Source: a virus
Reading direction: 5' to 3' (one strand)
IMG/VR virus record: IMGVR_UViG_3300005748_000015
Coordinates: 62,001-126,000 of that record
DNA length: 64,000 bases
The translations under genes were made by a program, and so were the position numbers. Positions 1-64,000 of the stretch are shown here, in pieces. Positions within the stretch are counted from its first letter, which is position 1. Every line of letters starts with the position of its first letter. Below the pieces are notes generated by a model. That model searched no databases. It had not been told where the DNA came from and saw nothing but the letters and a program-made list of their open reading frames with translations.

Positions 1-264
1 TTCCCCATCTTCAGAAGTGTTAATAAATGGTTTATAAGATACAGTTTCGCCTTTTAAATCCTTAGCTTCAATTTCTTTATCTCCAACCATAAACCTATGA
101 TCTGGTGTACATTGAATTGACACTCCATTATTCATAGATACAACTACAGTATCTTTTACTCCAGAATACCATGTTTTAATAGGTTTATTATCAGCAAATT
201 CTGGGGCTAAATCTATAAAATCAACTTTACCATTGCTGTCCACTAAAGTACCAGATGCAAAACA
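1..264 (-). other. Intein in DnaE, N-terminal 88 residues only
   Basis: Protein-splicing element inside the polymerase frame. It begins with Cys directly after the extein sequence GRHA; in DnaE proteins this motif normally continues as GG-VVI (HAGGVVI), so the insertion splits a conserved active-site motif. The start CFASGTLVDSNG is a standard block A, and QCTPDHRFMVG is block B with the expected Thr and His. The splice junction at the other end and any endonuclease domain lie beyond the window edge. The Cys1 start indicates a class 1 intein. Confidence 0.85.
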
Positions 265-2070
265 CGCATGTCGCCCATTTTGTCTTGATATACCCAGAGT
301 GCGCTTGACAATTTCCCATTCGTCAGGTCTTTCTTTTGTGTATTTTAATAACTTGTAATCTTTTTCTAACAACCCTGGAATATGATTTCCATCACTATCT
401 TCATATCCAAACACAAAATCTTGATCTGATATACCTTGCGGAGTAGCCTCAATTGATTTGGCAAGTTTTTCTATTTCATCCTCGACCGATCCATATTTAA
501 ACCTATTAACATCTCTAATAGCTGACTTAAGTTTCATAAGAGTACGGGTAGATAACTGTGCCCATCTGTCTTTGTAATTGTTTTCAAAGAACCCATCAGA
601 CCCTATAAGCAAATCTCTGTCAGGCAAATCAACGTCAACATCGGGTAAAGTACCCTTAAGAATACGTCCTAATGTTAGGAATCTTGAAAAATATAGACCG
701 TATTTAATAGGGTCTACCTGTGTTATACCCATACAATACATGAGAAAAGAACCGCCAGCAGAACCCCTTGCAGGACCTACAACACGTCCTTGATCAGTAT
801 AATAATTTAAAACTTTACTAATTGGAAAAAAATATGGCAGCAAATCAAGCTTGCCATTATTATGAATGACTTCTATTTCATGTCTCAGTCTTTTTACATG
901 CTCAGGATTTTTTTCGTCAAATCTGCCGATACTTTTAATTAAATCCATTGTAGCTTTTAAATTATTGTCGTGCTCTTTTACAAGTTGATAGTCGTATTCA
1001 AGTTTAAAATCATCAAAATTACTAGCCCACTTGTAGCTATTTTCTGTTAGTGTTTGTATAAAATCTACATGGTAATGCTTACTAAAGTACACATTTACAT
1101 CGTTATTTGATCTCATATATAGTTTAGTATACATTCTACAGTCATCACCAAGCTTTAAATCTTGAACTAATTTATCGTCTTTGTTTGCAAAATATGAATA
1201 GTCATTTATAAGCAATAAAAACCCGTACTTTTTAGACAGCATGATCATAAAATCATTGTACTTTTTAAATATGTCGGTATCAATATCTTTAAAATCTTTA
1301 TGATTACAGGCAGATACAATATCTTTGTTTACATTATACCCTATTCCATTTACATATATTCTTTTGATAGATTTGTGCTTGCCATGTTTTTCAGCCACTT
1401 CTTCTAGTGATACCCTAAATGTTTTAGCGTAGCTAGTTTCTGCCATAAGCGAAGAATCAAGCGTTGCCGTTTCACCATTGACAAATGTAAATATACTAGA
1501 AGTTACCCATTTTTTATTTAACTCCATTGGCAAGATAGAACCGTATAAATTTTTGCCAAACATTTCATGGAGTTTTTTACAAATTTTTGCACCGACAACA
1601 GGCTCGTTAACAAGTAAGTTTTTAGTTACGATATCCTGTGGCCCACCTAAAGATACCGTAAATTCTTTTGTTGAAAAATCTTTTAGATCATTCCAGTTAA
1701 AAGTAGGATATTCTTGATCCAATATTTGGATTGTGTCTCTATTTTTTTCTGATATTTTTTTGACAAGAAATTGGTAAGCATTTTGTGTTTTGGCATGAAC
1801 AGTAATTGTATAGTATTTGATTTGTTCAGCTTTTGTACCTTTAATAATGTCACATTCTTTATCGACAAAATAAAGCTCACAGCCAGCAATAAATTTAAGA
1901 CCTTCCTGTTTAGCCTTACTATAGCCTTTCATGATATTGGTTAAATAACCGTTGTCGGTACAAACACAATATCCTGTATCTAGCTCTTTTGCTTTTTTAA
2001 TCATAGATTCTACTGTAGAACCAGTAAAGAAACTAGATAAATGTGTATTTGGTGATATAAAATTACGCAT
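1..2070 (-). CDS. dnaE: DNA polymerase III alpha subunit-like replicative polymerase, 5' part with intein, runs off window
   Basis: Bacterial-type family C replicative DNA polymerase; 690 codons are visible and the 3' part lies outside the window. Near residue 430 it has a glycine/serine-rich GPARGSAGGS box, matching the conserved GRGSAAGS of DnaE. Near residue 476 is PDVDVDL, equivalent to the PDIDIDF catalytic aspartates. The N-terminal 70 residues resemble the PHP domain (THLSSF, TDNGYL), but the usual metal-binding histidines are largely missing, so the PHP site is probably inactive; proofreading may come from the DnaQ-like gene at 2487. After residue 602 (GRHA) the reading frame enters an intein. 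The ATG at 2070 overlaps the stop of the upstream gene. Identification as DnaE is firm; total length is unknown. Confidence 0.88.
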   Translation of the reverse strand, partial: MRNFISPNTHLSSFFTGSTVESMIKKAKELDTGYCVCTDNGYLTNIMKGYSKAKQEGLKFIAGCELYFVDKECDIIKGTKAEQIKYYTITVHAKTQNAYQFLVKKISEKNRDTIQILDQEYPTFNWNDLKDFSTKEFTVSLGGPQDIVTKNLLVNEPVVGAKICKKLHEMFGKNLYGSILPMELNKKWVTSSIFTFVNGETATLDSSLMAETSYAKTFRVSLEEVAEKHGKHKSIKRIYVNGIGYNVNKDIVSACNHKDFKDIDTDIFKKYNDFMIMLSKKYGFLLLINDYSYFANKDDKLVQDLKLGDDCRMYTKLYMRSNNDVNVYFSKHYHVDFIQTLTENSYKWASNFDDFKLEYDYQLVKEHDNNLKATMDLIKSIGRFDEKNPEHVKRLRHEIEVIHNNGKLDLLPYFFPISKVLNYYTDQGRVVGPARGSAGGSFLMYCMGITQVDPIKYGLYFSRFLTLGRILKGTLPDVDVDLPDRDLLIGSDGFFENNYKDRWAQLSTRTLMKLKSAIRDVNRFKYGSVEDEIEKLAKSIEATPQGISDQDFVFGYEDSDGNHIPGLLEKDYKLLKYTKERPDEWEIVKRTLGISRQNGRHACFASGTLVDSNGKVDFIDLAPEFADNKPIKTWYSGVKDTVVVSMNNGVSIQCTPDHRFMVGDKEIEAKDLKGETVSYKPFINTSEDGE

Positions 2071-2288
2071 TATATACTAGATAAAATCCTTGCTTGCTTG
2101 TTTAAAGAATGTAATTTAGCTTCTATTTCTCTTATATCCATTGCTGCATCAGCAACACCGTGCCAATCTTTTTGATCAACTTTTAATAGTAAATAATCTG
2201 TCATACCACTCGCTTCTTTTTCTAATTTTTCTATATCATCAAATATATCCTGAACTATATGCAGAATATTTATTTCTTTACTATCCAT
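2070..2288 (-). CDS. Small helical protein of unknown function
   Basis: A 72-residue, acidic, probably all-helical protein (heptad-like KEASGMTDYLLLKV and DIREIEAKLHSLNKQ). Its stop codon overlaps the start of the polymerase gene, so the two are translationally coupled and may be functionally linked. I recognise no family. Confidence 0.6.
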   Translation of the reverse strand: MDSKEINILHIVQDIFDDIEKLEKEASGMTDYLLLKVDQKDWHGVADAAMDIREIEAKLHSLNKQARILSSI

Positions 2289-2289
2289 A

Positions 2290-2487
2290 TTACGACACCT
2301 TTGTATTTATGTCAAAAAAATATTTTTTTAATTTTGCAGTTTTAATTTCAATAACGGAAAAGTCTTTTTTATAATACAATGCATATCTTACTTTTGCATC
2401 GCCATTTTCGTAAATATGAAAAACTCTAAGTATTTCACATCCTAAATCTGTTGTATCATTTGTATATCTGCCGCATAATTCTTGCAT
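2290..2487 (-). CDS. Small hypothetical protein
   Basis: A 65-residue protein, beta-rich in the middle (EILRVFHIYENGDAKVRYAL) with a lysine-rich C-terminus. The ATG is at 2487 and shares its first base with the stop codon of the exonuclease gene upstream, typical of an operon. No family recognised. Confidence 0.55.
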   Translation of the reverse strand: MQELCGRYTNDTTDLGCEILRVFHIYENGDAKVRYALYYKKDFSVIEIKTAKLKKYFFDINTKVS

Positions 2488-3134
2488 TACAACTCCACAA
2501 TTTTTAATAGATCATTATCTTGACCTACACTCATTAGGTTTGCTTGACTTGCTTTCTTCATAATATCACACAATCTAATGTATATTTCTTTTTGCATATG
2601 AACATCATCCTTGGCTCGGTGGGCAGTACCCTTAGGTAGCCCAAAGTATTCGATAAGACTACTAATGCTACCAACATTTCCTGGCAACATATCTAGCTCT
2701 TTAAGCCACGTAACTATTCCTGTAGTATCTAATGAGTTATGATTGATTCCACATTTTTTCATTTGACTTTCTGTAAGAAAACCTTGGATTTTCATAAAAG
2801 GAATATCAAAAGCTACAATGTTTTGCCCAAGGAATCTGTAGTGTTTTTGTTTTCTAGGAATTTTGTGGCGATTAAGCATTGCTATAAGCTTTTCACGACC
2901 TTCTGTATACGTTATTGTGTCTGGATTGTCAAGATGTTCTTCGGGATTTATATCGGTAACTTTAAAAGCTTCTTTGGTTCCGTGTATTTTACCCTCATCA
3001 TTTTTTAAATACAAATGTAGGTCTTCTAATAAATTCCAATCTTTATCCCAGATTGCAAAATAAGCTTCGTTAATGGTGTGGTTAACCATATCAAAGCCTC
3101 CTGTTTCTAGGTCAAAGCCTAAGTAATGTGCCAT
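2487..3134 (-). CDS. DnaQ-like 3'-5' exonuclease (DEDD superfamily)
   Basis: Predicted proofreading or DNA-processing exonuclease of 215 residues. Exo I is FDLETGG with Asp8 and Glu10; Exo II is GQNIVAFDIPFM near residue 105; Exo III is AHRAKDDV near residue 173, the His-x4-Asp arrangement of DEDDh enzymes such as the epsilon subunit and RNase T. All four acidic ligands and the histidine are present, so it should be active. It lies two genes upstream of the DnaE-type polymerase on the same strand, which suggests it supplies proofreading in trans. RNase T-like or general DNA repair roles cannot be excluded. Confidence 0.85.
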   Translation of the reverse strand: MAHYLGFDLETGGFDMVNHTINEAYFAIWDKDWNLLEDLHLYLKNDEGKIHGTKEAFKVTDINPEEHLDNPDTITYTEGREKLIAMLNRHKIPRKQKHYRFLGQNIVAFDIPFMKIQGFLTESQMKKCGINHNSLDTTGIVTWLKELDMLPGNVGSISSLIEYFGLPKGTAHRAKDDVHMQKEIYIRLCDIMKKASQANLMSVGQDNDLLKIVEL

Positions 3135-3325
3135 TATTTCACCTCGTAATCATCGTAATAAACTGGTTTTACTTCTGTTAATATTTCTATTCCTATAATC
3201 TGGCCGTCCTTATCAAAGTCTATACAAATACCATTACCCATATCTTTGGTTGTAAGTGGCTTCATTTTTTCTTTAAATTCTTTAACACTTAGATAACTGG
3301 CATAATTTCCTATTTTTAATTGCAT
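3134..3325 (-). CDS. DUF2283-like small protein
   Basis: A 63-residue protein whose C-terminal half (CIDFDKDGQIIGIEIL) matches the pattern of the DUF2283 family, IDYDKDGxIVGIEIL, as I remember it. Function of the family is unknown. The start is preceded by an AGGGG ribosome site. It overlaps the exonuclease start and is the first coding gene after the promoter and structured RNA at 3337-3448. Confidence 0.6.
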   Translation of the reverse strand: MQLKIGNYASYLSVKEFKEKMKPLTTKDMGNGICIDFDKDGQIIGIEILTEVKPVYYDDYEVK

Positions 3326-3336
3326 AATACCCCTAT

Positions 3337-3431
3337 AAAAAATGGTGGGGGCTTAGGTTGTACATTATTAGTCGCTAAACCGAATGCCCCATGCTACCAT
3401 ACGTTTTACGCATTTGTGTATGGATGCCCCC
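3337..3431 (-). ncRNA. Candidate structured small RNA or leader element
   Basis: About 95 nt between an extended -10 promoter and the DUF2283-like gene. In minus-strand orientation it starts with GGGGGC (3431-3426), which pairs with GCCCCC (3352-3347). Inside is a CCATAC/GTATGG hairpin (3423-3397) and a TTAG-CGA-CTAA hairpin. The 3' stem is followed by ACCA and then six T (3342-3337), like an intrinsic terminator. A second GGGGCAT (3390-3384) could compete for the same 3' strand, allowing two folds as in a switch. There is no tRNA T-loop, so it is not a tRNA despite the acceptor-like end. It could be a small RNA or a regulatory leader. Confidence 0.4.
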
Positions 3432-3436
3432 TTGTT

Positions 3437-3448
3437 TATATAGTATCA
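3437..3448 (-). promoter_or_regulatory. Extended -10 promoter (class A motif)
   Basis: Minus-strand TGATACTATATA contains TG-A-TACTAT, an extended -10 box. The expected transcription start is at about 3431, exactly where the 5' strand of the structured RNA begins. Confidence 0.55.
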
Positions 3449-3452
3449 TATA

Positions 3453-3480
3453 AAGAAAGCGACCTCAAGTAAAAGGTCGC
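3453..3480 (-). terminator. Intrinsic terminator after the HTH gene at 3514
   Basis: A perfect 6-bp GCGACC/GGTCGC stem with a 10-nt loop (3459-3480). On the minus strand it is followed by TTTCTTT. It lies downstream of the operon ending at 3514 and just upstream of the next promoter. Confidence 0.7.
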
Positions 3481-3513
3481 CAAAAGAGATAAAATGTTTA
3501 ATTTATTTTTTAG

Positions 3514-3723
3514 CTAAACGCCAAGATTATTTTTTAATTTTTGAATTGCTGACTGATAAGTTTCTTCAACCTCTTCCTCAGTCATATTAAGAACTTTGGC
3601 AATTGTATGAATTTCAACGCCTTCAGGATATTTTTCTATAAGTTTGGATAGACTATTTTTGAATTTTGGGTAATCTATAAAATCTTCGTCATTTAATATT
3701 TTATGCTTTTTTTCGTTTTTCAT
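3514..3723 (-). CDS. Small helix-turn-helix protein resembling sigma region 4
   Basis: About 69 residues. The C-terminal half (HTIAKVLNMTEEEVEETY then AIQKLKNN) follows the pattern of sigma-70 family region 4, IAxxLxxSxxxVxxxxxxALxKLR, a DNA-binding helix-turn-helix. I chose the ATG at 3723, which has a GGAG site about 10 bases upstream, over an upstream start at 3774. It overlaps the gene before it by 23 bases. It could be a DNA-binding regulator or a detached region 4 partner for the region 2-like protein at 19731. No direct evidence for either. Confidence 0.5.
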   Translation of the reverse strand: MKNEKKHKILNDEDFIDYPKFKNSLSKLIEKYPEGVEIHTIAKVLNMTEEEVEETYQSAIQKLKNNLGV

Positions 3724-4090
3724 GTGGAAACTCCAATACATTATTTTCAAATTGTAATCTATAAGCCCTTTCAAATCTTTCCATTTCTTCTTTGTGAAAC
3801 ATTTCTTTTCTTATTAGCATTTGCTCAAGTGGCTGAACTTTTTGCCTGTAATATTTTACTCTAGTTTCAACTAATTTTTTTTGCTGTTTTATTTTTTTAA
3901 ATTCATTTAAAGAAACAGCGGCTTTTGTGTTATGTAAAAAATCTATATTCTCTTCTATTTTTTTTAACATTATTTTATTATATTCAAGTTCGTTTTTAAA
4001 CCGTTCAAGGTCCTTGGAGATCATACAAAGTTCCAGCTCCATTCCTAAAATTTTACTTCTTAACTGTTTAACTTCCCTCGTTTCCTTCAC
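3701..4090 (-). CDS. Coiled-coil protein of unknown function
   Basis: About 129 residues, strongly charged, predicted as long helices or coiled coil (LELCMISKDLERFKNELEY, VETRVKYYRQKVQPLEQM). The GTG at 4090 has a GAAGGA ribosome site; an upstream GTG at 4117 without such a site is the alternative. The start lies within the end of the upstream zinc-ribbon gene, so translation is coupled. No family recognised. Confidence 0.5.
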   Translation of the reverse strand: MKETREVKQLRSKILGMELELCMISKDLERFKNELEYNKIMLKKIEENIDFLHNTKAAVSLNEFKKIKQQKKLVETRVKYYRQKVQPLEQMLIRKEMFHKEEMERFERAYRLQFENNVLEFPHEKRKKA

Positions 4091-4502
4091 CCTCGTCAAT
4101 CCTTCTTCTAAAGCCACACTTACAACTTAAAACTTTACTTTTTGTAAAGTTCATTACTGCATAACCTTCACCTTTGATAGTATCACATTCAGGACATTTT
4201 TTTAATATAATATTCTTGTTTTGTTCCATTTCTTGTTTTTTTCTACCTCTTTCGGTTTCTTTATATTTAAAACTATCTACCAATTCTATAATGTCTTCTA
4301 CTTTTTCATTCGACAATTTTTCATTAATATACTGGCAACTTTTATCAAAGGCTCTTTGTAAACTTGCCAAGTCTTGTTCTAATTTTTTAACTTTGTTTTT
4401 TTCTCTCTTTAAATCCGATTTAAGTTTTTTATTTGCATCTTTTATTCTTCCTTCACGATCTTCTGGATATACCATTTTCAACTTTCGGTTATTCTTTGCC
4501 AC
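4068..4502 (-). CDS. Coiled-coil protein with C-terminal zinc ribbon
   Basis: A 144-residue protein starting at GTG with a strong GGAG site. The N-terminal 75 residues are a lysine/glutamate-rich coiled coil. Residues 100-135 contain CPEC and CKCG pairs, a zinc ribbon likely to bind nucleic acid or RNA polymerase. It follows a class B promoter-like motif, unusual for a gene outside the virion region. Function unknown; a transcription role is one possibility. Confidence 0.55.
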   Translation of the reverse strand: MAKNNRKLKMVYPEDREGRIKDANKKLKSDLKREKNKVKKLEQDLASLQRAFDKSCQYINEKLSNEKVEDIIELVDSFKYKETERGRKKQEMEQNKNIILKKCPECDTIKGEGYAVMNFTKSKVLSCKCGFRRRIDEGEGNEGS

Positions 4503-4530
4503 GAACTCTCCTTGTGTAGAGTTTATAGTT

Positions 4531-4539
4531 TAAAGATTA
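4531..4539 (-). promoter_or_regulatory. Class B (candidate late) promoter motif
   Basis: Minus-strand TAATCTTTA followed by AACTATAAA, 28 bases before the GTG at 4502. The same core precedes at least seven other genes, mostly virion genes. Confidence 0.45.
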
Positions 4540-4578
4540 CTTCTAAAGAATATTAACTAAATAATTAGAATTACTAGC

Positions 4579-5751
4579 CTATTCGAGCAGTATATTAAAA
4601 CTTCGATACATTTTATAGCGTCTATTTTGAGAATTTACAAAACTATTAAGCGTTTGCGATGCCTCTCCATTAAACCCTAAAACAGAAGCAAAACTATCAT
4701 TTCCAGTTAAACATCCGTTTATTTGTATCCTTCCGTTTTTAAAGCTTGTAGGCTCATGAAAGTGACCGCCCCTCATGTAATCAATCAAAGTGTCTAATTG
4801 ATGAGCACGTTTTGTCATGTGAGCTTCTAAGGCTTTTCTATCAGGACTTTTGCAATTATCATAGTGTTCATACAAAACATTGTTTCCATAAATATCTATA
4901 ATAGCCCAAGGCTCTTTAGGTATTACAAACTCAATGTTTTTTAAACCAGCTACTTCTGCAAAATCTTTTATGGCGTTATATATAACGTATGTAAAATTTT
5001 CTTCACCTGGATCATGCATAGTTCTTTGTGTTCCATCTCTATCGTGATTACCAGTTACACCTACAACTCTCATAGGAATACCTAGTTTATTAATCGGAAC
5101 AATTACTTTTGAAAACAAAGTTTTTAAAGCTTCATGAATTTGTTTTGCATTTCCAAACTCACATCCTTTAGCAGATTCCAAAACATGCATAGAATAGTTT
5201 TCTATAATATCGCCTAAAAAAGCCACGACTATTTCATCAATATTATATTCTTTACTATCTCTTTCAATTTCACTTATAGTAGCATGAACAACTTCGTCTA
5301 GTCTTTCTTTTAATATTTCTAAATTAAAACTACCCGTTAACTTGCCAAAATGAATATCTGACAACAGCAACTCTTTTGTCATACCCTTCTTTCTTTTGCT
5401 TTTTTTGGCTTTTTTACCGCTTGCTATTTTTATTTTGTTTATTTCTTTAGCGGCAGACTTTACGGAATCTAATATGTCGTCCCAATCATTCCACGCTTGA
5501 AGTATTGTTCTATTCTCTTTTGAAGTATAAGAGTTAGATTTTTTTGTTCTAGCAATATCTTTTAACTTTTTAATATGATAATCATCACTATCAAAAGAGT
5601 TTTTGTACTTGTGATAAGCTTGTTTTATTTCTAACTCATCCAATTCAACCCCAAACTTTTTAGCAAATTTGCCAGCTATTTCATCAAACGCACGTTTACT
5701 TATTTGTTTTTGATGTAATATAAAAGCTATTTGTTCATCTGTAAATTTCAT
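4579..5751 (-). CDS. Calcineurin-like metallophosphoesterase
   Basis: A 390-residue predicted dinuclear-metal phosphoesterase. The motifs are in canonical order: SDIHFG (Asp132, His134), FLGDIIEN near residue 178, GVTGNHDRDG near 233, a histidine at YEHYDN near 295, and GGHFHEP near 329. The N-terminal 120 residues form a separate helical, lysine-rich region ending in a KKAKKSKRKK stretch, which may bind nucleic acid. Substrate unknown; nuclease or nucleotide phosphatase are the likely options. It is distinct from the SbcD-like and small phosphoesterases elsewhere in the window. Confidence 0.8.
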   Translation of the reverse strand: MKFTDEQIAFILHQKQISKRAFDEIAGKFAKKFGVELDELEIKQAYHKYKNSFDSDDYHIKKLKDIARTKKSNSYTSKENRTILQAWNDWDDILDSVKSAAKEINKIKIASGKKAKKSKRKKGMTKELLLSDIHFGKLTGSFNLEILKERLDEVVHATISEIERDSKEYNIDEIVVAFLGDIIENYSMHVLESAKGCEFGNAKQIHEALKTLFSKVIVPINKLGIPMRVVGVTGNHDRDGTQRTMHDPGEENFTYVIYNAIKDFAEVAGLKNIEFVIPKEPWAIIDIYGNNVLYEHYDNCKSPDRKALEAHMTKRAHQLDTLIDYMRGGHFHEPTSFKNGRIQINGCLTGNDSFASVLGFNGEASQTLNSFVNSQNRRYKMYRSFNILLE

Positions 5752-5760
5752 ACAAATCCC

Positions 5761-6384
5761 CTACTCTTCTTGAGCGACTTGCTCTTCTTGAATATCAGCG
5801 TTTGCTGTTACCAATTCTTGTTCTTCAACTTGCTCATCTTCAACAGTTTGTTCTGCTTGCTCTGCCCCAAGCTCATTAATGGTAACATTATAAATTTCCA
5901 TTATTTCAAGATCAAGCTTGTCTTCTTCGCCTTTGATTAATTCTCCAACTTTTTTACCTATAAATTTGTTTTGTAGCTCTTCAACTAGTCTTGAAGTTAA
6001 AAATTGAATTCTAGGATTTTCAACGGTACCATTTTTATTAAGCTCACGAGCTACAACTAAAGAATTATCTGTAACTTCTTCAGCTGCTGTAATTTGTTTT
6101 GCATTTACCAAATCGTCAACTCTATCTTTTAAGGCTTGCTCTTTTAACATTACAACTTTTTCATTGATGTTATTGTTTGAAAGCGATTTACCTTCATTTG
6201 ACAATGCAATTACTGACTCTAGTTTTTCATGCAATAATTGTAATGCATCTTTTAAGATATCATTTTCTCTTGACAAATTGAAAACAATCATCTCAAGCTC
6301 TCCAACTCTTCTTTGTGTAGGAACTAGTGCCGATTCAATTGCCGATAGTCTTTCACTTGCCTTAACTTTTTTTGATTCACTCAT
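5761..6384 (-). CDS. Coiled-coil protein with acidic tail
   Basis: 207 residues. Residues 10-85 are predicted coiled coil (heptads through LEMIVFNLSRENDILKDALQ), the middle is helical, and the last 45 residues are very Glu/Gln-rich. It is sandwiched between a phosphoesterase and another acidic protein in the same operon. I recognise no family; such composition is common in scaffold or adaptor proteins, but that is inference only. Confidence 0.55.
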   Translation of the reverse strand: MSESKKVKASERLSAIESALVPTQRRVGELEMIVFNLSRENDILKDALQLLHEKLESVIALSNEGKSLSNNNINEKVVMLKEQALKDRVDDLVNAKQITAAEEVTDNSLVVARELNKNGTVENPRIQFLTSRLVEELQNKFIGKKVGELIKGEEDKLDLEIMEIYNVTINELGAEQAEQTVEDEQVEEQELVTANADIQEEQVAQEE

Positions 6385-6387
6385 TTA

Positions 6388-7245
6388 TTACCCCTTTTGT
6401 TGTGCTTTTTGCAAAGCAGCCATTTTCATTATTCTTCCAAAGTCACTCATTTTTGTATCTTGCATTGCTACCTTTTGTGAATAGTAGCTATTTACTGCGT
6501 CTTGATTTATGTTTGTTTTAGGAACAGGCCTTCTATGTCTTTGTGCAACAATCTCATTTGCCTCTTCTAAACTTTTACCCTTAAACCTATCCATAAATCC
6601 AATTTCTTCATTGTCAGATTTTTGAATATCAACATCCGGTTTGCTTATTTGTTGTACAGGTCTTTTTTTCTTTATTTTTTTTGTCTGTTTTTTTACATTT
6701 TTTGTTGCTTGTTTTTTCTGACCACCCAATGAATTCAACCTTTTAGTCGGTTCTTGTTTTTTTACTGTATTCAATTCATTTTTAACAGGCTCTGAATTGG
6801 AAGTGCTATCTGTCATACCCTTAGACATTTTACTAGCAACTTTCTTTAGTACCTGAATTTCAAGCTTACTAAAGTCGGACTGTATTGTTACTGGTTGTGC
6901 TTCTTTTTTAGCTCTCATACCGAGCATTTCTTCTAGTTTTTCAAGAATAAAATCTTTAAGTTGTTTTTGCACGTTTGCAATTGCTGTAGGATCAGCATCA
7001 ACGCCTTCAAATAAATTATGATTTATAAGCATATTGTAAAGTCTACCCTGTTCCAATCTAACATGGGCTTCATTAACAGTATCGATTTCTTCTTCATCAT
7101 CGTCATACTCTTCAATAAAGTCTTCGTAGAACTCTTCGTCATAATCGTAACTAATATTATTTTCAATAGCTTCCTGTTTGTCACGTAGCTCTTGTTCGCT
7201 TGGATATTCTCTATCCCACATTCCCATTTCTAAATCATTACTCAT
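6388..7245 (-). CDS. Acidic/basic low-complexity protein of unknown function
   Basis: 285 residues. The first 55 are extremely acidic (EEFYEDFIEEYDDDEEE). Residues 170-205 are lysine-rich (KKQTKKIKKKRP). The remainder is helical. It starts at an ATG 22 bases after a class A promoter and has a GGGG ribosome site. The charge segregation suggests a DNA- or protein-bridging role, but no domain is recognisable. Confidence 0.55.
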   Translation of the reverse strand: MSNDLEMGMWDREYPSEQELRDKQEAIENNISYDYDEEFYEDFIEEYDDDEEEIDTVNEAHVRLEQGRLYNMLINHNLFEGVDADPTAIANVQKQLKDFILEKLEEMLGMRAKKEAQPVTIQSDFSKLEIQVLKKVASKMSKGMTDSTSNSEPVKNELNTVKKQEPTKRLNSLGGQKKQATKNVKKQTKKIKKKRPVQQISKPDVDIQKSDNEEIGFMDRFKGKSLEEANEIVAQRHRRPVPKTNINQDAVNSYYSQKVAMQDTKMSDFGRIMKMAALQKAQQKG

Positions 7246-7266
7246 ATATTACCCCATGTTTATTAA

Positions 7267-7278
7267 TATAATATCACA
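7267..7278 (-). promoter_or_regulatory. Extended -10 promoter (class A motif)
   Basis: Minus-strand TGTGATATTATA, containing TG-A-TATTAT, in the short gap between nrdA and the gene starting at 7245. It would give a leader of roughly 15 bases. Confidence 0.6.
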
Positions 7279-7280
7279 CA

Positions 7281-9023
7281 CTATCCTTCGCAGGATGCAC
7301 ATCCATCATCTCTACTGGCTACATCAGCTTGAATACCAGCTTTTGATCTACAGTAATAAAGTGTTTTTACTCCATTTTTCCAAGCCTCAATGTGTACACT
7401 ATTAAAATAGCTAGGCTTTACATCTACTGGAAAAAACAAGTTCAAACTTTGAGATTGACATATAAACTTTTGTCTTTGAGCCGCTTGTTGTACAATACTC
7501 ATTTGATTAATCTCATAAGCTGTTTTAAATATGTTTTTTTCTTCATCAGATAAGAAGGCCAGATGTTGAACTGATCCGTGTTTTCTAGCAATGTCTTTCC
7601 AAATTTTTTCATCATTCTTTCCATGCTTATCTAATAATATCATAAGATGTGGATTTTTTCTAATAAAAGTTCCCTTGGCTGTTTTGTCTACATAAGCATT
7701 GGCAATTATAGGCTCAATTCCTGCCGAAACATCACCTGATATTATAGAGTTAGATCGTGTTGGAGCAATAGCTGTAAGATGTGAGTTAAACATTCCTGTG
7801 CCCTCACACCATTCAGGTTCCCCAAATTCATAAGCCATTGACTTAGATTGTTTTACAGCTTCTTTGTTTATATACTTAAATATTTCAGCATTTAACATCA
7901 TTGTTTGAAATCCTTCAAATGCCATATTTTTAGATTGTAAAAGTGTATGCCAACCTAATACACCAATACCGATGGCACGACCTTTTTTGGCATGTCTAAC
8001 AACTTTTTCTAATCCAGATATTTGAGAGCCTTTATCAATAAACTCGTCTAATACAGCGTTTAAAAACAACGTAGCTACTGCTGGTATCGAATACCCTCTA
8101 ATGTTGGTATTTCTCCATTCGTCCCATCGTGATAAATTTAACGAAGCCAAGCAACAAATAAAACTATGATCATCGTCTGTATAAAGCGTGATCTCACTAC
8201 AAATATTTGTCATGTCAATTTTAAGATCGTTTTTTTTGTAAGCTTCTGGATTGTTGTTATTTACATTATCTTTATACATAATGTAAGGCTCACCTGTTTC
8301 CATACGAGATTTCATAAGTTCAGCCCATTTAGCTCTAGCTTTGTAGTCACCGTCTAATACTTTTTCCATAAAATTATTATCAATAACAGTACAGTGGTGT
8401 AAGTTTTGACACTGACGATTTACATCGCCTTCTGGCCTTCTCATTCTTACAAACTCATGCCAATCACCATGTTCAATGTTTAGATTAGCAGATGCTGCTC
8501 CACGCCTAGTAGAGCCTTGAGATATACCGATAACCGTTGAGTCGTATATTTTCATAAAAGGAATGATACCTTCTGAACTACCATTCTCACCATTTTTAAT
8601 TAAAGAACCTCTTGGGCGAACTCTTTGTAAGTTTATACCTACTCCACCACCACCTTTGGTTAGTAAGGCAAGCTCTGTAGCGCACCCCATAATACTCTGT
8701 ATAGAGTCTCCTACGTCATTTCCATAACAAGATATAGGTAACCCCCTATCAAGGCCTAGATTAGACAGTACAGGGCTTGCAGGGCATAACCAATTGTTCC
8801 ACATGGCCTGAAAAAACATGCCAGATAAATGATGATAAGACATATGAAAGTTACGATCTTTCAAGTACTTAGCTGCACTTTTGGCTACACGCTCGTACAT
8901 TTTACGAGGCGTTTCGCCTTTAAGTCTGTAACCTCTTGAAATTGTTATATACCCTGCTTTCGTGTACCACTCCGGTGCCTCCCCTTTCTTTTTCAATTCA
9001 TTTAACTCTTTTTCGTAATCCAC
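7281..9023 (-). CDS. nrdA: Ribonucleoside-diphosphate reductase, large (alpha) subunit
   Basis: Class I ribonucleotide reductase catalytic subunit (580 residues) that reduces ribonucleotides to deoxyribonucleotides. It has the SCYGND cysteine, a GGGGVGINLQ loop, the radical-site NICSEI (Asn, Cys, Glu), the partner CCLASLNL cysteine, and a C-terminal CASCEG redox pair. It is shorter than E. coli NrdA (about 760) and begins without an ATP-cone domain, so dATP inhibition through that domain is not expected. It starts at GTG with an AAGGAG site, overlapping the end of the HNH-like gene. It forms an operon with nrdB, interrupted by two small genes. Confidence 0.93.
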   Translation of the reverse strand: MDYEKELNELKKKGEAPEWYTKAGYITISRGYRLKGETPRKMYERVAKSAAKYLKDRNFHMSYHHLSGMFFQAMWNNWLCPASPVLSNLGLDRGLPISCYGNDVGDSIQSIMGCATELALLTKGGGGVGINLQRVRPRGSLIKNGENGSSEGIIPFMKIYDSTVIGISQGSTRRGAASANLNIEHGDWHEFVRMRRPEGDVNRQCQNLHHCTVIDNNFMEKVLDGDYKARAKWAELMKSRMETGEPYIMYKDNVNNNNPEAYKKNDLKIDMTNICSEITLYTDDDHSFICCLASLNLSRWDEWRNTNIRGYSIPAVATLFLNAVLDEFIDKGSQISGLEKVVRHAKKGRAIGIGVLGWHTLLQSKNMAFEGFQTMMLNAEIFKYINKEAVKQSKSMAYEFGEPEWCEGTGMFNSHLTAIAPTRSNSIISGDVSAGIEPIIANAYVDKTAKGTFIRKNPHLMILLDKHGKNDEKIWKDIARKHGSVQHLAFLSDEEKNIFKTAYEINQMSIVQQAAQRQKFICQSQSLNLFFPVDVKPSYFNSVHIEAWKNGVKTLYYCRSKAGIQADVASRDDGCASCEG

Positions 9024-9259
9024 TCGTGTATCTCCTTAATTTTATCAACAAAAACATCTTTTGACATATCTCTTTTCATATAGTTGCATTCACTACAACA
9101 AGGTACTACGTTATCTTTATTGTGAGGTAATTTTTGATTTAACCTATCTAGTCCGTTATATATAAAAAAACATTTTTCTATATTATCTCGAAAAGACATT
9201 TGTGTAAAATATTCTTCACCTTTTAATTGAAGCTCTTCTAATTCTTTTTGTAATGACAT
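9002..9259 (-). CDS. HNH-like endonuclease, short and probably degenerate
   Basis: 85 residues. The C-terminal half, GLDRLNQK then NKDNVVPCCSECNYMK, closely follows the HNH pattern usually read as xIDRIDNxxGYTxDNVVPCCxxCNxxK. The expected catalytic His of the first half and the N-terminal zinc cysteines are missing, so this looks like a truncated or decayed homing endonuclease. Its position between nrdB and nrdA is a common site for homing genes in phages. It may still bind DNA. Confidence 0.6.
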   Translation of the reverse strand: MSLQKELEELQLKGEEYFTQMSFRDNIEKCFFIYNGLDRLNQKLPHNKDNVVPCCSECNYMKRDMSKDVFVDKIKEIHEWITKKS

Positions 9260-9262
9260 TTT

Positions 9263-9472
9263 CTACCCTTTAAATCCTATTTCTTTCATTTCTGAATCGG
9301 TAAAACAAATATTGTAATGTATATACTCTCTACCACAATCCTCGTGTTCTTCTGATTTGTATCCACTCACATTCCCAGCAATAAAGGGGATATTACATAT
9401 AACCTCTTTTTTACACTTTAAACATTTACCTTTAATATATTCTTTGGGCCAAGGTCTTTTTTCTTTACTCAT
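9263..9472 (-). CDS. Small cysteine-rich (zinc-binding) protein
   Basis: 69 residues with a CLKC pair at the N-terminus and further Cys/His (EHEDCGREYIHYNIC), consistent with one zinc site. The start at 9472 overlaps the nrdB stop. Function unknown; its placement between nrdB and nrdA suggests it came with the HNH-like gene or serves the reductase. Confidence 0.5.
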   Translation of the reverse strand: MSKEKRPWPKEYIKGKCLKCKKEVICNIPFIAGNVSGYKSEEHEDCGREYIHYNICFTDSEMKEIGFKG

Positions 9473-10437
9473 TATTCTTCCTCAAATAAATTATCTATTG
9501 TAAATTGACACTTAGCATAATCGGTAACACGACTACTAAAAAAATCTGTCAACTTAGTTCCACCACTAAGCTCATCAAACCATGCCATTTTTTTGAGACT
9601 TTCCTGGTCAATATTTTTCCAGTTAGTTTTAAGTCCTAAATCATGTAGTTTAGCATTAGCCCTCATTCTAATAAAATTTTTAAGATCACTAGGATTAAGG
9701 CCTCTAATTTCGCCTAAGCTAAATGCGTTTTCAATAAAATCATCCTCTAGCTTTACCGATAGTCTTGCTGCATTGTATATTTCTTTTTTAAGTTCATCAT
9801 CCCATATGTCAGGATTTTCTTCAATAAAAGTTCTGAACAACCAGCAACCAGCTTCTGAATGTAAGGATTCATCACGCACTGACCAGCTAACTATTGTTTC
9901 AACGCCTTCTAACAAATTAAAACGTGAAAAATTCATAAGTATTGCAAAGGAACTAAATAAATTTACACCTTCAGTAAATCCACTAAATATAGCCAGTGAT
10001 CTAGCTATATCTCTTTTGCTTTTGCCTTTAACTTGTTTTAGTGCGTCTAATTTTGCAACAGCAGTTTCGTCTTGTAAAAATGCTGAATAATCATCTAAAC
10101 CCAAACTATCATTAAGATATGAATATCCTACAATATGAATACTTTCCATTGCGCCAAAAGCTGATGCCATCATAGCTATTTCAGGCTTTGGAAACCATTT
10201 AGAAATTCTTGTGCTCCAATATTCATTAACATTTATTTCTGTTTGCGTAAATGATTTCAATATCTGACCTATCACAAGTCTTTCTGAATTGGTTAGTTTA
10301 CCTTTCCAATCACTAATATCTTTTGACATAGCTACTTCTGATGGTAGCCAGTGTGCGTTTTGTTGTTTTTCAAAGTATTCGTAAGCACGATTGTACTCAA
10401 AAGGTTTGTAGACTTCTCTGGGTTTTGTTAACGGCAT
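9472..10437 (-). CDS. nrdB: Ribonucleoside-diphosphate reductase, small (beta) subunit
   Basis: A 321-residue ferritin-like radical-generating subunit. Metal ligands are all visible: TQTEIN (where many homologues have Asp), AMESIH, FTEGVN and RDESLH. The radical tyrosine is at the expected place, four residues after the histidine of ESIH (ESIHIVGY). It partners NrdA at 7281. It starts 28 bases after a class A promoter, so the reductase operon is probably expressed early. Confidence 0.93.
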   Translation of the reverse strand: MPLTKPREVYKPFEYNRAYEYFEKQQNAHWLPSEVAMSKDISDWKGKLTNSERLVIGQILKSFTQTEINVNEYWSTRISKWFPKPEIAMMASAFGAMESIHIVGYSYLNDSLGLDDYSAFLQDETAVAKLDALKQVKGKSKRDIARSLAIFSGFTEGVNLFSSFAILMNFSRFNLLEGVETIVSWSVRDESLHSEAGCWLFRTFIEENPDIWDDELKKEIYNAARLSVKLEDDFIENAFSLGEIRGLNPSDLKNFIRMRANAKLHDLGLKTNWKNIDQESLKKMAWFDELSGGTKLTDFFSSRVTDYAKCQFTIDNLFEEE

Positions 10438-10465
10438 ATCACTCCTTGCAACTTTAACTTACAAC

Positions 10466-10477
10466 CATAATATCATA
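10466..10477 (-). promoter_or_regulatory. Extended -10 promoter (class A motif) for nrdB
   Basis: Minus-strand TATGATATTATG containing TG-A-TATTAT, 28 bases before the nrdB ATG. Confidence 0.55.
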
Positions 10478-10489
10478 TTGTTTTTGAAA

Positions 10490-11290
10490 TCAGAAGTAAA
10501 AAATTCTACGGGTAATTAATATTGATATAAACAAAAGTAAAACACGAAAAAATGCTTTACCATACGCTTTGTATCTTATTAAATCAGAAACTTCTTTTGT
10601 AGCACCAGCCGCTTGTTTTTCTTTAAGCTCAATTAATTTTGTTGTCAACTTTTCTTTTTCTAATCTTGTTGCAGAATAATTCCGTGGCCAATCTTTTTTA
10701 AGATAGTAATCCATGTCTTTTTGTTTTTGTTTTATTTGCTCTTCTAACAATATAATTTGTTGAGCGATTACATTTGTATTACTTGTAGTTTTACTACTAT
10801 CAATAAAAGTTTTTGATGTAATAACAAATAGCATTAAACAAAAAATACTTGTTCGTAAAACTCCAACTGCTGCTGTTTGTATTTTTGTATCAGAACGATA
10901 TCCAGATAAAAATATAAAACATACTTCTGTTAGAATTGCTTTTACATAAGTCTTAGTATTAATAGAACCATCAATAGAATAAAACTCTAAAGCTTCACTT
11001 ACAAGAAAGCCTGTGATAGTAACCAATAGTAAAAAATAAAATAACTTGCTAATGTTTCCAAAAACTGTATTATAAATCCACCTTTTTAGCCGTGATTGTT
11101 TCCACTTGTCAAGGTTTTCTTGGCTAAATACTGTATAAACTGACAAAGAAGAATCACTAAAAATTTTTCTAATAAGATCGTTAATCTCATCAAGAAAAGA
11201 CATAGTTTCTTTTTCACTATCTTCTAACTCTACTTGATAGTCTCTTCTAAGTTTGTTTACCTTGTCTAATATTTCTTGATCATTTTTCAT
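10490..11290 (-). CDS. Multi-pass membrane protein with coiled-coil segment
   Basis: 266 residues with four likely membrane segments: LFYFLLLVTITGFLV near 85-105, ILTEVCFIFLSG near 118-130, SIFCLMLFVIT near 145-160, and a C-terminal FFRVLLLFISILI. Between the third and fourth is a charged coiled coil (EEQIKQKQKDMDYYLK). No lysis signature or known family is evident; a holin is possible but the length and coiled coil argue against a standard one. Confidence 0.6.
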   Translation of the reverse strand: MKNDQEILDKVNKLRRDYQVELEDSEKETMSFLDEINDLIRKIFSDSSLSVYTVFSQENLDKWKQSRLKRWIYNTVFGNISKLFYFLLLVTITGFLVSEALEFYSIDGSINTKTYVKAILTEVCFIFLSGYRSDTKIQTAAVGVLRTSIFCLMLFVITSKTFIDSSKTTSNTNVIAQQIILLEEQIKQKQKDMDYYLKKDWPRNYSATRLEKEKLTTKLIELKEKQAAGATKEVSDLIRYKAYGKAFFRVLLLFISILITRRIFYF

Positions 11291-11627
11291 CTTTATATTC
11301 TTTATTTAAGAAATCATCCCAATTAAAATTATCATTAACATCTACAGCATAAATTTTTTCTTCTTGTTTATCAATACAAATGTCACGCTTCCATTGTGTG
11401 GTATCTTTAATTTCCGCACCATCTACAAAACCTGGATGTTCAAAGGTAGCAACATAAGGGATAGAAAGATTATAAACGCCTAATTCCTCAATACTGATTA
11501 ATTCTGTATCAAAAGGCAACTGTACCATTACATACCCTACACACCTGTCTATGCATTCTTTTATTTTGTACTTGTCATTTCCACACATCACTCCAGATAC
11601 TTCAAATTTATATGTAATCTGTCCCAT
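11280..11627 (-). CDS. Hypothetical protein
   Basis: 115 residues, beta-rich with four scattered cysteines (CGNDKYKIKECIDRCVGY and DICID). The 3' end overlaps the membrane protein start by 11 bases. Not recognised. Confidence 0.5.
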   Translation of the reverse strand: MGQITYKFEVSGVMCGNDKYKIKECIDRCVGYVMVQLPFDTELISIEELGVYNLSIPYVATFEHPGFVDGAEIKDTTQWKRDICIDKQEEKIYAVDVNDNFNWDDFLNKEYKDEK

Positions 11628-12257
11628 TTAAACCTCTTGTTGTTTTTTTCTTTTGGCTTCACGTTCAGTTTTGCGTCTTTCTTTAGCTAATCGCTTTTCT
11701 TCTTTTTCTTCCAAGTGCTCTTGGTATTTTTCTTTTAGCTCTTCAATCTTATCATCCAAATCCCAATCACCAGCTTTGTATTCTGAGTAATCGATATTCT
11801 TTCTAATAAAATTTTCTTTATCACTTTTTATTTTGTGACAACTTGGTTTTCCATCATTCTTTTTTAAAGGTGTACTACAAACAACTTGTAAATTATCTTT
11901 GCCACAAAAAATACGCTCTGCCATTTCATCATAGGTCATATCAGCTTCAACCTTATACAAGGGAACAACTGGATCGATATGATCAACTTGAACATATTTT
12001 TGCATAAACATACCACCACAAATAGCGCACGTATACCTTACTTGAAATCTTTTCCCTGGTGTACCATCCTTTTTTAGTGCTGGCGGTAATTCATGCCTAG
12101 CACGTTGCAATGTCTCCCACATTTGCGGAGACATTCTAAAAGATTGTCTTAAAGCACCTTTTACCCTATTTCTCTCTTGATTCCAACGCCCATTTTCATC
12201 ATACTCTTCATGCACATTTTCCAGCGATCTTTTGGGTTTATTTTTTCTGCGTGGCAT
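11628..12257 (-). CDS. HNH endonuclease
   Basis: 209 residues with a complete HNH/zinc module: YTCAICGG (first Cys pair), VQVDHIDPV (catalytic DH), GKDNLQVVC (Asn) and CHKIKSDKEN. The flanks are strongly basic (MPRRKNKPKR, KRLAKERRKTEREAKRKK). It could be a free-standing homing endonuclease or a packaging-associated HNH nuclease; its position inside an operon with coupled overlap on both sides makes a conserved phage function as likely as homing. Confidence 0.75.
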   Translation of the reverse strand: MPRRKNKPKRSLENVHEEYDENGRWNQERNRVKGALRQSFRMSPQMWETLQRARHELPPALKKDGTPGKRFQVRYTCAICGGMFMQKYVQVDHIDPVVPLYKVEADMTYDEMAERIFCGKDNLQVVCSTPLKKNDGKPSCHKIKSDKENFIRKNIDYSEYKAGDWDLDDKIEELKEKYQEHLEEKEEKRLAKERRKTEREAKRKKQQEV

Positions 12258-12757
12258 TACAGCTCTACTCTAATATCCTCAGTTCCAAATTTTTCTTTTA
12301 TATAAAACGAAATATATTTACATTTCATATCTAAAACTTGTATGGTAGGATTATAGTCTTCGTTTATTTGTTTAATCAAGTCAGATATTGCATTTAATTC
12401 TTCATCTTCTTGTTTTTGAAACTCTACAGAAGCAAGCTGTCTCTCATATTCAATTAAATTTTTTTCAAACTGCTCTCTAAGCTCACCTTCAAATTTATAT
12501 CCAAACTTATATATGCAATGCTTCATTTTTTTAATAGCCGAAATTGTTTGGTTGTATGCTTTTGAAAGTTCTGCTTTTTTTATTTTTAATTTTGTTAATT
12601 CTTCGTCACGTTCTTTGGCCATAACAAGGCCTTGTTTTTCACGCATGTAAATGACAAGACTATCTTCAAGTTCTTTTTGTGCTCTCATGTCTTTAATCAT
12701 ATTAGCAAATTGTGGAAACTTTTCTTCAACTTTTTCTTTCAAACTTTTTTTAGACAT
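12257..12757 (-). CDS. Coiled-coil protein of unknown function
   Basis: About 166 residues with long heptad regions (ELTKLKIKKAELSKAY, EFQKQEDEELNAISDL). The ATG at 12757 has an AAGGAG site at good spacing; an in-frame TTG upstream is less likely. The stop overlaps the HNH gene start. Not recognised. Confidence 0.55.
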   Translation of the reverse strand: MSKKSLKEKVEEKFPQFANMIKDMRAQKELEDSLVIYMREKQGLVMAKERDEELTKLKIKKAELSKAYNQTISAIKKMKHCIYKFGYKFEGELREQFEKNLIEYERQLASVEFQKQEDEELNAISDLIKQINEDYNPTIQVLDMKCKYISFYIKEKFGTEDIRVEL

Positions 12758-12768
12758 AACCAATCTCC

Positions 12769-13128
12769 TTAAAGTTTATCTTCTCTTTTATCAAATTTAG
12801 CTAATCTTTTTAAACAACCTATTTTATTTAAATGCCCTATGGTAGCCTCAATAACACAAAGATTAGGTAAATTACCCTGCGTCACTGGAACCTTTCTTTC
12901 TCCTAAAAAAATCTTCATATTATTGTTAGAAAAATTATGTTTAGCAGACCCAATGATTGCATTTAAATCATGGTTGTCCATTAAATACTCAGCCTTATTT
13001 AGATGAATATATTTATCAAATAACTGTCTAAGCGTTTTTACTTTATCATTTTCTGTTTGATTTCTTATATTTTCAAGGAATCTTATAATATCTGAATTTA
13101 ACTGCTGTTCTAAATCTTTACTAGTCAT
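12769..13128 (-). CDS. Hypothetical protein downstream of SbcC
   Basis: 119 residues, helical, no known motif. Its ATG overlaps the stop codon of the SbcC-like gene (ATGA type), and a class A promoter lies 36 bases upstream within that gene, so it can be expressed both with SbcC and on its own. Confidence 0.5.
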   Translation of the reverse strand: MTSKDLEQQLNSDIIRFLENIRNQTENDKVKTLRQLFDKYIHLNKAEYLMDNHDLNAIIGSAKHNFSNNNMKIFLGERKVPVTQGNLPNLCVIEATIGHLNKIGCLKRLAKFDKREDKL

Positions 13129-15170
13129 ACTACAAAACTCTCTTCGTTTACTCGCCTTACTTTTATAATATCACACACCATCTCTTTAACCTCAGAAGAA
13201 TGATCTACCATTAATATTTTTTTATCCGTACTAATATTCTTAAGTATTTCTAAACATTGAATTTTAGAAACAGAATCAAGCCCGTCAAAACCTTCATCAA
13301 TAACTGAAAAATTAACACCCTTACGAGTATAGTTTTCAATCATTTCGCCTACAGCCAAGTCTACAGCTAAATCAGCTGCTGTGCGCTCTCCACCAGATAG
13401 TGTCTTAATAGATACGGCCAAATCGCCCTCAAGGTTTATTACGGCATTTACTTCGTTTTTAATCTTACCAGTTTTAGTCTCTTTAGCCCCTTCAAAATAA
13501 ATTACAGCATTGGCCATGTTAGGAATCATATTGATAATCTCAGTAGCTCTAGCACCGATATAATCAAGGGTATCTTGGAATTTCTGGAGAGTGTAGTTTC
13601 TAATAAGCCTAATTGACTCTTCTGATAATACAATATTCTTTTCAATCTTTTCAAGTTCTTCTGTGTTGTTTTCTAATTTAGTTTTAAATGCTTCAATTTT
13701 AATGTTAATATTTTCAACATCTGTCTCGTAAGCTTTTAAAGCATCTTCATAGTTTTTCTGTTTAAGTTCTGCCGTATCAATTTCATACTGAAGTTCAGCA
13801 AGTTTTTCTTTAATTCTGAATTTTTCGTTTTTAAATTCATTTTCAACAAACTGCTGTTGCTGATTCCATTTATTAAATTCTTCAAGGTATTTTTGTTTAG
13901 CCACGCTTTTAACATTGTCTTTTTCATTTTGAAGTTTTCTAACGTCTTCTTCAAGCATTACAAGTGCTTGTTTTTCATCAATGTTAATTTGCTTAAGTTG
14001 TCTATCCTCAAGGATTTCAATAGCTTTCTCTTCCATTACCATTAAGTGTGGTATTCGCTCAATCTCACTTCTATAACCAGCGATCTTTTCTTGATGCATA
14101 CCAGATTTATCTTTTAGCTCTTGTAGCTTATCACCACTATCTTGTTTCCACTCTCTCATACAAGTGGGACATTTTTCCTCTTCAACATGTTCAATTTGCT
14201 CCAATAGTGCGTTATGTCTATTTACCTCATCAATAAGAAGTTCTTTATAACTATTAGCTTTGGTGATATTGTCTTGAATTTTTCTTACAGCAAAGTTGGC
14301 TTGATCAATAGATTCTTTGTGATTTTTTTCATTTTCCTCAATTCTAGTTTTTAAAATTTCAATGTCAGATTTTTTAAGTTGTAAAGTTCCTTCTTTTTCA
14401 AATTTAGGACTTTCTGGCTCTTGTGGTTTAGGGCCAATACTCGTAACCATTTCTGTATATTTAAGTTCTTCACTTTGAAGTTTTTGTTTAAGCACATCCA
14501 TTTCAAGCTTGATCTTGTCGATATCAACGATCTCAGGCTTTACAGGTTTTTCTTTTTGTTTTAAGTGATCTTCAAATTGCTCAACTGTCTTTTGTAGTTC
14601 AAACACAGAACTTTCAAGCTCAATTTTTTTTGGCTTGTATTTATCTTTTAGTACATCATTCATTTTGTTAATTTTATTTTGATACTCTGTAAGATCAAGA
14701 CAGTCGATAAGGAATCCATGCGATTCTTTGGGTGTAAGATTTAAGAAGAACCCACCCTGTTTTTGACGCTTATAACACATTGTTTTAAGGAGTTTTCGAT
14801 TAACCCCGATAATTTGATCTAATTTTTCTTCTGCTAATTTGCTATTGCCTGATACAGTTTCTTCGGGCGTTTGAATAGTTAGCCCATCTTTTTTGGAGCG
14901 AGTAATGGTAATCCCTCCCTCAAATTCACCCTGAACCCAGATAGGAGACTTAGTAATCCTACTCTGCAATTGGGTTGAAGGGATATCCGATATTCCAAGG
15001 AGAAAAGCGAGTGCTTCCACTGTTGTTGATTTTCCTGCTCCACTAGAGCCTCCTGTGTTTGTATTTTCACCATCGATTTGAATAAGATGATCTCGACTTT
15101 CAAGATCAATAGTTTGCTTTTCAACAAACCTACCTATGCCTGAAAATGAATACCGTTTTAATTTTAACAT
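13125..15170 (-). CDS. SbcC/Rad50-like recombination ATPase (T4 gp46 type)
   Basis: 681-residue SMC-like ATPase of the nuclease complex that processes DNA ends. The N-terminal Walker A is GAGKSTTVEAL near residue 45. Two long coiled coils flank a CPTC zinc hook near residue 335. The C-terminal half has the signature LSGGERTAADLAV followed by Walker B SVIDEGFDGLD and the switch histidine LMVDHSS. It should pair with the SbcD-like phosphoesterase domain encoded at 17714. A role in end resection for recombination-dependent replication is expected by analogy with T4 gp46/gp47. Confidence 0.9.
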   Translation of the reverse strand: MLKLKRYSFSGIGRFVEKQTIDLESRDHLIQIDGENTNTGGSSGAGKSTTVEALAFLLGISDIPSTQLQSRITKSPIWVQGEFEGGITITRSKKDGLTIQTPEETVSGNSKLAEEKLDQIIGVNRKLLKTMCYKRQKQGGFFLNLTPKESHGFLIDCLDLTEYQNKINKMNDVLKDKYKPKKIELESSVFELQKTVEQFEDHLKQKEKPVKPEIVDIDKIKLEMDVLKQKLQSEELKYTEMVTSIGPKPQEPESPKFEKEGTLQLKKSDIEILKTRIEENEKNHKESIDQANFAVRKIQDNITKANSYKELLIDEVNRHNALLEQIEHVEEEKCPTCMREWKQDSGDKLQELKDKSGMHQEKIAGYRSEIERIPHLMVMEEKAIEILEDRQLKQINIDEKQALVMLEEDVRKLQNEKDNVKSVAKQKYLEEFNKWNQQQQFVENEFKNEKFRIKEKLAELQYEIDTAELKQKNYEDALKAYETDVENINIKIEAFKTKLENNTEELEKIEKNIVLSEESIRLIRNYTLQKFQDTLDYIGARATEIINMIPNMANAVIYFEGAKETKTGKIKNEVNAVINLEGDLAVSIKTLSGGERTAADLAVDLAVGEMIENYTRKGVNFSVIDEGFDGLDSVSKIQCLEILKNISTDKKILMVDHSSEVKEMVCDIIKVRRVNEESFVV
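13164..13175 (-). promoter_or_regulatory. Class A motif inside the SbcC gene
   Basis: Minus-strand TGTGATATTATA in codons near the SbcC C-terminus, 36 bases before the next start at 13128. Its full agreement with the other class A sites suggests an internal promoter. Confidence 0.5.
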
Positions 15171-15403
15171 TATTCTCCATTTACTTCTGTAAAATTTACC
15201 ATCATCTTTTCTGATGGATGATAATATAGCCTTGCGTATGTGGCTACGTCTTCTTCATCTACTTCATCATAACCTAAAAGCAGATTAAATTCAACAAATT
15301 GTTTCTTTCTTATTTTATCTATAACTCTTTGACTAACAAGGCCTTTGTAATTAAGGCCTGTGTTTTCATAGGTTAATTCTAATAAGTAAGTTTTTTCACT
15401 CAT
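15170..15403 (-). CDS. Small hypothetical protein
   Basis: 77 residues, acidic in the middle (DEVDEEDVATYARLYYH). The stop overlaps the SbcC-like gene start, and the start overlaps the upstream zinc-ribbon gene, so it is part of the same operon. Not recognised. Confidence 0.5.
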   Translation of the reverse strand: MSEKTYLLELTYENTGLNYKGLVSQRVIDKIRKKQFVEFNLLLGYDEVDEEDVATYARLYYHPSEKMMVNFTEVNGE

Positions 15404-15675
15404 TTTAAATTCTCCAACACAGAATCTCCACGTTTTTTTAGATCAGCTTGTTCTCTATCTTCAATAATCTCTACAATCTCTCTATCAAGTTCGGTAGCTT
15501 TAGCTTGTACGCCATTATCAATTACCATTTTACTTCTTTGTGTAGGGCCTGATAAAGTTCGTTTCATTTCTTCCCCACATTCTTCACACTTTATATTGTT
15601 AGTAATTTTTAAAGCGGTTGAGAAGAATTTCTTCTTCTCATAACCGCATGTACATTTGTAACTGATTCTTGGCAT
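15400..15675 (-). CDS. FmdB-like zinc-ribbon protein
   Basis: 91 residues. The first 40 hold a zinc ribbon with KCTCGYEKK and KCEECGEEMKR, the spacing seen in FmdB-type putative regulatory proteins. The C-terminal half is helical and charged. Role unknown; zinc ribbons of this kind often modulate transcription. Confidence 0.6.
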   Translation of the reverse strand: MPRISYKCTCGYEKKKFFSTALKITNNIKCEECGEEMKRTLSGPTQRSKMVIDNGVQAKATELDREIVEIIEDREQADLKKRGDSVLENLK

Positions 15676-16652
15676 TAATATTGGCCACTAGTTAAAAATG
15701 TCATATAAACAATTTTTTGTTTTTGAATAGCTTGTTCTTGACTTTTTTGTTTTTGAGCCTCAATGCTTTCAAAAGTCAAAGATTCGTCCATAGCACAAAG
15801 CTCGGCTTTTCTTCCTTTGTCTACAACTTCACCACTATAACTGCTGATTCTTGGTGGTACATCTTTTTTAAGACATTCCTTACCAAATTTGCCGCCCTTG
15901 TTAAGAAACTCATCTACACCCATAAAACCATTGTTAGTTCTAATATTTGCAGTTACGCTAATTGGATATGTGATAATTGGACATCCACTCATAGTTAAAT
16001 CAATTACCATACCAAAGAATTGTACTTTACTTTTTCTAGTTGCTTCGTCAAGCCCTTTGTCGCATCTTACGGTTACGATTTCATCAGCATAACCATTTTC
16101 AACAGCTTCTGCTCCGTTTAACCAAAGCTCATTATCATAGTCTGAACGATATTGAGTAAGAGTCTTAGCACCATTAGTTCTTTTAACGGTTTGTTTGTCC
16201 ATTAAATCAATAGTTCTTAACCATAGACCATACCTAGAGTCTAGCTGAGATGGTCCACCACCAAACTCGCCACCAAGACTACCACGTGCTTTGTGACTCA
16301 TAAGCCTACCATAGTTTAATATATATCTATCGCCAAGATGTTGAACAAGTTGGAATCCCATAGACGCTGAAAAAAGCGTTATAGTATGAATTGGCCTGTT
16401 CAAGCCTTTTAATGCTTCAATAAGTTCAAGACCAGCTTGAATTGAACCGCCTGGTGTATTTAAGAACAAATACATAGGATAACCGTTTTTAAGGTCTGCG
16501 TCTTTTTGCCTTGCCTCTTGGATAAGCTGTGTTACAGATTTAGCTGTAAACGGCTTGTCAAGCACAAGTACGTTGTCTTTAGTTAGTTTGATTTCTTTTG
16601 CCATGGTTAGGCTGGCCGTGAAAAAAAGTGCCAGAATAAGTAATAGCCTCAT
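15675..16652 (-). CDS. Exported ClpP/SppA-like serine protease
   Basis: 325 residues. It starts with a typical signal peptide (MRLLLILALFFTASLTMA, likely cleavage after Ala), so it should be secreted. The following 180 residues are a ClpP-fold: LNTPGGSIQAG, nucleophile region SASMGF, catalytic His in MSHKARG, and an Asp candidate in LMDKQT. The last 120 residues are an extra domain with three cysteines. An exported ClpP-like protease is unusual for a phage. It is unlikely to work with the cytoplasmic ClpX-like ATPase at 23354. Envelope remodelling, lysis or superinfection blocking are possible. Confidence 0.75.
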   Translation of the reverse strand: MRLLLILALFFTASLTMAKEIKLTKDNVLVLDKPFTAKSVTQLIQEARQKDADLKNGYPMYLFLNTPGGSIQAGLELIEALKGLNRPIHTITLFSASMGFQLVQHLGDRYILNYGRLMSHKARGSLGGEFGGGPSQLDSRYGLWLRTIDLMDKQTVKRTNGAKTLTQYRSDYDNELWLNGAEAVENGYADEIVTVRCDKGLDEATRKSKVQFFGMVIDLTMSGCPIITYPISVTANIRTNNGFMGVDEFLNKGGKFGKECLKKDVPPRISSYSGEVVDKGRKAELCAMDESLTFESIEAQKQKSQEQAIQKQKIVYMTFLTSGQY

Positions 16653-16683
16653 AATAAACTCCTTTGGAAGCTTTCGTTACATA

Positions 16684-16695
16684 TATAATATCACA
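16684..16695 (-). promoter_or_regulatory. Extended -10 promoter (class A motif)
   Basis: Minus-strand TGTGATATTATA, 31 bases before the ATG of the exported protease gene. Confidence 0.6.
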
Positions 16696-16723
16696 TGACT
16701 CTTTCAAGTCAAACAAAAAACTT

Positions 16724-17359
16724 TTATTTATCGTTTTTTTCTTCATCTTTTAATTTTGCTAAGGCTCTTAGTGCATCGCCAGCATTTCCTGGTGTAATTT
16801 CGATAGTTTTATCATCGACTTGTTCGACTACACCCCCTGCTGCGTTAATGTTGACTGTTGTGTTACTGCCACCGCTACGGTTTATATTTGAAGGATTAAG
16901 AATTTTTTCAAGCATTTCTATACTTTTAAAATATTGTGTAAGTTGTTTTAAATCAAGACCGTCAATAATATCACGATCTCCCGTTCTTAAATATTGATTA
17001 ATTGCATCACCGTAGTATTTGTGGTGCATATTAATTAAAGATGAAATAAAATTAAGACTTTCAACTCGTGTTTCCGTTACTTTTTTAGTAATATTTTTTT
17101 GAATATCATCAAGATACTCCATGCGTTTTTCGTACCATTTCATTTTAGCTGCCATGTACAAAACTAAATCTTTTTTTACACGTGATATTTTGCTAATTTC
17201 AATGTAAGTTTTTCCACTCATATAGAGAGCAAAAAGATTGTTGACTTTATATTCATCTTTTACAAGAGTTTCAAGGCCAACGCATCCGTTAGATACAAAC
17301 GTATTTATTTTTTCAACTTCATCATCTGTAAAGTCATTATCAATTTTACTCAAGTCCAT
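16724..17359 (-). CDS. Possible terminase small subunit
   Basis: 211 residues. Residues 45-85 form a helix-turn-helix (ALYMSGKTYIEISKIS then KMKWYEKRMEY) like the DNA-binding part of many small terminases, followed by a helical central region and a glycine-rich C-terminus. Small terminases recognise phage DNA and hand it to TerL (here at 29488). The gene is far from TerL, and the match is by pattern only, so another DNA-binding role is possible. Confidence 0.45.
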   Translation of the reverse strand: MDLSKIDNDFTDDEVEKINTFVSNGCVGLETLVKDEYKVNNLFALYMSGKTYIEISKISRVKKDLVLYMAAKMKWYEKRMEYLDDIQKNITKKVTETRVESLNFISSLINMHHKYYGDAINQYLRTGDRDIIDGLDLKQLTQYFKSIEMLEKILNPSNINRSGGSNTTVNINAAGGVVEQVDDKTIEITPGNAGDALRALAKLKDEEKNDK

Positions 17360-17717
17360 TCTTATTTCCCTTACTAGAATCTGTATATCCTCTTATACTA
17401 GTTGAGATATCTACTTTAATATCATCCCAAAGCATGTCTCTAACCCAGCTAGTTAGTATTTTACATAACTTAACAAACTCTTCTTCTTTTGGAACATGTT
17501 CAGGCGGTATTTCTAATCTATATATAACATAGCCTTCGCCAGTTTCTTGAGTATATTCTTTGGTAAGATCATATTTAATTTCAACATTTTGCACATTGTC
17601 AAAAATAATATACGGCCATTTTTGAAGGCTTTCTTCGTGAACACTAGAGATTTCACCAGTTAGCATGGTAATTTTTCTCATGTCTTCCAATATACCTGAT
17701 ACTGCTTCTTTCTTCAT
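17346..17717 (-). CDS. Hypothetical protein
   Basis: 123 residues with a beta-rich centre (YIIFDNVQNVEIKYDL, YVIYRLEIPPEHV). It overlaps both neighbours by a few bases. It lies between the SbcD fusion and the possible small terminase; no family recognised. Confidence 0.5.
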   Translation of the reverse strand: MKKEAVSGILEDMRKITMLTGEISSVHEESLQKWPYIIFDNVQNVEIKYDLTKEYTQETGEGYVIYRLEIPPEHVPKEEEFVKLCKILTSWVRDMLWDDIKVDISTSIRGYTDSSKGNKNGLE

Positions 17718-19384
17718 ACTTCCCTCAAAAACTCTTTTATACTTTCTTTTTTAACACCCTCAATTGGCTGGAACTCTGTCTCAAGATATTTTTCAAGTGT
17801 TATTGAGTTATCTTTATTTACTTTTGTAATACGATCTGTTGGTTTGACTTTAATATTAGCTAATTTTGACAAGTCTTTTTTAATTTTACTAATCCAAGCA
17901 GATTTGCCTTCTAATATTACATAGTTACGAGCTTCTGGGTTAAGTTCTGGTAATTCTTCACCCTCTTTGACTTCGTAAGTTTTAATAGGCGTTACAACGT
18001 GATCTGTAGAAAAAAACTGTTTTTCTCTAGTTGTTCCATCCTCAGCATGGGTAATTATATAAAGACCTTTGGGTTGGTTGGCATCGGACATGGTATCCCA
18101 TTTAGGCGTTCCTGGGTAGAAACATTTTCCTACTTGTTGGCTTTTGTGGATATGCCCTGATATAATTTCTTGTTGCGGAACTAACGCAGGGTCAATTCCT
18201 TCCTCACTAAAAAATCCATTTTCATATTGAGCACCAGTAAACGTCTGGTGAGCAATAAGACAATTTGTAGCACCTTGTTCGTAAAGATATTCACAATCCT
18301 CTAAAAAACTTTTGTAATCTTCATAGTATGGCATATAGCCTATATTATCTATTTCTGTAGGTACGTCAATAATGTTTATATTATACTTGTATTGCTCATC
18401 TAAAAGAGATACAGAATTTAAACCAGCATTTTTTGATTGTCCTAAAATCATATCGTGATTTCCTACTAAGGCTATTATGTCGTATTGTTTTTGTATTTTT
18501 TTAAAAGTTTTTTTCCAAAAATCAAATATTTCTATTCTAATTACACCGTGGGTATGAAACAAATCTCCTAAAAAAACTATTGTGGATACGTTATTTTCTT
18601 TTGCTATTTTTATTATAAAATCTATTAATTTTTCACAATCTTTTAGGTTATTTATTTGTGAATGTGGATCACCTACGTATAAATATTTATTAAATTTTAT
18701 TTTGTTTTCTATATAGCTTTTTTTGTCTTTTATATAAAATGGTATTCTAATTAATTTTATGCCATTCTTTTTACAAATGTCGTTTTTTATTTCATCTCTA
18801 TTATTTATTGTAAAAAAATCTTCTTTAAAAAAATCAGTATTTTGAAAATGTTGTTTTCCATCGTATTCAAAAGCTAACTTTAACTCTTCACAATAGCCAT
18901 CTAATTCTAATTTTTTTCCTGTCTTATCATTTACAAGCCAGTCAGGTCTTTCTTTTGGAAATTTTTTTCCAGTGATGTCCTCAAATATTTCTCTACAATA
19001 TTCTTCGTTTTTGTATATTTTATTTTTTAAATGAGGTATTATTCCATTTACTTTAAAAGAAAACAGTGTAGTTTCATATTCTTTGTTGTCTGGGCCTAAA
19101 ACTTTTAATTTTCCTTTATTGCCATTGTATTTTGTAGATAGTAGTTTGTAACCTTTTTCTTCAAAAAAACCCCTGACTTCTTCTATGTTATATTGTCTTT
19201 TTCCTGCACAATAAGAACACCTATGACCTCTTTTAAAAACCTTAAAAGACATCGGAAAAACATGTCCCTTATCACATTCTATATCTAATTTTTGTAGTTG
19301 ACCTTCGTATTCATTAGAAAGTAATTTATACCCTTCTTTTTCTATAGTATTTTTGACATACTTTAAAGTGTGTTTATTTGGCAT
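17714..19384 (-). CDS. Homing endonuclease domain fused to SbcD/Mre11-like nuclease (T4 gp47 type)
   Basis: 556 residues in one open frame. The first 60-95 residues are a zinc module (ECDKGHVF, RCSYCAGKR) with a degenerate second copy of the GYKLLSxxY repeat. Residues 145-225 carry a Vsr-like/PD-(D/E)XK nuclease signature: LELDGYCEELKLAFEYDG, QHF, and KNGIKLIRIPF. From about residue 232 an SbcD-type phosphoesterase follows: YVGDPHSQ, FLGDLFHTHG, ALVGNHDM, LIAHQTFTG and SGHIHKS. The second half equals a full T4 gp47-sized nuclease and should partner the SbcC-like protein at 13125. The join is exactly where SbcD proteins normally begin. Confidence 0.85.
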   Translation of the reverse strand: MPNKHTLKYVKNTIEKEGYKLLSNEYEGQLQKLDIECDKGHVFPMSFKVFKRGHRCSYCAGKRQYNIEEVRGFFEEKGYKLLSTKYNGNKGKLKVLGPDNKEYETTLFSFKVNGIIPHLKNKIYKNEEYCREIFEDITGKKFPKERPDWLVNDKTGKKLELDGYCEELKLAFEYDGKQHFQNTDFFKEDFFTINNRDEIKNDICKKNGIKLIRIPFYIKDKKSYIENKIKFNKYLYVGDPHSQINNLKDCEKLIDFIIKIAKENNVSTIVFLGDLFHTHGVIRIEIFDFWKKTFKKIQKQYDIIALVGNHDMILGQSKNAGLNSVSLLDEQYKYNINIIDVPTEIDNIGYMPYYEDYKSFLEDCEYLYEQGATNCLIAHQTFTGAQYENGFFSEEGIDPALVPQQEIISGHIHKSQQVGKCFYPGTPKWDTMSDANQPKGLYIITHAEDGTTREKQFFSTDHVVTPIKTYEVKEGEELPELNPEARNYVILEGKSAWISKIKKDLSKLANIKVKPTDRITKVNKDNSITLEKYLETEFQPIEGVKKESIKEFLREV

Positions 19385-19407
19385 TTATTTCAACCCTTTT
19401 TTTATAT

Positions 19408-19734
19408 TTATTTATTATTTTCCTCGATAAACAAAACATCTTTCATATGCCCAACAACAAAGCCATCTGGAAACATATCTGACTCCATAATAGCTCGTGG
19501 CCATTTGTGTACATGCAATGTTTCTTCTTTAAAAAAAATTTTAGAGCCTTTTTCAATCACTCTAGTTTTATTATTACCCAAATCAACTACCGTGTCAAGT
19601 AAAAGTTCTAATGATTCTACGCCAATTTTTTGGGCGGCCATAGCAAAACCTGTAGCTGCCTGTGTTGCTTTTAATTCTTTAGCTTTTCTAAACGGTGTCA
19701 AAACTAAATTTCCATTTAATGAATAAGTACTCAT
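19408..19734 (-). CDS. Possible GroES-like co-chaperonin
   Basis: 108 residues with a beta-barrel-like pattern: NLVLTPF at the start, then VVDLGNNKTRVIEKGSKIFF and a C-terminal DVLFIEE. This order (xVxVGxxx, KGDxVxFxxx, DVLxIEE) resembles GroES and T4 gp31 type co-chaperonins. The phage also encodes its own chaperonin at 32491, which makes a co-chaperonin plausible. Sequence similarity is weak and the mobile-loop region is unusual, so this is a hypothesis. Confidence 0.4.
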   Translation of the reverse strand: MSTYSLNGNLVLTPFRKAKELKATQAATGFAMAAQKIGVESLELLLDTVVDLGNNKTRVIEKGSKIFFKEETLHVHKWPRAIMESDMFPDGFVVGHMKDVLFIEENNK

Positions 19735-20762
19735 AAGTCTACTCCTTTAAGTTTAATAATTTTTCTTTCTATTATTTTTAAATTTTTACATTGAACTAAT
19801 ACGTTTTTTAACAAATCTGCTTTTTCTATAGTTGATTCCACTATGTTTTCTTCTTCAAAATAAGTATCATATACTGAAAAACCTTCTTCATCAATTTCTG
19901 TTTCAACACTTTTCATATCCGAACCATTTAATAAATTTTCAAGCTCATACATTTCTAGCTGTCTTTTATCATCATTATCTTTTAAATAACCATTGATTGC
20001 ATCTAATAATACTTCTGAATCTTCAATTTTTTCACGACTTTTTAACAAGTTAGCTTTGTATATAATTTTTTTATCTGATGGATAATAGTGGAGTGAAGTT
20101 TGATTGTACAATTCCATAATGTTACTTTTCATACGACCAATACAAACACTTCTAAATACAGTCCTAAAAGGCCCTACCCATTTGTCTACCCCAATACACA
20201 AGCCTGACATTGAAGCGTTAATCATATCCATTAATGTAAGATGGCTTTTAGGTACGGCTTTATAAAATTTCATAGCCTCATTGATAGCAAGCGGCATACT
20301 ATTTTCAATTATTTTTTGCCTTATATATTGATGTTCATTCCAATTTTTTAAAGCTTTAGCTGGTAGATTACCTCTCCAATTTTCAATTACAAATTTCATA
20401 AACTTGTAATTTATATTAAAATCTTTAATTCTTTGAACATCATCTTTTTTAAAAGCTGGCGATATATATGTACCAAATGTTTTAGAATCCTCTCTAAAAA
20501 AAGGCCTAGCTGTTAAAATATTTCCACGTTCAATTTTAATATACATTAAAAATTTTTGATATATCTTATCGCTTTGTTTGTAGGAGTTTATATTTTTTTT
20601 AAAGTTTTTTTCTAGCTCCATCATGCGTTCAACTTGAGCTTTTTGTTGTGCAGTAAATTCTTTTCTAGTAAGTTTTTTACCATTATTATTATCTTTCAAT
20701 ATCTTGGCAATGCCGTTGGCCAAGTTATAAAAAACTGGATCGTTAACTTTTTTTCTTGCCAT
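19731..20762 (-). CDS. RNA polymerase sigma-like factor
   Basis: 343 residues. Residues 140-225 look like sigma-70 region 2: IRQKIIENSMPLAINEA, then LTLMDMINASMSGLCIGVDK, then a basic stretch ending in IGRMKSNIMELYNQ. This is the part that binds core polymerase and opens -10 DNA. The C-terminal third is acidic and lacks an obvious region 4. It could be a late sigma factor (compare T4 gp55) directing transcription from the class B motifs upstream of virion genes. The family assignment rests on pattern, not alignment. Confidence 0.6.
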   Translation of the reverse strand: MARKKVNDPVFYNLANGIAKILKDNNNGKKLTRKEFTAQQKAQVERMMELEKNFKKNINSYKQSDKIYQKFLMYIKIERGNILTARPFFREDSKTFGTYISPAFKKDDVQRIKDFNINYKFMKFVIENWRGNLPAKALKNWNEHQYIRQKIIENSMPLAINEAMKFYKAVPKSHLTLMDMINASMSGLCIGVDKWVGPFRTVFRSVCIGRMKSNIMELYNQTSLHYYPSDKKIIYKANLLKSREKIEDSEVLLDAINGYLKDNDDKRQLEMYELENLLNGSDMKSVETEIDEEGFSVYDTYFEEENIVESTIEKADLLKNVLVQCKNLKIIERKIIKLKGVDL

Positions 20763-23320
20763 TAATTTACCTTAATATATTTTATATTTTTATCTGTTTC
20801 TTTGTACATTTTTATTCTTTTGTTTAAGTGAGACTCCATAAGAGGCACGTTAGTTATTTTAAAATCATAAATTTTAGAAAAAGGTTTTGGCTTGTGTAAG
20901 TCTGCATACTCACTATTTTCTAAAATTCTTACACTTCTTCCTACAGCACCTTGTTTGGTTCTTACTTCAGAACTACCGCCTACCCAATTTACTGTATTGT
21001 GCGTACAATAAATATTTGTTCCCGTTGCAATACAGCTTGTACCAATTAAAACCTTTACTACTCCACGATTAAAAGCCTCAACAGTTTCATCGACCTTTTT
21101 AGTTTGAAGGCCAAATTTAGTAGCATCTGCTTTTGATGCAGAGTGAACGTATTCATATGGAACATCCAATCTGTCAGTTAACATTTTGATTTGCTCTAAC
21201 TCTTCCACTAAAATTAAAGTTGATTCTTGAGAGTATTTCCAAGCACCATTAGCAATTTTAGCTGTAATATCAGCAATGTTTGAATTGTACAAGAATTGTT
21301 TTCTTTTGGCTTTTAGTGGGTCTTTGTATTTTTTTGAATCCTTACTTATAGTTTCAAACACAAAAAATTTAACAGGACAAATATACCCACCATCAACCGC
21401 TTCTTTAGTTGACAGCTCATGAACTTTCTTGCCAATGATGGCCTCTAAAAGTTTATCCTTACCATCCCCTCTAACCTGAGTGCCTGAAAGAAAAAATCTA
21501 TAAGGAACATTTTTAAGTACTCCATGAAAAGTGGCTTCAAGGGTATTTGCAGCATTTAGATGGCTCTCGTCACTAATGATAACATCTGCATTTGCAAAAA
21601 AATCATATTCAGGCGTACCTTCCTTAAGCATTGTCAAAGATTTTGATACGCACACTGTAAACTTTTTTCCAATCTTTTTCTTACCAGCTCCGTAAGCACC
21701 GACATGGGTTTTGCCGAAGTGGTATTCAAACTTTTTGAGCATCTCTAAAAAAATAGATTTACTTGGTGTTACAATGACAGTATTTAATCCAAGTTCACGA
21801 GCGAGTGTCAATATAATAGCTGTTTTACCTGAATTATGAGTTACAGTAAAGTCATCCATTACGTACAAATTATCGCTATCTACTTCAAAACCAAAATACT
21901 CATCTTCTGGAAGTTCCTCTACTTTAAAACCAGTTCTTAATACACTTTTTATTTGTTTTCTTTTTTTAGCCTTTTTTCTTTCTAGTAAAACTGGTATTCT
22001 ATCTATATCTCCAGATATAGTAACTCTGTAATAAACACCCTCAGTTCCATTTTGACTTTTCTTTTTTTCTTCTTTCTGATATGCGGCAAAACCCAAAGAC
22101 CTAGCTACAAAAAGTATATCATCGGATAGATTTTTATTTTTTTGGGTAATTTCATAATAGTTGTTACCTAAATAACCATCTGAATCAATTAATCCTGCTA
22201 GTATTTTTAGTCTTTTTTCTTCGGAATTTACTTTAAAATCTTCTGGAATATGTTTGTTAAGTATTAAGCTGTAATGTTTTAGATTATTTCTTAACACATT
22301 AAAACCCTTACCTCTTAATGGACTGTACATGTAAAGTGTTTTTGCTAGATTTTTTTCCGATATTTCCTCTTCTCTTATATTTAACCCTAATTGTTTTGCG
22401 TATTTAACCCATTCTTTTTTTAGCTCCTTATCCATCGTGGTCAGTGATGGCCCATCTGAGTTTCCATCTCCAAGCCATAATCCTAATATATATGGGTCAA
22501 TTGCGGTTAATTTTTCTTCAAAAACAACACCTGTTCTATATAGTTTGTATCTGTGTTTAAACGACTTCGTTTGTTTTAAATAGTCTTTAACAGAAATGTT
22601 TACAATTGGGTTTGTTCCCTTAAAATCTTTTCTTCTTTTTTTATCTTCAACTCTGTATTGTGATCGATTGTTTGTTCTTTGTAATGACAAAATATGCCCC
22701 ATATTTACAACAAAAGACTCGCCCTTAACTGGAATTATTTTTGCCATTTTTTCTTTACCCCTGTGTAGTTTTAGTACCTTACGAGGTTTTGAATCTGACC
22801 CCATTAACAAATCTCCAACAACAACATTTTCCACTTTTTTTAAGGAGCCGTCATACATTAATATTTTTTGACCTTTTGCGTGACACCCTGTACATAACTC
22901 TACACACCCATGTTTTGCCTCTATCAATTTTTCAACTGATTGCTTTTGGTACGGATACAACTCAAATGAAAGTGGTTTCCTCCAGGCTATCTTGCGAGAC
23001 TCAGGATAGTTTATTTTTTCAAGCTCTTCAAAGCTAAACCCTTGTAAATAGGGAATAGAACCCGGATGAAAAAAATGACTATTCTCTTGATGATCATATT
23101 TTAACATACAAGTTGATAATTTTTTTTCAAGTTCTTGCTTTCTTTTTCTAAATGTATCAGGGTAATTTAGCTGTAACCACTTGTTTTCTTTGAGTTTTTT
23201 TAAATTAAAAGCTACAGAGGTATCGCTATACGTCAACTCTTTACACAAGAGATTTAGCGTACTTGAGTCGCATTCTTCTATTAAGGTTTTTGTTGGTGAT
23301 ACTGTTTTAATCTTTATCAT
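20762..23320 (-). CDS. Superfamily 2 helicase (UvsW-like) interrupted by an intein
   Basis: 852-residue precursor; removing the 351-residue intein leaves about 501 residues, close to T4 UvsW (about 500). The spliced protein would restore CTGSGKTAII (Walker A). Downstream are DVIISDESH (Walker B, DEAH-like), FLSGTQ (motif III), and C-terminal ATGTNIY and QGAVGRSVR (motif VI). UvsW-type helicases process stalled forks and R-loops. The ATG at 23320 is chosen because a class A promoter ends only 7 bases upstream; an ORF extension to 23410 would run through that promoter and overlap the divergent ClpX-like gene. Confidence 0.85.
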   Translation of the reverse strand: MIKIKTVSPTKTLIEECDSSTLNLLCKELTYSDTSVAFNLKKLKENKWLQLNYPDTFRKRKQELEKKLSTCMLKYDHQENSHFFHPGSIPYLQGFSFEELEKINYPESRKIAWRKPLSFELYPYQKQSVEKLIEAKHGCVELCTGCHAKGQKILMYDGSLKKVENVVVGDLLMGSDSKPRKVLKLHRGKEKMAKIIPVKGESFVVNMGHILSLQRTNNRSQYRVEDKKRRKDFKGTNPIVNISVKDYLKQTKSFKHRYKLYRTGVVFEEKLTAIDPYILGLWLGDGNSDGPSLTTMDKELKKEWVKYAKQLGLNIREEEISEKNLAKTLYMYSPLRGKGFNVLRNNLKHYSLILNKHIPEDFKVNSEEKRLKILAGLIDSDGYLGNNYYEITQKNKNLSDDILFVARSLGFAAYQKEEKKKSQNGTEGVYYRVTISGDIDRIPVLLERKKAKKRKQIKSVLRTGFKVEELPEDEYFGFEVDSDNLYVMDDFTVTHNSGKTAIILTLARELGLNTVIVTPSKSIFLEMLKKFEYHFGKTHVGAYGAGKKKIGKKFTVCVSKSLTMLKEGTPEYDFFANADVIISDESHLNAANTLEATFHGVLKNVPYRFFLSGTQVRGDGKDKLLEAIIGKKVHELSTKEAVDGGYICPVKFFVFETISKDSKKYKDPLKAKRKQFLYNSNIADITAKIANGAWKYSQESTLILVEELEQIKMLTDRLDVPYEYVHSASKADATKFGLQTKKVDETVEAFNRGVVKVLIGTSCIATGTNIYCTHNTVNWVGGSSEVRTKQGAVGRSVRILENSEYADLHKPKPFSKIYDFKITNVPLMESHLNKRIKMYKETDKNIKYIKVN
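21833..22885 (-). other. Helicase intein with LAGLIDADG endonuclease (351 residues)
   Basis: It begins CHAKGQKILMYDG right after ELCTG and ends TVTHN before SGKT, so it splits the P-loop of the helicase. Cys1, the terminal His-Asn and the +1 Ser are the normal class 1 residues. The endonuclease core has two LAGLIDADG motifs: LGLWLGDGN and LAGLIDSDGY. The penultimate block F reads FGFEVDSDNLYVMDDF. All splicing and homing motifs look intact. Confidence 0.92.
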
Positions 23321-23327
23321 ATAACTA

Positions 23328-23339
23328 TATAGTATCACA
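23328..23339 (-). promoter_or_regulatory. Class A motif for the helicase, near a palindromic divergent promoter
   Basis: Minus-strand TGTGATACTATA 7 bases before the helicase ATG, implying an mRNA that starts at or next to the start codon. The adjoining ACTATATAGT is a perfect palindrome, so the same DNA could also present a -10 box toward the ClpX-like gene on the plus strand. Confidence 0.55.
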
Positions 23340-23353
23340 CAAAAAGTAAAAAA

Positions 23354-24298
23354 ATGATAAAAAAGCCCAAACAGATTAAGAAAGAATTGGATAAGTATGT
23401 TATTGGACAAGATGATGCTAAAAAAAAGTTAAGCGTGGCTGCTTATAATCATTTAAAAAGAATAAAAGGTCAAAAATGTAAAAAAAATAATTTACTTTTT
23501 ATTGGGCCTACTGGGTGTGGAAAAACCTACATGGTTTCAAAATTATCTAAAATAATAGACACTCCTTTTTTAACTGTAGACGCTACTAGTTTTACCTCTG
23601 CTGGATATGAAGGTAGAAGTGTTGAAGAAATTGTTACAGATTTAATATTTATTTGTGAAGATAATCAAAAAAAAGCTGAAAAATCAATAGTTTACATAGA
23701 TGAAATTGACAAGGTTAGAAAAAATAATAAAGATTCAGATGTCAATGGTGCTGGTGTGCAACAATCTTTGCTTAAATTAATAGAAGGGTTTGAGGTATCT
23801 TACGCTTCTAAAAAATCAAAAAATGGCGAGTGTGACAGTAAGTTTGATACTAAAAATATTTTGTTTATATGCTCTGGAGCTTTTGAAGGTTTGGAAAATT
23901 TTGATACAAAATCACTAATAGAATTTGGTATGATGCCAGAATTTTTAGGTAGATTTTCTTCGGTAAGTAAGCTGGAAAAATTAAACAAGGAAGACTATAA
24001 ACAAATATTGTTGCATTCAAAAGATTCTATTTTGGTAGATTTTAAAAACTGGTTTAAAAGTGAAAACTGCGAACTGGTAGTATCAGATGATGCTATTAAT
24101 TTTATAGCAGAAAAGGCTGAACAAAAAGGCTTGGGAGCACGAGGCTTACATGGCATCTTAGATGATATTTTTTTAGACATACAATTTGAATTACCCAGTA
24201 TGCTGATAAAACCTCATTTTTTTCTACTAGACAAAGAGGCTATTGAAAAAAACAAACTAAAAAAAGGGTATAGAAAAAATGAAAACTTACAAGTATAG
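23354..24298 (+). CDS. ClpX-like AAA+ ATPase without zinc domain
   Basis: 314 residues, clearly related to the ClpX AAA+ module: YVIGQDDAKKKL, Walker A GPTGCGKTYM, SAGYEGRSVEEI, Walker B VYIDEIDKV, GAGVQQSLLKLIEG, PEFLGRF and sensor 2 KGLGARGL. The N-terminal zinc-binding domain of ClpX is absent, so substrate choice must differ from host ClpX. It could unfold virion or regulatory proteins or redirect host ClpP. It is divergent from the helicase and overlaps the endolysin start. Confidence 0.88.
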   Translation: MIKKPKQIKKELDKYVIGQDDAKKKLSVAAYNHLKRIKGQKCKKNNLLFIGPTGCGKTYMVSKLSKIIDTPFLTVDATSFTSAGYEGRSVEEIVTDLIFICEDNQKKAEKSIVYIDEIDKVRKNNKDSDVNGAGVQQSLLKLIEGFEVSYASKKSKNGECDSKFDTKNILFICSGAFEGLENFDTKSLIEFGMMPEFLGRFSSVSKLEKLNKEDYKQILLHSKDSILVDFKNWFKSENCELVVSDDAINFIAEKAEQKGLGARGLHGILDDIFLDIQFELPSMLIKPHFFLLDKEAIEKNKLKKGYRKNENLQV

Positions 24299-24701
24299 CT
24301 CCAAATCAGCAGCTAAATTGGCCACCTGTCACCCTGATATTCAAAAATTACTAAACAAAGCTATAAAATATTACGATATAACTATCTTAGAGGGTGTTCG
24401 CAGCTTAGAACGTCAGGAAGAACTTGTACGTACTGGCATGTCAAAGACTATGAATTCTAAACATCTAAAACAAGACGATGGATATTCTCATGCTGTTGAT
24501 TGTGCTCTGTGGCCAATTGATTGGAATGACCGTGAAAGATTTGTCTTTTTACAAGGGTATTTAAAAGGCCTTGCCGATGTCCTATATGAAGCTGGTGAAA
24601 TTACTCATAAACTTCGCCTTGGGGTTGATTGGGATGGCGATGGCAATATCAAAGAACATTCTTTCTTTGATGGGCCGCACATTGAGCTTATTTTAGTTTA
24701 A
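24279..24701 (+). CDS. Endolysin, M15-family L-Ala-D-Glu/D-Ala peptidase
   Basis: 140 residues. Zinc ligands are at SKHLKQ...SHAVDCA and GPHIELI, the usual H-x6-D...H pattern of M15 peptidases such as the T5 endolysin. The segment VDWDGDGNIK is a DxDxDG calcium-type loop, also present in the T5 enzyme, suggesting calcium control. No signal peptide or membrane anchor is seen, so a holin elsewhere is needed. The start overlaps the end of the ClpX-like gene. Confidence 0.85.
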   Translation: MKTYKYSSKSAAKLATCHPDIQKLLNKAIKYYDITILEGVRSLERQEELVRTGMSKTMNSKHLKQDDGYSHAVDCALWPIDWNDRERFVFLQGYLKGLADVLYEAGEITHKLRLGVDWDGDGNIKEHSFFDGPHIELILV

Positions 24702-25243
24702 GCATAAGACTTCCAAAGCGGTCTACCCATAAACTTTTCTGCTAACTCGTAAGCATCTTTTTCCCACGGCAATGCTGTGTAGTGATATTCTTCAGCCAAT
24801 TTGCCAGACTTTTCTCTGATTTTATTAAATAAGTCTACCTTAAAAGGTGCTCGTCTATGTTTTACACCTTTATATACTAAATAGTTACCACCAAATGATA
24901 CCCACATTTGTCTAGATTGGATTTGTTTTACATGTACAAGTTCGTGACATGCTAAGTGTGCGATATTCATTGGACTTCTAGGGTTTACAAATTCAACAAA
25001 ATTATATGGGTTAAAATACATTTGTCCTAACGTCTTATTGTACATATCGTTAAAACCACCAAATAAACCTGGTGATTCGTATCTATTTCTAGTTTTTCTC
25101 ATATCAACAATAATATCTAAAAGTCGAATATCGTGCAGTTGGCAAAATTCTTTTATTAAAGCTTCGCATTTTTTTGTATTTGCTTTTGTCATCTTGTTAC
25201 AAATAAAATGAATTCTAGGTTCTTGATTGTAATAATGAAACAT
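24698..25243 (-). CDS. Zinc metallopeptidase-like protein (HExxH)
   Basis: 181 residues. CHELVHVKQ is a clear zincin HExxH motif near residue 100; a downstream Glu in PWEKDAYELAE near residue 165 could be the third ligand. The N-terminal part is unremarkable and no signal peptide is present. It converges with the endolysin gene (4-base overlap) with no room for a terminator. Substrate unknown. Confidence 0.7.
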   Translation of the reverse strand: MFHYYNQEPRIHFICNKMTKANTKKCEALIKEFCQLHDIRLLDIIVDMRKTRNRYESPGLFGGFNDMYNKTLGQMYFNPYNFVEFVNPRSPMNIAHLACHELVHVKQIQSRQMWVSFGGNYLVYKGVKHRRAPFKVDLFNKIREKSGKLAEEYHYTALPWEKDAYELAEKFMGRPLWKSYA

Positions 25244-26304
25244 TATGCCACCTCCACAGTCATATTATGACCATTGTAATTTACAAATATATCTTTACGC
25301 ATCATAGCTTTTATTTTGTGTAACATAATAACTTGATTGTTAAAATCTCTTGTACTTTTATCTCCACACCTGTAATAAAACTTTTTGATATTATCTGGAT
25401 GCTTTCTTAAAACCCTAGCAAATAACTGATTAGATATATCAACATCAGGACTACATCTAAGATCAAACAATCCTGTAATGTTATTATCACTAAAACCTAA
25501 AATACCACGCATAACAACTACTAGGGTATCATACTTTCCATCTTTAAAGTCTTTGACCATTGTATTGTTTTTGTCATTTTTGTGAGTTGACAATGCAACT
25601 TTACGCCCAGACTTTTGTAAATAATATGCAACATTATTTGCTTCGTTAACAGTATTTACTGCAATCATTATTTTAGATAAATTTTGACCTTTCTTTTTGG
25701 CATGGTTGAGCATCGAATATAAAGTCTTCTTGATGTTTTTCTTGTACTCAACAGGTACAACATCCATTGTAACAGAAGAGAAAACATCGTTACCCATAAG
25801 ATCGTTTCCGCAGATGTAAGTAATTGCATATTTTTCTCCTTGTTTTTTTAACAAATTAAATTGAGATGGCGATCCTGTTAGCAAAACTTGATGCTTAGGC
25901 TTAAGTATTTTTATAATTTTTTGAACCATAGGTTTTAGGTAATACTCATGGCACTCATCAACTACAAGCAAATCAATTTTTTCTAAAGGAAGTTTTTTTA
26001 TAGAATGAGGTAATCCAACAAGTACTTGAGCACCAGAATCAAACTCACCAAATGTAAAGTTAATATTAACATGAGGCTCTTGTAAACTTTCAATGTATTG
26101 ATTTTTAAGGATATTCTGTCCGTGAGTAAGTACTACCACACGTGCATCAGGATATTTTTCAATATATCTTGAGATCACAATATGTGATATCGTGGTCTTA
26201 CCGGAACCTGGTGCAGCAGCAAGAACGGCTGCTTTAGTAAACATTTTAAGGGTATTCTTAAAAACTTTATTTGCTGTGTGAATTTGATAGCTGTAGTCAC
26301 TCAT
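25243..26304 (-). CDS. DEAD/DECH-box superfamily 2 helicase
   Basis: 353 residues with AAAPGSGKTTIS (Walker A), VVVLTHGQNIL (Ia), LLVVDECHEYY (DECH Walker B), VLLTGSPSQF (III) and a C-terminal helicase domain ending in QLFARVLRKH (VI). It is a second, intein-free SF2 helicase distinct from that at 20762. I use the ATG at 26304; a GTG at 26322 would lie inside the class A promoter. With a -10 box ending 5 bases before this ATG, the mRNA is probably leaderless. Confidence 0.85.
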   Translation of the reverse strand: MSDYSYQIHTANKVFKNTLKMFTKAAVLAAAPGSGKTTISHIVISRYIEKYPDARVVVLTHGQNILKNQYIESLQEPHVNINFTFGEFDSGAQVLVGLPHSIKKLPLEKIDLLVVDECHEYYLKPMVQKIIKILKPKHQVLLTGSPSQFNLLKKQGEKYAITYICGNDLMGNDVFSSVTMDVVPVEYKKNIKKTLYSMLNHAKKKGQNLSKIMIAVNTVNEANNVAYYLQKSGRKVALSTHKNDKNNTMVKDFKDGKYDTLVVVMRGILGFSDNNITGLFDLRCSPDVDISNQLFARVLRKHPDNIKKFYYRCGDKSTRDFNNQVIMLHKIKAMMRKDIFVNYNGHNMTVEVA

Positions 26305-26309
26305 AAATA

Positions 26310-26321
26310 TATGATACCACA
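26310..26321 (-). promoter_or_regulatory. Class A motif, leaderless arrangement
   Basis: Minus-strand TGTGGTATCATA, extended -10 TG-G-TATCAT, five bases before the ATG of the helicase. Confidence 0.5.
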
Positions 26322-26351
26322 CCTTATGGAATATGCAATAAAAAAATTGTT

Positions 26352-26855
26352 TTAATATTCTCCAGTTGCTTCGCCATCACCCTCAAGCTCTGAACCTTCT
26401 TCATCCCACTTTTTTAGAATTGAATTTACTTTTTTTATTCTGCTATCTTTTGATTCTTTTTTTTCTTGTTTTTTATTTTGATGAAAAGATTTCAGTAGGT
26501 TAGCGTAATTTTTCTTTTCTTCTTCGCTTTTAACATACTGCTCAAGCTCATCAATACTAGCATCAAGCTCGTTAGCACCACCCTCTTCTGGAGCAGCTTG
26601 CATCTCTTCTGGTGGAGCTTCCATTCCTGGCTGCCCTTCTTCTGGTGGCAATTCTCCACCACCTTCCATGCCCGGCTCACCGCCCTGCATACCCATAGCA
26701 GCAGCTTCTTGCATTTGTTGAAGTTGCATTTCCATATCCATAATTTTTTGATTTTTTTGCCCTTCTTGTACGCCAAGTCTAAAAGCAACATCAATTGCAT
26801 TCATATATTTTGAACGTAACTCGTAATACTTTTGTCTCCAATTTACTTTAGACAT
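26352..26855 (-). CDS. Low-complexity protein next to the portal, possible scaffold or internal head protein
   Basis: 167 residues: helical N-terminus, a Met/Gln/Gly/Pro/Glu-rich centre (residues 45-95), then a charged helical C-terminus containing EQYVKSEEEKK. Located directly after the portal gene. The KSE sequence recurs in other virion-region proteins. No known family. Confidence 0.5.
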   Translation of the reverse strand: MSKVNWRQKYYELRSKYMNAIDVAFRLGVQEGQKNQKIMDMEMQLQQMQEAAAMGMQGGEPGMEGGGELPPEEGQPGMEAPPEEMQAAPEEGGANELDASIDELEQYVKSEEEKKNYANLLKSFHQNKKQEKKESKDSRIKKVNSILKKWDEEGSELEGDGEATGEY

Positions 26856-26863
26856 ATTTACTC

Positions 26864-28705
26864 CTAATCAATATCTTCATCTAACATATCTTCTGATAAC
26901 ATTTTTAAAATTTCAATAGCATCAGGTCTTGATGTAAAATAAGCCTGAAGAGCATCTGGACTAGTTTGCCCTAGCATTTCTAGTTGTTGAAACCAAAAGC
27001 CATCTCTTCTATATTTTAGCACTGGATCAACCATGTAAGCTGGATCAATCTTGTGACCTATGTAATGTGATGTTTCTAAGTATTTATCTACAATTACTTG
27101 ATATCTTTCATTAAAATCTACATTACCAGCAAGATGATTTCCAACAGGCTGTTTGTCAACATAATCAAGAACTTCATCCATATTCATGTGAATAGGCATG
27201 TCTTGCTGTAACCTTAGTGCTTCATCTTGTCTAGTATCAGAGTCAAGGCCTGATAAGCTAATTCTACAAATTTGAGCAAGCTCAGGGTCAACTAAAGGAA
27301 AAAGTTTTTCGTTAATAAAATCTTCAAACCTTAAAATAAGCGGTCTAATACCTGTATCACGAGCAGCAGTTAATTTGTATTCGTTATTAGCTTCAGACAG
27401 TGATTGTTGGTTAGTACCTTTTGAAAGATGCCCATAGCCAGGAAGTTCGTCTGGAGACATACCAAATGCAGACAGTATGTTTCTTGCAACAGAATCATAA
27501 AGAAATTGAAATTCACCGTCTTTCTTTTGCTGATTCATTGGCATCCATTGAACATTATCTTCAGAGCTTACACCAAAAATAGGTGTTCTGAATGAGTTGC
27601 CTACGCTATTAATTGATGCATTAAATTGCTGTTTAATACCTTCAATTGTAGCTTGATCGATTTCATCAGACTTAATTACTATCATACCTTTAGTAGCTCT
27701 ACCGTTTGCAAAATAAAGCCTATTGTATGTTTCAATTGAGATATGCGTAGTAACAGATTGCATGATTGTATCAAGCGGTGTTACAGGATATCCATTGTGC
27801 TCAATATCACTGGACGGAAAAAGATTGCACACAAGCATCTCGTCTTGACTAAACGCCTGTCTTGGAATTCCTTCTACAACCTGAATCCATGAGTAACTGC
27901 CAGCCAACGCAGAGTCCGGGTCAATTTTTGAACCTGTCTGTTGCTCTAAAAGTTTTATAGATGACTGTCTCACATCATCAGCATACTCACCTTTTTTTAC
28001 AGCTTTCATAATAGTACCAGCATCAACTGGTCTAAATCTATGAAATATTTTTTGCCCTAGATCATCTTCGTCATAAATAATTTCTGTAGCAAACCTACCA
28101 AATGAAAGGCCGTTTTGTGATGATATATATAAATATTCTGACAAAAGCATTCTTTCTTCAGTTGCAACACCTTCGTTACTCCCACACTTAATTAAAGTAT
28201 CAAGTGTTTTGCTAATTCTTTCTTGAATTTTGATTCTTTGTTCTGGCGTAATTACTTCATCAAATTCTTGTTTTAAATTACACTCAATACCGATATCAAA
28301 ACGATCTCTTCTAATACGACCGAACATTGACATCGTATTACCTCTAGCACGTAGGATAGAAGCAATCAAATGGTCTTCTTGTCTTATTTTTTTAATAGTC
28401 CAATCAGGTAATAGCTTTTTCTTGTTTTTAAAAAGACCAAAATAGTTATCTTTAACAACAGGGTCTTCTGTAAAAGCCATTCTTGGAACTGTTGTTTTTT
28501 TACTTCTTTTTGCAGAACCGCTAGTCAAGCCAATTAGGTCTGAAATACTTTGAGAAGCTTTGTCAGGATTGTCCATGTAGGACTTCATTAGCTCTCCATT
28601 AATTTCATTGGCCATACTTACAATAGGTCTTTTAACTTCTTTTGAAGCTGATTTTTCAACCTTGTTTAAATTCCATGGTCCATTTTTTTTGTTGTCGTCA
28701 GACAT
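26864..28705 (-). CDS. Portal protein
   Basis: 613 residues. The central and C-terminal portion shows the portal pattern of tailed phages: ILSAFGMSPDELPGYG, then a long stem helix region NNEYKLTAARDTGIRPL and FEDFINEKLFP. It forms the dodecameric vertex through which DNA enters. It lies two genes downstream of the terminase large subunit, the usual order. The N-terminal 80 residues are basic and disordered and include EKSASKE. Confidence 0.82.
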   Translation of the reverse strand: MSDDNKKNGPWNLNKVEKSASKEVKRPIVSMANEINGELMKSYMDNPDKASQSISDLIGLTSGSAKRSKKTTVPRMAFTEDPVVKDNYFGLFKNKKKLLPDWTIKKIRQEDHLIASILRARGNTMSMFGRIRRDRFDIGIECNLKQEFDEVITPEQRIKIQERISKTLDTLIKCGSNEGVATEERMLLSEYLYISSQNGLSFGRFATEIIYDEDDLGQKIFHRFRPVDAGTIMKAVKKGEYADDVRQSSIKLLEQQTGSKIDPDSALAGSYSWIQVVEGIPRQAFSQDEMLVCNLFPSSDIEHNGYPVTPLDTIMQSVTTHISIETYNRLYFANGRATKGMIVIKSDEIDQATIEGIKQQFNASINSVGNSFRTPIFGVSSEDNVQWMPMNQQKKDGEFQFLYDSVARNILSAFGMSPDELPGYGHLSKGTNQQSLSEANNEYKLTAARDTGIRPLILRFEDFINEKLFPLVDPELAQICRISLSGLDSDTRQDEALRLQQDMPIHMNMDEVLDYVDKQPVGNHLAGNVDFNERYQVIVDKYLETSHYIGHKIDPAYMVDPVLKYRRDGFWFQQLEMLGQTSPDALQAYFTSRPDAIEILKMLSEDMLDEDID

Positions 28706-28713
28706 AAACTATC

Positions 28714-29448
28714 CTATCTTGCTATCATCACAAAAACTTGAACATCTTCATCATTTTCATTAATTATTTTTATATCTTCTACTTTTGTACTTTTTAAAAA
28801 ATATGCTGGATTTTTTACCCCATTTACAATTACCGGATAAATATCGCCCTCTACTATATTATTTACTACAACCTTACATCTGCCACTGGCTTCTAAATAC
28901 AAAAGCCTATAATCTTCTGTAGCTCTTTCAAAATATAAATCTGAATTTAACTCTTGTGCCGAGATAAATTCTGTGTAATTATAAAATACATTAATAGTAT
29001 CTCCAATTTCAACTTCTTGTTCTCCATCTATAGCAAAAGAATTTATCCATGTTATTACTGTTTCAGTTTCTTTTACTTCTATTTCAAAATCAGTATCTGA
29101 AAAAGCTAAAACTCTGTTTATTGATAATATTAAGCTTTTGGGTATTATTCTTCTAGGTATTGTTATACTTTGCCTATCATCTTCTGTCGTTATTGATATC
29201 GATTCTTGACTAGGGATAGGTGTAGAAATTGGGTTTTGTGCCGTCATGTCTGATTCTAAAGTAAAATTTGCATTTAATTCAGAAAACAAAGTTTTCATAG
29301 TTTTAGCTTTTATAACCGCTTCTCTTGTAAACTGCTCTTGTATATTGAAGCCTTGCCAAGATATATTTTTTAGAGAACTATTGCTAGATGCATTTAATTT
29401 TTGATCCTCAAAAATCTTTAAATCTACTAATAAATTCATTTTCGACAT
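28714..29448 (-). CDS. Probable virion protein between TerL and portal
   Basis: 244 residues, beta-rich in the second half (INRVLAFSDTDFEIEVKE, TETVITWINSF), no domain recognised. A class B promoter-like motif 28 bases upstream groups it with virion genes. It could be a neck or head fibre component; position is the only evidence. Confidence 0.5.
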   Translation of the reverse strand: MSKMNLLVDLKIFEDQKLNASSNSSLKNISWQGFNIQEQFTREAVIKAKTMKTLFSELNANFTLESDMTAQNPISTPIPSQESISITTEDDRQSITIPRRIIPKSLILSINRVLAFSDTDFEIEVKETETVITWINSFAIDGEQEVEIGDTINVFYNYTEFISAQELNSDLYFERATEDYRLLYLEASGRCKVVVNNIVEGDIYPVIVNGVKNPAYFLKSTKVEDIKIINENDEDVQVFVMIAR

Positions 29449-29475
29449 TATATTACCTCTAAAGTACTTGTAATT

Positions 29476-29484
29476 TAAAGATTA
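29476..29484 (-). promoter_or_regulatory. Class B (candidate late) promoter motif
   Basis: Minus-strand TAATCTTTA followed by AATTACAAG, between TerL and the gene starting at 29448. Confidence 0.5.
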
Positions 29485-29487
29485 ACA

Positions 29488-32481
29488 CTATATATCCCAG
29501 ACAATTCCTTTTTTCTTGCCTGATTTCAAAGTGTTAACTGTTTTATTACCTGTTAAGTCATTAATTTTATTTTGCAGGGTTCTTGGGTTGCCTTTAATAT
29601 TCTCTAAATCGTATGAAAACAATACCTTAGAACCACGTCCAAACATGCTGTGATGAAAATACCGTATCATATCCATGATATCAGCTACTCCATCTTTCCC
29701 ATGCTCAGGCTTGCCATCAATAGGGTTTCCCTTCCCATCAAGTTTTAATTTATAAGTTTCAAAAGAATCAAATACACGCTCGTTATTACGTGTTTTCAAT
29801 ACTTTAAAATGTCTATTATTATTAGCATCTACAATCTTAGCTTTAACAGCAGTAATTCCATCGATTACAGAGTCAGGCCCTTTCTTAACGCCAATAGCTG
29901 GAATCTTGCCATATACTGTGTCTGTTTTTCTAAGCATCTTTATATATGCTGGATAGTTGGAATCACAAAACCATTTTTGAACTTTATATATTTCCGTTAA
30001 TTCTTTAAGTTTTTCTTTAATTTCAGGTATTTCCATGCCTGGAGCTGCTGTCATATCAATTAGCCATGCCTTTCCACCAGCTATTTTTACAAACACTCCT
30101 ATTGCAGTTTCATCTGTATCACCCCAATCGGCAGCACCATAAAATTCAATACCAAGATTATGCATGTACTGAACTAATTCATCTAGTGTTTTGTTCTCAA
30201 TCTTGTCACCTGACAAATACTCCCAAGCTTCGTCAATACCAATGGCATTTTGAACCGAGCAGAATCTAGGATAAACAAGTCCTGATGAACTAGGTTTGTT
30301 GCACAACAATTGTGCTTCGCCCATTTCTGGAGAGGTCTGTTTAAAGTTATTGTGAACAGCAAATATTGGCTTGTAAAGATTTCCAAAATCACCTTGAGGT
30401 CTATCTACCAACCAATTATGCATAACAGAAAGCATGGGATGTTCTGCAATCCCAGCATAAGCTTCAATTGCTTTATACTTATCTCTTGACTCTTCATTTA
30501 TCTCGGCAAATTCTTCTGGCGATAAATTTTGCAAAGGAAGCTCTCGTGAAATATATCTTAATACCTTTTCTTCGTTAGTTCTAGCTTCTACATTTGTAAG
30601 CCTTTCTGTAACATCAATAATATTCCAACGTAAAACTTCACCGCCAGATCGCTCTGTATCTTTGAGAGTTTTTTCCATTAACCCCCCTGCATACTTTCTA
30701 GTAGATAAATACACAGTTAATGGAAAATAATTTTTATAAACTGAAGGAATCATTTTAGCTTCTTCCAACGCTCTTGGGTCTTGAACAACGTCAATCTCAT
30801 CCATAAAAAGCATAGGTACATGCTCAGAATTATGTACCAAAACACCATTAGCATAAAAGCTTTTTTGATGCTCATTGTTTGTATCGACTTGTATATCTAT
30901 AAGTTCTTGTTTTCCTATTAGTTCTATTTTTTCAATAGTTGTATTTAAATTATTTTTAATCGATTTTCTTAAATTTCTGCCGTATTTTAAATTGGACAAA
31001 GAACTATTGCTCCATGTAAAACCGGATGAAGGTTCTGTTTTTAACACAATATTTCCGGTATCTATTTCTCTTGTAAATTGAGAATGCTCTAAAGGAGGCA
31101 ATAATTTGTACTTTAAACAGTTTGAAAAATAAGGTCTTATAACTGTTGACAATTCTCTTGATGAATTTTTTGATAATTTTACACCTGTATATTTGTCTTT
31201 TTTCCACAAAGAAGCCTCAAAACCATATTCTTTAAATTTATCAACTAACATCATATTTTCTTCTTTAGAAAAATTAAAAGTAGATATTTTAATACCTTGA
31301 CTTTTGTGAACTCCAATTTTCTTAGAATTTACCGTACCATCATCCATTATTAAATAAGAAAAAGATTCTGGAGTCAACAATTTAATCCATTCTTTTGTTA
31401 ATATTTTTTTGCCATTAATGTGAGTTATACTACTAATGTTTTTAAAAAAGTCATGACATTGAGTAGTTAATTTAAATTGATTATTTTTATCTTCACAAAT
31501 GTTACAATGTATTCCATTAATTTCAAAAATATTTTTTGTATCATTTAGGTATTCTAATTGATCTTTTGTGTGGCTTACTTGAAACCTAACAGAACCGCTA
31601 GGTAAAAAATTCAAAGAAGCATCACCCAACAATTGACCTAATACCATCTGATCAAGTCTTTTATCTATATCCAAAGAAAAAACTTCTTGTTTACAATTTG
31701 TACCCTTAGTTTTTTCTTCCGTATGCAATTTATATCCTACCCTTAATTGGTCGGCAGTAATCCAACCTCTTTGAGTAAAAACCTGATGGTCATCAGACAA
31801 TATAAGCTCTGCTCCATTACTCAATATTATTTTTCTAGCTTCTTTTATAGTATAGCCAATTTTTTTGATAGGATTAAATACTTGTTTTTCTTGAATATAA
31901 TCGTAAGTTTTTATAACATCCTCAACAAGTACATCTTTAGCTAATAAAACTCCCCTATCAGTGTCTACAAAAGCATATGGGGAAATACAATTCATTCCAG
32001 CGACCGTAGCAACAACAATTCTAAGATAAATAGCATCGCCTTTGTCGGTAAGCCATTCAATCTTAGCTTTACTATCTGAAATCTTTTTCCAATTGTTTTC
32101 TTCTAAATATGGACCTACTTTTCTAAAAAAAGAGTTGACATATTGAATTGCTTTTTCTGATTGCGATTTAATTGCCGCACCGTGAGCAACAGAGATTTCA
32201 AAATGAATCATACACAAAACTTCAATAGCAGCAGCTGATAGAGTCTTATAAGAGTCCCTTGATGCTAACATACAAACTTGTGGAACATCTCTACTTCCAC
32301 CAGTTTTCATAAGATTATAAATACGCCACATAGCATCTATAGGGCCGTGCGTAGAACCGGGGTAAACGACACCCATTGGAAATTTTATATCCAAATAAGT
32401 GTACATCCAATCCTGTAATTCCTGAGCACTATTAAGTGGTTTTAGGATTAGGTCTGCTTTAAGCTTTTCTAATTCATCCAT
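29488..32481 (-). CDS. Terminase large subunit interrupted by an intein
   Basis: 997-residue precursor; about 610 after splicing, typical for TerL. ATPase: a variant Walker A ASRDSYKTLSAAA near residue 75 and Walker B PMLFMDEID immediately after the intein. The C-terminal RNase H-like nuclease has FYGAADWGDTDE and DGVADIMDMIRYF, carrying the metal-binding aspartates. It packages DNA through the portal encoded downstream. The intein insertion separates Walker A and B, so packaging depends on splicing. Confidence 0.9.
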   Translation of the reverse strand: MDELEKLKADLILKPLNSAQELQDWMYTYLDIKFPMGVVYPGSTHGPIDAMWRIYNLMKTGGSRDVPQVCMLASRDSYKTLSAAAIEVLCMIHFEISVAHGAAIKSQSEKAIQYVNSFFRKVGPYLEENNWKKISDSKAKIEWLTDKGDAIYLRIVVATVAGMNCISPYAFVDTDRGVLLAKDVLVEDVIKTYDYIQEKQVFNPIKKIGYTIKEARKIILSNGAELILSDDHQVFTQRGWITADQLRVGYKLHTEEKTKGTNCKQEVFSLDIDKRLDQMVLGQLLGDASLNFLPSGSVRFQVSHTKDQLEYLNDTKNIFEINGIHCNICEDKNNQFKLTTQCHDFFKNISSITHINGKKILTKEWIKLLTPESFSYLIMDDGTVNSKKIGVHKSQGIKISTFNFSKEENMMLVDKFKEYGFEASLWKKDKYTGVKLSKNSSRELSTVIRPYFSNCLKYKLLPPLEHSQFTREIDTGNIVLKTEPSSGFTWSNSSLSNLKYGRNLRKSIKNNLNTTIEKIELIGKQELIDIQVDTNNEHQKSFYANGVLVHNSEHVPMLFMDEIDVVQDPRALEEAKMIPSVYKNYFPLTVYLSTRKYAGGLMEKTLKDTERSGGEVLRWNIIDVTERLTNVEARTNEEKVLRYISRELPLQNLSPEEFAEINEESRDKYKAIEAYAGIAEHPMLSVMHNWLVDRPQGDFGNLYKPIFAVHNNFKQTSPEMGEAQLLCNKPSSSGLVYPRFCSVQNAIGIDEAWEYLSGDKIENKTLDELVQYMHNLGIEFYGAADWGDTDETAIGVFVKIAGGKAWLIDMTAAPGMEIPEIKEKLKELTEIYKVQKWFCDSNYPAYIKMLRKTDTVYGKIPAIGVKKGPDSVIDGITAVKAKIVDANNNRHFKVLKTRNNERVFDSFETYKLKLDGKGNPIDGKPEHGKDGVADIMDMIRYFHHSMFGRGSKVLFSYDLENIKGNPRTLQNKINDLTGNKTVNTLKSGKKKGIVWDI
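30829..31989 (-). other. Terminase intein with LAGLIDADG-type endonuclease (387 residues)
   Basis: It begins CISPYAFVDTDRG after VAGMN and ends GVLVHN before SEHVPMLF. Cys1, terminal His-Asn and +1 Ser are normal class 1 residues; block B is LSDDHQVFT. Endonuclease motifs are LGQLLGDAS and YLIMDDGTV, the second lacking a classic LAG start but keeping the acidic pair. It sits seven residues before the Walker B aspartate. Confidence 0.92.
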
Positions 32482-32490
32482 TTTTTATTA

Positions 32491-35232
32491 TTAAGCCCTT
32501 ATGTTAGCTTCGTTTATATATTCATCAGCATGATCAACAGCTCGTCTAAAATCTTGCTCTTCTTTCCACGCTTGTAATTCTAACTGGTTATCTCGTGGGC
32601 TGGCAATAATACCACCAAGATTACCCATAACACTTGCAATAGATACACTATTTTCTAATGCCTGAATAACGGCTTGAGAAGCATCAAAAATCCCAAGCTC
32701 TTCAGGACTACCAAATTCCATATTTTCAATATCGTAAACTTTAGTGGTGTTTTGAAAATAATCAGTGTAAATCTTGTCAATTTCTTCTTCTGTATACCCA
32801 GCATTGCCCAATAACTTAGCAAGCGGCTCCATTAGACTTGGTATGAGAACTTGAGTTACAAGATTGTAATCTCTGTTATCTTCGTCATAATCTGAGTGCA
32901 ATTTCATACAAAGATTTACTAAGACTCTACAGCCGCCCGGTAATGCTCCGTGTTTGATTGTACTTCTAACGGCACACACAGCATCTTCACATCTATCATG
33001 CCTTTCTTTAAGCTCACCATTAGATGCACCATAGATTTTAAGTTTAGCAATACCGTTTGTAAGTTTTCCAAGTCTTTCTTCAAGATCAAGTTTTTCGGCA
33101 ATACTTGCTGCATTTGATAATTGAATCTCAAGCTCTTCAGCTCTCTCTTCAATGTTAAGCTCGTTTGGCTCACCGACTACTGTAGCTCTAAACCTATAGT
33201 ATTCAAATATTTCCATATCTGAGCCAAGGTCTTCAAGTGTAGCGTTTGATACTTGATTGGTCATATCAAAAATTTTAGCCCCAGTAAATGCGGCTAAATC
33301 ATGAAGAAATTCAAGTCTTGAATTTTTAATATTTGTCATTGGAGTTGCCACAGGTACAACATTTAATGTAGTAGGATTTGAAAAGTTAAACGCCAAGTTA
33401 GTAAGTACATTTTCAGAAAAGCCGTGTGATACAAGAACTAGATTGCTGAATTCTGAATTACCTTCGTTAACATATTTTTCTCCTAAAGCCTCAATTAAAG
33501 GCAAAAAAGAAACAAGATCATTAACTATACCATCAAACAAAAGAAATAATGGCTTATCTAACTTACATCGTTGGTTAGCTTTATCATTAATAAATGCAGT
33601 ATTAAACTTACCAATGGACTCTTCGTATCCAATAGCTATTGGCAAACCTTCAATAAGCTCCACCTCATACCCACCTGGGCCAGATAGCTCTTGAATTGTA
33701 ACATGAGAAGACTCTCCAAACCCTACTTTTTCAAAAGCATCCATAACTGCTTCTGCCATTTCTTCATCACCATTAGCAGATACTTGTGCAACTTTTTTTA
33801 GTAAATGTTGATTTTCAAGGTCAATTTGTATTGCCTGTTCTTTTACAGCAGGAATCAATTGTTTTTTTATAATTTTATTTAAGACCCTAGTAGATCGTTG
33901 AGGCGACTCTTTGGGGTTATTCTTACAATACTCAAAAAGACTTTTAACCAGAGTGGCTGAGATAATAGTAGTGGCAGTTGTATTGTGCGTAGTAATAAAG
34001 TTATCTGTGATATATAGATGGTTTTTATTGCTAACTTTAATACATTGCATTTCTACTTCTTTATCTGTTTTGATTACGTCTACGATTTTATCTCCAAATT
34101 TATACCCCTTTAATTGTGTAATTCTATGAATAGGAGTGTCTGAATATGAATTTGGGTCATTTTCCCTAGTGTGTAATTTATAATTCACACTAATACCCAG
34201 GCTTCTCACTAAAGTTAAGAAGTCTTGTGCAAGCTCATCACTAACAGTAGAATATTCAAATAGACCTCTAATGTTAATGTGCCCATCAGTAGCCAGTAAC
34301 CCTTCTAACAAGGCTTTTCTGCTCTCGATTGAAGAGTACAAATATGACTTGGGAATAAATTTAGTGTGACTATTGCGGTTAGCTAACCCTAAAGCTCTAA
34401 CACTATCTCTAACTTCTTTGAGTTTAACTCTTATATAGTTTTTTTCAAGTACATATTGGACATTTTTTACATATTTTTCTATTTTTTTAATTACAGGCTC
34501 ATCGTTTAGACTTAAAGCAAGTTCTACACTTCCTTTGTCACTCAAAGAACCATCTCCTAATAGTGCTCCAACAAGAAAGGGGTCTAATGGCATTTCAGCT
34601 TTACATTCATCGAATTCAACAGGAGATTTAGGAGTGTAATATTCATATTGGATTTGCCCATTTGACTTAGTCCTGTAAATGCATTTGCTTATTTCCTCTG
34701 TAGTAATAACCTTTTCGGTACCATTGTTTGTTGTTACATTCCATAGATGATCAGGGCAACACTCTACTTTTCTACCATCTGAAAAAATAACTGTATAGAG
34801 TTTTTTCTTTCCCTTAGGAAAAACCCCTTCTACTGTTTGAATAGTTCCGTTAGTACCGCACACTTCCATTCCTATTTCAACATCTCCCATCTCAATAAAA
34901 CCTGTCGGTGTTAAAACCTTTGCTGTCAAAGGTTGAGGGCCGTCACCAGCTTCACTAGCCGTTCTTTGGGCGGCATCTCTAGTTTGCTCAATAATCAAAT
35001 GCTTAAATGGATCAGAAGACCCTAAGCTCTTGAAAATAGTAACACCATCTTTTGTATTTTTATTAGGAATTCCAGGGTATTCACTCTCAATAAGCGTTGT
35101 TTTACCACCTGGTCCATAGCTAGAGCCTACAATCTCTGCAACCTCATCCATAGTAATAGATGTAATTCTTTGAAGCTTGTCAGGGTCAGAACAATACATC
35201 TTAGCTGGTGTTTTAACCTTTTTAACTGTCAT
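32491..35232 (-). CDS. GroEL-like chaperonin (Cpn60) interrupted by an intein
   Basis: 913-residue precursor; about 594 after splicing. The N-terminal equatorial domain has VGSSYGPGGKTTL and NTKDGVTIFKSL, matching GroEL TLGPKGRNV and TKDGVSVA. Splicing restores GDGTTATTI, the GroEL DGTTTATV nucleotide loop. The C-terminal part has GALPGGCRVLV, comparable to VPGGGVAL. Phage chaperonins of this size are known from a few large phages and fold phage proteins. A possible co-chaperonin is at 19408. It is placed directly upstream of TerL and has a class A promoter. Confidence 0.88.
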   Translation of the reverse strand: MTVKKVKTPAKMYCSDPDKLQRITSITMDEVAEIVGSSYGPGGKTTLIESEYPGIPNKNTKDGVTIFKSLGSSDPFKHLIIEQTRDAAQRTASEAGDGPQPLTAKVLTPTGFIEMGDVEIGMEVCGTNGTIQTVEGVFPKGKKKLYTVIFSDGRKVECCPDHLWNVTTNNGTEKVITTEEISKCIYRTKSNGQIQYEYYTPKSPVEFDECKAEMPLDPFLVGALLGDGSLSDKGSVELALSLNDEPVIKKIEKYVKNVQYVLEKNYIRVKLKEVRDSVRALGLANRNSHTKFIPKSYLYSSIESRKALLEGLLATDGHINIRGLFEYSTVSDELAQDFLTLVRSLGISVNYKLHTRENDPNSYSDTPIHRITQLKGYKFGDKIVDVIKTDKEVEMQCIKVSNKNHLYITDNFITTHNTTATTIISATLVKSLFEYCKNNPKESPQRSTRVLNKIIKKQLIPAVKEQAIQIDLENQHLLKKVAQVSANGDEEMAEAVMDAFEKVGFGESSHVTIQELSGPGGYEVELIEGLPIAIGYEESIGKFNTAFINDKANQRCKLDKPLFLLFDGIVNDLVSFLPLIEALGEKYVNEGNSEFSNLVLVSHGFSENVLTNLAFNFSNPTTLNVVPVATPMTNIKNSRLEFLHDLAAFTGAKIFDMTNQVSNATLEDLGSDMEIFEYYRFRATVVGEPNELNIEERAEELEIQLSNAASIAEKLDLEERLGKLTNGIAKLKIYGASNGELKERHDRCEDAVCAVRSTIKHGALPGGCRVLVNLCMKLHSDYDEDNRDYNLVTQVLIPSLMEPLAKLLGNAGYTEEEIDKIYTDYFQNTTKVYDIENMEFGSPEELGIFDASQAVIQALENSVSIASVMGNLGGIIASPRDNQLELQAWKEEQDFRRAVDHADEYINEANIRA
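33982..34938 (-). other. Chaperonin intein, Pro1, class 3 (WCT) type, with LAGLIDADG endonuclease (319 residues)
   Basis: It starts PQPLTAKVLTPTGF directly after EAGDG and ends FITTHN before TTATT. Position 1 is Pro, so the usual Cys/Ser nucleophile is absent. Block B is CCPDHLWNV with Trp, block F is MQCIKVSNKNHLY with Cys, and block G has Thr before His-Asn. This Trp/Cys/Thr set is the signature of class 3 inteins, in which the block F Cys starts splicing. Endonuclease motifs are VGALLGDGS and EGLLATDGH. Confidence 0.88.
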
Positions 35233-35251
35233 ATGTTTACTCCTTTACATA

Positions 35252-35263
35252 TATAATATCACA
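35252..35263 (-). promoter_or_regulatory. Extended -10 promoter (class A motif) for the chaperonin
   Basis: Minus-strand TGTGATATTATA; 19 bases further an AAAGGAG ribosome site precedes the ATG at 35232. Confidence 0.6.
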
Positions 35264-35551
35264 CTATAATTCAAGATTTTTTAATACTTTTTTTATATTA
35301 TCAAAGGCAACTGCTTTTTGGACTGTATCAGGATTTCCTTCTAGAAAAGAAAAAACCTTATCAATAGCCTCATTTTCATCACCTTCGCCATAATCGGCAG
35401 AGTCTACCCATTCAATGTCGTGAGCTGCTTCAGCACACAACAATAAAAGCTGTGCAAACGCAGCTCTTTTAGGGTTGCTATTCTGATCTCTTATTTCATA
35501 TGCAAAGGCTTCTATTTTAAAACATATATAGTCATAACTTCCACCACTCAT
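35264..35551 (-). CDS. Conserved small phage protein of unknown function
   Basis: 95 residues. The opening MSGGSYDYICFKI and the later AHDIEWVDSADYG recall a widespread small-protein family in phages, known to me only as hypothetical. Acidic, probably helical. Stop lies next to the chaperonin promoter. Confidence 0.6.
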   Translation of the reverse strand: MSGGSYDYICFKIEAFAYEIRDQNSNPKRAAFAQLLLLCAEAAHDIEWVDSADYGEGDENEAIDKVFSFLEGNPDTVQKAVAFDNIKKVLKNLEL

Positions 35552-35736
35552 GACAATTTTTCCTCCATCTTTTCAAAACATTCTTTACAGTAGCTTGTGC
35601 CTTTAAGGTATTCTTCTTTTCTAGCCTCTCCGCCATATTGAGTAAACGACCATACTTCATCGCATTTCTTTTTACACCCTCGCATGGAACAGGTAAATTC
35701 TTTATTTATTTCAGCTCTAGTTGGCCCTTTACTCAT
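35548..35736 (-). CDS. Small zinc-finger-like protein
   Basis: 62 residues with CSMRGCKKKC and YCKECFEK, four or five cysteines spaced as a zinc finger. It overlaps both neighbours. Function unknown. Confidence 0.55.
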   Translation of the reverse strand: MSKGPTRAEINKEFTCSMRGCKKKCDEVWSFTQYGGEARKEEYLKGTSYCKECFEKMEEKLS

Positions 35737-36430
35737 CTTCGCTCTCCTTTCTTACTATTATTACAATTGGAGGATTATCTGGTTTATAAGCCAAAGTGCA
35801 AGTGGAAGCATTTACAAAAGTTGTCTCTCCTAAATCTAAAAAACCATATTGCTCATGGATATGTCCAAAAACATGTAATTTAGGTTTTACTTCTTGCACT
35901 TTTTCCCATAATAACGGACACCCAACCTCAATACCTTGATAATAAGTAACATCTAAAACACCCTTGGGTGGCCCATGTGTTAATAGCACATCAGTATCAT
36001 CTGGAATTAAATCCCAGTGTGGCTTGATTGGTTTGTACGGTGCATAATTAGCAATTTCTGATGCAGTTCTAGTGTCTTTTACATCTCTATTCCAAGCCCA
36101 ACCATGTCCAAATCTAGGGGTAACTGGGCTACCGTGAAATTTGATACCATCAATTGTAACGCTTGAATCCATTAAGTAAACAATATTTTTTGACGCACAC
36201 ATTCTTTTAAAATTATCATGTGCTTGTGTACCTATGTCGTGATTTCCTGCAATTAAAATTGCATGTTTGTATTTTTTACCCACTAAACTACCATACCAAT
36301 CTGTAAAGTTTTCAAGCTCATGTTCGTATCCTCTGGAACTAAAATCTCCAGTATGAACAATCACATCACCATCTGGTAATTTAATTTTCTTGTGAAAATT
36401 ATGTGTATCTGATATACATACTATTCTCAT
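35729..36430 (-). CDS. Small calcineurin-like metallophosphoesterase
   Basis: 233 residues, compact MPPED-like phosphoesterase: ISDTHNFH, VIVHTGDFSSRG, LIAGNHDIG, VLLTHGPPKG and VFGHIHEQYG are all present. This is the third phosphoesterase in the window, and the closest in size to cyclic-nucleotide or nucleotide phosphodiesterases. Substrate cannot be read from the sequence; note the nucleotide cyclase-like domain at 45740. Confidence 0.82.
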   Translation of the reverse strand: MRIVCISDTHNFHKKIKLPDGDVIVHTGDFSSRGYEHELENFTDWYGSLVGKKYKHAILIAGNHDIGTQAHDNFKRMCASKNIVYLMDSSVTIDGIKFHGSPVTPRFGHGWAWNRDVKDTRTASEIANYAPYKPIKPHWDLIPDDTDVLLTHGPPKGVLDVTYYQGIEVGCPLLWEKVQEVKPKLHVFGHIHEQYGFLDLGETTFVNASTCTLAYKPDNPPIVIIVRKESEDE

Positions 36431-36620
36431 TTAATGCCTTCCTCGCAATTTCTATCATATCACGATCATCAGTTGAACGCTTATCTTTAATGCTGAAATC
36501 TAATATTTCCTGTAAAGCCGATCTTAGTCTTTCAATCTCTCCAGCATTACAACAACGGCCCATAGAACAAGGTCTTAGGCCGTATTTTTCAGTAATTTCT
36601 TGTTGCTTACGCCAATGCAT
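36399..36620 (-). CDS. Small hypothetical protein
   Basis: About 73 residues starting MHWRKQQEI at 36620 with a GGAG site; a longer start at 36653 is possible. Contains CSMGRCC near residue 18 and a helical C-terminus. It overlaps the phosphoesterase start by 32 bases. Not recognised. Confidence 0.5.
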   Translation of the reverse strand: MHWRKQQEITEKYGLRPCSMGRCCNAGEIERLRSALQEILDFSIKDKRSTDDRDMIEIARKALNENSMYIRYT

Positions 36621-36841
36621 TAATATTCTCCATCCCAGAAATAAACTGTACAACCTTCTTTTTTAAAATCCACAGCATCAAACAACTCTAAATCATGGTT
36701 TTTAGCAGGGTATTTTTCTCTCGGATATCTACCTTTTAATGTTTTCTCAGCCAATTCAAAAGCCTGTATCTCATCAGCAGCAACAACTATTATTGTACCT
36801 CCCAAGGCTTCGCCATCAAAAGCATAGTGGTATATTTTCAT
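36620..36841 (-). CDS. Small hypothetical protein
   Basis: 73 residues of alternating beta and helix (TIIVVAADEIQAFELAEKTL), a pattern seen in small conserved phage proteins. The stop and start overlap its neighbours. Not recognised. Confidence 0.5.
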   Translation of the reverse strand: MKIYHYAFDGEALGGTIIVVAADEIQAFELAEKTLKGRYPREKYPAKNHDLELFDAVDFKKEGCTVYFWDGEY

Positions 36842-37830
36842 CCCATTAATCCCATTTTCTTTTGAATTTTGGCAAATGCAGCTTCGATTTTCTTTTTATG
36901 CTCTCTCATCTCTTTAATTACTTGGCCAAAAGTCTTGTCATGTAGTTCTGATCTAATAACAATCTCACTAATATGAGCAATACTTAGACCGTCAGCATCT
37001 TTACTAGCTAATGCGTCAGCTTCAACTTCTGTAACCTCACGACCAGCAATATGTGTAGCCAATGCAATTCTTTCTTGTGCATTAGGCCCTTCAAGTTCAA
37101 ACATTTGATCGAAACGACCTGGTCTATCCGCTAGTGATTTCAATAAACTCTCAGGAGTGTTTGTCGTTGCAATGGTAAAGGTAGGCACTCTAAAGCTTAC
37201 CGATGCACCGTCAAGTAATTCAAGAAGCCCTGAATCAGCTGTTTTAGGCCCATGGTATCCTTCGGCATTTCCACCGCCAATATCTTCCATTACAAAGATC
37301 ATACGTGTACATTTCTTAGAAAATTTAGAGCCAGTTGAGAAGAACTTACCTACAGAGCTAGGTCTAAGGTCTGAAGTATCCCAAAAAATAACAACAGTTC
37401 CTGGGTCTTCTGCAATAAACTCTTGGCTAATCTTAGCAATTGTAGAAGATTTACCCATTCCTGGCTGTGAATACAGTAAGATAGCTCGTCTAGGGTCTTT
37501 CTTGTATTTCTTATAAACATCTAATTTGCTAAAGAAAGTCTTAGCTTCTTTCTCAATAAGCTGAGTGTTGGTAGCTGTTTCTAGTAAATTATGAATCTTA
37601 AGCTCAAGTTTTTTAGGCCTAATACCTACGTTTGTTTGTTCCAACGTAAAAATACCAGGTTTAATAGTAAACTTGTCTTTATCTTCTTCTTCTTCAAGAT
37701 ATTCATATTGAATAATATGAGTGTCAGTTTGAAATGCCAGATCAGATTCTGGTATCTCTTTAACCAATCCAGCTTCAATATCTTCTAGCTTAAACCTTTC
37801 TCTTAATACAAATTTTCCTTCATCACTCAT
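36838..37830 (-). CDS. AAA+ ATPase
   Basis: 330 residues. Walker A is SQPGMGKSSTIA near residue 125, Walker B-like FVMEDIGGG near 180, sensor 1 TIATTNTPE and arginine finger region ADRPGRFDQMF near 235. The layout matches classic AAA family proteins (SRH with DRPGRFD). The first 110 residues are specific. It may remodel a phage complex; partners are unknown. Confidence 0.82.
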   Translation of the reverse strand: MSDEGKFVLRERFKLEDIEAGLVKEIPESDLAFQTDTHIIQYEYLEEEEDKDKFTIKPGIFTLEQTNVGIRPKKLELKIHNLLETATNTQLIEKEAKTFFSKLDVYKKYKKDPRRAILLYSQPGMGKSSTIAKISQEFIAEDPGTVVIFWDTSDLRPSSVGKFFSTGSKFSKKCTRMIFVMEDIGGGNAEGYHGPKTADSGLLELLDGASVSFRVPTFTIATTNTPESLLKSLADRPGRFDQMFELEGPNAQERIALATHIAGREVTEVEADALASKDADGLSIAHISEIVIRSELHDKTFGQVIKEMREHKKKIEAAFAKIQKKMGLMG

Positions 37831-38081
37831 TTTTTAACTCCTATTCCACCCTCGTCAAATTTCCATTTTCTTTTACCCAAACCATTCCATTTACCTGCAT
37901 AGCTGCCATTTTTTGATTCACCATCCATTTCAAAACATCTATCATTTGAAAAATATTCCATTTTCTTCATTATTTGCCATCTTTCTGATCCTCTAAATTT
38001 ATCAAAATTATCGGTATCACCATAAAAATAGTAAATCTCAGAAATTTCTGGGTCATTTTTAATTTTTCTTATTTGGTTCAT
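37827..38081 (-). CDS. Hypothetical protein with W/G-rich C-terminus
   Basis: 84 residues, aromatic-rich (YYFYGDTDNFDKF, SYAGKWNGLGKRKW). Overlaps the AAA+ gene start. Not recognised. Confidence 0.45.
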   Translation of the reverse strand: MNQIRKIKNDPEISEIYYFYGDTDNFDKFRGSERWQIMKKMEYFSNDRCFEMDGESKNGSYAGKWNGLGKRKWKFDEGGIGVKK

Positions 38082-38082
38082 T

Positions 38083-38673
38083 TTAATCCCATAAGGTAGG
38101 TTTTGGTTTCTTTTTAACCACCTTCTTCTTTACTTTACCATCATCCTTTGGAGTTGTCAAGACATTGATCTCAGCATTTTCTGGTATTTTTAGTGGTTCT
38201 TCCAGTATTTTTTCTATATCTTCTTTTTTCAAGTCTTTAGGCTCATCTATGACTTGAATATCTTTGTCCTCGTCAGGCAAACCTTCCAGTTCTTCAGGTA
38301 AAACTTTTGAATATTGAATTTCTTTTACTTTTTCCTTAATATCCTGCTCCATTTCTTCACCAAACTTAATATCAGGTTTGTAAAACTTTAATTTATCTAC
38401 AGTATTGAAGGAATTCATGCCATCGGCAAGTTGCTCTCTAAGCTTTTCCATTCTACTTTCTAACGTGTTTATTTTTAATTGGGCGATTTCTTGTTGAAAG
38501 AACAGTTCAACTAGACGCATTTCAAGCTCATTAAAAGGTCTATTTTTAAGATAGGCGTTCCAGTAGTCTTTTGTGCAAGGTACTGATTTCGCCCAGTTAT
38601 GCTGATCTTCGTGCGATACTGTGGCTTTGAAATCTGCTGGTTGTCCTGTAAATATGCATTTTCTCTTAGTCAT
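38083..38673 (-). CDS. Charged protein of unknown function
   Basis: 196 residues. N-terminal CIFTGQPADFKATVS with a few Cys/His, a helical middle (EIAQLKINTLESRMEKL) and a disordered acidic-to-basic C-terminus ending KKKVVKKKPKPTLWD. A class A promoter sits five bases before the ATG, so its mRNA is likely leaderless. Not recognised. Confidence 0.55.
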   Translation of the reverse strand: MTKRKCIFTGQPADFKATVSHEDQHNWAKSVPCTKDYWNAYLKNRPFNELEMRLVELFFQQEIAQLKINTLESRMEKLREQLADGMNSFNTVDKLKFYKPDIKFGEEMEQDIKEKVKEIQYSKVLPEELEGLPDEDKDIQVIDEPKDLKKEDIEKILEEPLKIPENAEINVLTTPKDDGKVKKKVVKKKPKPTLWD

Positions 38674-38678
38674 ACCTA

Positions 38679-38690
38679 CATAGTATCATA
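38679..38690 (-). promoter_or_regulatory. Class A motif, leaderless arrangement
   Basis: Minus-strand TATGATACTATG with TG-A-TACTAT, five bases before the ATG at 38673. Confidence 0.55.
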
Positions 38691-38707
38691 TGTGGGGATT
38701 TTTGGCA

Positions 38708-38735
38708 ATAAAAAAGCCTCCCATTCAGGAGGCTT
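38708..38735 (-). terminator. Intrinsic terminator after the tail tube gene
   Basis: Perfect 8-bp stem AAGCCTCC/GGAGGCTT with a 6-base loop, followed on the minus strand by TTTATT. It ends the sheath/tube transcription unit. Confidence 0.85.
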
Positions 38736-38760
38736 AAAAATATTAGTTTGAGGCTCTATG

Positions 38761-39213
38761 CTATGGAAGCGTAGTTGCTCCATCACTTTCGTCTTGATCA
38801 CCAGACTCATCAGACAAGATTGTTCCAAGGTATGTAATGTTAAATCTAGTAGTACCCTTAGCTTGTTGAGCTTCACTCCAACTTTGAGGAACACAGTTTT
38901 TAACAATCATAATGTTTGAACCGCTTTGTCTATCTTCAACTTCTAGCTGAACAGTGTCAAAATTTAGTAAATCTTGTAGTTGTGGTGCGGCTGGAAGCAC
39001 GTGAACACCTTGGTCTACAATTCTAAATCCAGAACATGATACCTGTATAGCTTCGTAACTAGTTATTGAAATTTCGTCAGCAGAGTATCTTCCTAGAATA
39101 TGAATAGGTTCTGTACCAATATTAGCACCGTACTGGCAAGAATCAAAAACGCCAACTATATTACCGTCAACTCTTACTTTTGCTCTTGCGCCTGTCATTG
39201 TTTTCTGAGCCAT
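38761..39213 (-). CDS. Probable tail tube protein
   Basis: 150 residues, beta-rich (ARAKVRVDGNIVGVFDSC, ISITSYEAIQVSCSGF), the size of contractile tail tube proteins, directly downstream of the sheath gene and followed by a strong terminator. This gene order (sheath, tube) is standard in myoviruses. Assignment rests mainly on position and size. Confidence 0.65.
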   Translation of the reverse strand: MAQKTMTGARAKVRVDGNIVGVFDSCQYGANIGTEPIHILGRYSADEISITSYEAIQVSCSGFRIVDQGVHVLPAAPQLQDLLNFDTVQLEVEDRQSGSNIMIVKNCVPQSWSEAQQAKGTTRFNITYLGTILSDESGDQDESDGATTLP

Positions 39214-39237
39214 TTTATTCTCCTTATATTATATTAA

Positions 39238-41388
39238 TTACGCTTCTGCACTAGATTGAATTTGACTTAATTCCAATTGAATTGGGATAAATAAGATTGC
39301 AGTTGCAAGTTTAGCTTCTAACTTAACTTCAGCAATTGGCCCGTTAATCTTAATGTCAAGATTCTTGTATCCAAGAGGTGCATCATCAGATGCTCCAATA
39401 ATCTTAAGTTTTCTATATTCTTCCATTTTCTTAGCAATAAATGCTGCAATTGCTGCTGCGTTAATATCTGCAAGAGATTTACCAACAACAAATCTTTCTA
39501 AAGATTCAGCAAGTTGAATTGCAAGAACATCAGACATATAAACAGCTTGTAATGAATTGTAAACAAAGTTGCCATCAAAACCGTAAGTTGTTTGATCTAC
39601 AACCCATTTGTTACCAGCAGTTTCTTTTTGTAAGAACATAATACCAGCATCAATACCATCTTCTACATCACCAATATTACCAGAATCAAATCCGCTTGGG
39701 TCTTTGTAAGAGATAACATTTGCAAACTTGTTAGTCAATGATCTATAGAAACCAGCTGATTGCATACCAACAGCGATTGCAGCTGTATGCCATGGAGCAA
39801 ATTCTTTTACATTTCCTTGAGCATCAACTTGGCTACTTTTTTGCATACAAACAACGGCTCTAAAAGAAGCTATTGATTGAGCGTGAGACTTAGCATCTGC
39901 ATAACTAGCATCTTTGCTTAGTACAGCAATTCTATTTCTTTTTATTTTAATAGTTGACATTGCAAGTACGTGAGATTTAATTGCAAAATTAATAGCATCA
40001 ATTGTATATGTTGATGCACTATCAGTTAATCCATCAGCAATATCGTCAGCAGCATCTCTTGAGAAAAGAGGTAGTACAAAGTTTACTTTGATACCTTCAA
40101 GAGCTGGAATTGCATTAACAATATCAGCAGCACTTGTCGAACCTTTAGCACCATCTTGAAGATATGCAGGGGCAGCCATTTCAGCTGGCAACCCAGCACT
40201 TGCTGCAAATTCAAAATCAACAACGGCAGACTCATTAACTTTTACAGCAAAGTTATATGCAGCTTTTTTAGCTCTACCCGGCTCTGCGCCAACACTAGAA
40301 GCCGCATCAAAAGAAGTTTGATCTAATCTTAGTGGAGATAAATTGTTAGATGCTGCAACAGATGTAGCAGAATATCCAGCTTGAGAGCTTACAAACGCTG
40401 CAAGATCAGCCATAGTAGTGTACTCGTCTAAGTTAACAGATAAGTTAGAACCACTTCCTGCTACTACAGTAGTAGTAAGAACTCCACCAGCAATTGCAAC
40501 TGCACAACTATCACCATCGTATCCAATAGTAAAAGCAACTTCAGCTTCAACTGCAAATGCTTCGTTTGTATTTGTATCTTGTCTTTTTACACTTAACTCA
40601 ATTTCTGGCTCTTGAGAAGATACAACAATACCTTCAGCGACACCAATAACATTTAAATCACCGGGATTTGAATCAATAAGCTCAAAAGATTTACCCCAAC
40701 CTTTTTCATTAGCATCAGCGTCAACATCAGAAGATATAATTAAAGAATCATTTGAAGTATCAGCAGCACATCCTACACCAGCAGGAAGTAAACCATCAAC
40801 TTCAGCAGCTAATGCTGTAACGTCAGCGTGACCACCAACACCTAAAGTAACGGTATTTTCAATACCACCGTTCACTCTAATTTTAAATTCAAGACCGTCA
40901 AAGATAGAAGGATCAACAAAATCTAAACCAGCACCTTGAAGTTTTGGCCCTACTTCATCTTCAACCTGAGTTACTTGATAGTAGTATTTGTTACCATTTA
41001 CTCCGTAGTTTTTGTCTTCGATAGTACCGTAGTCTCCAGAAGCTGCTGCAACTACAGAATCAGCTTTTGTACCAGCGTTTGTTTTAACAACATAAACTTT
41101 TCCACCAGACCCTTGAATATTAGTGTCATTACTTGGAGAAGCTAAAGCTCTCATAGCGTCTACAATCGGCCCACTGATGTACTTTGCAGTAATCCTGTCA
41201 AGCTGAGTAGATGTGTAAAAATTGTCAATCAATGCTTCCTGAGTGTAATCAGCACCACCGTCAGCTTCGCCTATGATAACAATATCGCCAGTATTTGTAA
41301 TACCTACTGGAGTTGATTTTACTGTTACCTCTGGGTACGCACCAGGTATGTTAGTGTTAACACTTGAGGTTGAAAGTCTAATAGCCAT
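39238..41388 (-). CDS. Contractile tail sheath protein
   Basis: 716 residues. The start MAIRLSTSSVNTNIPGAYPEV and the C-terminal region (LAESLERFVVGKSLADINA, AEVKLEAKLATAILFIPIQLEL) have the sheath-family layout: an N-terminal arm for inter-subunit linking, variable Ala/Gly/Ser-rich middle domains, and a conserved C-terminal core. It establishes that the phage has a contractile tail. The middle (residues 130-400) is low in complexity, probably surface-exposed insert domains. Confidence 0.8.
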   Translation of the reverse strand: MAIRLSTSSVNTNIPGAYPEVTVKSTPVGITNTGDIVIIGEADGGADYTQEALIDNFYTSTQLDRITAKYISGPIVDAMRALASPSNDTNIQGSGGKVYVVKTNAGTKADSVVAAASGDYGTIEDKNYGVNGNKYYYQVTQVEDEVGPKLQGAGLDFVDPSIFDGLEFKIRVNGGIENTVTLGVGGHADVTALAAEVDGLLPAGVGCAADTSNDSLIISSDVDADANEKGWGKSFELIDSNPGDLNVIGVAEGIVVSSQEPEIELSVKRQDTNTNEAFAVEAEVAFTIGYDGDSCAVAIAGGVLTTTVVAGSGSNLSVNLDEYTTMADLAAFVSSQAGYSATSVAASNNLSPLRLDQTSFDAASSVGAEPGRAKKAAYNFAVKVNESAVVDFEFAASAGLPAEMAAPAYLQDGAKGSTSAADIVNAIPALEGIKVNFVLPLFSRDAADDIADGLTDSASTYTIDAINFAIKSHVLAMSTIKIKRNRIAVLSKDASYADAKSHAQSIASFRAVVCMQKSSQVDAQGNVKEFAPWHTAAIAVGMQSAGFYRSLTNKFANVISYKDPSGFDSGNIGDVEDGIDAGIMFLQKETAGNKWVVDQTTYGFDGNFVYNSLQAVYMSDVLAIQLAESLERFVVGKSLADINAAAIAAFIAKKMEEYRKLKIIGASDDAPLGYKNLDIKINGPIAEVKLEAKLATAILFIPIQLELSQIQSSAEA

Positions 41389-41405
41389 TATTCCTCTCCT
41401 TTAAA

Positions 41406-41687
41406 CTATATTTTATATCCAAAATGTTTAACGCCTTTATCGAATAGGTCTTTTTTGTTACATCCAATTGTTTTTAAATGTACCCAAATAACTTCTTCTA
41501 AAGATTTGTTTAATTTTAATTTTTTGTTCAATTTTAAAAAATACTTTCTAAAATCTTCTCTACTATTGTCTTTTTCTTGAGGTTTTTTAATCCCTCTTTC
41601 TTCAGCTAATGCAAGTCTTTTTTTTCTTGCTTTTGCGATTTTTTCTTCATCAGATAATTTCTTTTTTGTTTTCTTTTCTTCTGCCAT
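41406..41687 (-). CDS. Small basic protein
   Basis: 93 residues, about one third Lys/Arg in the first 45 (KKTKKKLSDEEKIAKARKKR), helical at the C-terminus. Located between virion genes; possibly DNA- or head-associated. Not recognised. Confidence 0.5.
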   Translation of the reverse strand: MAEEKKTKKKLSDEEKIAKARKKRLALAEERGIKKPQEKDNSREDFRKYFLKLNKKLKLNKSLEEVIWVHLKTIGCNKKDLFDKGVKHFGYKI

Positions 41688-41700
41688 AAATACCTCCCTA

Positions 41701-42798
41701 TTATTCTTGAGGCTCTTGCATCATTCCTGGGCTTGGTTTTTTCATTTTGCCTAAGAATTTTTTAAGTTTTTTACCAGAAGACATTTCACCGCATTTGTCC
41801 ATTTCTTCTTTTTTTATTTCACCGCATTTTTCCAAAGGTCTTTTAACACCTTTCTTTTCTTCTTTTGTTTTGTCAGCATCTTGTTTTTTATCAAACTCAA
41901 TACCCTTAGTTTCTTTTACTTTACTATCTTCACTAGCTGCCATTTTAGGCACTGAAGAACTTTGTTTGCTTTTAGATTCATTTTGACTTGTTTGCCCAAA
42001 CTGAGGGTGTTCTGTATCTAACTTAGTACCTTTTATTTTTTCTTGGTGTTCTTGAAATTTCTTGTTTTTTTTGTTCCATTTATCCCATAATTTATTAGAC
42101 TGTTTTTTATCTCTAATTTCTTGCATTTCTTGATGAGTTGCCACCCTATTTTTAGCCAATCTTTTATATTCAACCGTAAACATTCCTGATTCAGATTTTA
42201 AAACTTGGTCAGTTTTAGCTTTTTCTAAATCACCTTCAGCTTTTTTAGCATGTCTTAAATTTTTCAAATCTTCAGCGTCAATGTCTCCATCTTTATCTGT
42301 ATCCATTTTTTCTTTTTGTTTTTCGGACAACTCATCTTCAGACTTTTTTTGACATGAACCTTTGGTATAAGCTTTTTTGCCCGGAGTTGGCTCGTATCCT
42401 TCCCAGCATCTTTTAGCTAATCTTTTATATTCTATAACGTGACCACAAGCTTCAGATTTTGCAAACTCGTACTCATCTTCTTCATCTTCGTCTTCTTCAG
42501 TTTCTTCTTCTTCAGTATCTGAATCTTCATCACCCTGAAGTGGCTGGTCTTCCATAGAAGCCGATTCAGAACTTTCAGATTTTTCAGAACTACCACTATC
42601 ACATAATGAAGGTGGACACTCAGCATCGTCATTATTTGGCTCTTCACCATTATCAATTTCATGAGCTTTATTCTTTGATTTTTCAAGGATTTGCTCAAAG
42701 TATTCAGATGAAACTTCATGTTTTTTCATAACTTCAGCAGCACGATCAGCAATCATTCTCGCAACTTCTTCAGCTGTATATTTTTTATCATCAGACAT
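41701..42798 (-). CDS. Virion-region protein with EF-hand loop and internal repeat
   Basis: 365 residues, mostly disordered. Residues 55-115 are extremely acidic. An internal repeat is visible: AKSEACGHVIEYKRLAK and LKSESGMFTVEYKRLAK, about 90 residues apart. Between them lies DTDKDGDIDAED, a near-perfect EF-hand calcium loop. The C-terminal half is Lys-rich. It has a class B promoter. Function unknown; the KSE motif recurs in several other virion-region proteins. Confidence 0.6.
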   Translation of the reverse strand: MSDDKKYTAEEVARMIADRAAEVMKKHEVSSEYFEQILEKSKNKAHEIDNGEEPNNDDAECPPSLCDSGSSEKSESSESASMEDQPLQGDEDSDTEEEETEEDEDEEDEYEFAKSEACGHVIEYKRLAKRCWEGYEPTPGKKAYTKGSCQKKSEDELSEKQKEKMDTDKDGDIDAEDLKNLRHAKKAEGDLEKAKTDQVLKSESGMFTVEYKRLAKNRVATHQEMQEIRDKKQSNKLWDKWNKKNKKFQEHQEKIKGTKLDTEHPQFGQTSQNESKSKQSSSVPKMAASEDSKVKETKGIEFDKKQDADKTKEEKKGVKRPLEKCGEIKKEEMDKCGEMSSGKKLKKFLGKMKKPSPGMMQEPQE

Positions 42799-42820
42799 GT
42801 AAATCTCCTAATTTATATAT

Positions 42821-42829
42821 TAAAGATTA
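42821..42829 (-). promoter_or_regulatory. Class B (candidate late) promoter motif
   Basis: Minus-strand TAATCTTTA followed by ATATATAAA, 22 bases before the ATG at 42798. Confidence 0.5.
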
Positions 42830-42878
42830 ATTCAATTGTATTATTTTATATATTAAACCCAACAATTACAATAACTTA

Positions 42879-43775
42879 TTAACAATCCCATCTTTTAAGA
42901 GCAGCACCTTTTGGTGTTAATTTGCCCTTTTTGCTTGTAGGACCTTTTACACCACTCATTCTGGCACAAAAAGACTTTCTTCTAGAAGCTTTTTTCTTTG
43001 ATTTTTTAGCAGCTTTAGCTGAAACAGGAGCTTTTAAGTTGCTACCTTCTTCTCGGTTTATTTTTTCTCTGCCTTTTTTGCTTAGACCACCTTTGACTGA
43101 GTGTTTATTTTTATTGTAACCGTGAAATGGCTTGCCTTCTTTTTTTTCTATGGTTTTGTTTTCTGATTCAGCCAGGTCCTTGGGTGCTTCGGGTAATCCA
43201 GCAGCCTTAATATTTTCATGCATTTGTTTTAATTTTGCTGCTTTTGCTTTTGCTTTTGCTTCAGCTTGTTTTTGTTTTATTTTTTCTTCATCAGGTGGGT
43301 TTTTAGGAAGCTTATCTGAACTTCTTCTTCTTAATTCTGATCTTTTTTCTTCTATAGCTTCTTTTGATTTAACTTTTCTGTCATTTGGGCTTTTTCTTTT
43401 GAGACTAGTCATAAAACTTCTTTTTCTTCTATCTGGCCCTGAATACCTACCATGATCATCGCTGACAGTTTTTTCTGTTTTTTCCAAATAAATATCTGAT
43501 ATTTTTTTAAAATTATTTATAATTGATTTTACAATTTCTTCAGCCTTGTCCATTGGAGCTGCCTCTTCACATTCACAATCTTTTTTAGATTCACCTTTGC
43601 AATTACAATCTTCTTTTTTTTCACTCATATGCATGACTTTTGCTGTCCCTGTAGGTATAGACTTGTCAGACATTTCAGCACGATTATTTGGGTCTAAAAC
43701 ATCATCAATTGCATTTTTTTTGCGAACTTTTTTGACCGCTTTTTTCATTTCTTTCAATAACTTATCTTTATTCAT
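42879..43775 (-). CDS. Lysine-rich virion-region protein
   Basis: 298 residues, about 25% Lys/Arg, disordered. Contains a small Cys cluster (DCNCKGESKKDCECEE) near residue 60, a RYSGPDRRKRSF stretch near 110, and a C-terminal Lys-rich domain with KSFCARMSGVKGP. Similar KSFCARMxGM motifs occur in small phage proteins of unknown role. Could be DNA-packing or internal head protein. Confidence 0.5.
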   Translation of the reverse strand: MNKDKLLKEMKKAVKKVRKKNAIDDVLDPNNRAEMSDKSIPTGTAKVMHMSEKKEDCNCKGESKKDCECEEAAPMDKAEEIVKSIINNFKKISDIYLEKTEKTVSDDHGRYSGPDRRKRSFMTSLKRKSPNDRKVKSKEAIEEKRSELRRRSSDKLPKNPPDEEKIKQKQAEAKAKAKAAKLKQMHENIKAAGLPEAPKDLAESENKTIEKKEGKPFHGYNKNKHSVKGGLSKKGREKINREEGSNLKAPVSAKAAKKSKKKASRRKSFCARMSGVKGPTSKKGKLTPKGAALKRWDC

Positions 43776-43792
43776 ATTTTTCTACCTTTATA

Positions 43793-43801
43793 TAAAGATT
43801 T
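43793..43801 (-). promoter_or_regulatory. Class B-like promoter motif
   Basis: Minus-strand AAATCTTTA followed by TATAAAGG, 17 bases before the ATG at 43775; one mismatch from the core. Confidence 0.4.
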
Positions 43802-44801
43802 AGTCTTCACTATCTTTAGCAAGCCATGTCTCGCACTCTGTATCAATAATTTCAGGTACTTCGCCACCGTCTTTGTCAATAATTATTAATCCGGCTGTTC
43901 CCAATCCATTCTCAGGCTCTGTATTTTTTAAATTAATTGATTCAATAATTCTTTTCGGTGCTTTAACCCATGTGTTTTCAACCTGTCCAGATATGGTTAT
44001 AAATCTACTGTAAACATTTTCTCCTATTGATTCCCAGTTTTGATTTCTTACCATGTCACTAGTCTCAATGTTTGATAATTGAAAGTTTCTACTTTCTAAT
44101 GCTCCTTCTCTGTATCTTAAAAGACCGTACATCATTATAGAGTATAGCCATAACAAAGAGTTAGGGTCGCCATGAACGTGACATCCTATTGTAATTCTTT
44201 CTTGGAATGTTGCAATTTCTCTTCGTGCCCTATATATCATGTATTGAGGTAAGATACCCACTTGAACCGCTGTCAAGACGGTTCCTTCCGCTATATATAT
44301 ACCAGCTGCGTCTTTTTTAACTATTACATATCCTACCCCATTGGCTGGATTTACAACAACCATTCCTGGCTGTACGGTTGTTAAATCAACAGACTCTGGC
44401 ACCTCAATAAGTCCCGTAATTTGCTCGTATGAAACTATAGTAAAAGGTTCTACTACGTATTGAATTGTTTTTCCAATGTCAGACGCACTATAAGTTTCAA
44501 CAAACGGAGTTGTATCGGCTAATCTAGCCAAACTTTTATCTTCTGAATTTGAACCAATAGAAATTGTAACGCATGGCATTTTTTCTAAATCCATTCTGTG
44601 GGGTAAAAATACAGATATTTCGTTATCTTGAAACCATTTTTTAGCGTTGTTTATTTCTTTTTGTCCGTAAATACCTGAAAGCATTGGGTCCAAAACAAAG
44701 TCAGACAGAATATCATCCAAAAGCCAATCGTTCTCTCTAATATCATTGAGAGTTAGCTCGATTATTCTTCTAAAAAAAACGTCACCTTGCCATATCGACA
44801 T
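43800..44801 (-). CDS. Probable tail or neck protein
   Basis: 333 residues. I start at ATG 44801, which shares its A with the stop of the 55-residue gene upstream (TAATG) and has GGAGG nine bases before. Mixed alpha/beta with an inserted beta-rich part (residues 105-190). Lies next to the HK97-gp10-like gene, so a tail terminator/completion role is likely by position; no motif proves it. Confidence 0.5.
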   Translation of the reverse strand: MSIWQGDVFFRRIIELTLNDIRENDWLLDDILSDFVLDPMLSGIYGQKEINNAKKWFQDNEISVFLPHRMDLEKMPCVTISIGSNSEDKSLARLADTTPFVETYSASDIGKTIQYVVEPFTIVSYEQITGLIEVPESVDLTTVQPGMVVVNPANGVGYVIVKKDAAGIYIAEGTVLTAVQVGILPQYMIYRARREIATFQERITIGCHVHGDPNSLLWLYSIMMYGLLRYREGALESRNFQLSNIETSDMVRNQNWESIGENVYSRFITISGQVENTWVKAPKRIIESINLKNTEPENGLGTAGLIIIDKDGGEVPEIIDTECETWLAKDSED

Positions 44802-44968
44802 TACAAGGGCCTCCAATACAAACTAGCTATAACAAAAAACGGTAAAAACAAGAAAAATTTACCAGATTTTTTTTCTAAAAATAAATTTTTATCTTTATGA
44901 AAAAACATAATATACAAATTAACTATTTGGCAAATAATCATAAATGTAATTAAATCATTGTTTTTCAT
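44801..44968 (-). CDS. Small membrane protein (55 residues)
   Basis: A short gene. Two hydrophobic stretches, LITFMIICQIVNLYIMFF and FFLFLPFFVIASLYW, separated by a charged HKDKNLFLEKKSGK, give two predicted membrane helices. The start overlaps the end of the upstream gene by 14 bases, and the stop overlaps the next start as TAATG, strong support for real translation. A small holin-like role is possible, unproven. Confidence 0.55.
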   Translation of the reverse strand: MKNNDLITFMIICQIVNLYIMFFHKDKNLFLEKKSGKFFLFLPFFVIASLYWRPL

Positions 44969-45740
44969 ATTTCTTTTTTAATTCAGGAAATAATTCTCTT
45001 TCCCATACTTCTTGTATATATTTATAAGTTTCTTTTAATATTTTTTTTCCTGTAAACCCAGGATGTTCCCATTTATTACCTTTGTGTTTTGACGATATAG
45101 TTCTAAATGTCATTATACTTCGCTCAACTCTACCCGTATTAGGATTTTGTTGTTGATAAACACTTACTCCTTGTAAGTTTCTAGAAAGATTTTGTACACT
45201 TTTCTTTTTTCCATCTCTCATACTTTTGATGTCAAAACTATGTATTCTTCCTATTCGTGGACTACCACTTTCATCTAACGCTAAAGCTCTTGTTTTACTA
45301 TACCTCACATTTTGGGATTTTAAAAAATTTTTAAGCTCTTCTACTTCTGATTTTTTTTCAGAACTAGATTCAGGACTAGCTTTGGTAGAATGCTCAAAAG
45401 GTATAACCCTGTATTTATTACCTTCTTTGCTTGTTTTTGCTTTTGGTCCTTCTAATAATTCATCCATAAAGCCTTTTTTCCTACCATGTTCAATCCAAAA
45501 GGCTTCTTCTCTAATCCCTACTTCTACTATAGTATCACTTAATTGTTCTATATAGATACTATCTCTGTATATTTTATCTAAACTTTTAGGTAATTTTTGT
45601 TTAGACAATTCTTCTGCTTTTTTAACCGCTGTTTTACCTAATACTTGTACGGTTTTTTTTAAATCTTCTTCTAATTTTTTTTTAATTTTTTCTTTAACAT
45701 TATCTAAAATATCAGAAGATTTTATATTTAACTTAAACAT
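44955..45740 (-). CDS. HK97 gp10-like neck/tail completion protein
   Basis: 261 residues. IEHGRKKGFMDELLEG near residue 85 and the C-terminal KWEHPGFTGKKIL are characteristic of the HK97-gp10/tail completion family (WxHPGxxG...). The middle, residues 115-190, is an insertion rich in Ser/Lys. It would connect head and tail. The start shares a base with the upstream stop. Confidence 0.7.
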   Translation of the reverse strand: MFKLNIKSSDILDNVKEKIKKKLEEDLKKTVQVLGKTAVKKAEELSKQKLPKSLDKIYRDSIYIEQLSDTIVEVGIREEAFWIEHGRKKGFMDELLEGPKAKTSKEGNKYRVIPFEHSTKASPESSSEKKSEVEELKNFLKSQNVRYSKTRALALDESGSPRIGRIHSFDIKSMRDGKKKSVQNLSRNLQGVSVYQQQNPNTGRVERSIMTFRTISSKHKGNKWEHPGFTGKKILKETYKYIQEVWERELFPELKKKYEKQ

Positions 45741-48334
45741 TATACTTTTTCTACCTTAGCTGGTTTTACTTGCTTAGGTTTTTTGCTCTTAACAGGACTT
45801 GAAGATTCTGCTGGTAAAATATTTCCATCAGGCCCTTTTGCACCACCAGCTGGCATTGATGTCATTATTTTCTTACCAGTTTCAGGGTCTTGCTGTACTA
45901 TTTTTAACCCTACTTGTGCTCCTATTTCATGTTGAGGTTTAGACACGTGCGCTGTCGTTCTTTTTGTGCTTGTTGCTTGCCTACCCTTATTACCACTTTT
46001 TATTGGAACTTCTTTTTTTTTTAAAAACTTAGCAAGCTTTTCAGACTTATAAATATGTTCAGATTGTTTCATTTCATCTTGTTTTATTTTATCTCTTCTT
46101 TCTTTAGCTTTTGCTTCATTTCGCTCTTGATCTACTGCACTATTAGGTCGCCATCCACTTTGTTTTCCATAATTAATTGAGGCATTTTGAGTTTTTGTAT
46201 ATACCTTTTTTTTAGTCCCTTGCTTTTGTCTTTCTCTTATTCCAAATTCAGGTCTGTCACCATTATTGTTACTTTCGCCAGCTCCCGGTAGTTTTGGTTT
46301 TATTTTTCTTTGTTCTTTTATTCTTGCATAGCCTTTAGCTTGACCTCTTGCTACAGCTCCATCTTTATCCTCGCCTTCTTTTCTTTTAAATTCCCCTGGC
46401 TTTGTATGAACACCTTTTTGTGCAAATTTACCAGTTTTTTTACTAAAACCTTTTTTTCTTTGTTTTCTAGCTTTTACTTTTTGCTCATCAGTTCTTTTAA
46501 AGTGCTCATCAACCCTACTAGCTTTAGAAAGTTCTTCAGACTTATCCATTGCCTTACCTTTTTCTTCATTTTTGCCACGGCAATTGAATTTTTTTCTAGC
46601 AGAACAAAGTGGAGAGTTTTTGTCTTCATTTGATCGGCAATCTTTTCCAGCAGCTCTCATTTTTTTATGAGACTTTGCACAAAAAGACCCATCATTATCG
46701 CCTTTGTCATCGGTTTTTTTCTTTTTTTTGCCTAGAACTTTAGGTTTTTTTACGGATGAATTTTTCTTTTTAAAAACTTTTTTATTACCACCCTTTTTGG
46801 CAGCTTCTTTCTTTTTTTTTATTGCCTCTCTAATTTCTTGTATATTCTTAGGGTTGTCAGCTTTCATCATTTCAAAAGTCTTTTTCATTTTGTAAATAAG
46901 TTTGGTATACACTTCAGACTTTTGATACTCATCCACTTCCATTTCTTCAGGCATAACTTCTTGATCTTCCATTTCCGGCTCTTCAGCAGTTAATTCTTCG
47001 GCAGCATCTCCATACCCAAGCTCTTTGGCCATTTCAATCATTGCTTGTAATGTATGAATTAGTGAGCTATATAGTTGAGGATTTTCTTGACCCATAGCGT
47101 TTAAATATTCTCTGTTTTCTTTAAAAATATTTAAACTTTCATATATTACATTTTTTAAATCATCGTGATCTAAAGGTTGTTCTTCTCCAGACTCTTCTAC
47201 AGGAGCTTCATCAGCACCCATTTCTTGTGCAATGGCTTGCTCTAACCCTTCATCATCTTCTAAAACTTCATCTCCGTAATCTCCAGAATCATCGTACTCT
47301 TCTTCCTCACCAGATTCAGCAGCCATAGCTTCTTCATGCTCTACATCGCCATCGCCATCAAGATCATCTTCTTCAGGATCAATTTGTCCGTGCTCTTCCA
47401 CCATGTCAGGCTCGCCATCAAGATCAACATCTTCATAACCGTCTTCGTACTCATCTTCCTCTAAAGCTTCGTCTTCCTCTGCAATTTTTGCAGTTTCTTC
47501 TACTAACTCAGGATATTCTTCTTCCTTATCAGCTTCGACCAAATCATCATCTGTTTCATCTTCTCTATTTTCTTGAGCATCATGGACAAATTCTTCTTCT
47601 TCACTCATTTCTTTTTCATGTTCTGGTTGGCCTTCTTCCATTTCTTCAGAGCCATAGTCACCGTCAACTTCATCTGCTGGAACTTCTATCTCTTCAGTTT
47701 CTTCATCTTCAGCTTCATCTTCAGCTTCCATTTCTTCAAGATCAGAATAATAATCATCATCTTCAGCTAAATGATCAGTAGCAATTTCTTCAGCAACTTC
47801 TTCATCATCAGTATGTTCTTTTTCGTGCTCCGTGCCAGCTTCCAATTCATCTTGAGGTAACTCTTCTTCATCAACATCGTCACCAACCCCACCTTCTAAT
47901 TGATCATCATCAGAAACTTCTTCTGATAAATTACCCGATATAGCTTGTTTCATTGCCGTTTCTATTTCTGGAGAGTAATCTGTAATCTGATCTTTGCCGT
48001 TAATTTTTGCATATATAAGAGCTTTTGCAGCTTCAGATATATTCTCACCTATACCAATAGATATAGAGAAGCCTGTTTTTTCTTGATATTTTTGTTTTAA
48101 ATCTTCTAGCTCGTCAATACTAGCAACTGGAACTTGGAATATAGCTTCATCGCTACCACTACTTATTATTTTTCCACCATTATACTCTGCCCATTGAGAA
48201 AAAATAGATACACCTGAATTTATATTGTTTGAAATAGAAGATAATTGATCTGTATCATTTGATAATACAGCATTACCTATACTTTCACCAACATTGTCTG
48301 CATCAATAGCAACGTAAGTCATTTGCTCTTTCAT
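45740..48334 (-). CDS. Virion-region protein with N-terminal GGDEF/mCpol-like nucleotide cyclase domain
   Basis: 864 residues. Residues 5-130 follow the palm domain of GGDEF, Cas10 and minimal CRISPR polymerase (mCpol) proteins: metal-site YVAIDADNVGESI (Asp11, Asp13), hairpin GGKIISSGSDEAIFQV (SGSDE in place of GGDEF/GGDD) and SISIGIGENISEAAKALIYAK then GKDQI. Residues 145-475 are extremely acidic with DxDxDG calcium-like loops (DLDGDGDVEHEE); residues 500-864 are Lys-rich. It has an AAGGAA site at ATG 48334. Catalysis would give an oligo- or cyclic nucleotide, but the gene lies among neck and head genes, so a structural use of the fold is equally possible. Confidence 0.7.
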   Translation of the reverse strand: MKEQMTYVAIDADNVGESIGNAVLSNDTDQLSSISNNINSGVSIFSQWAEYNGGKIISSGSDEAIFQVPVASIDELEDLKQKYQEKTGFSISIGIGENISEAAKALIYAKINGKDQITDYSPEIETAMKQAISGNLSEEVSDDDQLEGGVGDDVDEEELPQDELEAGTEHEKEHTDDEEVAEEIATDHLAEDDDYYSDLEEMEAEDEAEDEETEEIEVPADEVDGDYGSEEMEEGQPEHEKEMSEEEEFVHDAQENREDETDDDLVEADKEEEYPELVEETAKIAEEDEALEEDEYEDGYEDVDLDGEPDMVEEHGQIDPEEDDLDGDGDVEHEEAMAAESGEEEEYDDSGDYGDEVLEDDEGLEQAIAQEMGADEAPVEESGEEQPLDHDDLKNVIYESLNIFKENREYLNAMGQENPQLYSSLIHTLQAMIEMAKELGYGDAAEELTAEEPEMEDQEVMPEEMEVDEYQKSEVYTKLIYKMKKTFEMMKADNPKNIQEIREAIKKKKEAAKKGGNKKVFKKKNSSVKKPKVLGKKKKKTDDKGDNDGSFCAKSHKKMRAAGKDCRSNEDKNSPLCSARKKFNCRGKNEEKGKAMDKSEELSKASRVDEHFKRTDEQKVKARKQRKKGFSKKTGKFAQKGVHTKPGEFKRKEGEDKDGAVARGQAKGYARIKEQRKIKPKLPGAGESNNNGDRPEFGIRERQKQGTKKKVYTKTQNASINYGKQSGWRPNSAVDQERNEAKAKERRDKIKQDEMKQSEHIYKSEKLAKFLKKKEVPIKSGNKGRQATSTKRTTAHVSKPQHEIGAQVGLKIVQQDPETGKKIMTSMPAGGAKGPDGNILPAESSSPVKSKKPKQVKPAKVEKV

Positions 48335-49203
48335 AATTGTTCCTTATTTATATTTTTTAAAGTTTTTAGTAGCATTTCAATATTTTCAGCATCCATACTT
48401 TTAGGAAATTTCATTTTTATATTTGATTCAGTTTTTTTAATTTTTATTTCTTTACCCCAATCACTTCCATAGCATATACAAAGGCTCATTTTTTTACCAC
48501 CCTCGTATAAACCCTCGCCACAATCTGGGCAGCTTATAGTCTCTCTTTTTTCTATTTGAGCTTCTTCCTGTCTTTGTCTTGTTTTTTGTAGGTATTGTTT
48601 AAGCTTATCAGCCTTGGTTTCTTTCTGCTCTTCTTTTTCTTCTTTTTGTTCAAGAGCTTGTTTAAGTTTTTCTTTTACCAAGATTTCTACGGCATCTCTT
48701 TGAGCAATTTTTTGATCTAAAACTCTTGATATTAAAGAGTGAAGTCTAAGTCTTTCGTCAATCATTTCTTGTAATTTTGAAACATTAAACGACTCATTTT
48801 CTTTTTCTTTTGCTTCTTTTAGGTCTTCAACATCGTACAATTCAAATGTTGTCATAAGTACAATTCCTAAACCTGGAATTGACCTGTTTATAAACTCATT
48901 AATTTTTTTACCTTTAGAGTAAATGTAACCAGAAAATACATCCTGATCTTTTTTGGTTATTTGCATACTGCAATCAGGAGCAAATGGTAACTCTAAAACT
49001 TTATTGTCTCCAGCATCAAGGTGCGAAAGACTAGAAATAAGAAATGACATTACTGCTCTTGGAACTATTCTTAAACCAGTAGAAACCTCGTTAACACTTG
49101 TAACGCTTCTATTGTTCATTTTATAAACATCAGTTTTTTGAAGACTTTCAAAAAAATCTTCTCCTAACATTGTTTTTATAAAACTGTCTGGTTTAACATT
49201 CAT
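48331..49203 (-). CDS. Virion-region protein with coiled coil and zinc ribbon
   Basis: 290 residues. N-terminal 120 are globular, residues 130-215 a Glu/Lys-rich coiled coil, and then CPDCGEGL plus LCIC form a zinc ribbon near residue 230-250. The stop overlaps the cyclase-like gene start, so the two are co-translated and may interact. Not recognised. Confidence 0.55.
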   Translation of the reverse strand: MNVKPDSFIKTMLGEDFFESLQKTDVYKMNNRSVTSVNEVSTGLRIVPRAVMSFLISSLSHLDAGDNKVLELPFAPDCSMQITKKDQDVFSGYIYSKGKKINEFINRSIPGLGIVLMTTFELYDVEDLKEAKEKENESFNVSKLQEMIDERLRLHSLISRVLDQKIAQRDAVEILVKEKLKQALEQKEEKEEQKETKADKLKQYLQKTRQRQEEAQIEKRETISCPDCGEGLYEGGKKMSLCICYGSDWGKEIKIKKTESNIKMKFPKSMDAENIEMLLKTLKNINKEQL

Positions 49204-49207
49204 TCAA

Positions 49208-49612
49208 TTACCTACCAGAAATATTAGCTCTAACTGACGACTCATCTCTTAATACGTAAAGATGCAAGGCAGCAGCCCCTCTAATATACTTATAATCAGC
49301 AGCAGAATACACTGTATAATCATTTGCTTTACAAGGAAATGTATTTTCTGATGGAGCAGTTCCAACCGTTATAGTTCCGTTATCGCTCATTGTTACATAT
49401 GCTAAAGCACCTGTGTTGTAAATGTACAATTGAGAACCTTGGGTAATCTTGGTTGCATTAGTTAAAGGGCCAACATATTCTAATGCAGGCCCAACTGTGA
49501 TATTTTTCTGAGCACCAGCCATACTGTTGTATTGAATGTTTTCTATGATTTTGTCGTCCTCTAAAGGTCTAGAATCAACATTCCTTTTCAACCATTTTAA
49601 TAATTGCAACAT
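49208..49612 (-). CDS. Probable virion decoration or head protein
   Basis: 134 residues; beta-rich from residue 35 on (NITVGPALEYVGPL, SQLYIYNTGALAYVTM, LHLYVLRDESS), the composition of small capsid decoration or tail accessory proteins. In the virion operon. Inference from composition and place only. Confidence 0.45.
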   Translation of the reverse strand: MLQLLKWLKRNVDSRPLEDDKIIENIQYNSMAGAQKNITVGPALEYVGPLTNATKITQGSQLYIYNTGALAYVTMSDNGTITVGTAPSENTFPCKANDYTVYSAADYKYIRGAAALHLYVLRDESSVRANISGR

Positions 49613-49624
49613 ATTTTTCTCCTA

Positions 49625-50530
49625 TTATTCAATATCATCCATATCTACTTTAATTTGATAGCTGCCAGGTACTTGTATCGCATCTTTTGGCTCTTCTATA
49701 TCTCTAACTTCTTTTGCTCTACCATGGTCTTTGTCTACATCATTATTTTGATTATAGTAAACATATTCCCTCTGAATAACAGCACTATAAGGCATCCTTT
49801 CAGGACACCTTTCGCCATCATCGTTTGTACCTTGAATAACCCTAACTTCATTAGGAATTTCTGTTACATACCAGTGGGCGTTGTATTTATATCTTATAGA
49901 ATAAACTCTACCCTTACCAGTATCAGCATCAATTCCGGGGTTATCCCTTCCATCAATCCATCTGATGTGACCATCTTCTATTTTAAAATGATAGCCGCAT
50001 TTAAATTCTCTATTTTGGCTATCGATTAAATATTCAATATCTTTTATAGGAAATTGTGCTCTGTCCAAACCCCCAGAATTATATTGCATTCTTTGATAGT
50101 TTGACACAAGAACCTCTAAATCCTTTATAAAAACTCTATCACCAGGAGCCAAATGTACTTCATCTCCATCAGCCGTAGCTTCTTTGTTATAATATCGTGG
50201 GACTAACAATCTAGCAACAGAATAATCTACAAGTCCAGCTTCATTAGCTCTTTTTCTTTTTGAGTTTGATACAATTGCCGCTGTAAAACAGCCAGCTTTT
50301 TTGTATATCATACCGTTTGATGTGATAGTATCGTACTCATCACTTCTTCTATAGTCTCCCCTGTCTTTTAATCCAATAGGAGATGGTATAGCAATCCAGT
50401 GTTCAAACTCAACTCCACGTTGAGTAATTAAATCGTCATTTTTTGCCAAGTCCATGGTGACTTGAAATAAATCTTTAGGATTCTTAGAAAGCGATCTTAA
50501 TTGTTGTCCTTTTTTTTCTTTTTTAGACAA
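49625..50530 (-). CDS. Probable virion structural protein
   Basis: 301 residues, starting at TTG with a strong AGGAGG site. Beta-rich throughout (GDRVFIKDLEVLVSNYQRM, YSIRYKYNAHWYVTEI), similar in feel to head closure or baseplate wedge proteins, but no family motif is recognised. Confidence 0.5.
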   Translation of the reverse strand: MSKKEKKGQQLRSLSKNPKDLFQVTMDLAKNDDLITQRGVEFEHWIAIPSPIGLKDRGDYRRSDEYDTITSNGMIYKKAGCFTAAIVSNSKRKRANEAGLVDYSVARLLVPRYYNKEATADGDEVHLAPGDRVFIKDLEVLVSNYQRMQYNSGGLDRAQFPIKDIEYLIDSQNREFKCGYHFKIEDGHIRWIDGRDNPGIDADTGKGRVYSIRYKYNAHWYVTEIPNEVRVIQGTNDDGERCPERMPYSAVIQREYVYYNQNNDVDKDHGRAKEVRDIEEPKDAIQVPGSYQIKVDMDDIE

Positions 50531-50539
50531 TTAAGCCTC

Positions 50540-51073
50540 CTAAAAATTTTTTTTAATTTTTAAGCCATGTTCTTCAGCATATTGCTTAATAGTTTTACTT
50601 AAATTTTTACTTAAATTATGTTTATCTAAATTTGCAAGTTCTCTTTCGTTTTTATTAATTTGTTCCAAAATAATATTGCCATCACATTCAGATGCTGAAA
50701 TTGAAAAAATTTCAAAATTGTGTTTTGTAATTTGAAACTCTATTTTTTCATTTTTTTTCATGGCAAAAATGTCTAAACCTCTAACATTTTTTTCAGTAGA
50801 ACTAAGATTGGAAGAATAATCTGTTACAGATGGCATAGATTCTTTTTCGTTTTTAGCCATAACCTGTTCAAAATTGGTGTGTTTTTTTGATATTTGATGT
50901 GACACAAGTGCAGGGTGGGAGCCGACAGCTAATATTTCGCTTTTATTGCTTTTTTTGCCCTTTTTACCCATGCCAATATGAAAGCCGCCTTTTAAGGTGA
51001 CAAGTTTAACTTCAGAGCCGTTTAAAGTGCCTATTTTTTTTACTTCTTTTATTTCGTCTTGTTTAATATCCAC
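50540..51073 (-). CDS. Virion-region protein of unknown function
   Basis: 177 residues, starting at GTG with an AAGGAG site, 18 bases after a class B motif. N-terminal beta part (SEVKLVTLKGGFHIGMG) with a Lys-rich loop, helical C-terminus. Not recognised. Confidence 0.5.
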   Translation of the reverse strand: MDIKQDEIKEVKKIGTLNGSEVKLVTLKGGFHIGMGKKGKKSNKSEILAVGSHPALVSHQISKKHTNFEQVMAKNEKESMPSVTDYSSNLSSTEKNVRGLDIFAMKKNEKIEFQITKHNFEIFSISASECDGNIILEQINKNERELANLDKHNLSKNLSKTIKQYAEEHGLKIKKNF

Positions 51074-51091
51074 GACTTTCTCCTTACAATA

Positions 51092-51100
51092 TAAAGATTA
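51092..51100 (-). promoter_or_regulatory. Class B (candidate late) promoter motif
   Basis: Minus-strand TAATCTTTA followed by TATTGTAAGG, 18 bases before the GTG at 51073. Confidence 0.5.
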
Positions 51101-51118
51101 TTTCAGATATTTTACAAT

Positions 51119-51391
51119 CTAACTATCTAAAAAATCATAGTCATCGTCTTCAAAAATGCCTACTTCTTTACTTAAAAAATATTCCATGTCAAACGAATCA
51201 AATACTCTGGAATTTTTTTCTGCTTCATATATTTCAAGTTTTAAATTTAATAATTTCAACTCTTTAGCGTTTTTTTCTTTTAATATAGCAAGTTCTAAAT
51301 CAATTATGCATGACGCAAGAGAGTCCCAATCGCTTTTTTTTGCTAATTGAGCGTATTTTTTTTCTAATTTATTTTTTTTAGACTTCTCCAT
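51119..51391 (-). CDS. Small helical protein
   Basis: 90 residues, nearly all helix (LELAILKEKNAKELKLLNL) with an acidic C-terminus FEDDDYDFLDS. Overlaps the MazG-like stop by 14 bases. Not recognised. Confidence 0.5.
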   Translation of the reverse strand: MEKSKKNKLEKKYAQLAKKSDWDSLASCIIDLELAILKEKNAKELKLLNLKLEIYEAEKNSRVFDSFDMEYFLSKEVGIFEDDDYDFLDS

Positions 51392-51791
51392 TTTCTAAGA
51401 TTTGCCTTTCAACCTTCAAATCCCTGTTATTAGCTGAATCTTCTGTGAATTTTTCAGGATATCGGGCTTTTAGCTTGTCTATATTTGTTTGCATAACTGC
51501 TTGAAAATCGGTATTTAAAGCCTCAAGAGCAATAGCACAATACCATAATAAATCGCCTATCTCTTCTTTGAGATTGACCGTATCAAGTTCTTTACCGTAA
51601 TATAAGTGTTTTTTTAGCATATCCTGAAACTCTCCAGCTTCAGTTACTAAACCCATTGAGGCATGAATGAGGTCTAAAACTTGGTTGTCGGGTATAGTCT
51701 GGTCTTCGTAGCCCGTCATTCTTTCGGCTACACCTTTGTAATCCGGTCCATTTGTTCTAAGTGCTGATTTTTGATAAGTTTTGCTGTCCAT
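51378..51791 (-). CDS. MazG-like nucleotide pyrophosphohydrolase
   Basis: 137 residues with the all-alpha NTP pyrophosphatase pattern: LVTEAGEFQDMLKK and LKEEIGDLLWYCAI carry the ExxE...ExxD metal-binding residues. Such enzymes hydrolyse (d)NTPs to monophosphates, or in phages may lower ppGpp-type signals. It is expressed from its own class A promoter inside the virion region, so probably earlier than its neighbours. Confidence 0.82.
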   Translation of the reverse strand: MDSKTYQKSALRTNGPDYKGVAERMTGYEDQTIPDNQVLDLIHASMGLVTEAGEFQDMLKKHLYYGKELDTVNLKEEIGDLLWYCAIALEALNTDFQAVMQTNIDKLKARYPEKFTEDSANNRDLKVERQILENGEV

Positions 51792-51809
51792 AAAAGCCTC
51801 CTATAAATA

Positions 51810-51821
51810 TATAATATCACA
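51810..51821 (-). promoter_or_regulatory. Extended -10 promoter (class A motif) for the MazG-like gene
   Basis: Minus-strand TGTGATATTATA with an AGGAGG ribosome site between it and the ATG at 51791; it overlaps the 3' end of the lytic transglycosylase gene. Confidence 0.6.
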
Positions 51822-52728
51822 TAGGATTGTTGGAGGTGACGGAGCTTTTAAATTGGACGGGTTTTTGTTCTGATTCTTTTTTTGGCTTGTATTTATTGTA
51901 TCTTTTTGTATAGTAGAAATCTTTAAAATTTGAATGTCTTTTGCCTTGTTCAAAATCACTAGGATCAATATTGTGACCCATAATCCAAGAGTATGCCATT
52001 TTATTTTCATCACCATTAAACTTATCATAAAGATGATTTGCCATGTATTTACCAAAAACATGCTGATGGTCAGGGTTTTCCTTTAAACTTTGAGATATTT
52101 GCTGATGTGTCATTTTTGAATAGTTACTGTACGGATTATCTGGGGCATCCCTTTTCATTCTGTTAGCCAAATCATGAACAGTTCTTGGCATTAAACCGTA
52201 GTTGCCAAAGGCTCTGGTTCCTTTTTGTGACCCGGAAGTTATTAATTTATGTTCTGTATTTTTACCGCCAGAACTTTCAATCATAGAAATGGTATTTAAA
52301 AAATTATCTATTTTTTGATCTCTAGAGTTTTCATAGTTTTTATCAATAATTGCTTGTCCTTCGGCACGACCTTGTTTACGGGCTTGTTTTACTTGATCTT
52401 CTACTGATAAATTATTAGAAGGATTTCTATTTGCAGCTTTTGCATCTATTTTTTGCTGAACTCTTTGATAAGTAGGTGATTTTTGCCTTTCACTTAATTG
52501 CTCCACTCCTGGTTGTGCCATATAATGAGTAGCATGAGTTAAGCCTAATATTCCAACAAGGTTTGCAACACCTTTTCTCCAGTTTTTTCTTAGTTCTTCA
52601 ACGTCCATATTGTCAGCATTTTCCATGCATTTTTTTAGTAGCATATTAGTACCCATTTTAAAAGCTTCTTCCTTAGAAACTTTTCCTAATTTTTCTGTCT
52701 TGATTAATTCTTCCAAATCCTTGTACAT
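51817..52728 (-). CDS. Lytic transglycosylase-like protein (SLT fold)
   Basis: 303 residues. Residues 145-200 have the SLT motif: TISMIESSGGKN with catalytic Glu, then RAFGNYGLMPRTVHDLA, equivalent to GxxGLMQxxP. The first 140 residues are helical and basic. This fits a virion-associated murein hydrolase that opens the wall during DNA entry. A class A motif five bases before the ATG suggests a leaderless transcript. Confidence 0.78.
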   Translation of the reverse strand: MYKDLEELIKTEKLGKVSKEEAFKMGTNMLLKKCMENADNMDVEELRKNWRKGVANLVGILGLTHATHYMAQPGVEQLSERQKSPTYQRVQQKIDAKAANRNPSNNLSVEDQVKQARKQGRAEGQAIIDKNYENSRDQKIDNFLNTISMIESSGGKNTEHKLITSGSQKGTRAFGNYGLMPRTVHDLANRMKRDAPDNPYSNYSKMTHQQISQSLKENPDHQHVFGKYMANHLYDKFNGDENKMAYSWIMGHNIDPSDFEQGKRHSNFKDFYYTKRYNKYKPKKESEQKPVQFKSSVTSNNPM

Positions 52729-52733
52729 ACTAA

Positions 52734-52745
52734 TATAATATCACT
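52734..52745 (-). promoter_or_regulatory. Class A motif, leaderless arrangement
   Basis: Minus-strand AGTGATATTATA with TG-A-TATTAT, five bases before the ATG at 52728. Confidence 0.55.
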
Positions 52746-53574
52746 AAATATTGCTAACAAAATACTTATTGTATAGCACTCGCCTAATATTTTTAACTAA
52801 TTCTTCTTTTTCACCCATAAGTTCCCCAATTCTCGTTTGGAAAACCGCTGGACCTGGATTAGAGCTGGATTGAGATATACCATCATGGGATACTGAAACG
52901 CTTGTATTTTGGTTTAAAGGGCCTAAATTTCCTAGTATTTCAATAGCTGCTATGACACCTATTAATTCGTTGACAACTACTGGCATATGGCCTTCTTTAG
53001 TACAAACACCAGTTGTATACTCTACTTCCCAATACGATGGAACCCAATCAATCCCTCCATTCATGGCAGCTATAAACGCAAGCCCAGCAGCACCTGTAGG
53101 TTGACCAGAACTAATCCCTGTCGCACCTACAACAGTTAAGGGTATAACATTTACTTGTTTTTGAAAAAAACGAGCCGCTTCAATCCAATCAGGTGGTATT
53201 TCAAATATGTTTACATTGTTTGAACTTTGAATGCTCAATTTATCAACTTGAAGAACTGGCCCAAAATTTGTCATGATATGAATAAATTTTTTGTATAAAT
53301 TAACATCAAACGGATGTTTTTCTTTCCTTCTTACAGGAGTAAGCGTTGTGTCAAGTAAAAGTTCGGCTTTATTCATAGCCAAATGTATTTTATCTTTTAG
53401 ATCATCATTGCTATACTCTGATAAATCAAGACCTTTTAAATATCTAGATACAAGTTTTTTTGGCGTAAGCATTGGCTCAATTCTAGTTAATAAGTTACTG
53501 GTTTTATTAGCTAAAACAGGATATGCTTTATTACCATAATTTTTTGGATAATTTTCATTTGATATAAAAGCCAT
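52744..53574 (-). CDS. Probable head-tail connector or other virion protein
   Basis: 276 residues from ATG 53574, which overlaps the upstream stop as TAATG. Contains helical N-terminal part (DKIHLAMNKAELLLDTTL) followed by a beta part (FEIPPDWIEAARFFQ, WVPSYWEVEYTTG) and a helix LIGVIAAIEILGNLG. The phrase WEVEYxxG occurs in phage connector proteins I recall, but identification is tentative. Confidence 0.5.
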   Translation of the reverse strand: MAFISNENYPKNYGNKAYPVLANKTSNLLTRIEPMLTPKKLVSRYLKGLDLSEYSNDDLKDKIHLAMNKAELLLDTTLTPVRRKEKHPFDVNLYKKFIHIMTNFGPVLQVDKLSIQSSNNVNIFEIPPDWIEAARFFQKQVNVIPLTVVGATGISSGQPTGAAGLAFIAAMNGGIDWVPSYWEVEYTTGVCTKEGHMPVVVNELIGVIAAIEILGNLGPLNQNTSVSVSHDGISQSSSNPGPAVFQTRIGELMGEKEELVKNIRRVLYNKYFVSNI

Positions 53575-53963
53575 TAACAACCACCTGATTCTAATAATTC
53601 GACCATAATTCCTTGAGGCACTTTAAATTGACTTTGTACGCCATCTTCAGTAATTGAAAACTTAACAGCTCCAGAGTTAGGCACTTCATCAACAGCTAAA
53701 TCAATGTACCATATTGATTTATCGTCTGACCACGCTTGAGTTGCTGTTTTAACAATTTCAGTATCATCATCAATACTTAGAAAAGTAACAGTAACAGCGT
53801 CAATAACTGTGGCTTGACTTATATATCTAAGGCCATCTTTTAATTCGTCAACTATTTGAAAATACAATCTATGGATAGAACCTTCAGCAATATACCATTC
53901 GCTTACGTATTGAAAGTTATTTATATCTGCTACATTCTTTAAAAATTTAACGGACAATTTCAT
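53574..53963 (-). CDS. Small virion-region protein
   Basis: 129 residues, beta-rich (SIHRLYFQIVDELKDGLRYI, ATVIDAVTVTFLSID), coupled to the next gene through TAATG and preceded by a class B motif. Possibly a connector or tail adaptor. Not recognised. Confidence 0.5.
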   Translation of the reverse strand: MKLSVKFLKNVADINNFQYVSEWYIAEGSIHRLYFQIVDELKDGLRYISQATVIDAVTVTFLSIDDDTEIVKTATQAWSDDKSIWYIDLAVDEVPNSGAVKFSITEDGVQSQFKVPQGIMVELLESGGC

Positions 53964-53982
53964 ATTTAAATCTCCTATTATT

Positions 53983-53991
53983 TAAAGATTA
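53983..53991 (-). promoter_or_regulatory. Class B (candidate late) promoter motif
   Basis: Minus-strand TAATCTTTA followed by AATAATAGG, 19 bases before the ATG at 53963. Confidence 0.5.
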
Positions 53992-54002
53992 TGACGATTA
54001 TA

Positions 54003-54014
54003 TATGATATTATA
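54003..54014 (+). promoter_or_regulatory. Class A motif on plus strand, leaderless arrangement
   Basis: Plus-strand TATGATATTATA with TG-A-TATTAT, five bases before the ATG at 54020. It lies back to back with the class B motif at 53983 on the other strand. Confidence 0.55.
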
Positions 54015-54019
54015 AGTGT

Positions 54020-54562
54020 ATGAAAAGAAAAATTCGATGTATTTGTATAGATGGTATGGAAAAAACAGGTAGGTCTTCTATTGTTAGGCAAATACGTAAA
54101 CACTTGAAGAATAAAAACAAAGACTTACACGAAATAAATGGTGTAACCCATTATAATTTGGAAAAACAAAAGGCTGTACTTCAAGACAATAAAGAATCAA
54201 TTGTGCTCAAAGAAAATGGCATTATGTCTATTTTGCATAATAATTTTAAACAATTTAAAAATATTAAAGTTTTAATGGAAGAATTAGAGCCATTGTTAAA
54301 TAAAGAAAAAAACATAAATCACCAGTACGGTGCTGTTAATTTTTTTCTTTTGCCCGAAAATATTGAAACAGCAAAAGCAATGTTTGGATCGGAAGAAATA
54401 CCTAGTTATTACAATGACTTAATTGTTTTTTATAAAGGTATCAATCAAACATCTATAACACAAGGTCTTGACATAAAATTAATACCTTTTAATCAAAATG
54501 ATAAAATTTTTGATGTAAGAGATAAAATTATAGAAATAATTGAACAAAAATACCAAATCTAG
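54020..54562 (+). CDS. Kinase-like protein with degenerate P-loop
   Basis: 180 residues. The start CICIDGMEKTGRSSIVRQI copies the thymidylate/deoxynucleoside kinase opening IxxDGxxGxGKST, but the P-loop Lys is Arg. The remainder is helical, with IVLKENGIMSIL where a DRx motif might lie. It could be a diverged nucleotide kinase or a pseudo-enzyme. It is one of few plus-strand genes and has its own class A promoter inside the virion block. Confidence 0.55.
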   Translation: MKRKIRCICIDGMEKTGRSSIVRQIRKHLKNKNKDLHEINGVTHYNLEKQKAVLQDNKESIVLKENGIMSILHNNFKQFKNIKVLMEELEPLLNKEKNINHQYGAVNFFLLPENIETAKAMFGSEEIPSYYNDLIVFYKGINQTSITQGLDIKLIPFNQNDKIFDVRDKIIEIIEQKYQI

Positions 54563-54756
54563 TCTTTTTTTCTTACAATTCTTTTTTTAATTTTTTCAAC
54601 AATAGAAACTTTTTCTTTTTTACTTTCGTTACGAACATAATCAAGTGCTTGATTTGCACTTGCAAGAAGTAAATCTTCAAAGTTATCTTTATTAACTTCA
54701 ATTTTTTTAATACTTTTTTTGTTTAAAAGCTTTCTCATTTTATCTGATTTTTTCAT
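54559..54756 (-). CDS. Small basic protein
   Basis: 65 residues with basic ends (KMRKLLNKKSIKKI, VEKIKKRIVRKKD) and a short hydrophobic centre. Converges with the kinase-like gene with a 4-base overlap. Not recognised. Confidence 0.45.
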   Translation of the reverse strand: MKKSDKMRKLLNKKSIKKIEVNKDNFEDLLLASANQALDYVRNESKKEKVSIVEKIKKRIVRKKD

Positions 54757-54768
54757 TCAGGCCTTCTA

Positions 54769-55218
54769 TTATGGCACTACTACTGCATCAGCAATAGCCT
54801 TAACAGCCTCGCCTGAAGCGTCAATTTTAGCAGCAACACTTTGAGCAACAGCTCTATTAGCACAGGCAACAACTAAATATTCTTTAGCTTCTTTACTTAA
54901 AGCAGCCACTTTAGCTTGAGCAGCATTTAAAGCAGCATTATTAGCCACATCATTAGCCGCTTGGTATTCTAAACACTCTACAACCAGCTCTAATTGTTCT
55001 GCAATTTCTTCTCCGTATTTTCGGCTAGTTAGAGCTACAATCAAATATTCTTTAATTTCTTTCGACTCTTTTTCAGATGGCGAAACTACATCAAGAATAG
55101 CCTGAGCAGCAGCTGCGTCTGCTGGTGTTGCGTCAATAACTCTAGCGACAATTTCACTAGCCACTCTTTCGTTAGCTAAAGCTACACCAAGTACGTACTC
55201 TTCATTTTTGTTAATCAT
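54769..55218 (-). CDS. Alanine-rich three-repeat virion-region protein
   Basis: 149 residues built of three copies of a helical unit: EEYVLGVALANERVASEI, IKEYLIVALTSRKYGEEI and AKEYLVVACANRAVAQSV, with about 45-55 residues between repeats. Ala is the dominant residue. Preceded by a leader with two tandem hairpins and a weaker class B motif. Could be a head or fibre accessory protein. No family recognised. Confidence 0.6.
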   Translation of the reverse strand: MINKNEEYVLGVALANERVASEIVARVIDATPADAAAAQAILDVVSPSEKESKEIKEYLIVALTSRKYGEEIAEQLELVVECLEYQAANDVANNAALNAAQAKVAALSKEAKEYLVVACANRAVAQSVAAKIDASGEAVKAIADAVVVP

Positions 55219-55234
55219 TTTTTTCTCCTATAGA

Positions 55235-55261
55235 ACGGTTTTCCGTAACGCATAATTGCGT
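55235..55261 (-). promoter_or_regulatory. Tandem hairpins in the leader of the three-repeat gene
   Basis: ACGG-AAAA-CCGT (55246-55235) and ACGCA-ATTA-TGCGT (55261-55248) lie just upstream of the AGGAG ribosome site. The TGCGTTACGGA part recurs as TGCGTGTTACGGA in the leader at about 58905-58917. Probably an mRNA-stabilising or translation-control element. Confidence 0.4.
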
Positions 55262-55270
55262 ACTATATCT

Positions 55271-55279
55271 TTAAGATTA
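55271..55279 (-). promoter_or_regulatory. Class B-like promoter motif
   Basis: Minus-strand TAATCTTAA, one base from the core TAATCTTTA, about 52 bases before the ATG at 55218. Confidence 0.35.
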
Positions 55280-55315
55280 CCATTTAAATACTTGTAAATA
55301 TGAATTTCTCCTATA

Positions 55316-55426
55316 CTATCTTCCTGATAAATTCCAAACAATAGACTGACAAATTACATTATCGGCTGACCCTTTGTTTTCTATATAAAGCTCTATAACA
55401 TTATTTTTAAAAAATCTTACAGGCAT
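55316..55426 (-). CDS. Possible 36-residue protein after the tail fibre gene
   Basis: ATG at 55426, seven bases after the fibre gene stop; stop TAG at 55316. The product (MPVRFFKNN...QSIVWNLSGR) has no motif. It fills an otherwise empty 215-base gap that also holds the leader of the next gene. No clear ribosome site, so support is weak. Confidence 0.35.
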   Translation of the reverse strand: MPVRFFKNNVIELYIENKGSADNVICQSIVWNLSGR

Positions 55427-55433
55427 ATTTTTA

Positions 55434-57860
55434 TCAACCAGTCACTTCCTGTACGAGAAGAGAAGCGTGATCATATTCGGGGTCTGTTACTGGTCTAATT
55501 CTAGCTGTATCTGTAGTTCTACCCCACCTAATTTGTATAGTATGTTGCCCTGCTCCTAACACATCAAATCTTTGATTAATAGCGCATGAACCAGCTTCTT
55601 TACCTGCGGAATCATGAAAAATATATGTTGATCGCCTTCTAGTTTCTGAACCTGTTAAACCATACCAAACCTGAAATGAAATTTCACCATCATTATTAGT
55701 ATCGAGATCGGCTGATGCACTAAACATAATAATAAATTTATTAGTCAATTCTTGTGGTGTGATATTTATAGTGAGCAAATTTGTAGGGCTTGCAAGTGTT
55801 GCCGTAGTGGTAGTATCTAATGTTATTTCTGTAAACTCAGTTCTTACTAAAACACTAGACTGAGATACTGTATCTTTCAGCTTATCCAGCGTGACTTTCT
55901 TTTTATTAAAAGAATCTTCAGAGTCTTCTAAGAGGAGAACATCGTTATCTACAGGAACGGTTTTTTCTGTAAACGAATCAAAATCACCTGAAGCTCTTTT
56001 TAACTGAGCGTCATTAGTTACATTACCTAAACCAACTTGAGACTTAGTTACATTATGTGGGTTTGCCATATCTATGCGGTGAGCATTGTTTAACACAACA
56101 TCGCTATGATCTTTACCATCGGAGCTTCTGTGTGTATTGTTTAGTGTAACATCTCCCTCAATTGTATCCAAATCAACCGATTGAGTTACGGATATAAAGC
56201 CTAATTTTGTTTTTTCAGAATCGCTATATTCGTTAGTGTTTGCATTTGATTCATAGGCAGTTTTAATTTCTGCTGGAGTTTGATCTTGTGTTGCTCCAGA
56301 TTCAATACCATCTAATTTAGAGCCGTCAGCACTAACATCTCTGCCATCGACAAGATTGACATTAACTATATTATTATTGCCCAGATCAAGATTTCCTGCC
56401 ATTGGTCTAGCACCTGATACGTTCAGATATATGGGATGATCATCATCTAGTAACCCACTTAAACTTCCGTGATCGTTTGCACTACCTTGTCCAAAAAGCT
56501 TTACGGCTCTAAAATCAATATAATCATCTCCAGCTTCGGTAGATACAAAAATAGCTTTTGTGGTATTTGTAAATGTATTAGAACCTTGAATAATAACAGT
56601 TCCGATAGGTACAAACTCTGAAAAAGGTAGTCCTGTTAATAGTGCAATTTCATTTTCAGCACCTTCTCTAGCGTCAGGTCTATTGTTATATTGACCAATA
56701 CCTTGTATTGCAATAATAGGCTCTTCAATATTGTTTGTAGCAAAAATATGAGTTAAAACAAAACCATTATTAGAAATTTCAGTGAGGTTCCATTGTGATC
56801 CATCAAACTCATTATAAGCTGGTAAAACAGCACCTCCTCCATATCCAGACCCATCACCACTATAAATAAAAGGGAAGTTATCTGCGTCTTTTTTTCTCCA
56901 AAAACTTTGCGTTCCCAATTTATAATAAACTGGTATTTTAGCTACAGGCGTTAAAACTTGGCTAAAATCATCCATAGGGGCATTGTCGTGAAAAATTTCA
57001 ATTTTTATATCTTCATCTCTTATGCTTCCATCACCACAATCTAATTGGCAATGTACATCAAGAGAGCCATCTCCATCTATAGAAAAATTATCTAACGCCA
57101 GACCATCATCATATCTAGCACCTTCAATATTGTGTAAATATGCATGGGTAGCACCATCCATTGTTAACCCATGTCTTTCTTCTGCAAAATAAATCGACTT
57201 ATTGCTTGTAGAATCCCAATATACAATTGCAACAAAAGCTACATCAGTAAATAAAGCCACATCAGGTGGTGCAGAGTCTTGAACTAATGTGTCACCATCA
57301 AAGTAAAAAAAATACAATCCCTCTAAGTCTGGAATGATAACACTTTGAGTAGTTTCTTTGATATATTTTGTTGCTTTTATCCAATATTCAAAAGAATCGC
57401 CTACAGGTGAAACCGACATAGTTCTTGTAGAATCTTCAAAACTAATAACAGAATCAGTTCTGTTTGGAAAGCCCGTAGGTTCGCCACCAACAGATATAGC
57501 CTCTGTGGTAGGTGTGTTGATTATTTGATTACCACCCATATCAAGGTCGGTGTTCATGCTATTATTTCCATCAACAGATAGCTTTTTATCATCTAAATCG
57601 TCTATTGCTTTATCAGAACTATCGCTTGATGCTTGTATATCTGTTTTTTCTAAATCATCTCTTTCATAATCAACTTCACTAGAGTCATGCTTACTAGCTC
57701 CACCGTCTAAGTGATTGCTTAAATCTTCGTTGGTATACTCTTTAAGCGTAGATAATTTAATCTTTTTACCACCATTAACACCTTCAGAATCGTCTACTGT
57801 ATAAAGTAGATCGGTATCTTCTGGGGTAGTTTGCTCAGGTAAGTCTCTAACTTTACTCAT
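55434..57860 (-). CDS. Tail fibre or spike-like protein
   Basis: 808 residues. N-terminal LPEQTTPEDTDLLYTVDDS and ARPMAGNLDLGNNNIVNV near residue 490 are typical repeating openings of phage tail fibre modules, as is DGSKLDGIESGATQDQTPAEI. The second half again repeats SFNKKKVTLDKLKD-type segments. The C-terminal 130 residues are a beta-rich, probably receptor-facing domain. It would be responsible for host attachment. Confidence 0.75.
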   Translation of the reverse strand: MSKVRDLPEQTTPEDTDLLYTVDDSEGVNGGKKIKLSTLKEYTNEDLSNHLDGGASKHDSSEVDYERDDLEKTDIQASSDSSDKAIDDLDDKKLSVDGNNSMNTDLDMGGNQIINTPTTEAISVGGEPTGFPNRTDSVISFEDSTRTMSVSPVGDSFEYWIKATKYIKETTQSVIIPDLEGLYFFYFDGDTLVQDSAPPDVALFTDVAFVAIVYWDSTSNKSIYFAEERHGLTMDGATHAYLHNIEGARYDDGLALDNFSIDGDGSLDVHCQLDCGDGSIRDEDIKIEIFHDNAPMDDFSQVLTPVAKIPVYYKLGTQSFWRKKDADNFPFIYSGDGSGYGGGAVLPAYNEFDGSQWNLTEISNNGFVLTHIFATNNIEEPIIAIQGIGQYNNRPDAREGAENEIALLTGLPFSEFVPIGTVIIQGSNTFTNTTKAIFVSTEAGDDYIDFRAVKLFGQGSANDHGSLSGLLDDDHPIYLNVSGARPMAGNLDLGNNNIVNVNLVDGRDVSADGSKLDGIESGATQDQTPAEIKTAYESNANTNEYSDSEKTKLGFISVTQSVDLDTIEGDVTLNNTHRSSDGKDHSDVVLNNAHRIDMANPHNVTKSQVGLGNVTNDAQLKRASGDFDSFTEKTVPVDNDVLLLEDSEDSFNKKKVTLDKLKDTVSQSSVLVRTEFTEITLDTTTTATLASPTNLLTINITPQELTNKFIIMFSASADLDTNNDGEISFQVWYGLTGSETRRRSTYIFHDSAGKEAGSCAINQRFDVLGAGQHTIQIRWGRTTDTARIRPVTDPEYDHASLLVQEVTG

Positions 57861-57863
57861 TTT

Positions 57864-58868
57864 TTACTCCAAAATTAACGAAGTTCCATCGTCATCTAAT
57901 AATATATCACCATTTGTATCGTTTATAAATGCTTCTAGAATCATATCCCAATCTAATTCATGCACATATCTTACTTTGATTCGTGCTATGTTTGCACCGC
58001 TTTCAAAATAATTAAGTGTAGCTATATCGCCAGCAAAACTAGGTATCACAGAATCAAAATTTCCTAATTTTAAAAAATTTGCATTATTTAGTAGTGGAAG
58101 AATTTTTTCCCATTTTCTATCAAAAAAATCGGTAGGAGTTAAAGCAGGAAATAAAGATGCTCTATTATCCCATATTTGGTCGTAACCAGTGTCACCCACT
58201 ATTGAAGTGATGAAGTCACCATTTGGTTGTTTTACTTTTCTTGTAATTCTCCATTTTGCTTGGCTTGGCAAAGAGTCTTGATCTGCTAATCCTTCGTATT
58301 CAACATTGTCTATTTTTTCAAATCTTTTGATTAAAAATCCATCGACAACATTTACGGCATCTCTAACATCTCCAGCATCAGGATAGTTATCTTTGTGCGA
58401 TAACTGAACCTCTAGTTCTGCGTTTACAGTGCCTATATGTACATCACCATCACTTAATCTAACAGGAAATGGATTCATTACGGTATAGTGATTACCGCCT
58501 TTATCTACCAAAAGAGAGCGTCTAGCTACTGTTGGTTCTTGCTCATAGGTAGCCTGATCAATATCTTCTTGATCTAGTTTTATTTTTTCTTGTTCGGGTT
58601 GTTCAATTATAGTATTTTCTGAAGCTTTAAAAGGGGATAGATCACTTCGGGCAGTAATTTTTGTTCTCTCAGGACCGAGAAACATCTCTGTTTTACTGAT
58701 AACTCTTTTAATTTGAAATCGTTGTACACCTTGCGTATCAGATTTTAACAATACAAAAGCTTTAACTTTAAAGCAATCTGTATCTTCAACGGTAACTTTA
58801 CCGTTTGCTGTTCCGTCTGCCGTAAGTGGTACAGGTCCGATTTTTTCCCAAAATCTCTCTATAGCCAT
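57864..58868 (-). CDS. Probable tail or baseplate protein upstream of the fibre
   Basis: 334 residues. It contains VMNPFPVRLSDGDVHIGTVNAELEVQLSH in pieces typical of phage proteins that connect fibres (NPLPVxLxDG), followed by a beta-rich C-terminus. It is first in a unit with the fibre gene, driven by a class B motif and a leader with a hairpin. Likely a fibre-attachment or adhesin-tip component. Confidence 0.5.
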   Translation of the reverse strand: MAIERFWEKIGPVPLTADGTANGKVTVEDTDCFKVKAFVLLKSDTQGVQRFQIKRVISKTEMFLGPERTKITARSDLSPFKASENTIIEQPEQEKIKLDQEDIDQATYEQEPTVARRSLLVDKGGNHYTVMNPFPVRLSDGDVHIGTVNAELEVQLSHKDNYPDAGDVRDAVNVVDGFLIKRFEKIDNVEYEGLADQDSLPSQAKWRITRKVKQPNGDFITSIVGDTGYDQIWDNRASLFPALTPTDFFDRKWEKILPLLNNANFLKLGNFDSVIPSFAGDIATLNYFESGANIARIKVRYVHELDWDMILEAFINDTNGDILLDDDGTSLILE

Positions 58869-58886
58869 TACTTTCCTTACCTCTTA

Positions 58887-58904
58887 GAGTTAGCCGTATA
58901 ACTC
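58887..58904 (-). promoter_or_regulatory. Leader hairpin of the baseplate/fibre unit
   Basis: GAGTTA-TACGGC-TAACTC, a perfect 6-bp stem with a 6-base loop, followed by a GAGG ribosome site region before the ATG at 58868. Shares the TTACGGA tract with the leader near 55240. Confidence 0.45.
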
Positions 58905-58938
58905 CGTAACACGCAAATATTACTTACATGTTATATAT

Positions 58939-58947
58939 TAAAGATTA
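58939..58947 (-). promoter_or_regulatory. Class B (candidate late) promoter motif
   Basis: Minus-strand TAATCTTTA followed by ATATATAAC, 70 bases before the ATG at 58868, giving a long leader. Confidence 0.5.
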
Positions 58948-58981
58948 AGTTTTATAATATCTTATAATTACATAATACAAA

Positions 58982-59008
58982 ATAAAAAAGCCCTCAGAAC
59001 GAGGGCTT
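58982..59008 (-). terminator. Intrinsic terminator after the major capsid gene
   Basis: Perfect 8-bp stem AAGCCCTC/GAGGGCTT with a 5-base loop (58988-59008), followed on the minus strand by TTTTATT. Confidence 0.85.
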
Positions 59009-59048
59009 ATTTTACAAAGGAGTGATATGAACTTTTTTACAAAGTCAA

Positions 59049-60437
59049 CTAAGAAAGTTGTCCAGTAATGTTATCAATTAATACGTTCTTTCTAGGCTGG
59101 TATCCAGCAAGACATAAGAATCTGAAGTGTGCTTCAGGTAAGCTTAAGTCGTTAAGAGCTAGTTTAAGTCTAGAATATGGAGATAATTGGTGAATTCCCC
59201 AAGTGTTTGATTGGATCATAAATCCAGTTACAGAACCAGGGCTTTTGAATCCAAGGTCAGTAAATACTGTACTTACTCCACCAGAAGCTTTTACTTTACC
59301 GATGAATTTAGCTTGAGCAGAACTTCCACCAAGACCACTTCTATAAACATTGTAGTATTTAGCACCATTGTTAGTGATTGTAAGGGTAGCTCCACCAGCA
59401 GCTGTTACAGCTTCGTCAGCAGATTTAATTGACTCACCTCTTTCATTAACAGCAGTTACGTAATAAACATAAGCACCGTCAACTAAAACAGCGTCACCAC
59501 TAGAAGCAGCACCACTAGCAGAAATAACAGGAGCAGCTAAAGACCCAGCTCTAGCTCTTGCTGGCTTAGTTTTTCCAGAAAGAAATCTTGAAGGCTCAAG
59601 AGATACTAAAGCAGAAGATGTCCATTGTTGTCTAAGTTCAGCACCTGTTTTAGAAGTAGCAGACCCAGCAAGAACAATTCTTTCTTTAGCGTGAGCAATT
59701 TTGTTATAAGCTGATAAAGAGATCGGGTCAAGAACAAGCTTGTCAGCAGAACCGTGGTTCATAGCCGATCTAACAGCAGCATCTTCAATGATTGATTGAG
59801 TAAGAGCACCATCAGCAGAAAGAATTACTGTTTGGTCTGATCCATACTCAGCAAACATTAAATCTTGAGTGTTTGACATAGTATCAGACATTCTAATTTG
59901 AGCATCGATACCTACCATGTTTGGAACTTCAGCAATTGACAAAGGGTTTCCAGAGAAAAATCCTGCTTCAGAAAAGTCAGCTTGACCTCTAAAACAATCA
60001 AATTCGATATCCCCAGCAAGCTTCATAGCAGCGTCAGAAGCAGCTCTATCTTCAGCTTTAACACCATCGAAAGCTCCGATCATGTTAGCAGCTACAGATA
60101 CTCTACGAGTTGTTGAATAGTAACTCATAGGTACTACACTTCTTACGTAGTTTGAAGTATCTTCTTCACCGATTCCACCCTCATATTGAGCAGAACCACC
60201 AAAGATACCGTAGTCAAGTTGTCTGTTAAATTGAATTAACTGAGACTTAGCATCTTTAATGTCAACCATTTTTTGAAGTTTGATGTGTGAATCATCATAA
60301 GTTACGTTTTGCATAACAGGAGAAAGGTCTTCTACCTGTAAAGCGGCACCTTGCGATAGACTGTCTGGAGTTGCATTGTAACTACCGACTTCTAACGCCT
60401 TTACCAGTTGTTGTAATTGTTCTACTGTATTAGACAT
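59049..60437 (-). CDS. Major capsid protein with inserted Ig/Fn3-like domain
   Basis: 462 residues. HK97-type features: N-terminal arm, QLDYGIFGGSAQYEGG and the long helix region ASDAAMKLAGDIEFDCFRG. Residues 300-395 form an extra domain of beta strands (APVISASGAASSGDAVLVDG, YYVTAVNERGES, YYNVYRSGLGG), the pattern of fibronectin-type III/Ig-like modules. The C-terminal LALNDLSLPEAHFRFLCLAGYQP completes the fold. Strong terminator follows. The scaffold lies directly upstream, as expected for the head operon. Confidence 0.8.
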   Translation of the reverse strand: MSNTVEQLQQLVKALEVGSYNATPDSLSQGAALQVEDLSPVMQNVTYDDSHIKLQKMVDIKDAKSQLIQFNRQLDYGIFGGSAQYEGGIGEEDTSNYVRSVVPMSYYSTTRRVSVAANMIGAFDGVKAEDRAASDAAMKLAGDIEFDCFRGQADFSEAGFFSGNPLSIAEVPNMVGIDAQIRMSDTMSNTQDLMFAEYGSDQTVILSADGALTQSIIEDAAVRSAMNHGSADKLVLDPISLSAYNKIAHAKERIVLAGSATSKTGAELRQQWTSSALVSLEPSRFLSGKTKPARARAGSLAAPVISASGAASSGDAVLVDGAYVYYVTAVNERGESIKSADEAVTAAGGATLTITNNGAKYYNVYRSGLGGSSAQAKFIGKVKASGGVSTVFTDLGFKSPGSVTGFMIQSNTWGIHQLSPYSRLKLALNDLSLPEAHFRFLCLAGYQPRKNVLIDNITGQLS

Positions 60438-60446
60438 TTAGTCCTC

Positions 60447-61118
60447 CTATTCTGTAATTAAGTGTTTAATACTATCTACACTTCCATTATCTAAGTAGTA
60501 ATTATTAATTGCTTCTCTGTCTGATTTTTTCAATCCAGAGTAGTCAATTGCCTTTAATTTAGCAGTAATTTCGTTTTTTGACATTTCGCTAAAATCAATT
60601 TCTTCTGAGTTAGACTCTTCTGATTTAGCAATGTAGTTTACGTTAGTAACTGCTTTTTGAGCCGGAGCTTTTTTAACATTAAAAAGTTGATCAACCATGT
60701 TTTTAAGTTCTTCATAGCTTTTCTTTAAGTCTTCATTTTCAGATTTAAGCATTTGAACTTCTTCAGTTTCAACCTCTGTTTCTTCAGATTTTTCTAATGT
60801 TTGCTCTTCATTTTCTTCTTGCTCTTTCTGTGCTTCAACTTCTTCACCGTATAAAGACTTTTTAACAGCAGCGTAATGAGCTTCTTGCTCACTCTTAGTC
60901 ATAGAAGCATAAAGATCATCAATAGTTTCGTAATCTTCTTCTTCAGTTTCAACCTCTTGATCTTCAGACTTTTCTAACTCTTCAGATTCTTGAGCTTCAA
61001 CTTCAATATCATTCTCTTCTTCAATATTTTCTTCGCTTTTAGCGATGCTTCCCAAGGCGTTTTCAAATTCTTGTTCTACTTGAGAGAGCATTTCATCTAC
61101 TTGTTCTTTAGTATACAT
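60447..61118 (-). CDS. Probable scaffolding/prohead core protein
   Basis: 223 residues, about a third Glu, disordered or coiled coil, immediately before the capsid gene. Contains six KSE tripeptides (IAKSEEN, LEKSEDQ, MTKSEQE, LEKSEET, MLKSENE, IAKSEES). Scaffolds of large phages are cleaved by the prohead protease at short repeated motifs; KSE is a candidate site. No detectable homology otherwise. Confidence 0.6.
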   Translation of the reverse strand: MYTKEQVDEMLSQVEQEFENALGSIAKSEENIEEENDIEVEAQESEELEKSEDQEVETEEEDYETIDDLYASMTKSEQEAHYAAVKKSLYGEEVEAQKEQEENEEQTLEKSEETEVETEEVQMLKSENEDLKKSYEELKNMVDQLFNVKKAPAQKAVTNVNYIAKSEESNSEEIDFSEMSKNEITAKLKAIDYSGLKKSDREAINNYYLDNGSVDSIKHLITE

Positions 61119-61149
61119 GATTTGTCTCCTTATAATCAGTTGTTAAGAA

Positions 61150-61542
61150 TTAAGCACCCTTAGTTGGCCATTGAGCTGCGTGTCTTTCTTCTTCAGCATC
61201 TTCAGCAGCAGCTTCAGCATCTACTAGAGCAGCATCTTCACCAATTTTAAGTCCAAACCCAACTTTTGCAAGATCCATCATGGCTTTAGCAACTTCAGAT
61301 ACAGATGCTTCATCTGTAGAAATAGCTAATTCACAAACGTGTGGTGTAAAAGCATCAACACTATTTCCAAATACATCTTTAGAAACTGCATCTTTAGCTT
61401 TAATGCTGATACTCATTTTATTAGTATCGATTGTAAGTTTTTTTCCTTTTGCCAATTGAGCTTCCTCAACTGAAAATCCTCTTTTTTCAAGAGCTTCTTT
61501 TAGGTCACGAGCGACCGCTTCAGATTTTGCTGTACTTAACAT
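61150..61542 (-). CDS. Head-region protein of unknown function
   Basis: 130 residues. N-terminus MLSTAKSEAVARD again carries KSE; the middle is alpha/beta; the C-terminus is Ala/Glu-rich ending in RHAAQWPTKGA. Divergently placed from the HNH gene. Possibly a capsid-associated or core protein. Confidence 0.5.
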   Translation of the reverse strand: MLSTAKSEAVARDLKEALEKRGFSVEEAQLAKGKKLTIDTNKMSISIKAKDAVSKDVFGNSVDAFTPHVCELAISTDEASVSEVAKAMMDLAKVGFGLKIGEDAALVDAEAAAEDAEEERHAAQWPTKGA

Positions 61543-61718
61543 AAGTTTCCCCCTATTAATAGAAAGTTATAAATACACTTTAAGTGATTTCAAAGCTTTA
61601 ACTAAATGTTTAAGTTTTGTTTTGCAAAAAAAAAATTATTTATTTGTAAGTTGTTATAATTGTTAAATAAATATGATTAAAAAATAATAAGAGATAACCT
61701 TTAAATAAAGGATTTTAT

Positions 61719-62303
61719 ATGCCAAAAGAATATGATTATAGCACTAAATACGAAGAAAAAGACCCTAATATAAAATATAGGAAATGTAAAAAATGTGAAA
61801 AAATAAAATGTGTGGTAGAATTTGAAGTTCAGAGTACATGCTCCGTTTGTTACACAAAAGTAAAAGGAAAAAAAAGATGTAATAGATGCCATCTTAGAAG
61901 GCCTGTTGAGTATTTTGTCAAAGGTAAAAAAACAAAACTATCAACAAAAGATGGGTATTTAAATCAGTGTAAATTCTGTATAAAAGATTATATTGAAAAA
62001 AATAAAGAAGCAATAAAGAAACAGCAAAAAAAATATCGCCAAAAAAAATCTCACAAATTTAAACGATATTCAGCTGAAAGAAGATTTTTAAAAGAAAAAT
62101 CAACTATTTTCCCAAATTTTAAAAAAGAAATGGAAGATTTTTATAAAAAATGCCCTAAAGGATACGAGGTAGACCATATTATACCATTAAAAAACGAACT
62201 AGTCTGTGGATTACATGTACCATGGAATCTCCAGTATTTAGAAAAATCTGAAAATAGAAAAAAGAAAAACAAATTATTAGAAAAACATAAACACAATCTT
62301 TAA
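61719..62303 (+). CDS. Free-standing HNH homing endonuclease
   Basis: 194 residues. N-terminal cysteine pairs (CKKCEKIKC, STCSVC, RCNRCHLRR, QCKFC) form zinc fingers; the C-terminus has the HNH signature EVDHIIPLKN, CGLHVPWNLQYL and NRKKKNK, a standard homing-endonuclease pattern. It lies between the divergent head genes, with a plus-strand TAACCTTTAAA upstream that resembles class B. Likely a selfish insertion that cuts intein-/gene-less relatives. Confidence 0.85.
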   Translation: MPKEYDYSTKYEEKDPNIKYRKCKKCEKIKCVVEFEVQSTCSVCYTKVKGKKRCNRCHLRRPVEYFVKGKKTKLSTKDGYLNQCKFCIKDYIEKNKEAIKKQQKKYRQKKSHKFKRYSAERRFLKEKSTIFPNFKKEMEDFYKKCPKGYEVDHIIPLKNELVCGLHVPWNLQYLEKSENRKKKNKLLEKHKHNL

Positions 62304-62306
62304 ATT

Positions 62307-64000
62307 ATGGCAAAAAATACAATCATTGATGGCATAGCTGCCAGCGAACATCTTGACAGTTCTGGAGAATCTTTAAGCATTGAAGGCATGGATATTTCAA
62401 GCCTTGGTGGGCCTGATTCAATACTTAATTGGGAACATAACTCAAAAGACAGACCCAGCCAAGTTGTTGGTAAGGTTACATTCGCTAAAAAACTATTAAA
62501 AGCTGCCGATGCCAAGACAAAAAGAGAGAAGTATTTCTGGAATAAAGTAAAAAAACCAATGGTTTACATCAAAGCAGAGCTTTTTGACGGGATTGGGCAT
62601 AGTGGTGCTCAAGATGTAGCCGCCATGCTAAAATACAAAAATAAAGATAAAGGCGAGGATAGTAGGCTTGTTGTTGGCTTTTCCATAGAAGGTGGTAAAA
62701 TGGAAAAGAAAGGCATGGTTGTTACAAAATCTATTGCCAGAGATGTTGCTATTACTGTAAAGCCTTGTAATAAGATATGTGATGCCGAATTAATCGAAGG
62801 CGATGTAGATGAGGACTTCCTCTATAAAAATCAAAACTTTGAGTGTGAAATATTTAAAAATACAGAAGTACAACTAAACAAAAGTTTTAGAAATATTATA
62901 CTTGAAGATATCAAAAAATCACTTCCATCAAAAGATGATTTTAATGCTAATGCTAAAAGAATGATAGAAACAAATAGTTTTAAACAAAAAGGTCAAATTG
63001 CGGAAAGAATTGCCGATACTGCATCTAAACCATTAAATTTACAAGATGAAGCTAAAGCTAAAACAAAATTTGATCACAAAACCAAAAAACCTGATGATGA
63101 AGTTGAAAAAGATACTGTTGCTGTTAAAGAGGTAGCTTACAACAGAAAAAGTGAAGTATTTAAAAACGAAAAAAATAATATGAGAAAAGCTTTAATGGCT
63201 GGTATGATGGGGGGTTCTCCTGATTCTAAAACTGGCGGTGCAGCTTTAGCTTCAGAAGATTTAAGTAGTACATTAGAAAAACCTTTTAAATCAAAAAAAC
63301 AAAGAAGATTTGCACATGCTAATCCTGAGAAGTTTGGCGGTGAAGAAGGTGTAAAAGAATGGGAAGAAGAAACTCCCAAAAATATTCCTGAAAAAGTAAA
63401 AAAAAACACTAATTATACTCACAAAAGAATGAAAAAAAGTGAAAGCGATAATGTATTGTCTAGGGTTAAACTAAACCCAGAACATGGGAAGATGATTGCT
63501 GACGCTTATCATAATATGAAACACACACCCGATGATGAAAACACTAGAAATGCATACAGTGCTTTAGTAAGTGAAACTCGTGATCAGTTTCAAAAATTAA
63601 TGGACGGTGGATTAAAAATATCTAGAATACAACCTGGTCAGGAAAATCCTTATAAAAATTCTAAAGAACTTCATAGCGATATAATTAATAACAATCACTT
63701 ATGGTATTTTCCAACAGATCAGGGCTATGGTAGTGATAACAAAGAAATACCCAATCACCCTCTACTACAAGGTACTGGCTACAAGCATGGTGATAAAGAA
63801 TTATTAGCTAACGATATGTTTAGGATTGTTCATGATATTAATGGACATCATGTTGGCGGTCAATCTGGTTTTGGTCCTACAGGTGAGCATAGAGCTTTTT
63901 TAACACATAGACAAATGTATTCGCCCTTAGCTCAAAAAGCGTTGGCAAGTGAAACTTTAGGGCAAAACTCTTGGGTTAATTTTGGCCCTCATGGTGAGCA
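62307..64000 (+). CDS. Prohead protease fused to a C-terminal conserved domain, runs off window
   Basis: 564 codons visible. Residues 5-150 match phage prohead serine proteases: LNWEHNS with His44 and VVGFSIEG with Ser126, and the starter SSGESLSIEGMD. Residues 150-400 are disordered, Lys/Glu-rich, with KSE motifs. From about residue 450 a different module follows: ANDMFRIVHDINGHHVGG, GEHRAFLTHRQMYSP and ETLGQNSWVNFGPHGE. I recall this pattern from large phage polyvalent proteins; its role is unknown, and the conserved His/Asp suggest a metal site. The scaffold and capsid genes are divergent on the other side of the HNH gene. Confidence 0.75.
   Translation, partial: MAKNTIIDGIAASEHLDSSGESLSIEGMDISSLGGPDSILNWEHNSKDRPSQVVGKVTFAKKLLKAADAKTKREKYFWNKVKKPMVYIKAELFDGIGHSGAQDVAAMLKYKNKDKGEDSRLVVGFSIEGGKMEKKGMVVTKSIARDVAITVKPCNKICDAELIEGDVDEDFLYKNQNFECEIFKNTEVQLNKSFRNIILEDIKKSLPSKDDFNANAKRMIETNSFKQKGQIAERIADTASKPLNLQDEAKAKTKFDHKTKKPDDEVEKDTVAVKEVAYNRKSEVFKNEKNNMRKALMAGMMGGSPDSKTGGAALASEDLSSTLEKPFKSKKQRRFAHANPEKFGGEEGVKEWEEETPKNIPEKVKKNTNYTHKRMKKSESDNVLSRVKLNPEHGKMIADAYHNMKHTPDDENTRNAYSALVSETRDQFQKLMDGGLKISRIQPGQENPYKNSKELHSDIINNNHLWYFPTDQGYGSDNKEIPNHPLLQGTGYKHGDKELLANDMFRIVHDINGHHVGGQSGFGPTGEHRAFLTHRQMYSPLAQKALASETLGQNSWVNFGPHGE

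What the first reader, a model, noticed from the sequence alone, without database searches (positions are those of the whole stretch)
33982..34938. Class 3 (WCT) intein with Pro1 in a phage chaperonin
Seen: the intein begins with Pro, not Cys or Ser, and has Trp in block B (DHLW), Cys in block F (MQCIKV) and Thr before the terminal His-Asn. Known: this Trp/Cys/Thr set defines class 3 inteins, described mainly from phage DnaB-type helicases. Inference: splicing starts at the block F Cys. An intein in a Cpn60/GroEL gene at the DGTT nucleotide loop is, as far as I know, not a familiar insertion site.
Basis: partly seen in the sequence, partly recalled or inferred. Interest (0 to 1): 0.85.

Follow-up and report, generated by a model that had tools for sequence, protein, structure and literature searches.

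The report
Homing class 3 intein in phage chaperonin
A phage gene for a GroEL-like protein-folding machine is interrupted, at the loop that grips ATP, by a self-splicing and self-spreading protein element (a class 3 intein), one of at least 37 such elements found at exactly this spot in diverse uncultured phages, so it is a new home for a known kind of element rather than a new kind of element.

Summary
The finding holds. ORF 32491-35232 (-) is a 594-residue GroEL-like phage chaperonin interrupted by a 319-residue intein at exactly 33982-34938, between Gly and Thr of GDG^TT (the ATP phosphate loop). The intein starts with Pro and carries Trp66, Cys299 and Thr317 at the class 3 positions, His64, His318-Asn319 and Thr+1, plus two intact LAGLIDADG motifs. 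It is not a singleton: 37 distinct inteins sit at this same junction in IMG/VR phage chaperonins and form one clade within phage class 3 inteins. All 37 keep W/C/T and Thr+1, while residue 1 varies (Pro in 34, Cys in 3) and the endonuclease is decayed in several and absent from one. Empty alleles exist. In contig 3300040807_003163 the same intein (95% nt identity) sits in a chaperonin otherwise 99.4% identical to an empty allele; six of the 11 differences are synonymous changes in the six codons touching the insertion, a co-conversion footprint of homing. Intein dN/dS is 0.03. No chaperonin intein was found in cultured phages, plasmids or the papers held; a partial scan of cellular genomes found none. 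Splicing is inferred, not tested. Verdict: new host protein and insertion site for a known element class.

The parts
32491..35232 (-). Precursor gene: phage GroEL-like chaperonin with in-frame intein, 913 aa
34939..35232 (-). N-extein, 98 aa, ends ...AGDG (Asp87-Gly88 of E. coli GroEL numbering, from general knowledge)
33982..34938 (-). Class 3 intein, 319 aa, Pro1 ... Thr-His-Asn319
   Evidence: empty alleles lack exactly this stretch
32491..33981 (-). C-extein, 496 aa plus stop, begins TTATT
34900..34938 (-). Block A, PQPLTAKVLTPTG; Pro1 replaces the class 1 nucleophile; Gln2-Pro3 invariant in 37 of 37
34741..34749 (-). Block B His64 (B:10) and Trp66 (B:12)
34042..34044 (-). Block F Cys299 (F:4), predicted initiating nucleophile
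33982..33990 (-). Block G Thr317-His318-Asn319
33979..33981 (-). Thr+1 (Thr89 of E. coli GroEL numbering, from general knowledge), second branch point
   Evidence: Thr in 37 of 37
34114..34605 (-). LAGLIDADG homing endonuclease domain (approximate limits)
34543..34578 (-). First LAGLIDADG motif (block C) FLVGALLGDGSL, acidic residue kept
34276..34311 (-). Second LAGLIDADG motif (block E) LLEGLLATDGHI, acidic residue kept

Best explanation
A full-length, probably active class 3 intein that homes among phage chaperonin genes. It is translated inside the chaperonin and folds as a HINT domain with an inserted LAGLIDADG endonuclease. Predicted splicing: Cys299 attacks the bond between Gly98 of the precursor and Pro1 of the intein to form the block F branched thioester, the N-extein is passed to Thr+1, Asn319 cyclises, and an O-N acyl shift joins GDG to TTA. 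This rebuilds the ATP phosphate loop, so only spliced protein can be an active chaperonin. The endonuclease presumably cuts empty alleles at the conserved GDG/TT codons, and repair copies the intein in together with a few flanking bases. Shown here: the anatomy, the same-site family, conservation, empty alleles, horizontal transfer and the co-conversion footprint. Inferred: splicing, the order of chemical steps and DNA cleavage.
For: WCT, His B:10, HN and Thr+1 invariant in 37 same-site inteins while residue 1 varies P/C. Inside the class 3 inteins as one clade, 100/99 on full inteins and 96/86 on splicing blocks. HINT plus LAGLIDADG model, hits to class 3 DnaB inteins and PI-SceI. Window versus L016: intein 95.1% nt identity, exteins 77-79%; dS 0.24 versus 1.48; intein dN/dS 0.034. 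L016 versus L021 (empty): 11 differences in 1785 nt, six of them the third positions of the six codons flanking the insertion. Intein identity exceeds extein identity in 99% of pairs, mean 49% versus 30%. Chaperonin ATPase residues invariant in intein-bearing alleles.
Against: No splicing, cleavage or expression data. Pfam Intein_splicing hits only at 15.2 bits, below its 35.8 cut-off. The donor for L016 was not found; its flanking codons differ from the window's, so the window lineage is not the direct donor. All family members are uncultured contigs. The scissile Gly-Pro bond is unusual and its reactivity here is untested.
Confidence: 0.9

Rival explanations
1. Class 2-like splicing: Thr+1 attacks the N-terminal junction directly and Cys299 is only structural.
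For: No residue-1 nucleophile, as in class 2; Thr+1 is invariant.
Against: Class 2 inteins are so far only KlbA orthologues (PMC4031507, PMC3196547). Cys at F:4 with Trp B:12 and Thr G:5 is the class 3 signature, kept in 37 of 37. The sequence and fold neighbours include the proven class 3 Msm and Mch DnaB inteins.
Confidence: 0.04
2. Dead or cleavage-only HINT element (pseudo-intein): it interrupts the chaperonin without efficient splicing.
For: Splicing not tested; one class 3 relative, Arth_1007, is a known pseudogene, though it has lost Cys F:4 (PMC3196547).
Against: All catalytic residues kept; dN/dS 0.034; chaperonin catalytic residues invariant in intein-bearing alleles, which implies the extein is still used.
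Confidence: 0.05
3. Conditional intein that has become a switch: splicing is delayed or redox-controlled (Cys299) so that the phage chaperonin becomes active only at a given stage.
For: The insert splits the ATP loop, so splicing gates activity. The class 3 Msm DnaBi1 intein is described as an oxidative stress sensor (title and abstract of PMC6195587).
Against: Close relatives lack the intein altogether and the presence pattern is sporadic, so it is dispensable; homing alone explains its persistence.
Confidence: 0.07

Closest known systems
Class 3 inteins of phage helicases and terminases (examples here: Eggerthella phage LE2-3 helicase, PhiPA3 SNF2, KleN1M2 TerL)
   Same: WCT triplet, THN end, Ser/Thr+1, LAGLIDADG domain, 31-35% identity over full length
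   Different: Those listed start mostly with Ala after a P-loop GK; this one starts with Pro after GDG of a chaperonin, and its family is a separate clade
Mycobacterium chimaera and M. smegmatis DnaB1 class 3 inteins (6RIX, 6BS8)
   Same: HINT splicing domain and Cys/His/Thr active site positions
   Different: Those are mini-inteins in DnaB of cellular genomes; this one has an endonuclease and a chaperonin host
gp41-1 intein and its engineered class 3 mutant (6QAZ, 6RIZ)
   Same: Best sequence match in the PDB over block A/B, THN end
   Different: Natural gp41-1 is class 1 with Cys1 and Asp at F:4; its engineered WCT form hardly splices (PMC7664689)
Intein-free phage chaperonins (Myxococcus phage Mx1, IMG/VR contigs 3300005747_000012 and others)
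   Same: 41-87% identical chaperonin, site GDG/TT intact
   Different: No intein

Membership tests
Class 3 intein | No Cys/Ser/Thr at intein position 1 | tested here: met
   Pro1; Pro in 34 of 37 family members, Cys in 3
Class 3 intein | Trp at B:12 | tested here: met
   W66, 37 of 37
Class 3 intein | Cys at F:4 | tested here: met
   C299, 37 of 37
Class 3 intein | Thr at G:5 | tested here: met
   T317, 37 of 37
Class 3 intein | Ser or Thr at +1; His B:10; terminal His-Asn | tested here: met
   Thr+1, H64, H318, N319, all 37 of 37
Class 3 intein | Groups with class 3 inteins in a tree | tested here: met
   One clade among 21-22 other phage and PDB class 3 inteins; placement of the few class 1 rows was poor because of long branches, so class 3 monophyly itself was not shown
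Class 3 intein | Splicing through a block F branched intermediate that needs Cys F:4 | not testable with these tools
   needs expression and mutation
LAGLIDADG homing intein | Two LAGLIDADG motifs with acidic residues | tested here: met
   LLGDGSL and LLATDGH; Pfam LAGLIDADG_3 1e-7; PI-SceI fold match
LAGLIDADG homing intein | Horizontal spread into empty alleles with co-conversion | tested here: met
LAGLIDADG homing intein | DNA cleavage at the empty site | not testable with these tools
   needs a cleavage assay
Class 1 intein | Cys/Ser at 1 as initiating nucleophile, Asp usual at F:4 | tested here: not met
   Pro1 and Cys at F:4
Group I chaperonin (GroEL) | GroEL homology with catalytic Asp/Gly/Thr residues | tested here: met
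Group I chaperonin (GroEL) | Works with a GroES lid | tested here: inconclusive
   No Cpn10 in the 128-kb record; phage EL chaperonin needs none (PMC5934643); host GroES cannot be excluded

The most novel reading that the evidence does not exclude
The intein is a post-translational switch on a phage chaperonin: because it splits the ATP loop, regulated (for example redox-sensitive, Cys299-dependent) splicing times chaperonin activation during infection, and this use helped the family persist in many phage lineages even where the endonuclease has decayed or been lost.
Probability: 0.07. Interest if true: 0.8.

Novelty: new member of a known kind. Interest (0 to 1): 0.5.

Why it matters
Chaperonins were not among the intein hosts I could find reported, and this is not one oddity but a site-specific family in very diverse uncultured phages, with members at each stage of the homing cycle (intact, decayed and lost endonuclease, empty alleles). 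It gives a set of natural class 3 inteins at one site in which residue 1 varies (Pro or Cys) while the block F Cys does not, a ready test of the class 3 mechanism, including attack on a Gly-Pro bond. Because splicing rebuilds the ATP loop, the chaperonin itself can report splicing. It also warns that annotation models can miss such inteins: the Pfam splicing model scored below its cut-off.

Tried and rejected
Cellular GroEL or thermosome genes with an HN|TTTA.V junction in 84,980 GTDB genomes: nine matches, none in a chaperonin frame; the pattern recovers about half of the known phage family, so this is a partial negative. Class-independent scan of the same site in IMG/VR: 18 matches, 16 already in the family and two chance (L078, L289). 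Cultured phages and plasmids with an intein-bearing chaperonin: none cover 80% of the precursor. GroES gene in the record: none. Mycobacteriophage Bethlehem record by accession: not held; Tori and Perler 2011 and Brace 2010: not held. Whole-precursor model: mean pLDDT 78, junctions below 50, not used for mechanism. Considered and dropped: frame error or assembly chimera (the site is identical in 37 inteins from many contigs), and class 2.

Full report
OBSERVATION. The minus-strand ORF 32491-35232 encodes 913 residues. Its outer parts (98 + 496 = 594 aa) are a GroEL-like chaperonin: Pfam Cpn60_TCP1 E 9.7e-29, NCBIfam GroEL-type model 2.8e-63, PHROG groEL 4.7e-81, solved GroEL 6.8e-48. Residues 99-417, exactly 33982-34938, are an extra 319 aa. 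Joining the flanks gives ...AGDG-TTATT..., the conserved GDGTT of the ATP phosphate loop. The insert begins PQPLTAKVLTPTG and carries CCPDHLW (H64, W66), MQCIKV (C299) and ITTHN (T317-H318-N319), with Thr as the +1 residue.

WHAT IT IS. The splicing motifs are those published for class 3 inteins: no nucleophile at residue 1, Trp B:12, Cys F:4, Thr G:5, and Ser or Thr at +1 (PMC5222942, PMC3196547). The best PDB sequence matches are gp41-1 with an engineered class 3 triplet (6RIZ), gp41-1 itself, and the Mch and Msm DnaB class 3 inteins. A model made from 14 natural relatives has mean pLDDT 90.7. It matches LAGLIDADG inteins (PI-SceI and relatives) over the whole length and class 3 inteins over the splicing domain. 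Both LAGLIDADG motifs keep their acidic residue. The Pfam Intein_splicing model scores only 15.2 bits against a cut-off of 35.8, so automatic annotation could well miss it.

A FAMILY AT ONE SITE. A DNA pattern for THN|TT[AST][AT]T in IMG/VR found other phage chaperonins with an intein at the same junction. A profile scan of the intein then gave 80 loci. Every one at 38% identity or more lies in a chaperonin gene, between the same two model positions, except for two with 38% (L175, L176) that lie elsewhere; all those below lie elsewhere. After removing duplicates there are 37 distinct chaperonin inteins. In all 37 His B:10, Trp B:12, Cys F:4, Thr G:5, His-Asn and Thr+1 are invariant; residue 1 is Pro in 34 and Cys in 3. 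The Cys1 members placed in the tree, L041 and L154, are sisters. The endonuclease motifs are degraded in L042, L041/L198, L170 and L172/L173, and L097/L088 is a 146-aa mini-intein. Constancy of the splicing residues against decay of the endonuclease is what selection for splicing predicts. Chaperonin inteins form one clade against 21 other phage class 3 inteins (100/99), and again on splicing blocks only with class 1 rows added (96/86). In the second tree class 1 rows were few and long-branched, so it does not by itself prove class 3 monophyly.

HOMING. Relatives of the window chaperonin at 79-87% identity are intein-free wherever the site is seen, apart from L016. Of 80 further phage chaperonin loci found with the C-extein profile, 76 run straight through the site. 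One contig, IMGVR_UViG_3300040807_003163 (L016), has the window's intein at 95.1% nucleotide identity although its exteins are only 77-79% identical to the window's. Synonymous divergence is 0.24 in the intein and 1.48 in the exteins, and intein dN/dS is 0.034. The intein therefore moved between phage lineages after they had diverged and is under purifying selection. The L016 chaperonin is otherwise nearly identical to intein-free alleles. Against L021 there are 11 differences in 1785 nt, and six of them are the third positions of the six codons that touch the insertion (GGT GAC GGT | ACA ACT GCG became GGC GAT GGC | ACT ACG GCA), all synonymous. By my own binomial estimate the chance of such clustering is about 5e-10. 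This is the footprint expected of break repair that copies donor flanks. The donor is not the window lineage, whose codons differ. Across the family, inteins average 49% identity and their exteins 30%; the intein pair is more alike in 99% of comparisons, with an overall correlation of 0.60. The extein tree needs eight changes of intein presence, although its long branches make that number approximate. Together this indicates old association plus repeated horizontal transfer.

HOST PROTEIN. In intein-bearing chaperonins the residues corresponding to the ATPase core (TKDG, GDG|T, the catalytic Asp of KKDRVEDA, the PGGG loop) are invariant or nearly so, so the spliced protein is presumably used. 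The gene lies directly upstream of the large terminase, with the portal gene beyond it, which fits a role in head assembly (inference). No GroES gene was found in the 128-kb record. The phage EL chaperonin also works without one (PMC5934643).

MECHANISM. Inferred from the class: Cys299 attacks the bond between Gly98 of the precursor and Pro1 of the intein, assisted by His64 and Thr317 as in the Cys-His-Thr triad seen in the MchDnaB1 structure (PMC7664689). The acyl group passes to Thr+1, Asn319 cyclises and releases the intein, and the ligated protein regains its ATP loop. A class 1 start is excluded by Pro1. A class 2 start is unlikely, given an invariant Cys F:4 and the class 3 relatives. 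None of these chemical steps was tested.

COMPARISON WITH THE KNOWN AND NOVELTY. In the papers held I found no report of an intein in a chaperonin; a survey of 1701 class 3 inteins is described in PMC7891396, but its host list was not readable here. No record among 50,697 phage genomes or 72,556 plasmids matched 80% of the precursor at one place. A GTDB-wide pattern scan found none in cellular chaperonins, at about half sensitivity. The novelty is the host protein, the insertion site and the size and dynamics of the family. The element itself is an ordinary class 3 homing intein. Pro1 may not be unique: the terminase intein of Mycobacterium phage Petp2012 also appears to begin with Pro.

VERDICT. 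Observation confirmed, interpretation supported at sequence level, mechanism inferred. New member of a known kind; interest about 0.5.

Noticed in passing
29488-32481 (-), intein 30829-31989: The neighbouring terminase gene has its own class 1 intein (Cys1, LAGLIDADG_2) between GMN and SEH. In L016 the same site holds a different intein that looks naturally split: an IntN-endonuclease ORF overlaps by a few bases a second ORF that starts ATG and encodes a 41-aa IntC; L006 has an empty site.
   Followed up: partly
20765-23320 (-): A third intein in the window, class 1 (Cys1, THN end, +1 Ser at SGKT), in a phage helicase (ResIII plus Helicase_C). A close relative of this intein sits in the AAA ATPase gene of L007 (ORF at 2271), whose orthologue in the window (36838-37830) is intein-free.
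   Followed up: partly
45743-48334 (-): 864-aa phage protein with an N-terminal mCpol (minimal CRISPR polymerase) domain, Pfam PF18182 E 1.3e-17, plus DUF5661; the domain is known from CRISPR-like defence genes, so its place in a phage is odd.
   Followed up: no
L097 4266-4703; L088: Chaperonin class 3 mini-intein of 146 aa without endonuclease, a compact candidate for protein engineering.
   Followed up: no
L041 2505-3461; L154: Two chaperonin class 3 inteins with Cys1 as well as Cys F:4, sisters in the tree: an apparent change at the class 1 nucleophile position in a class 3 background.
   Followed up: partly
L161, L162: Chaperonin intein interrupted by a frame change in two contigs; assembly error or decay not resolved.
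   Followed up: no
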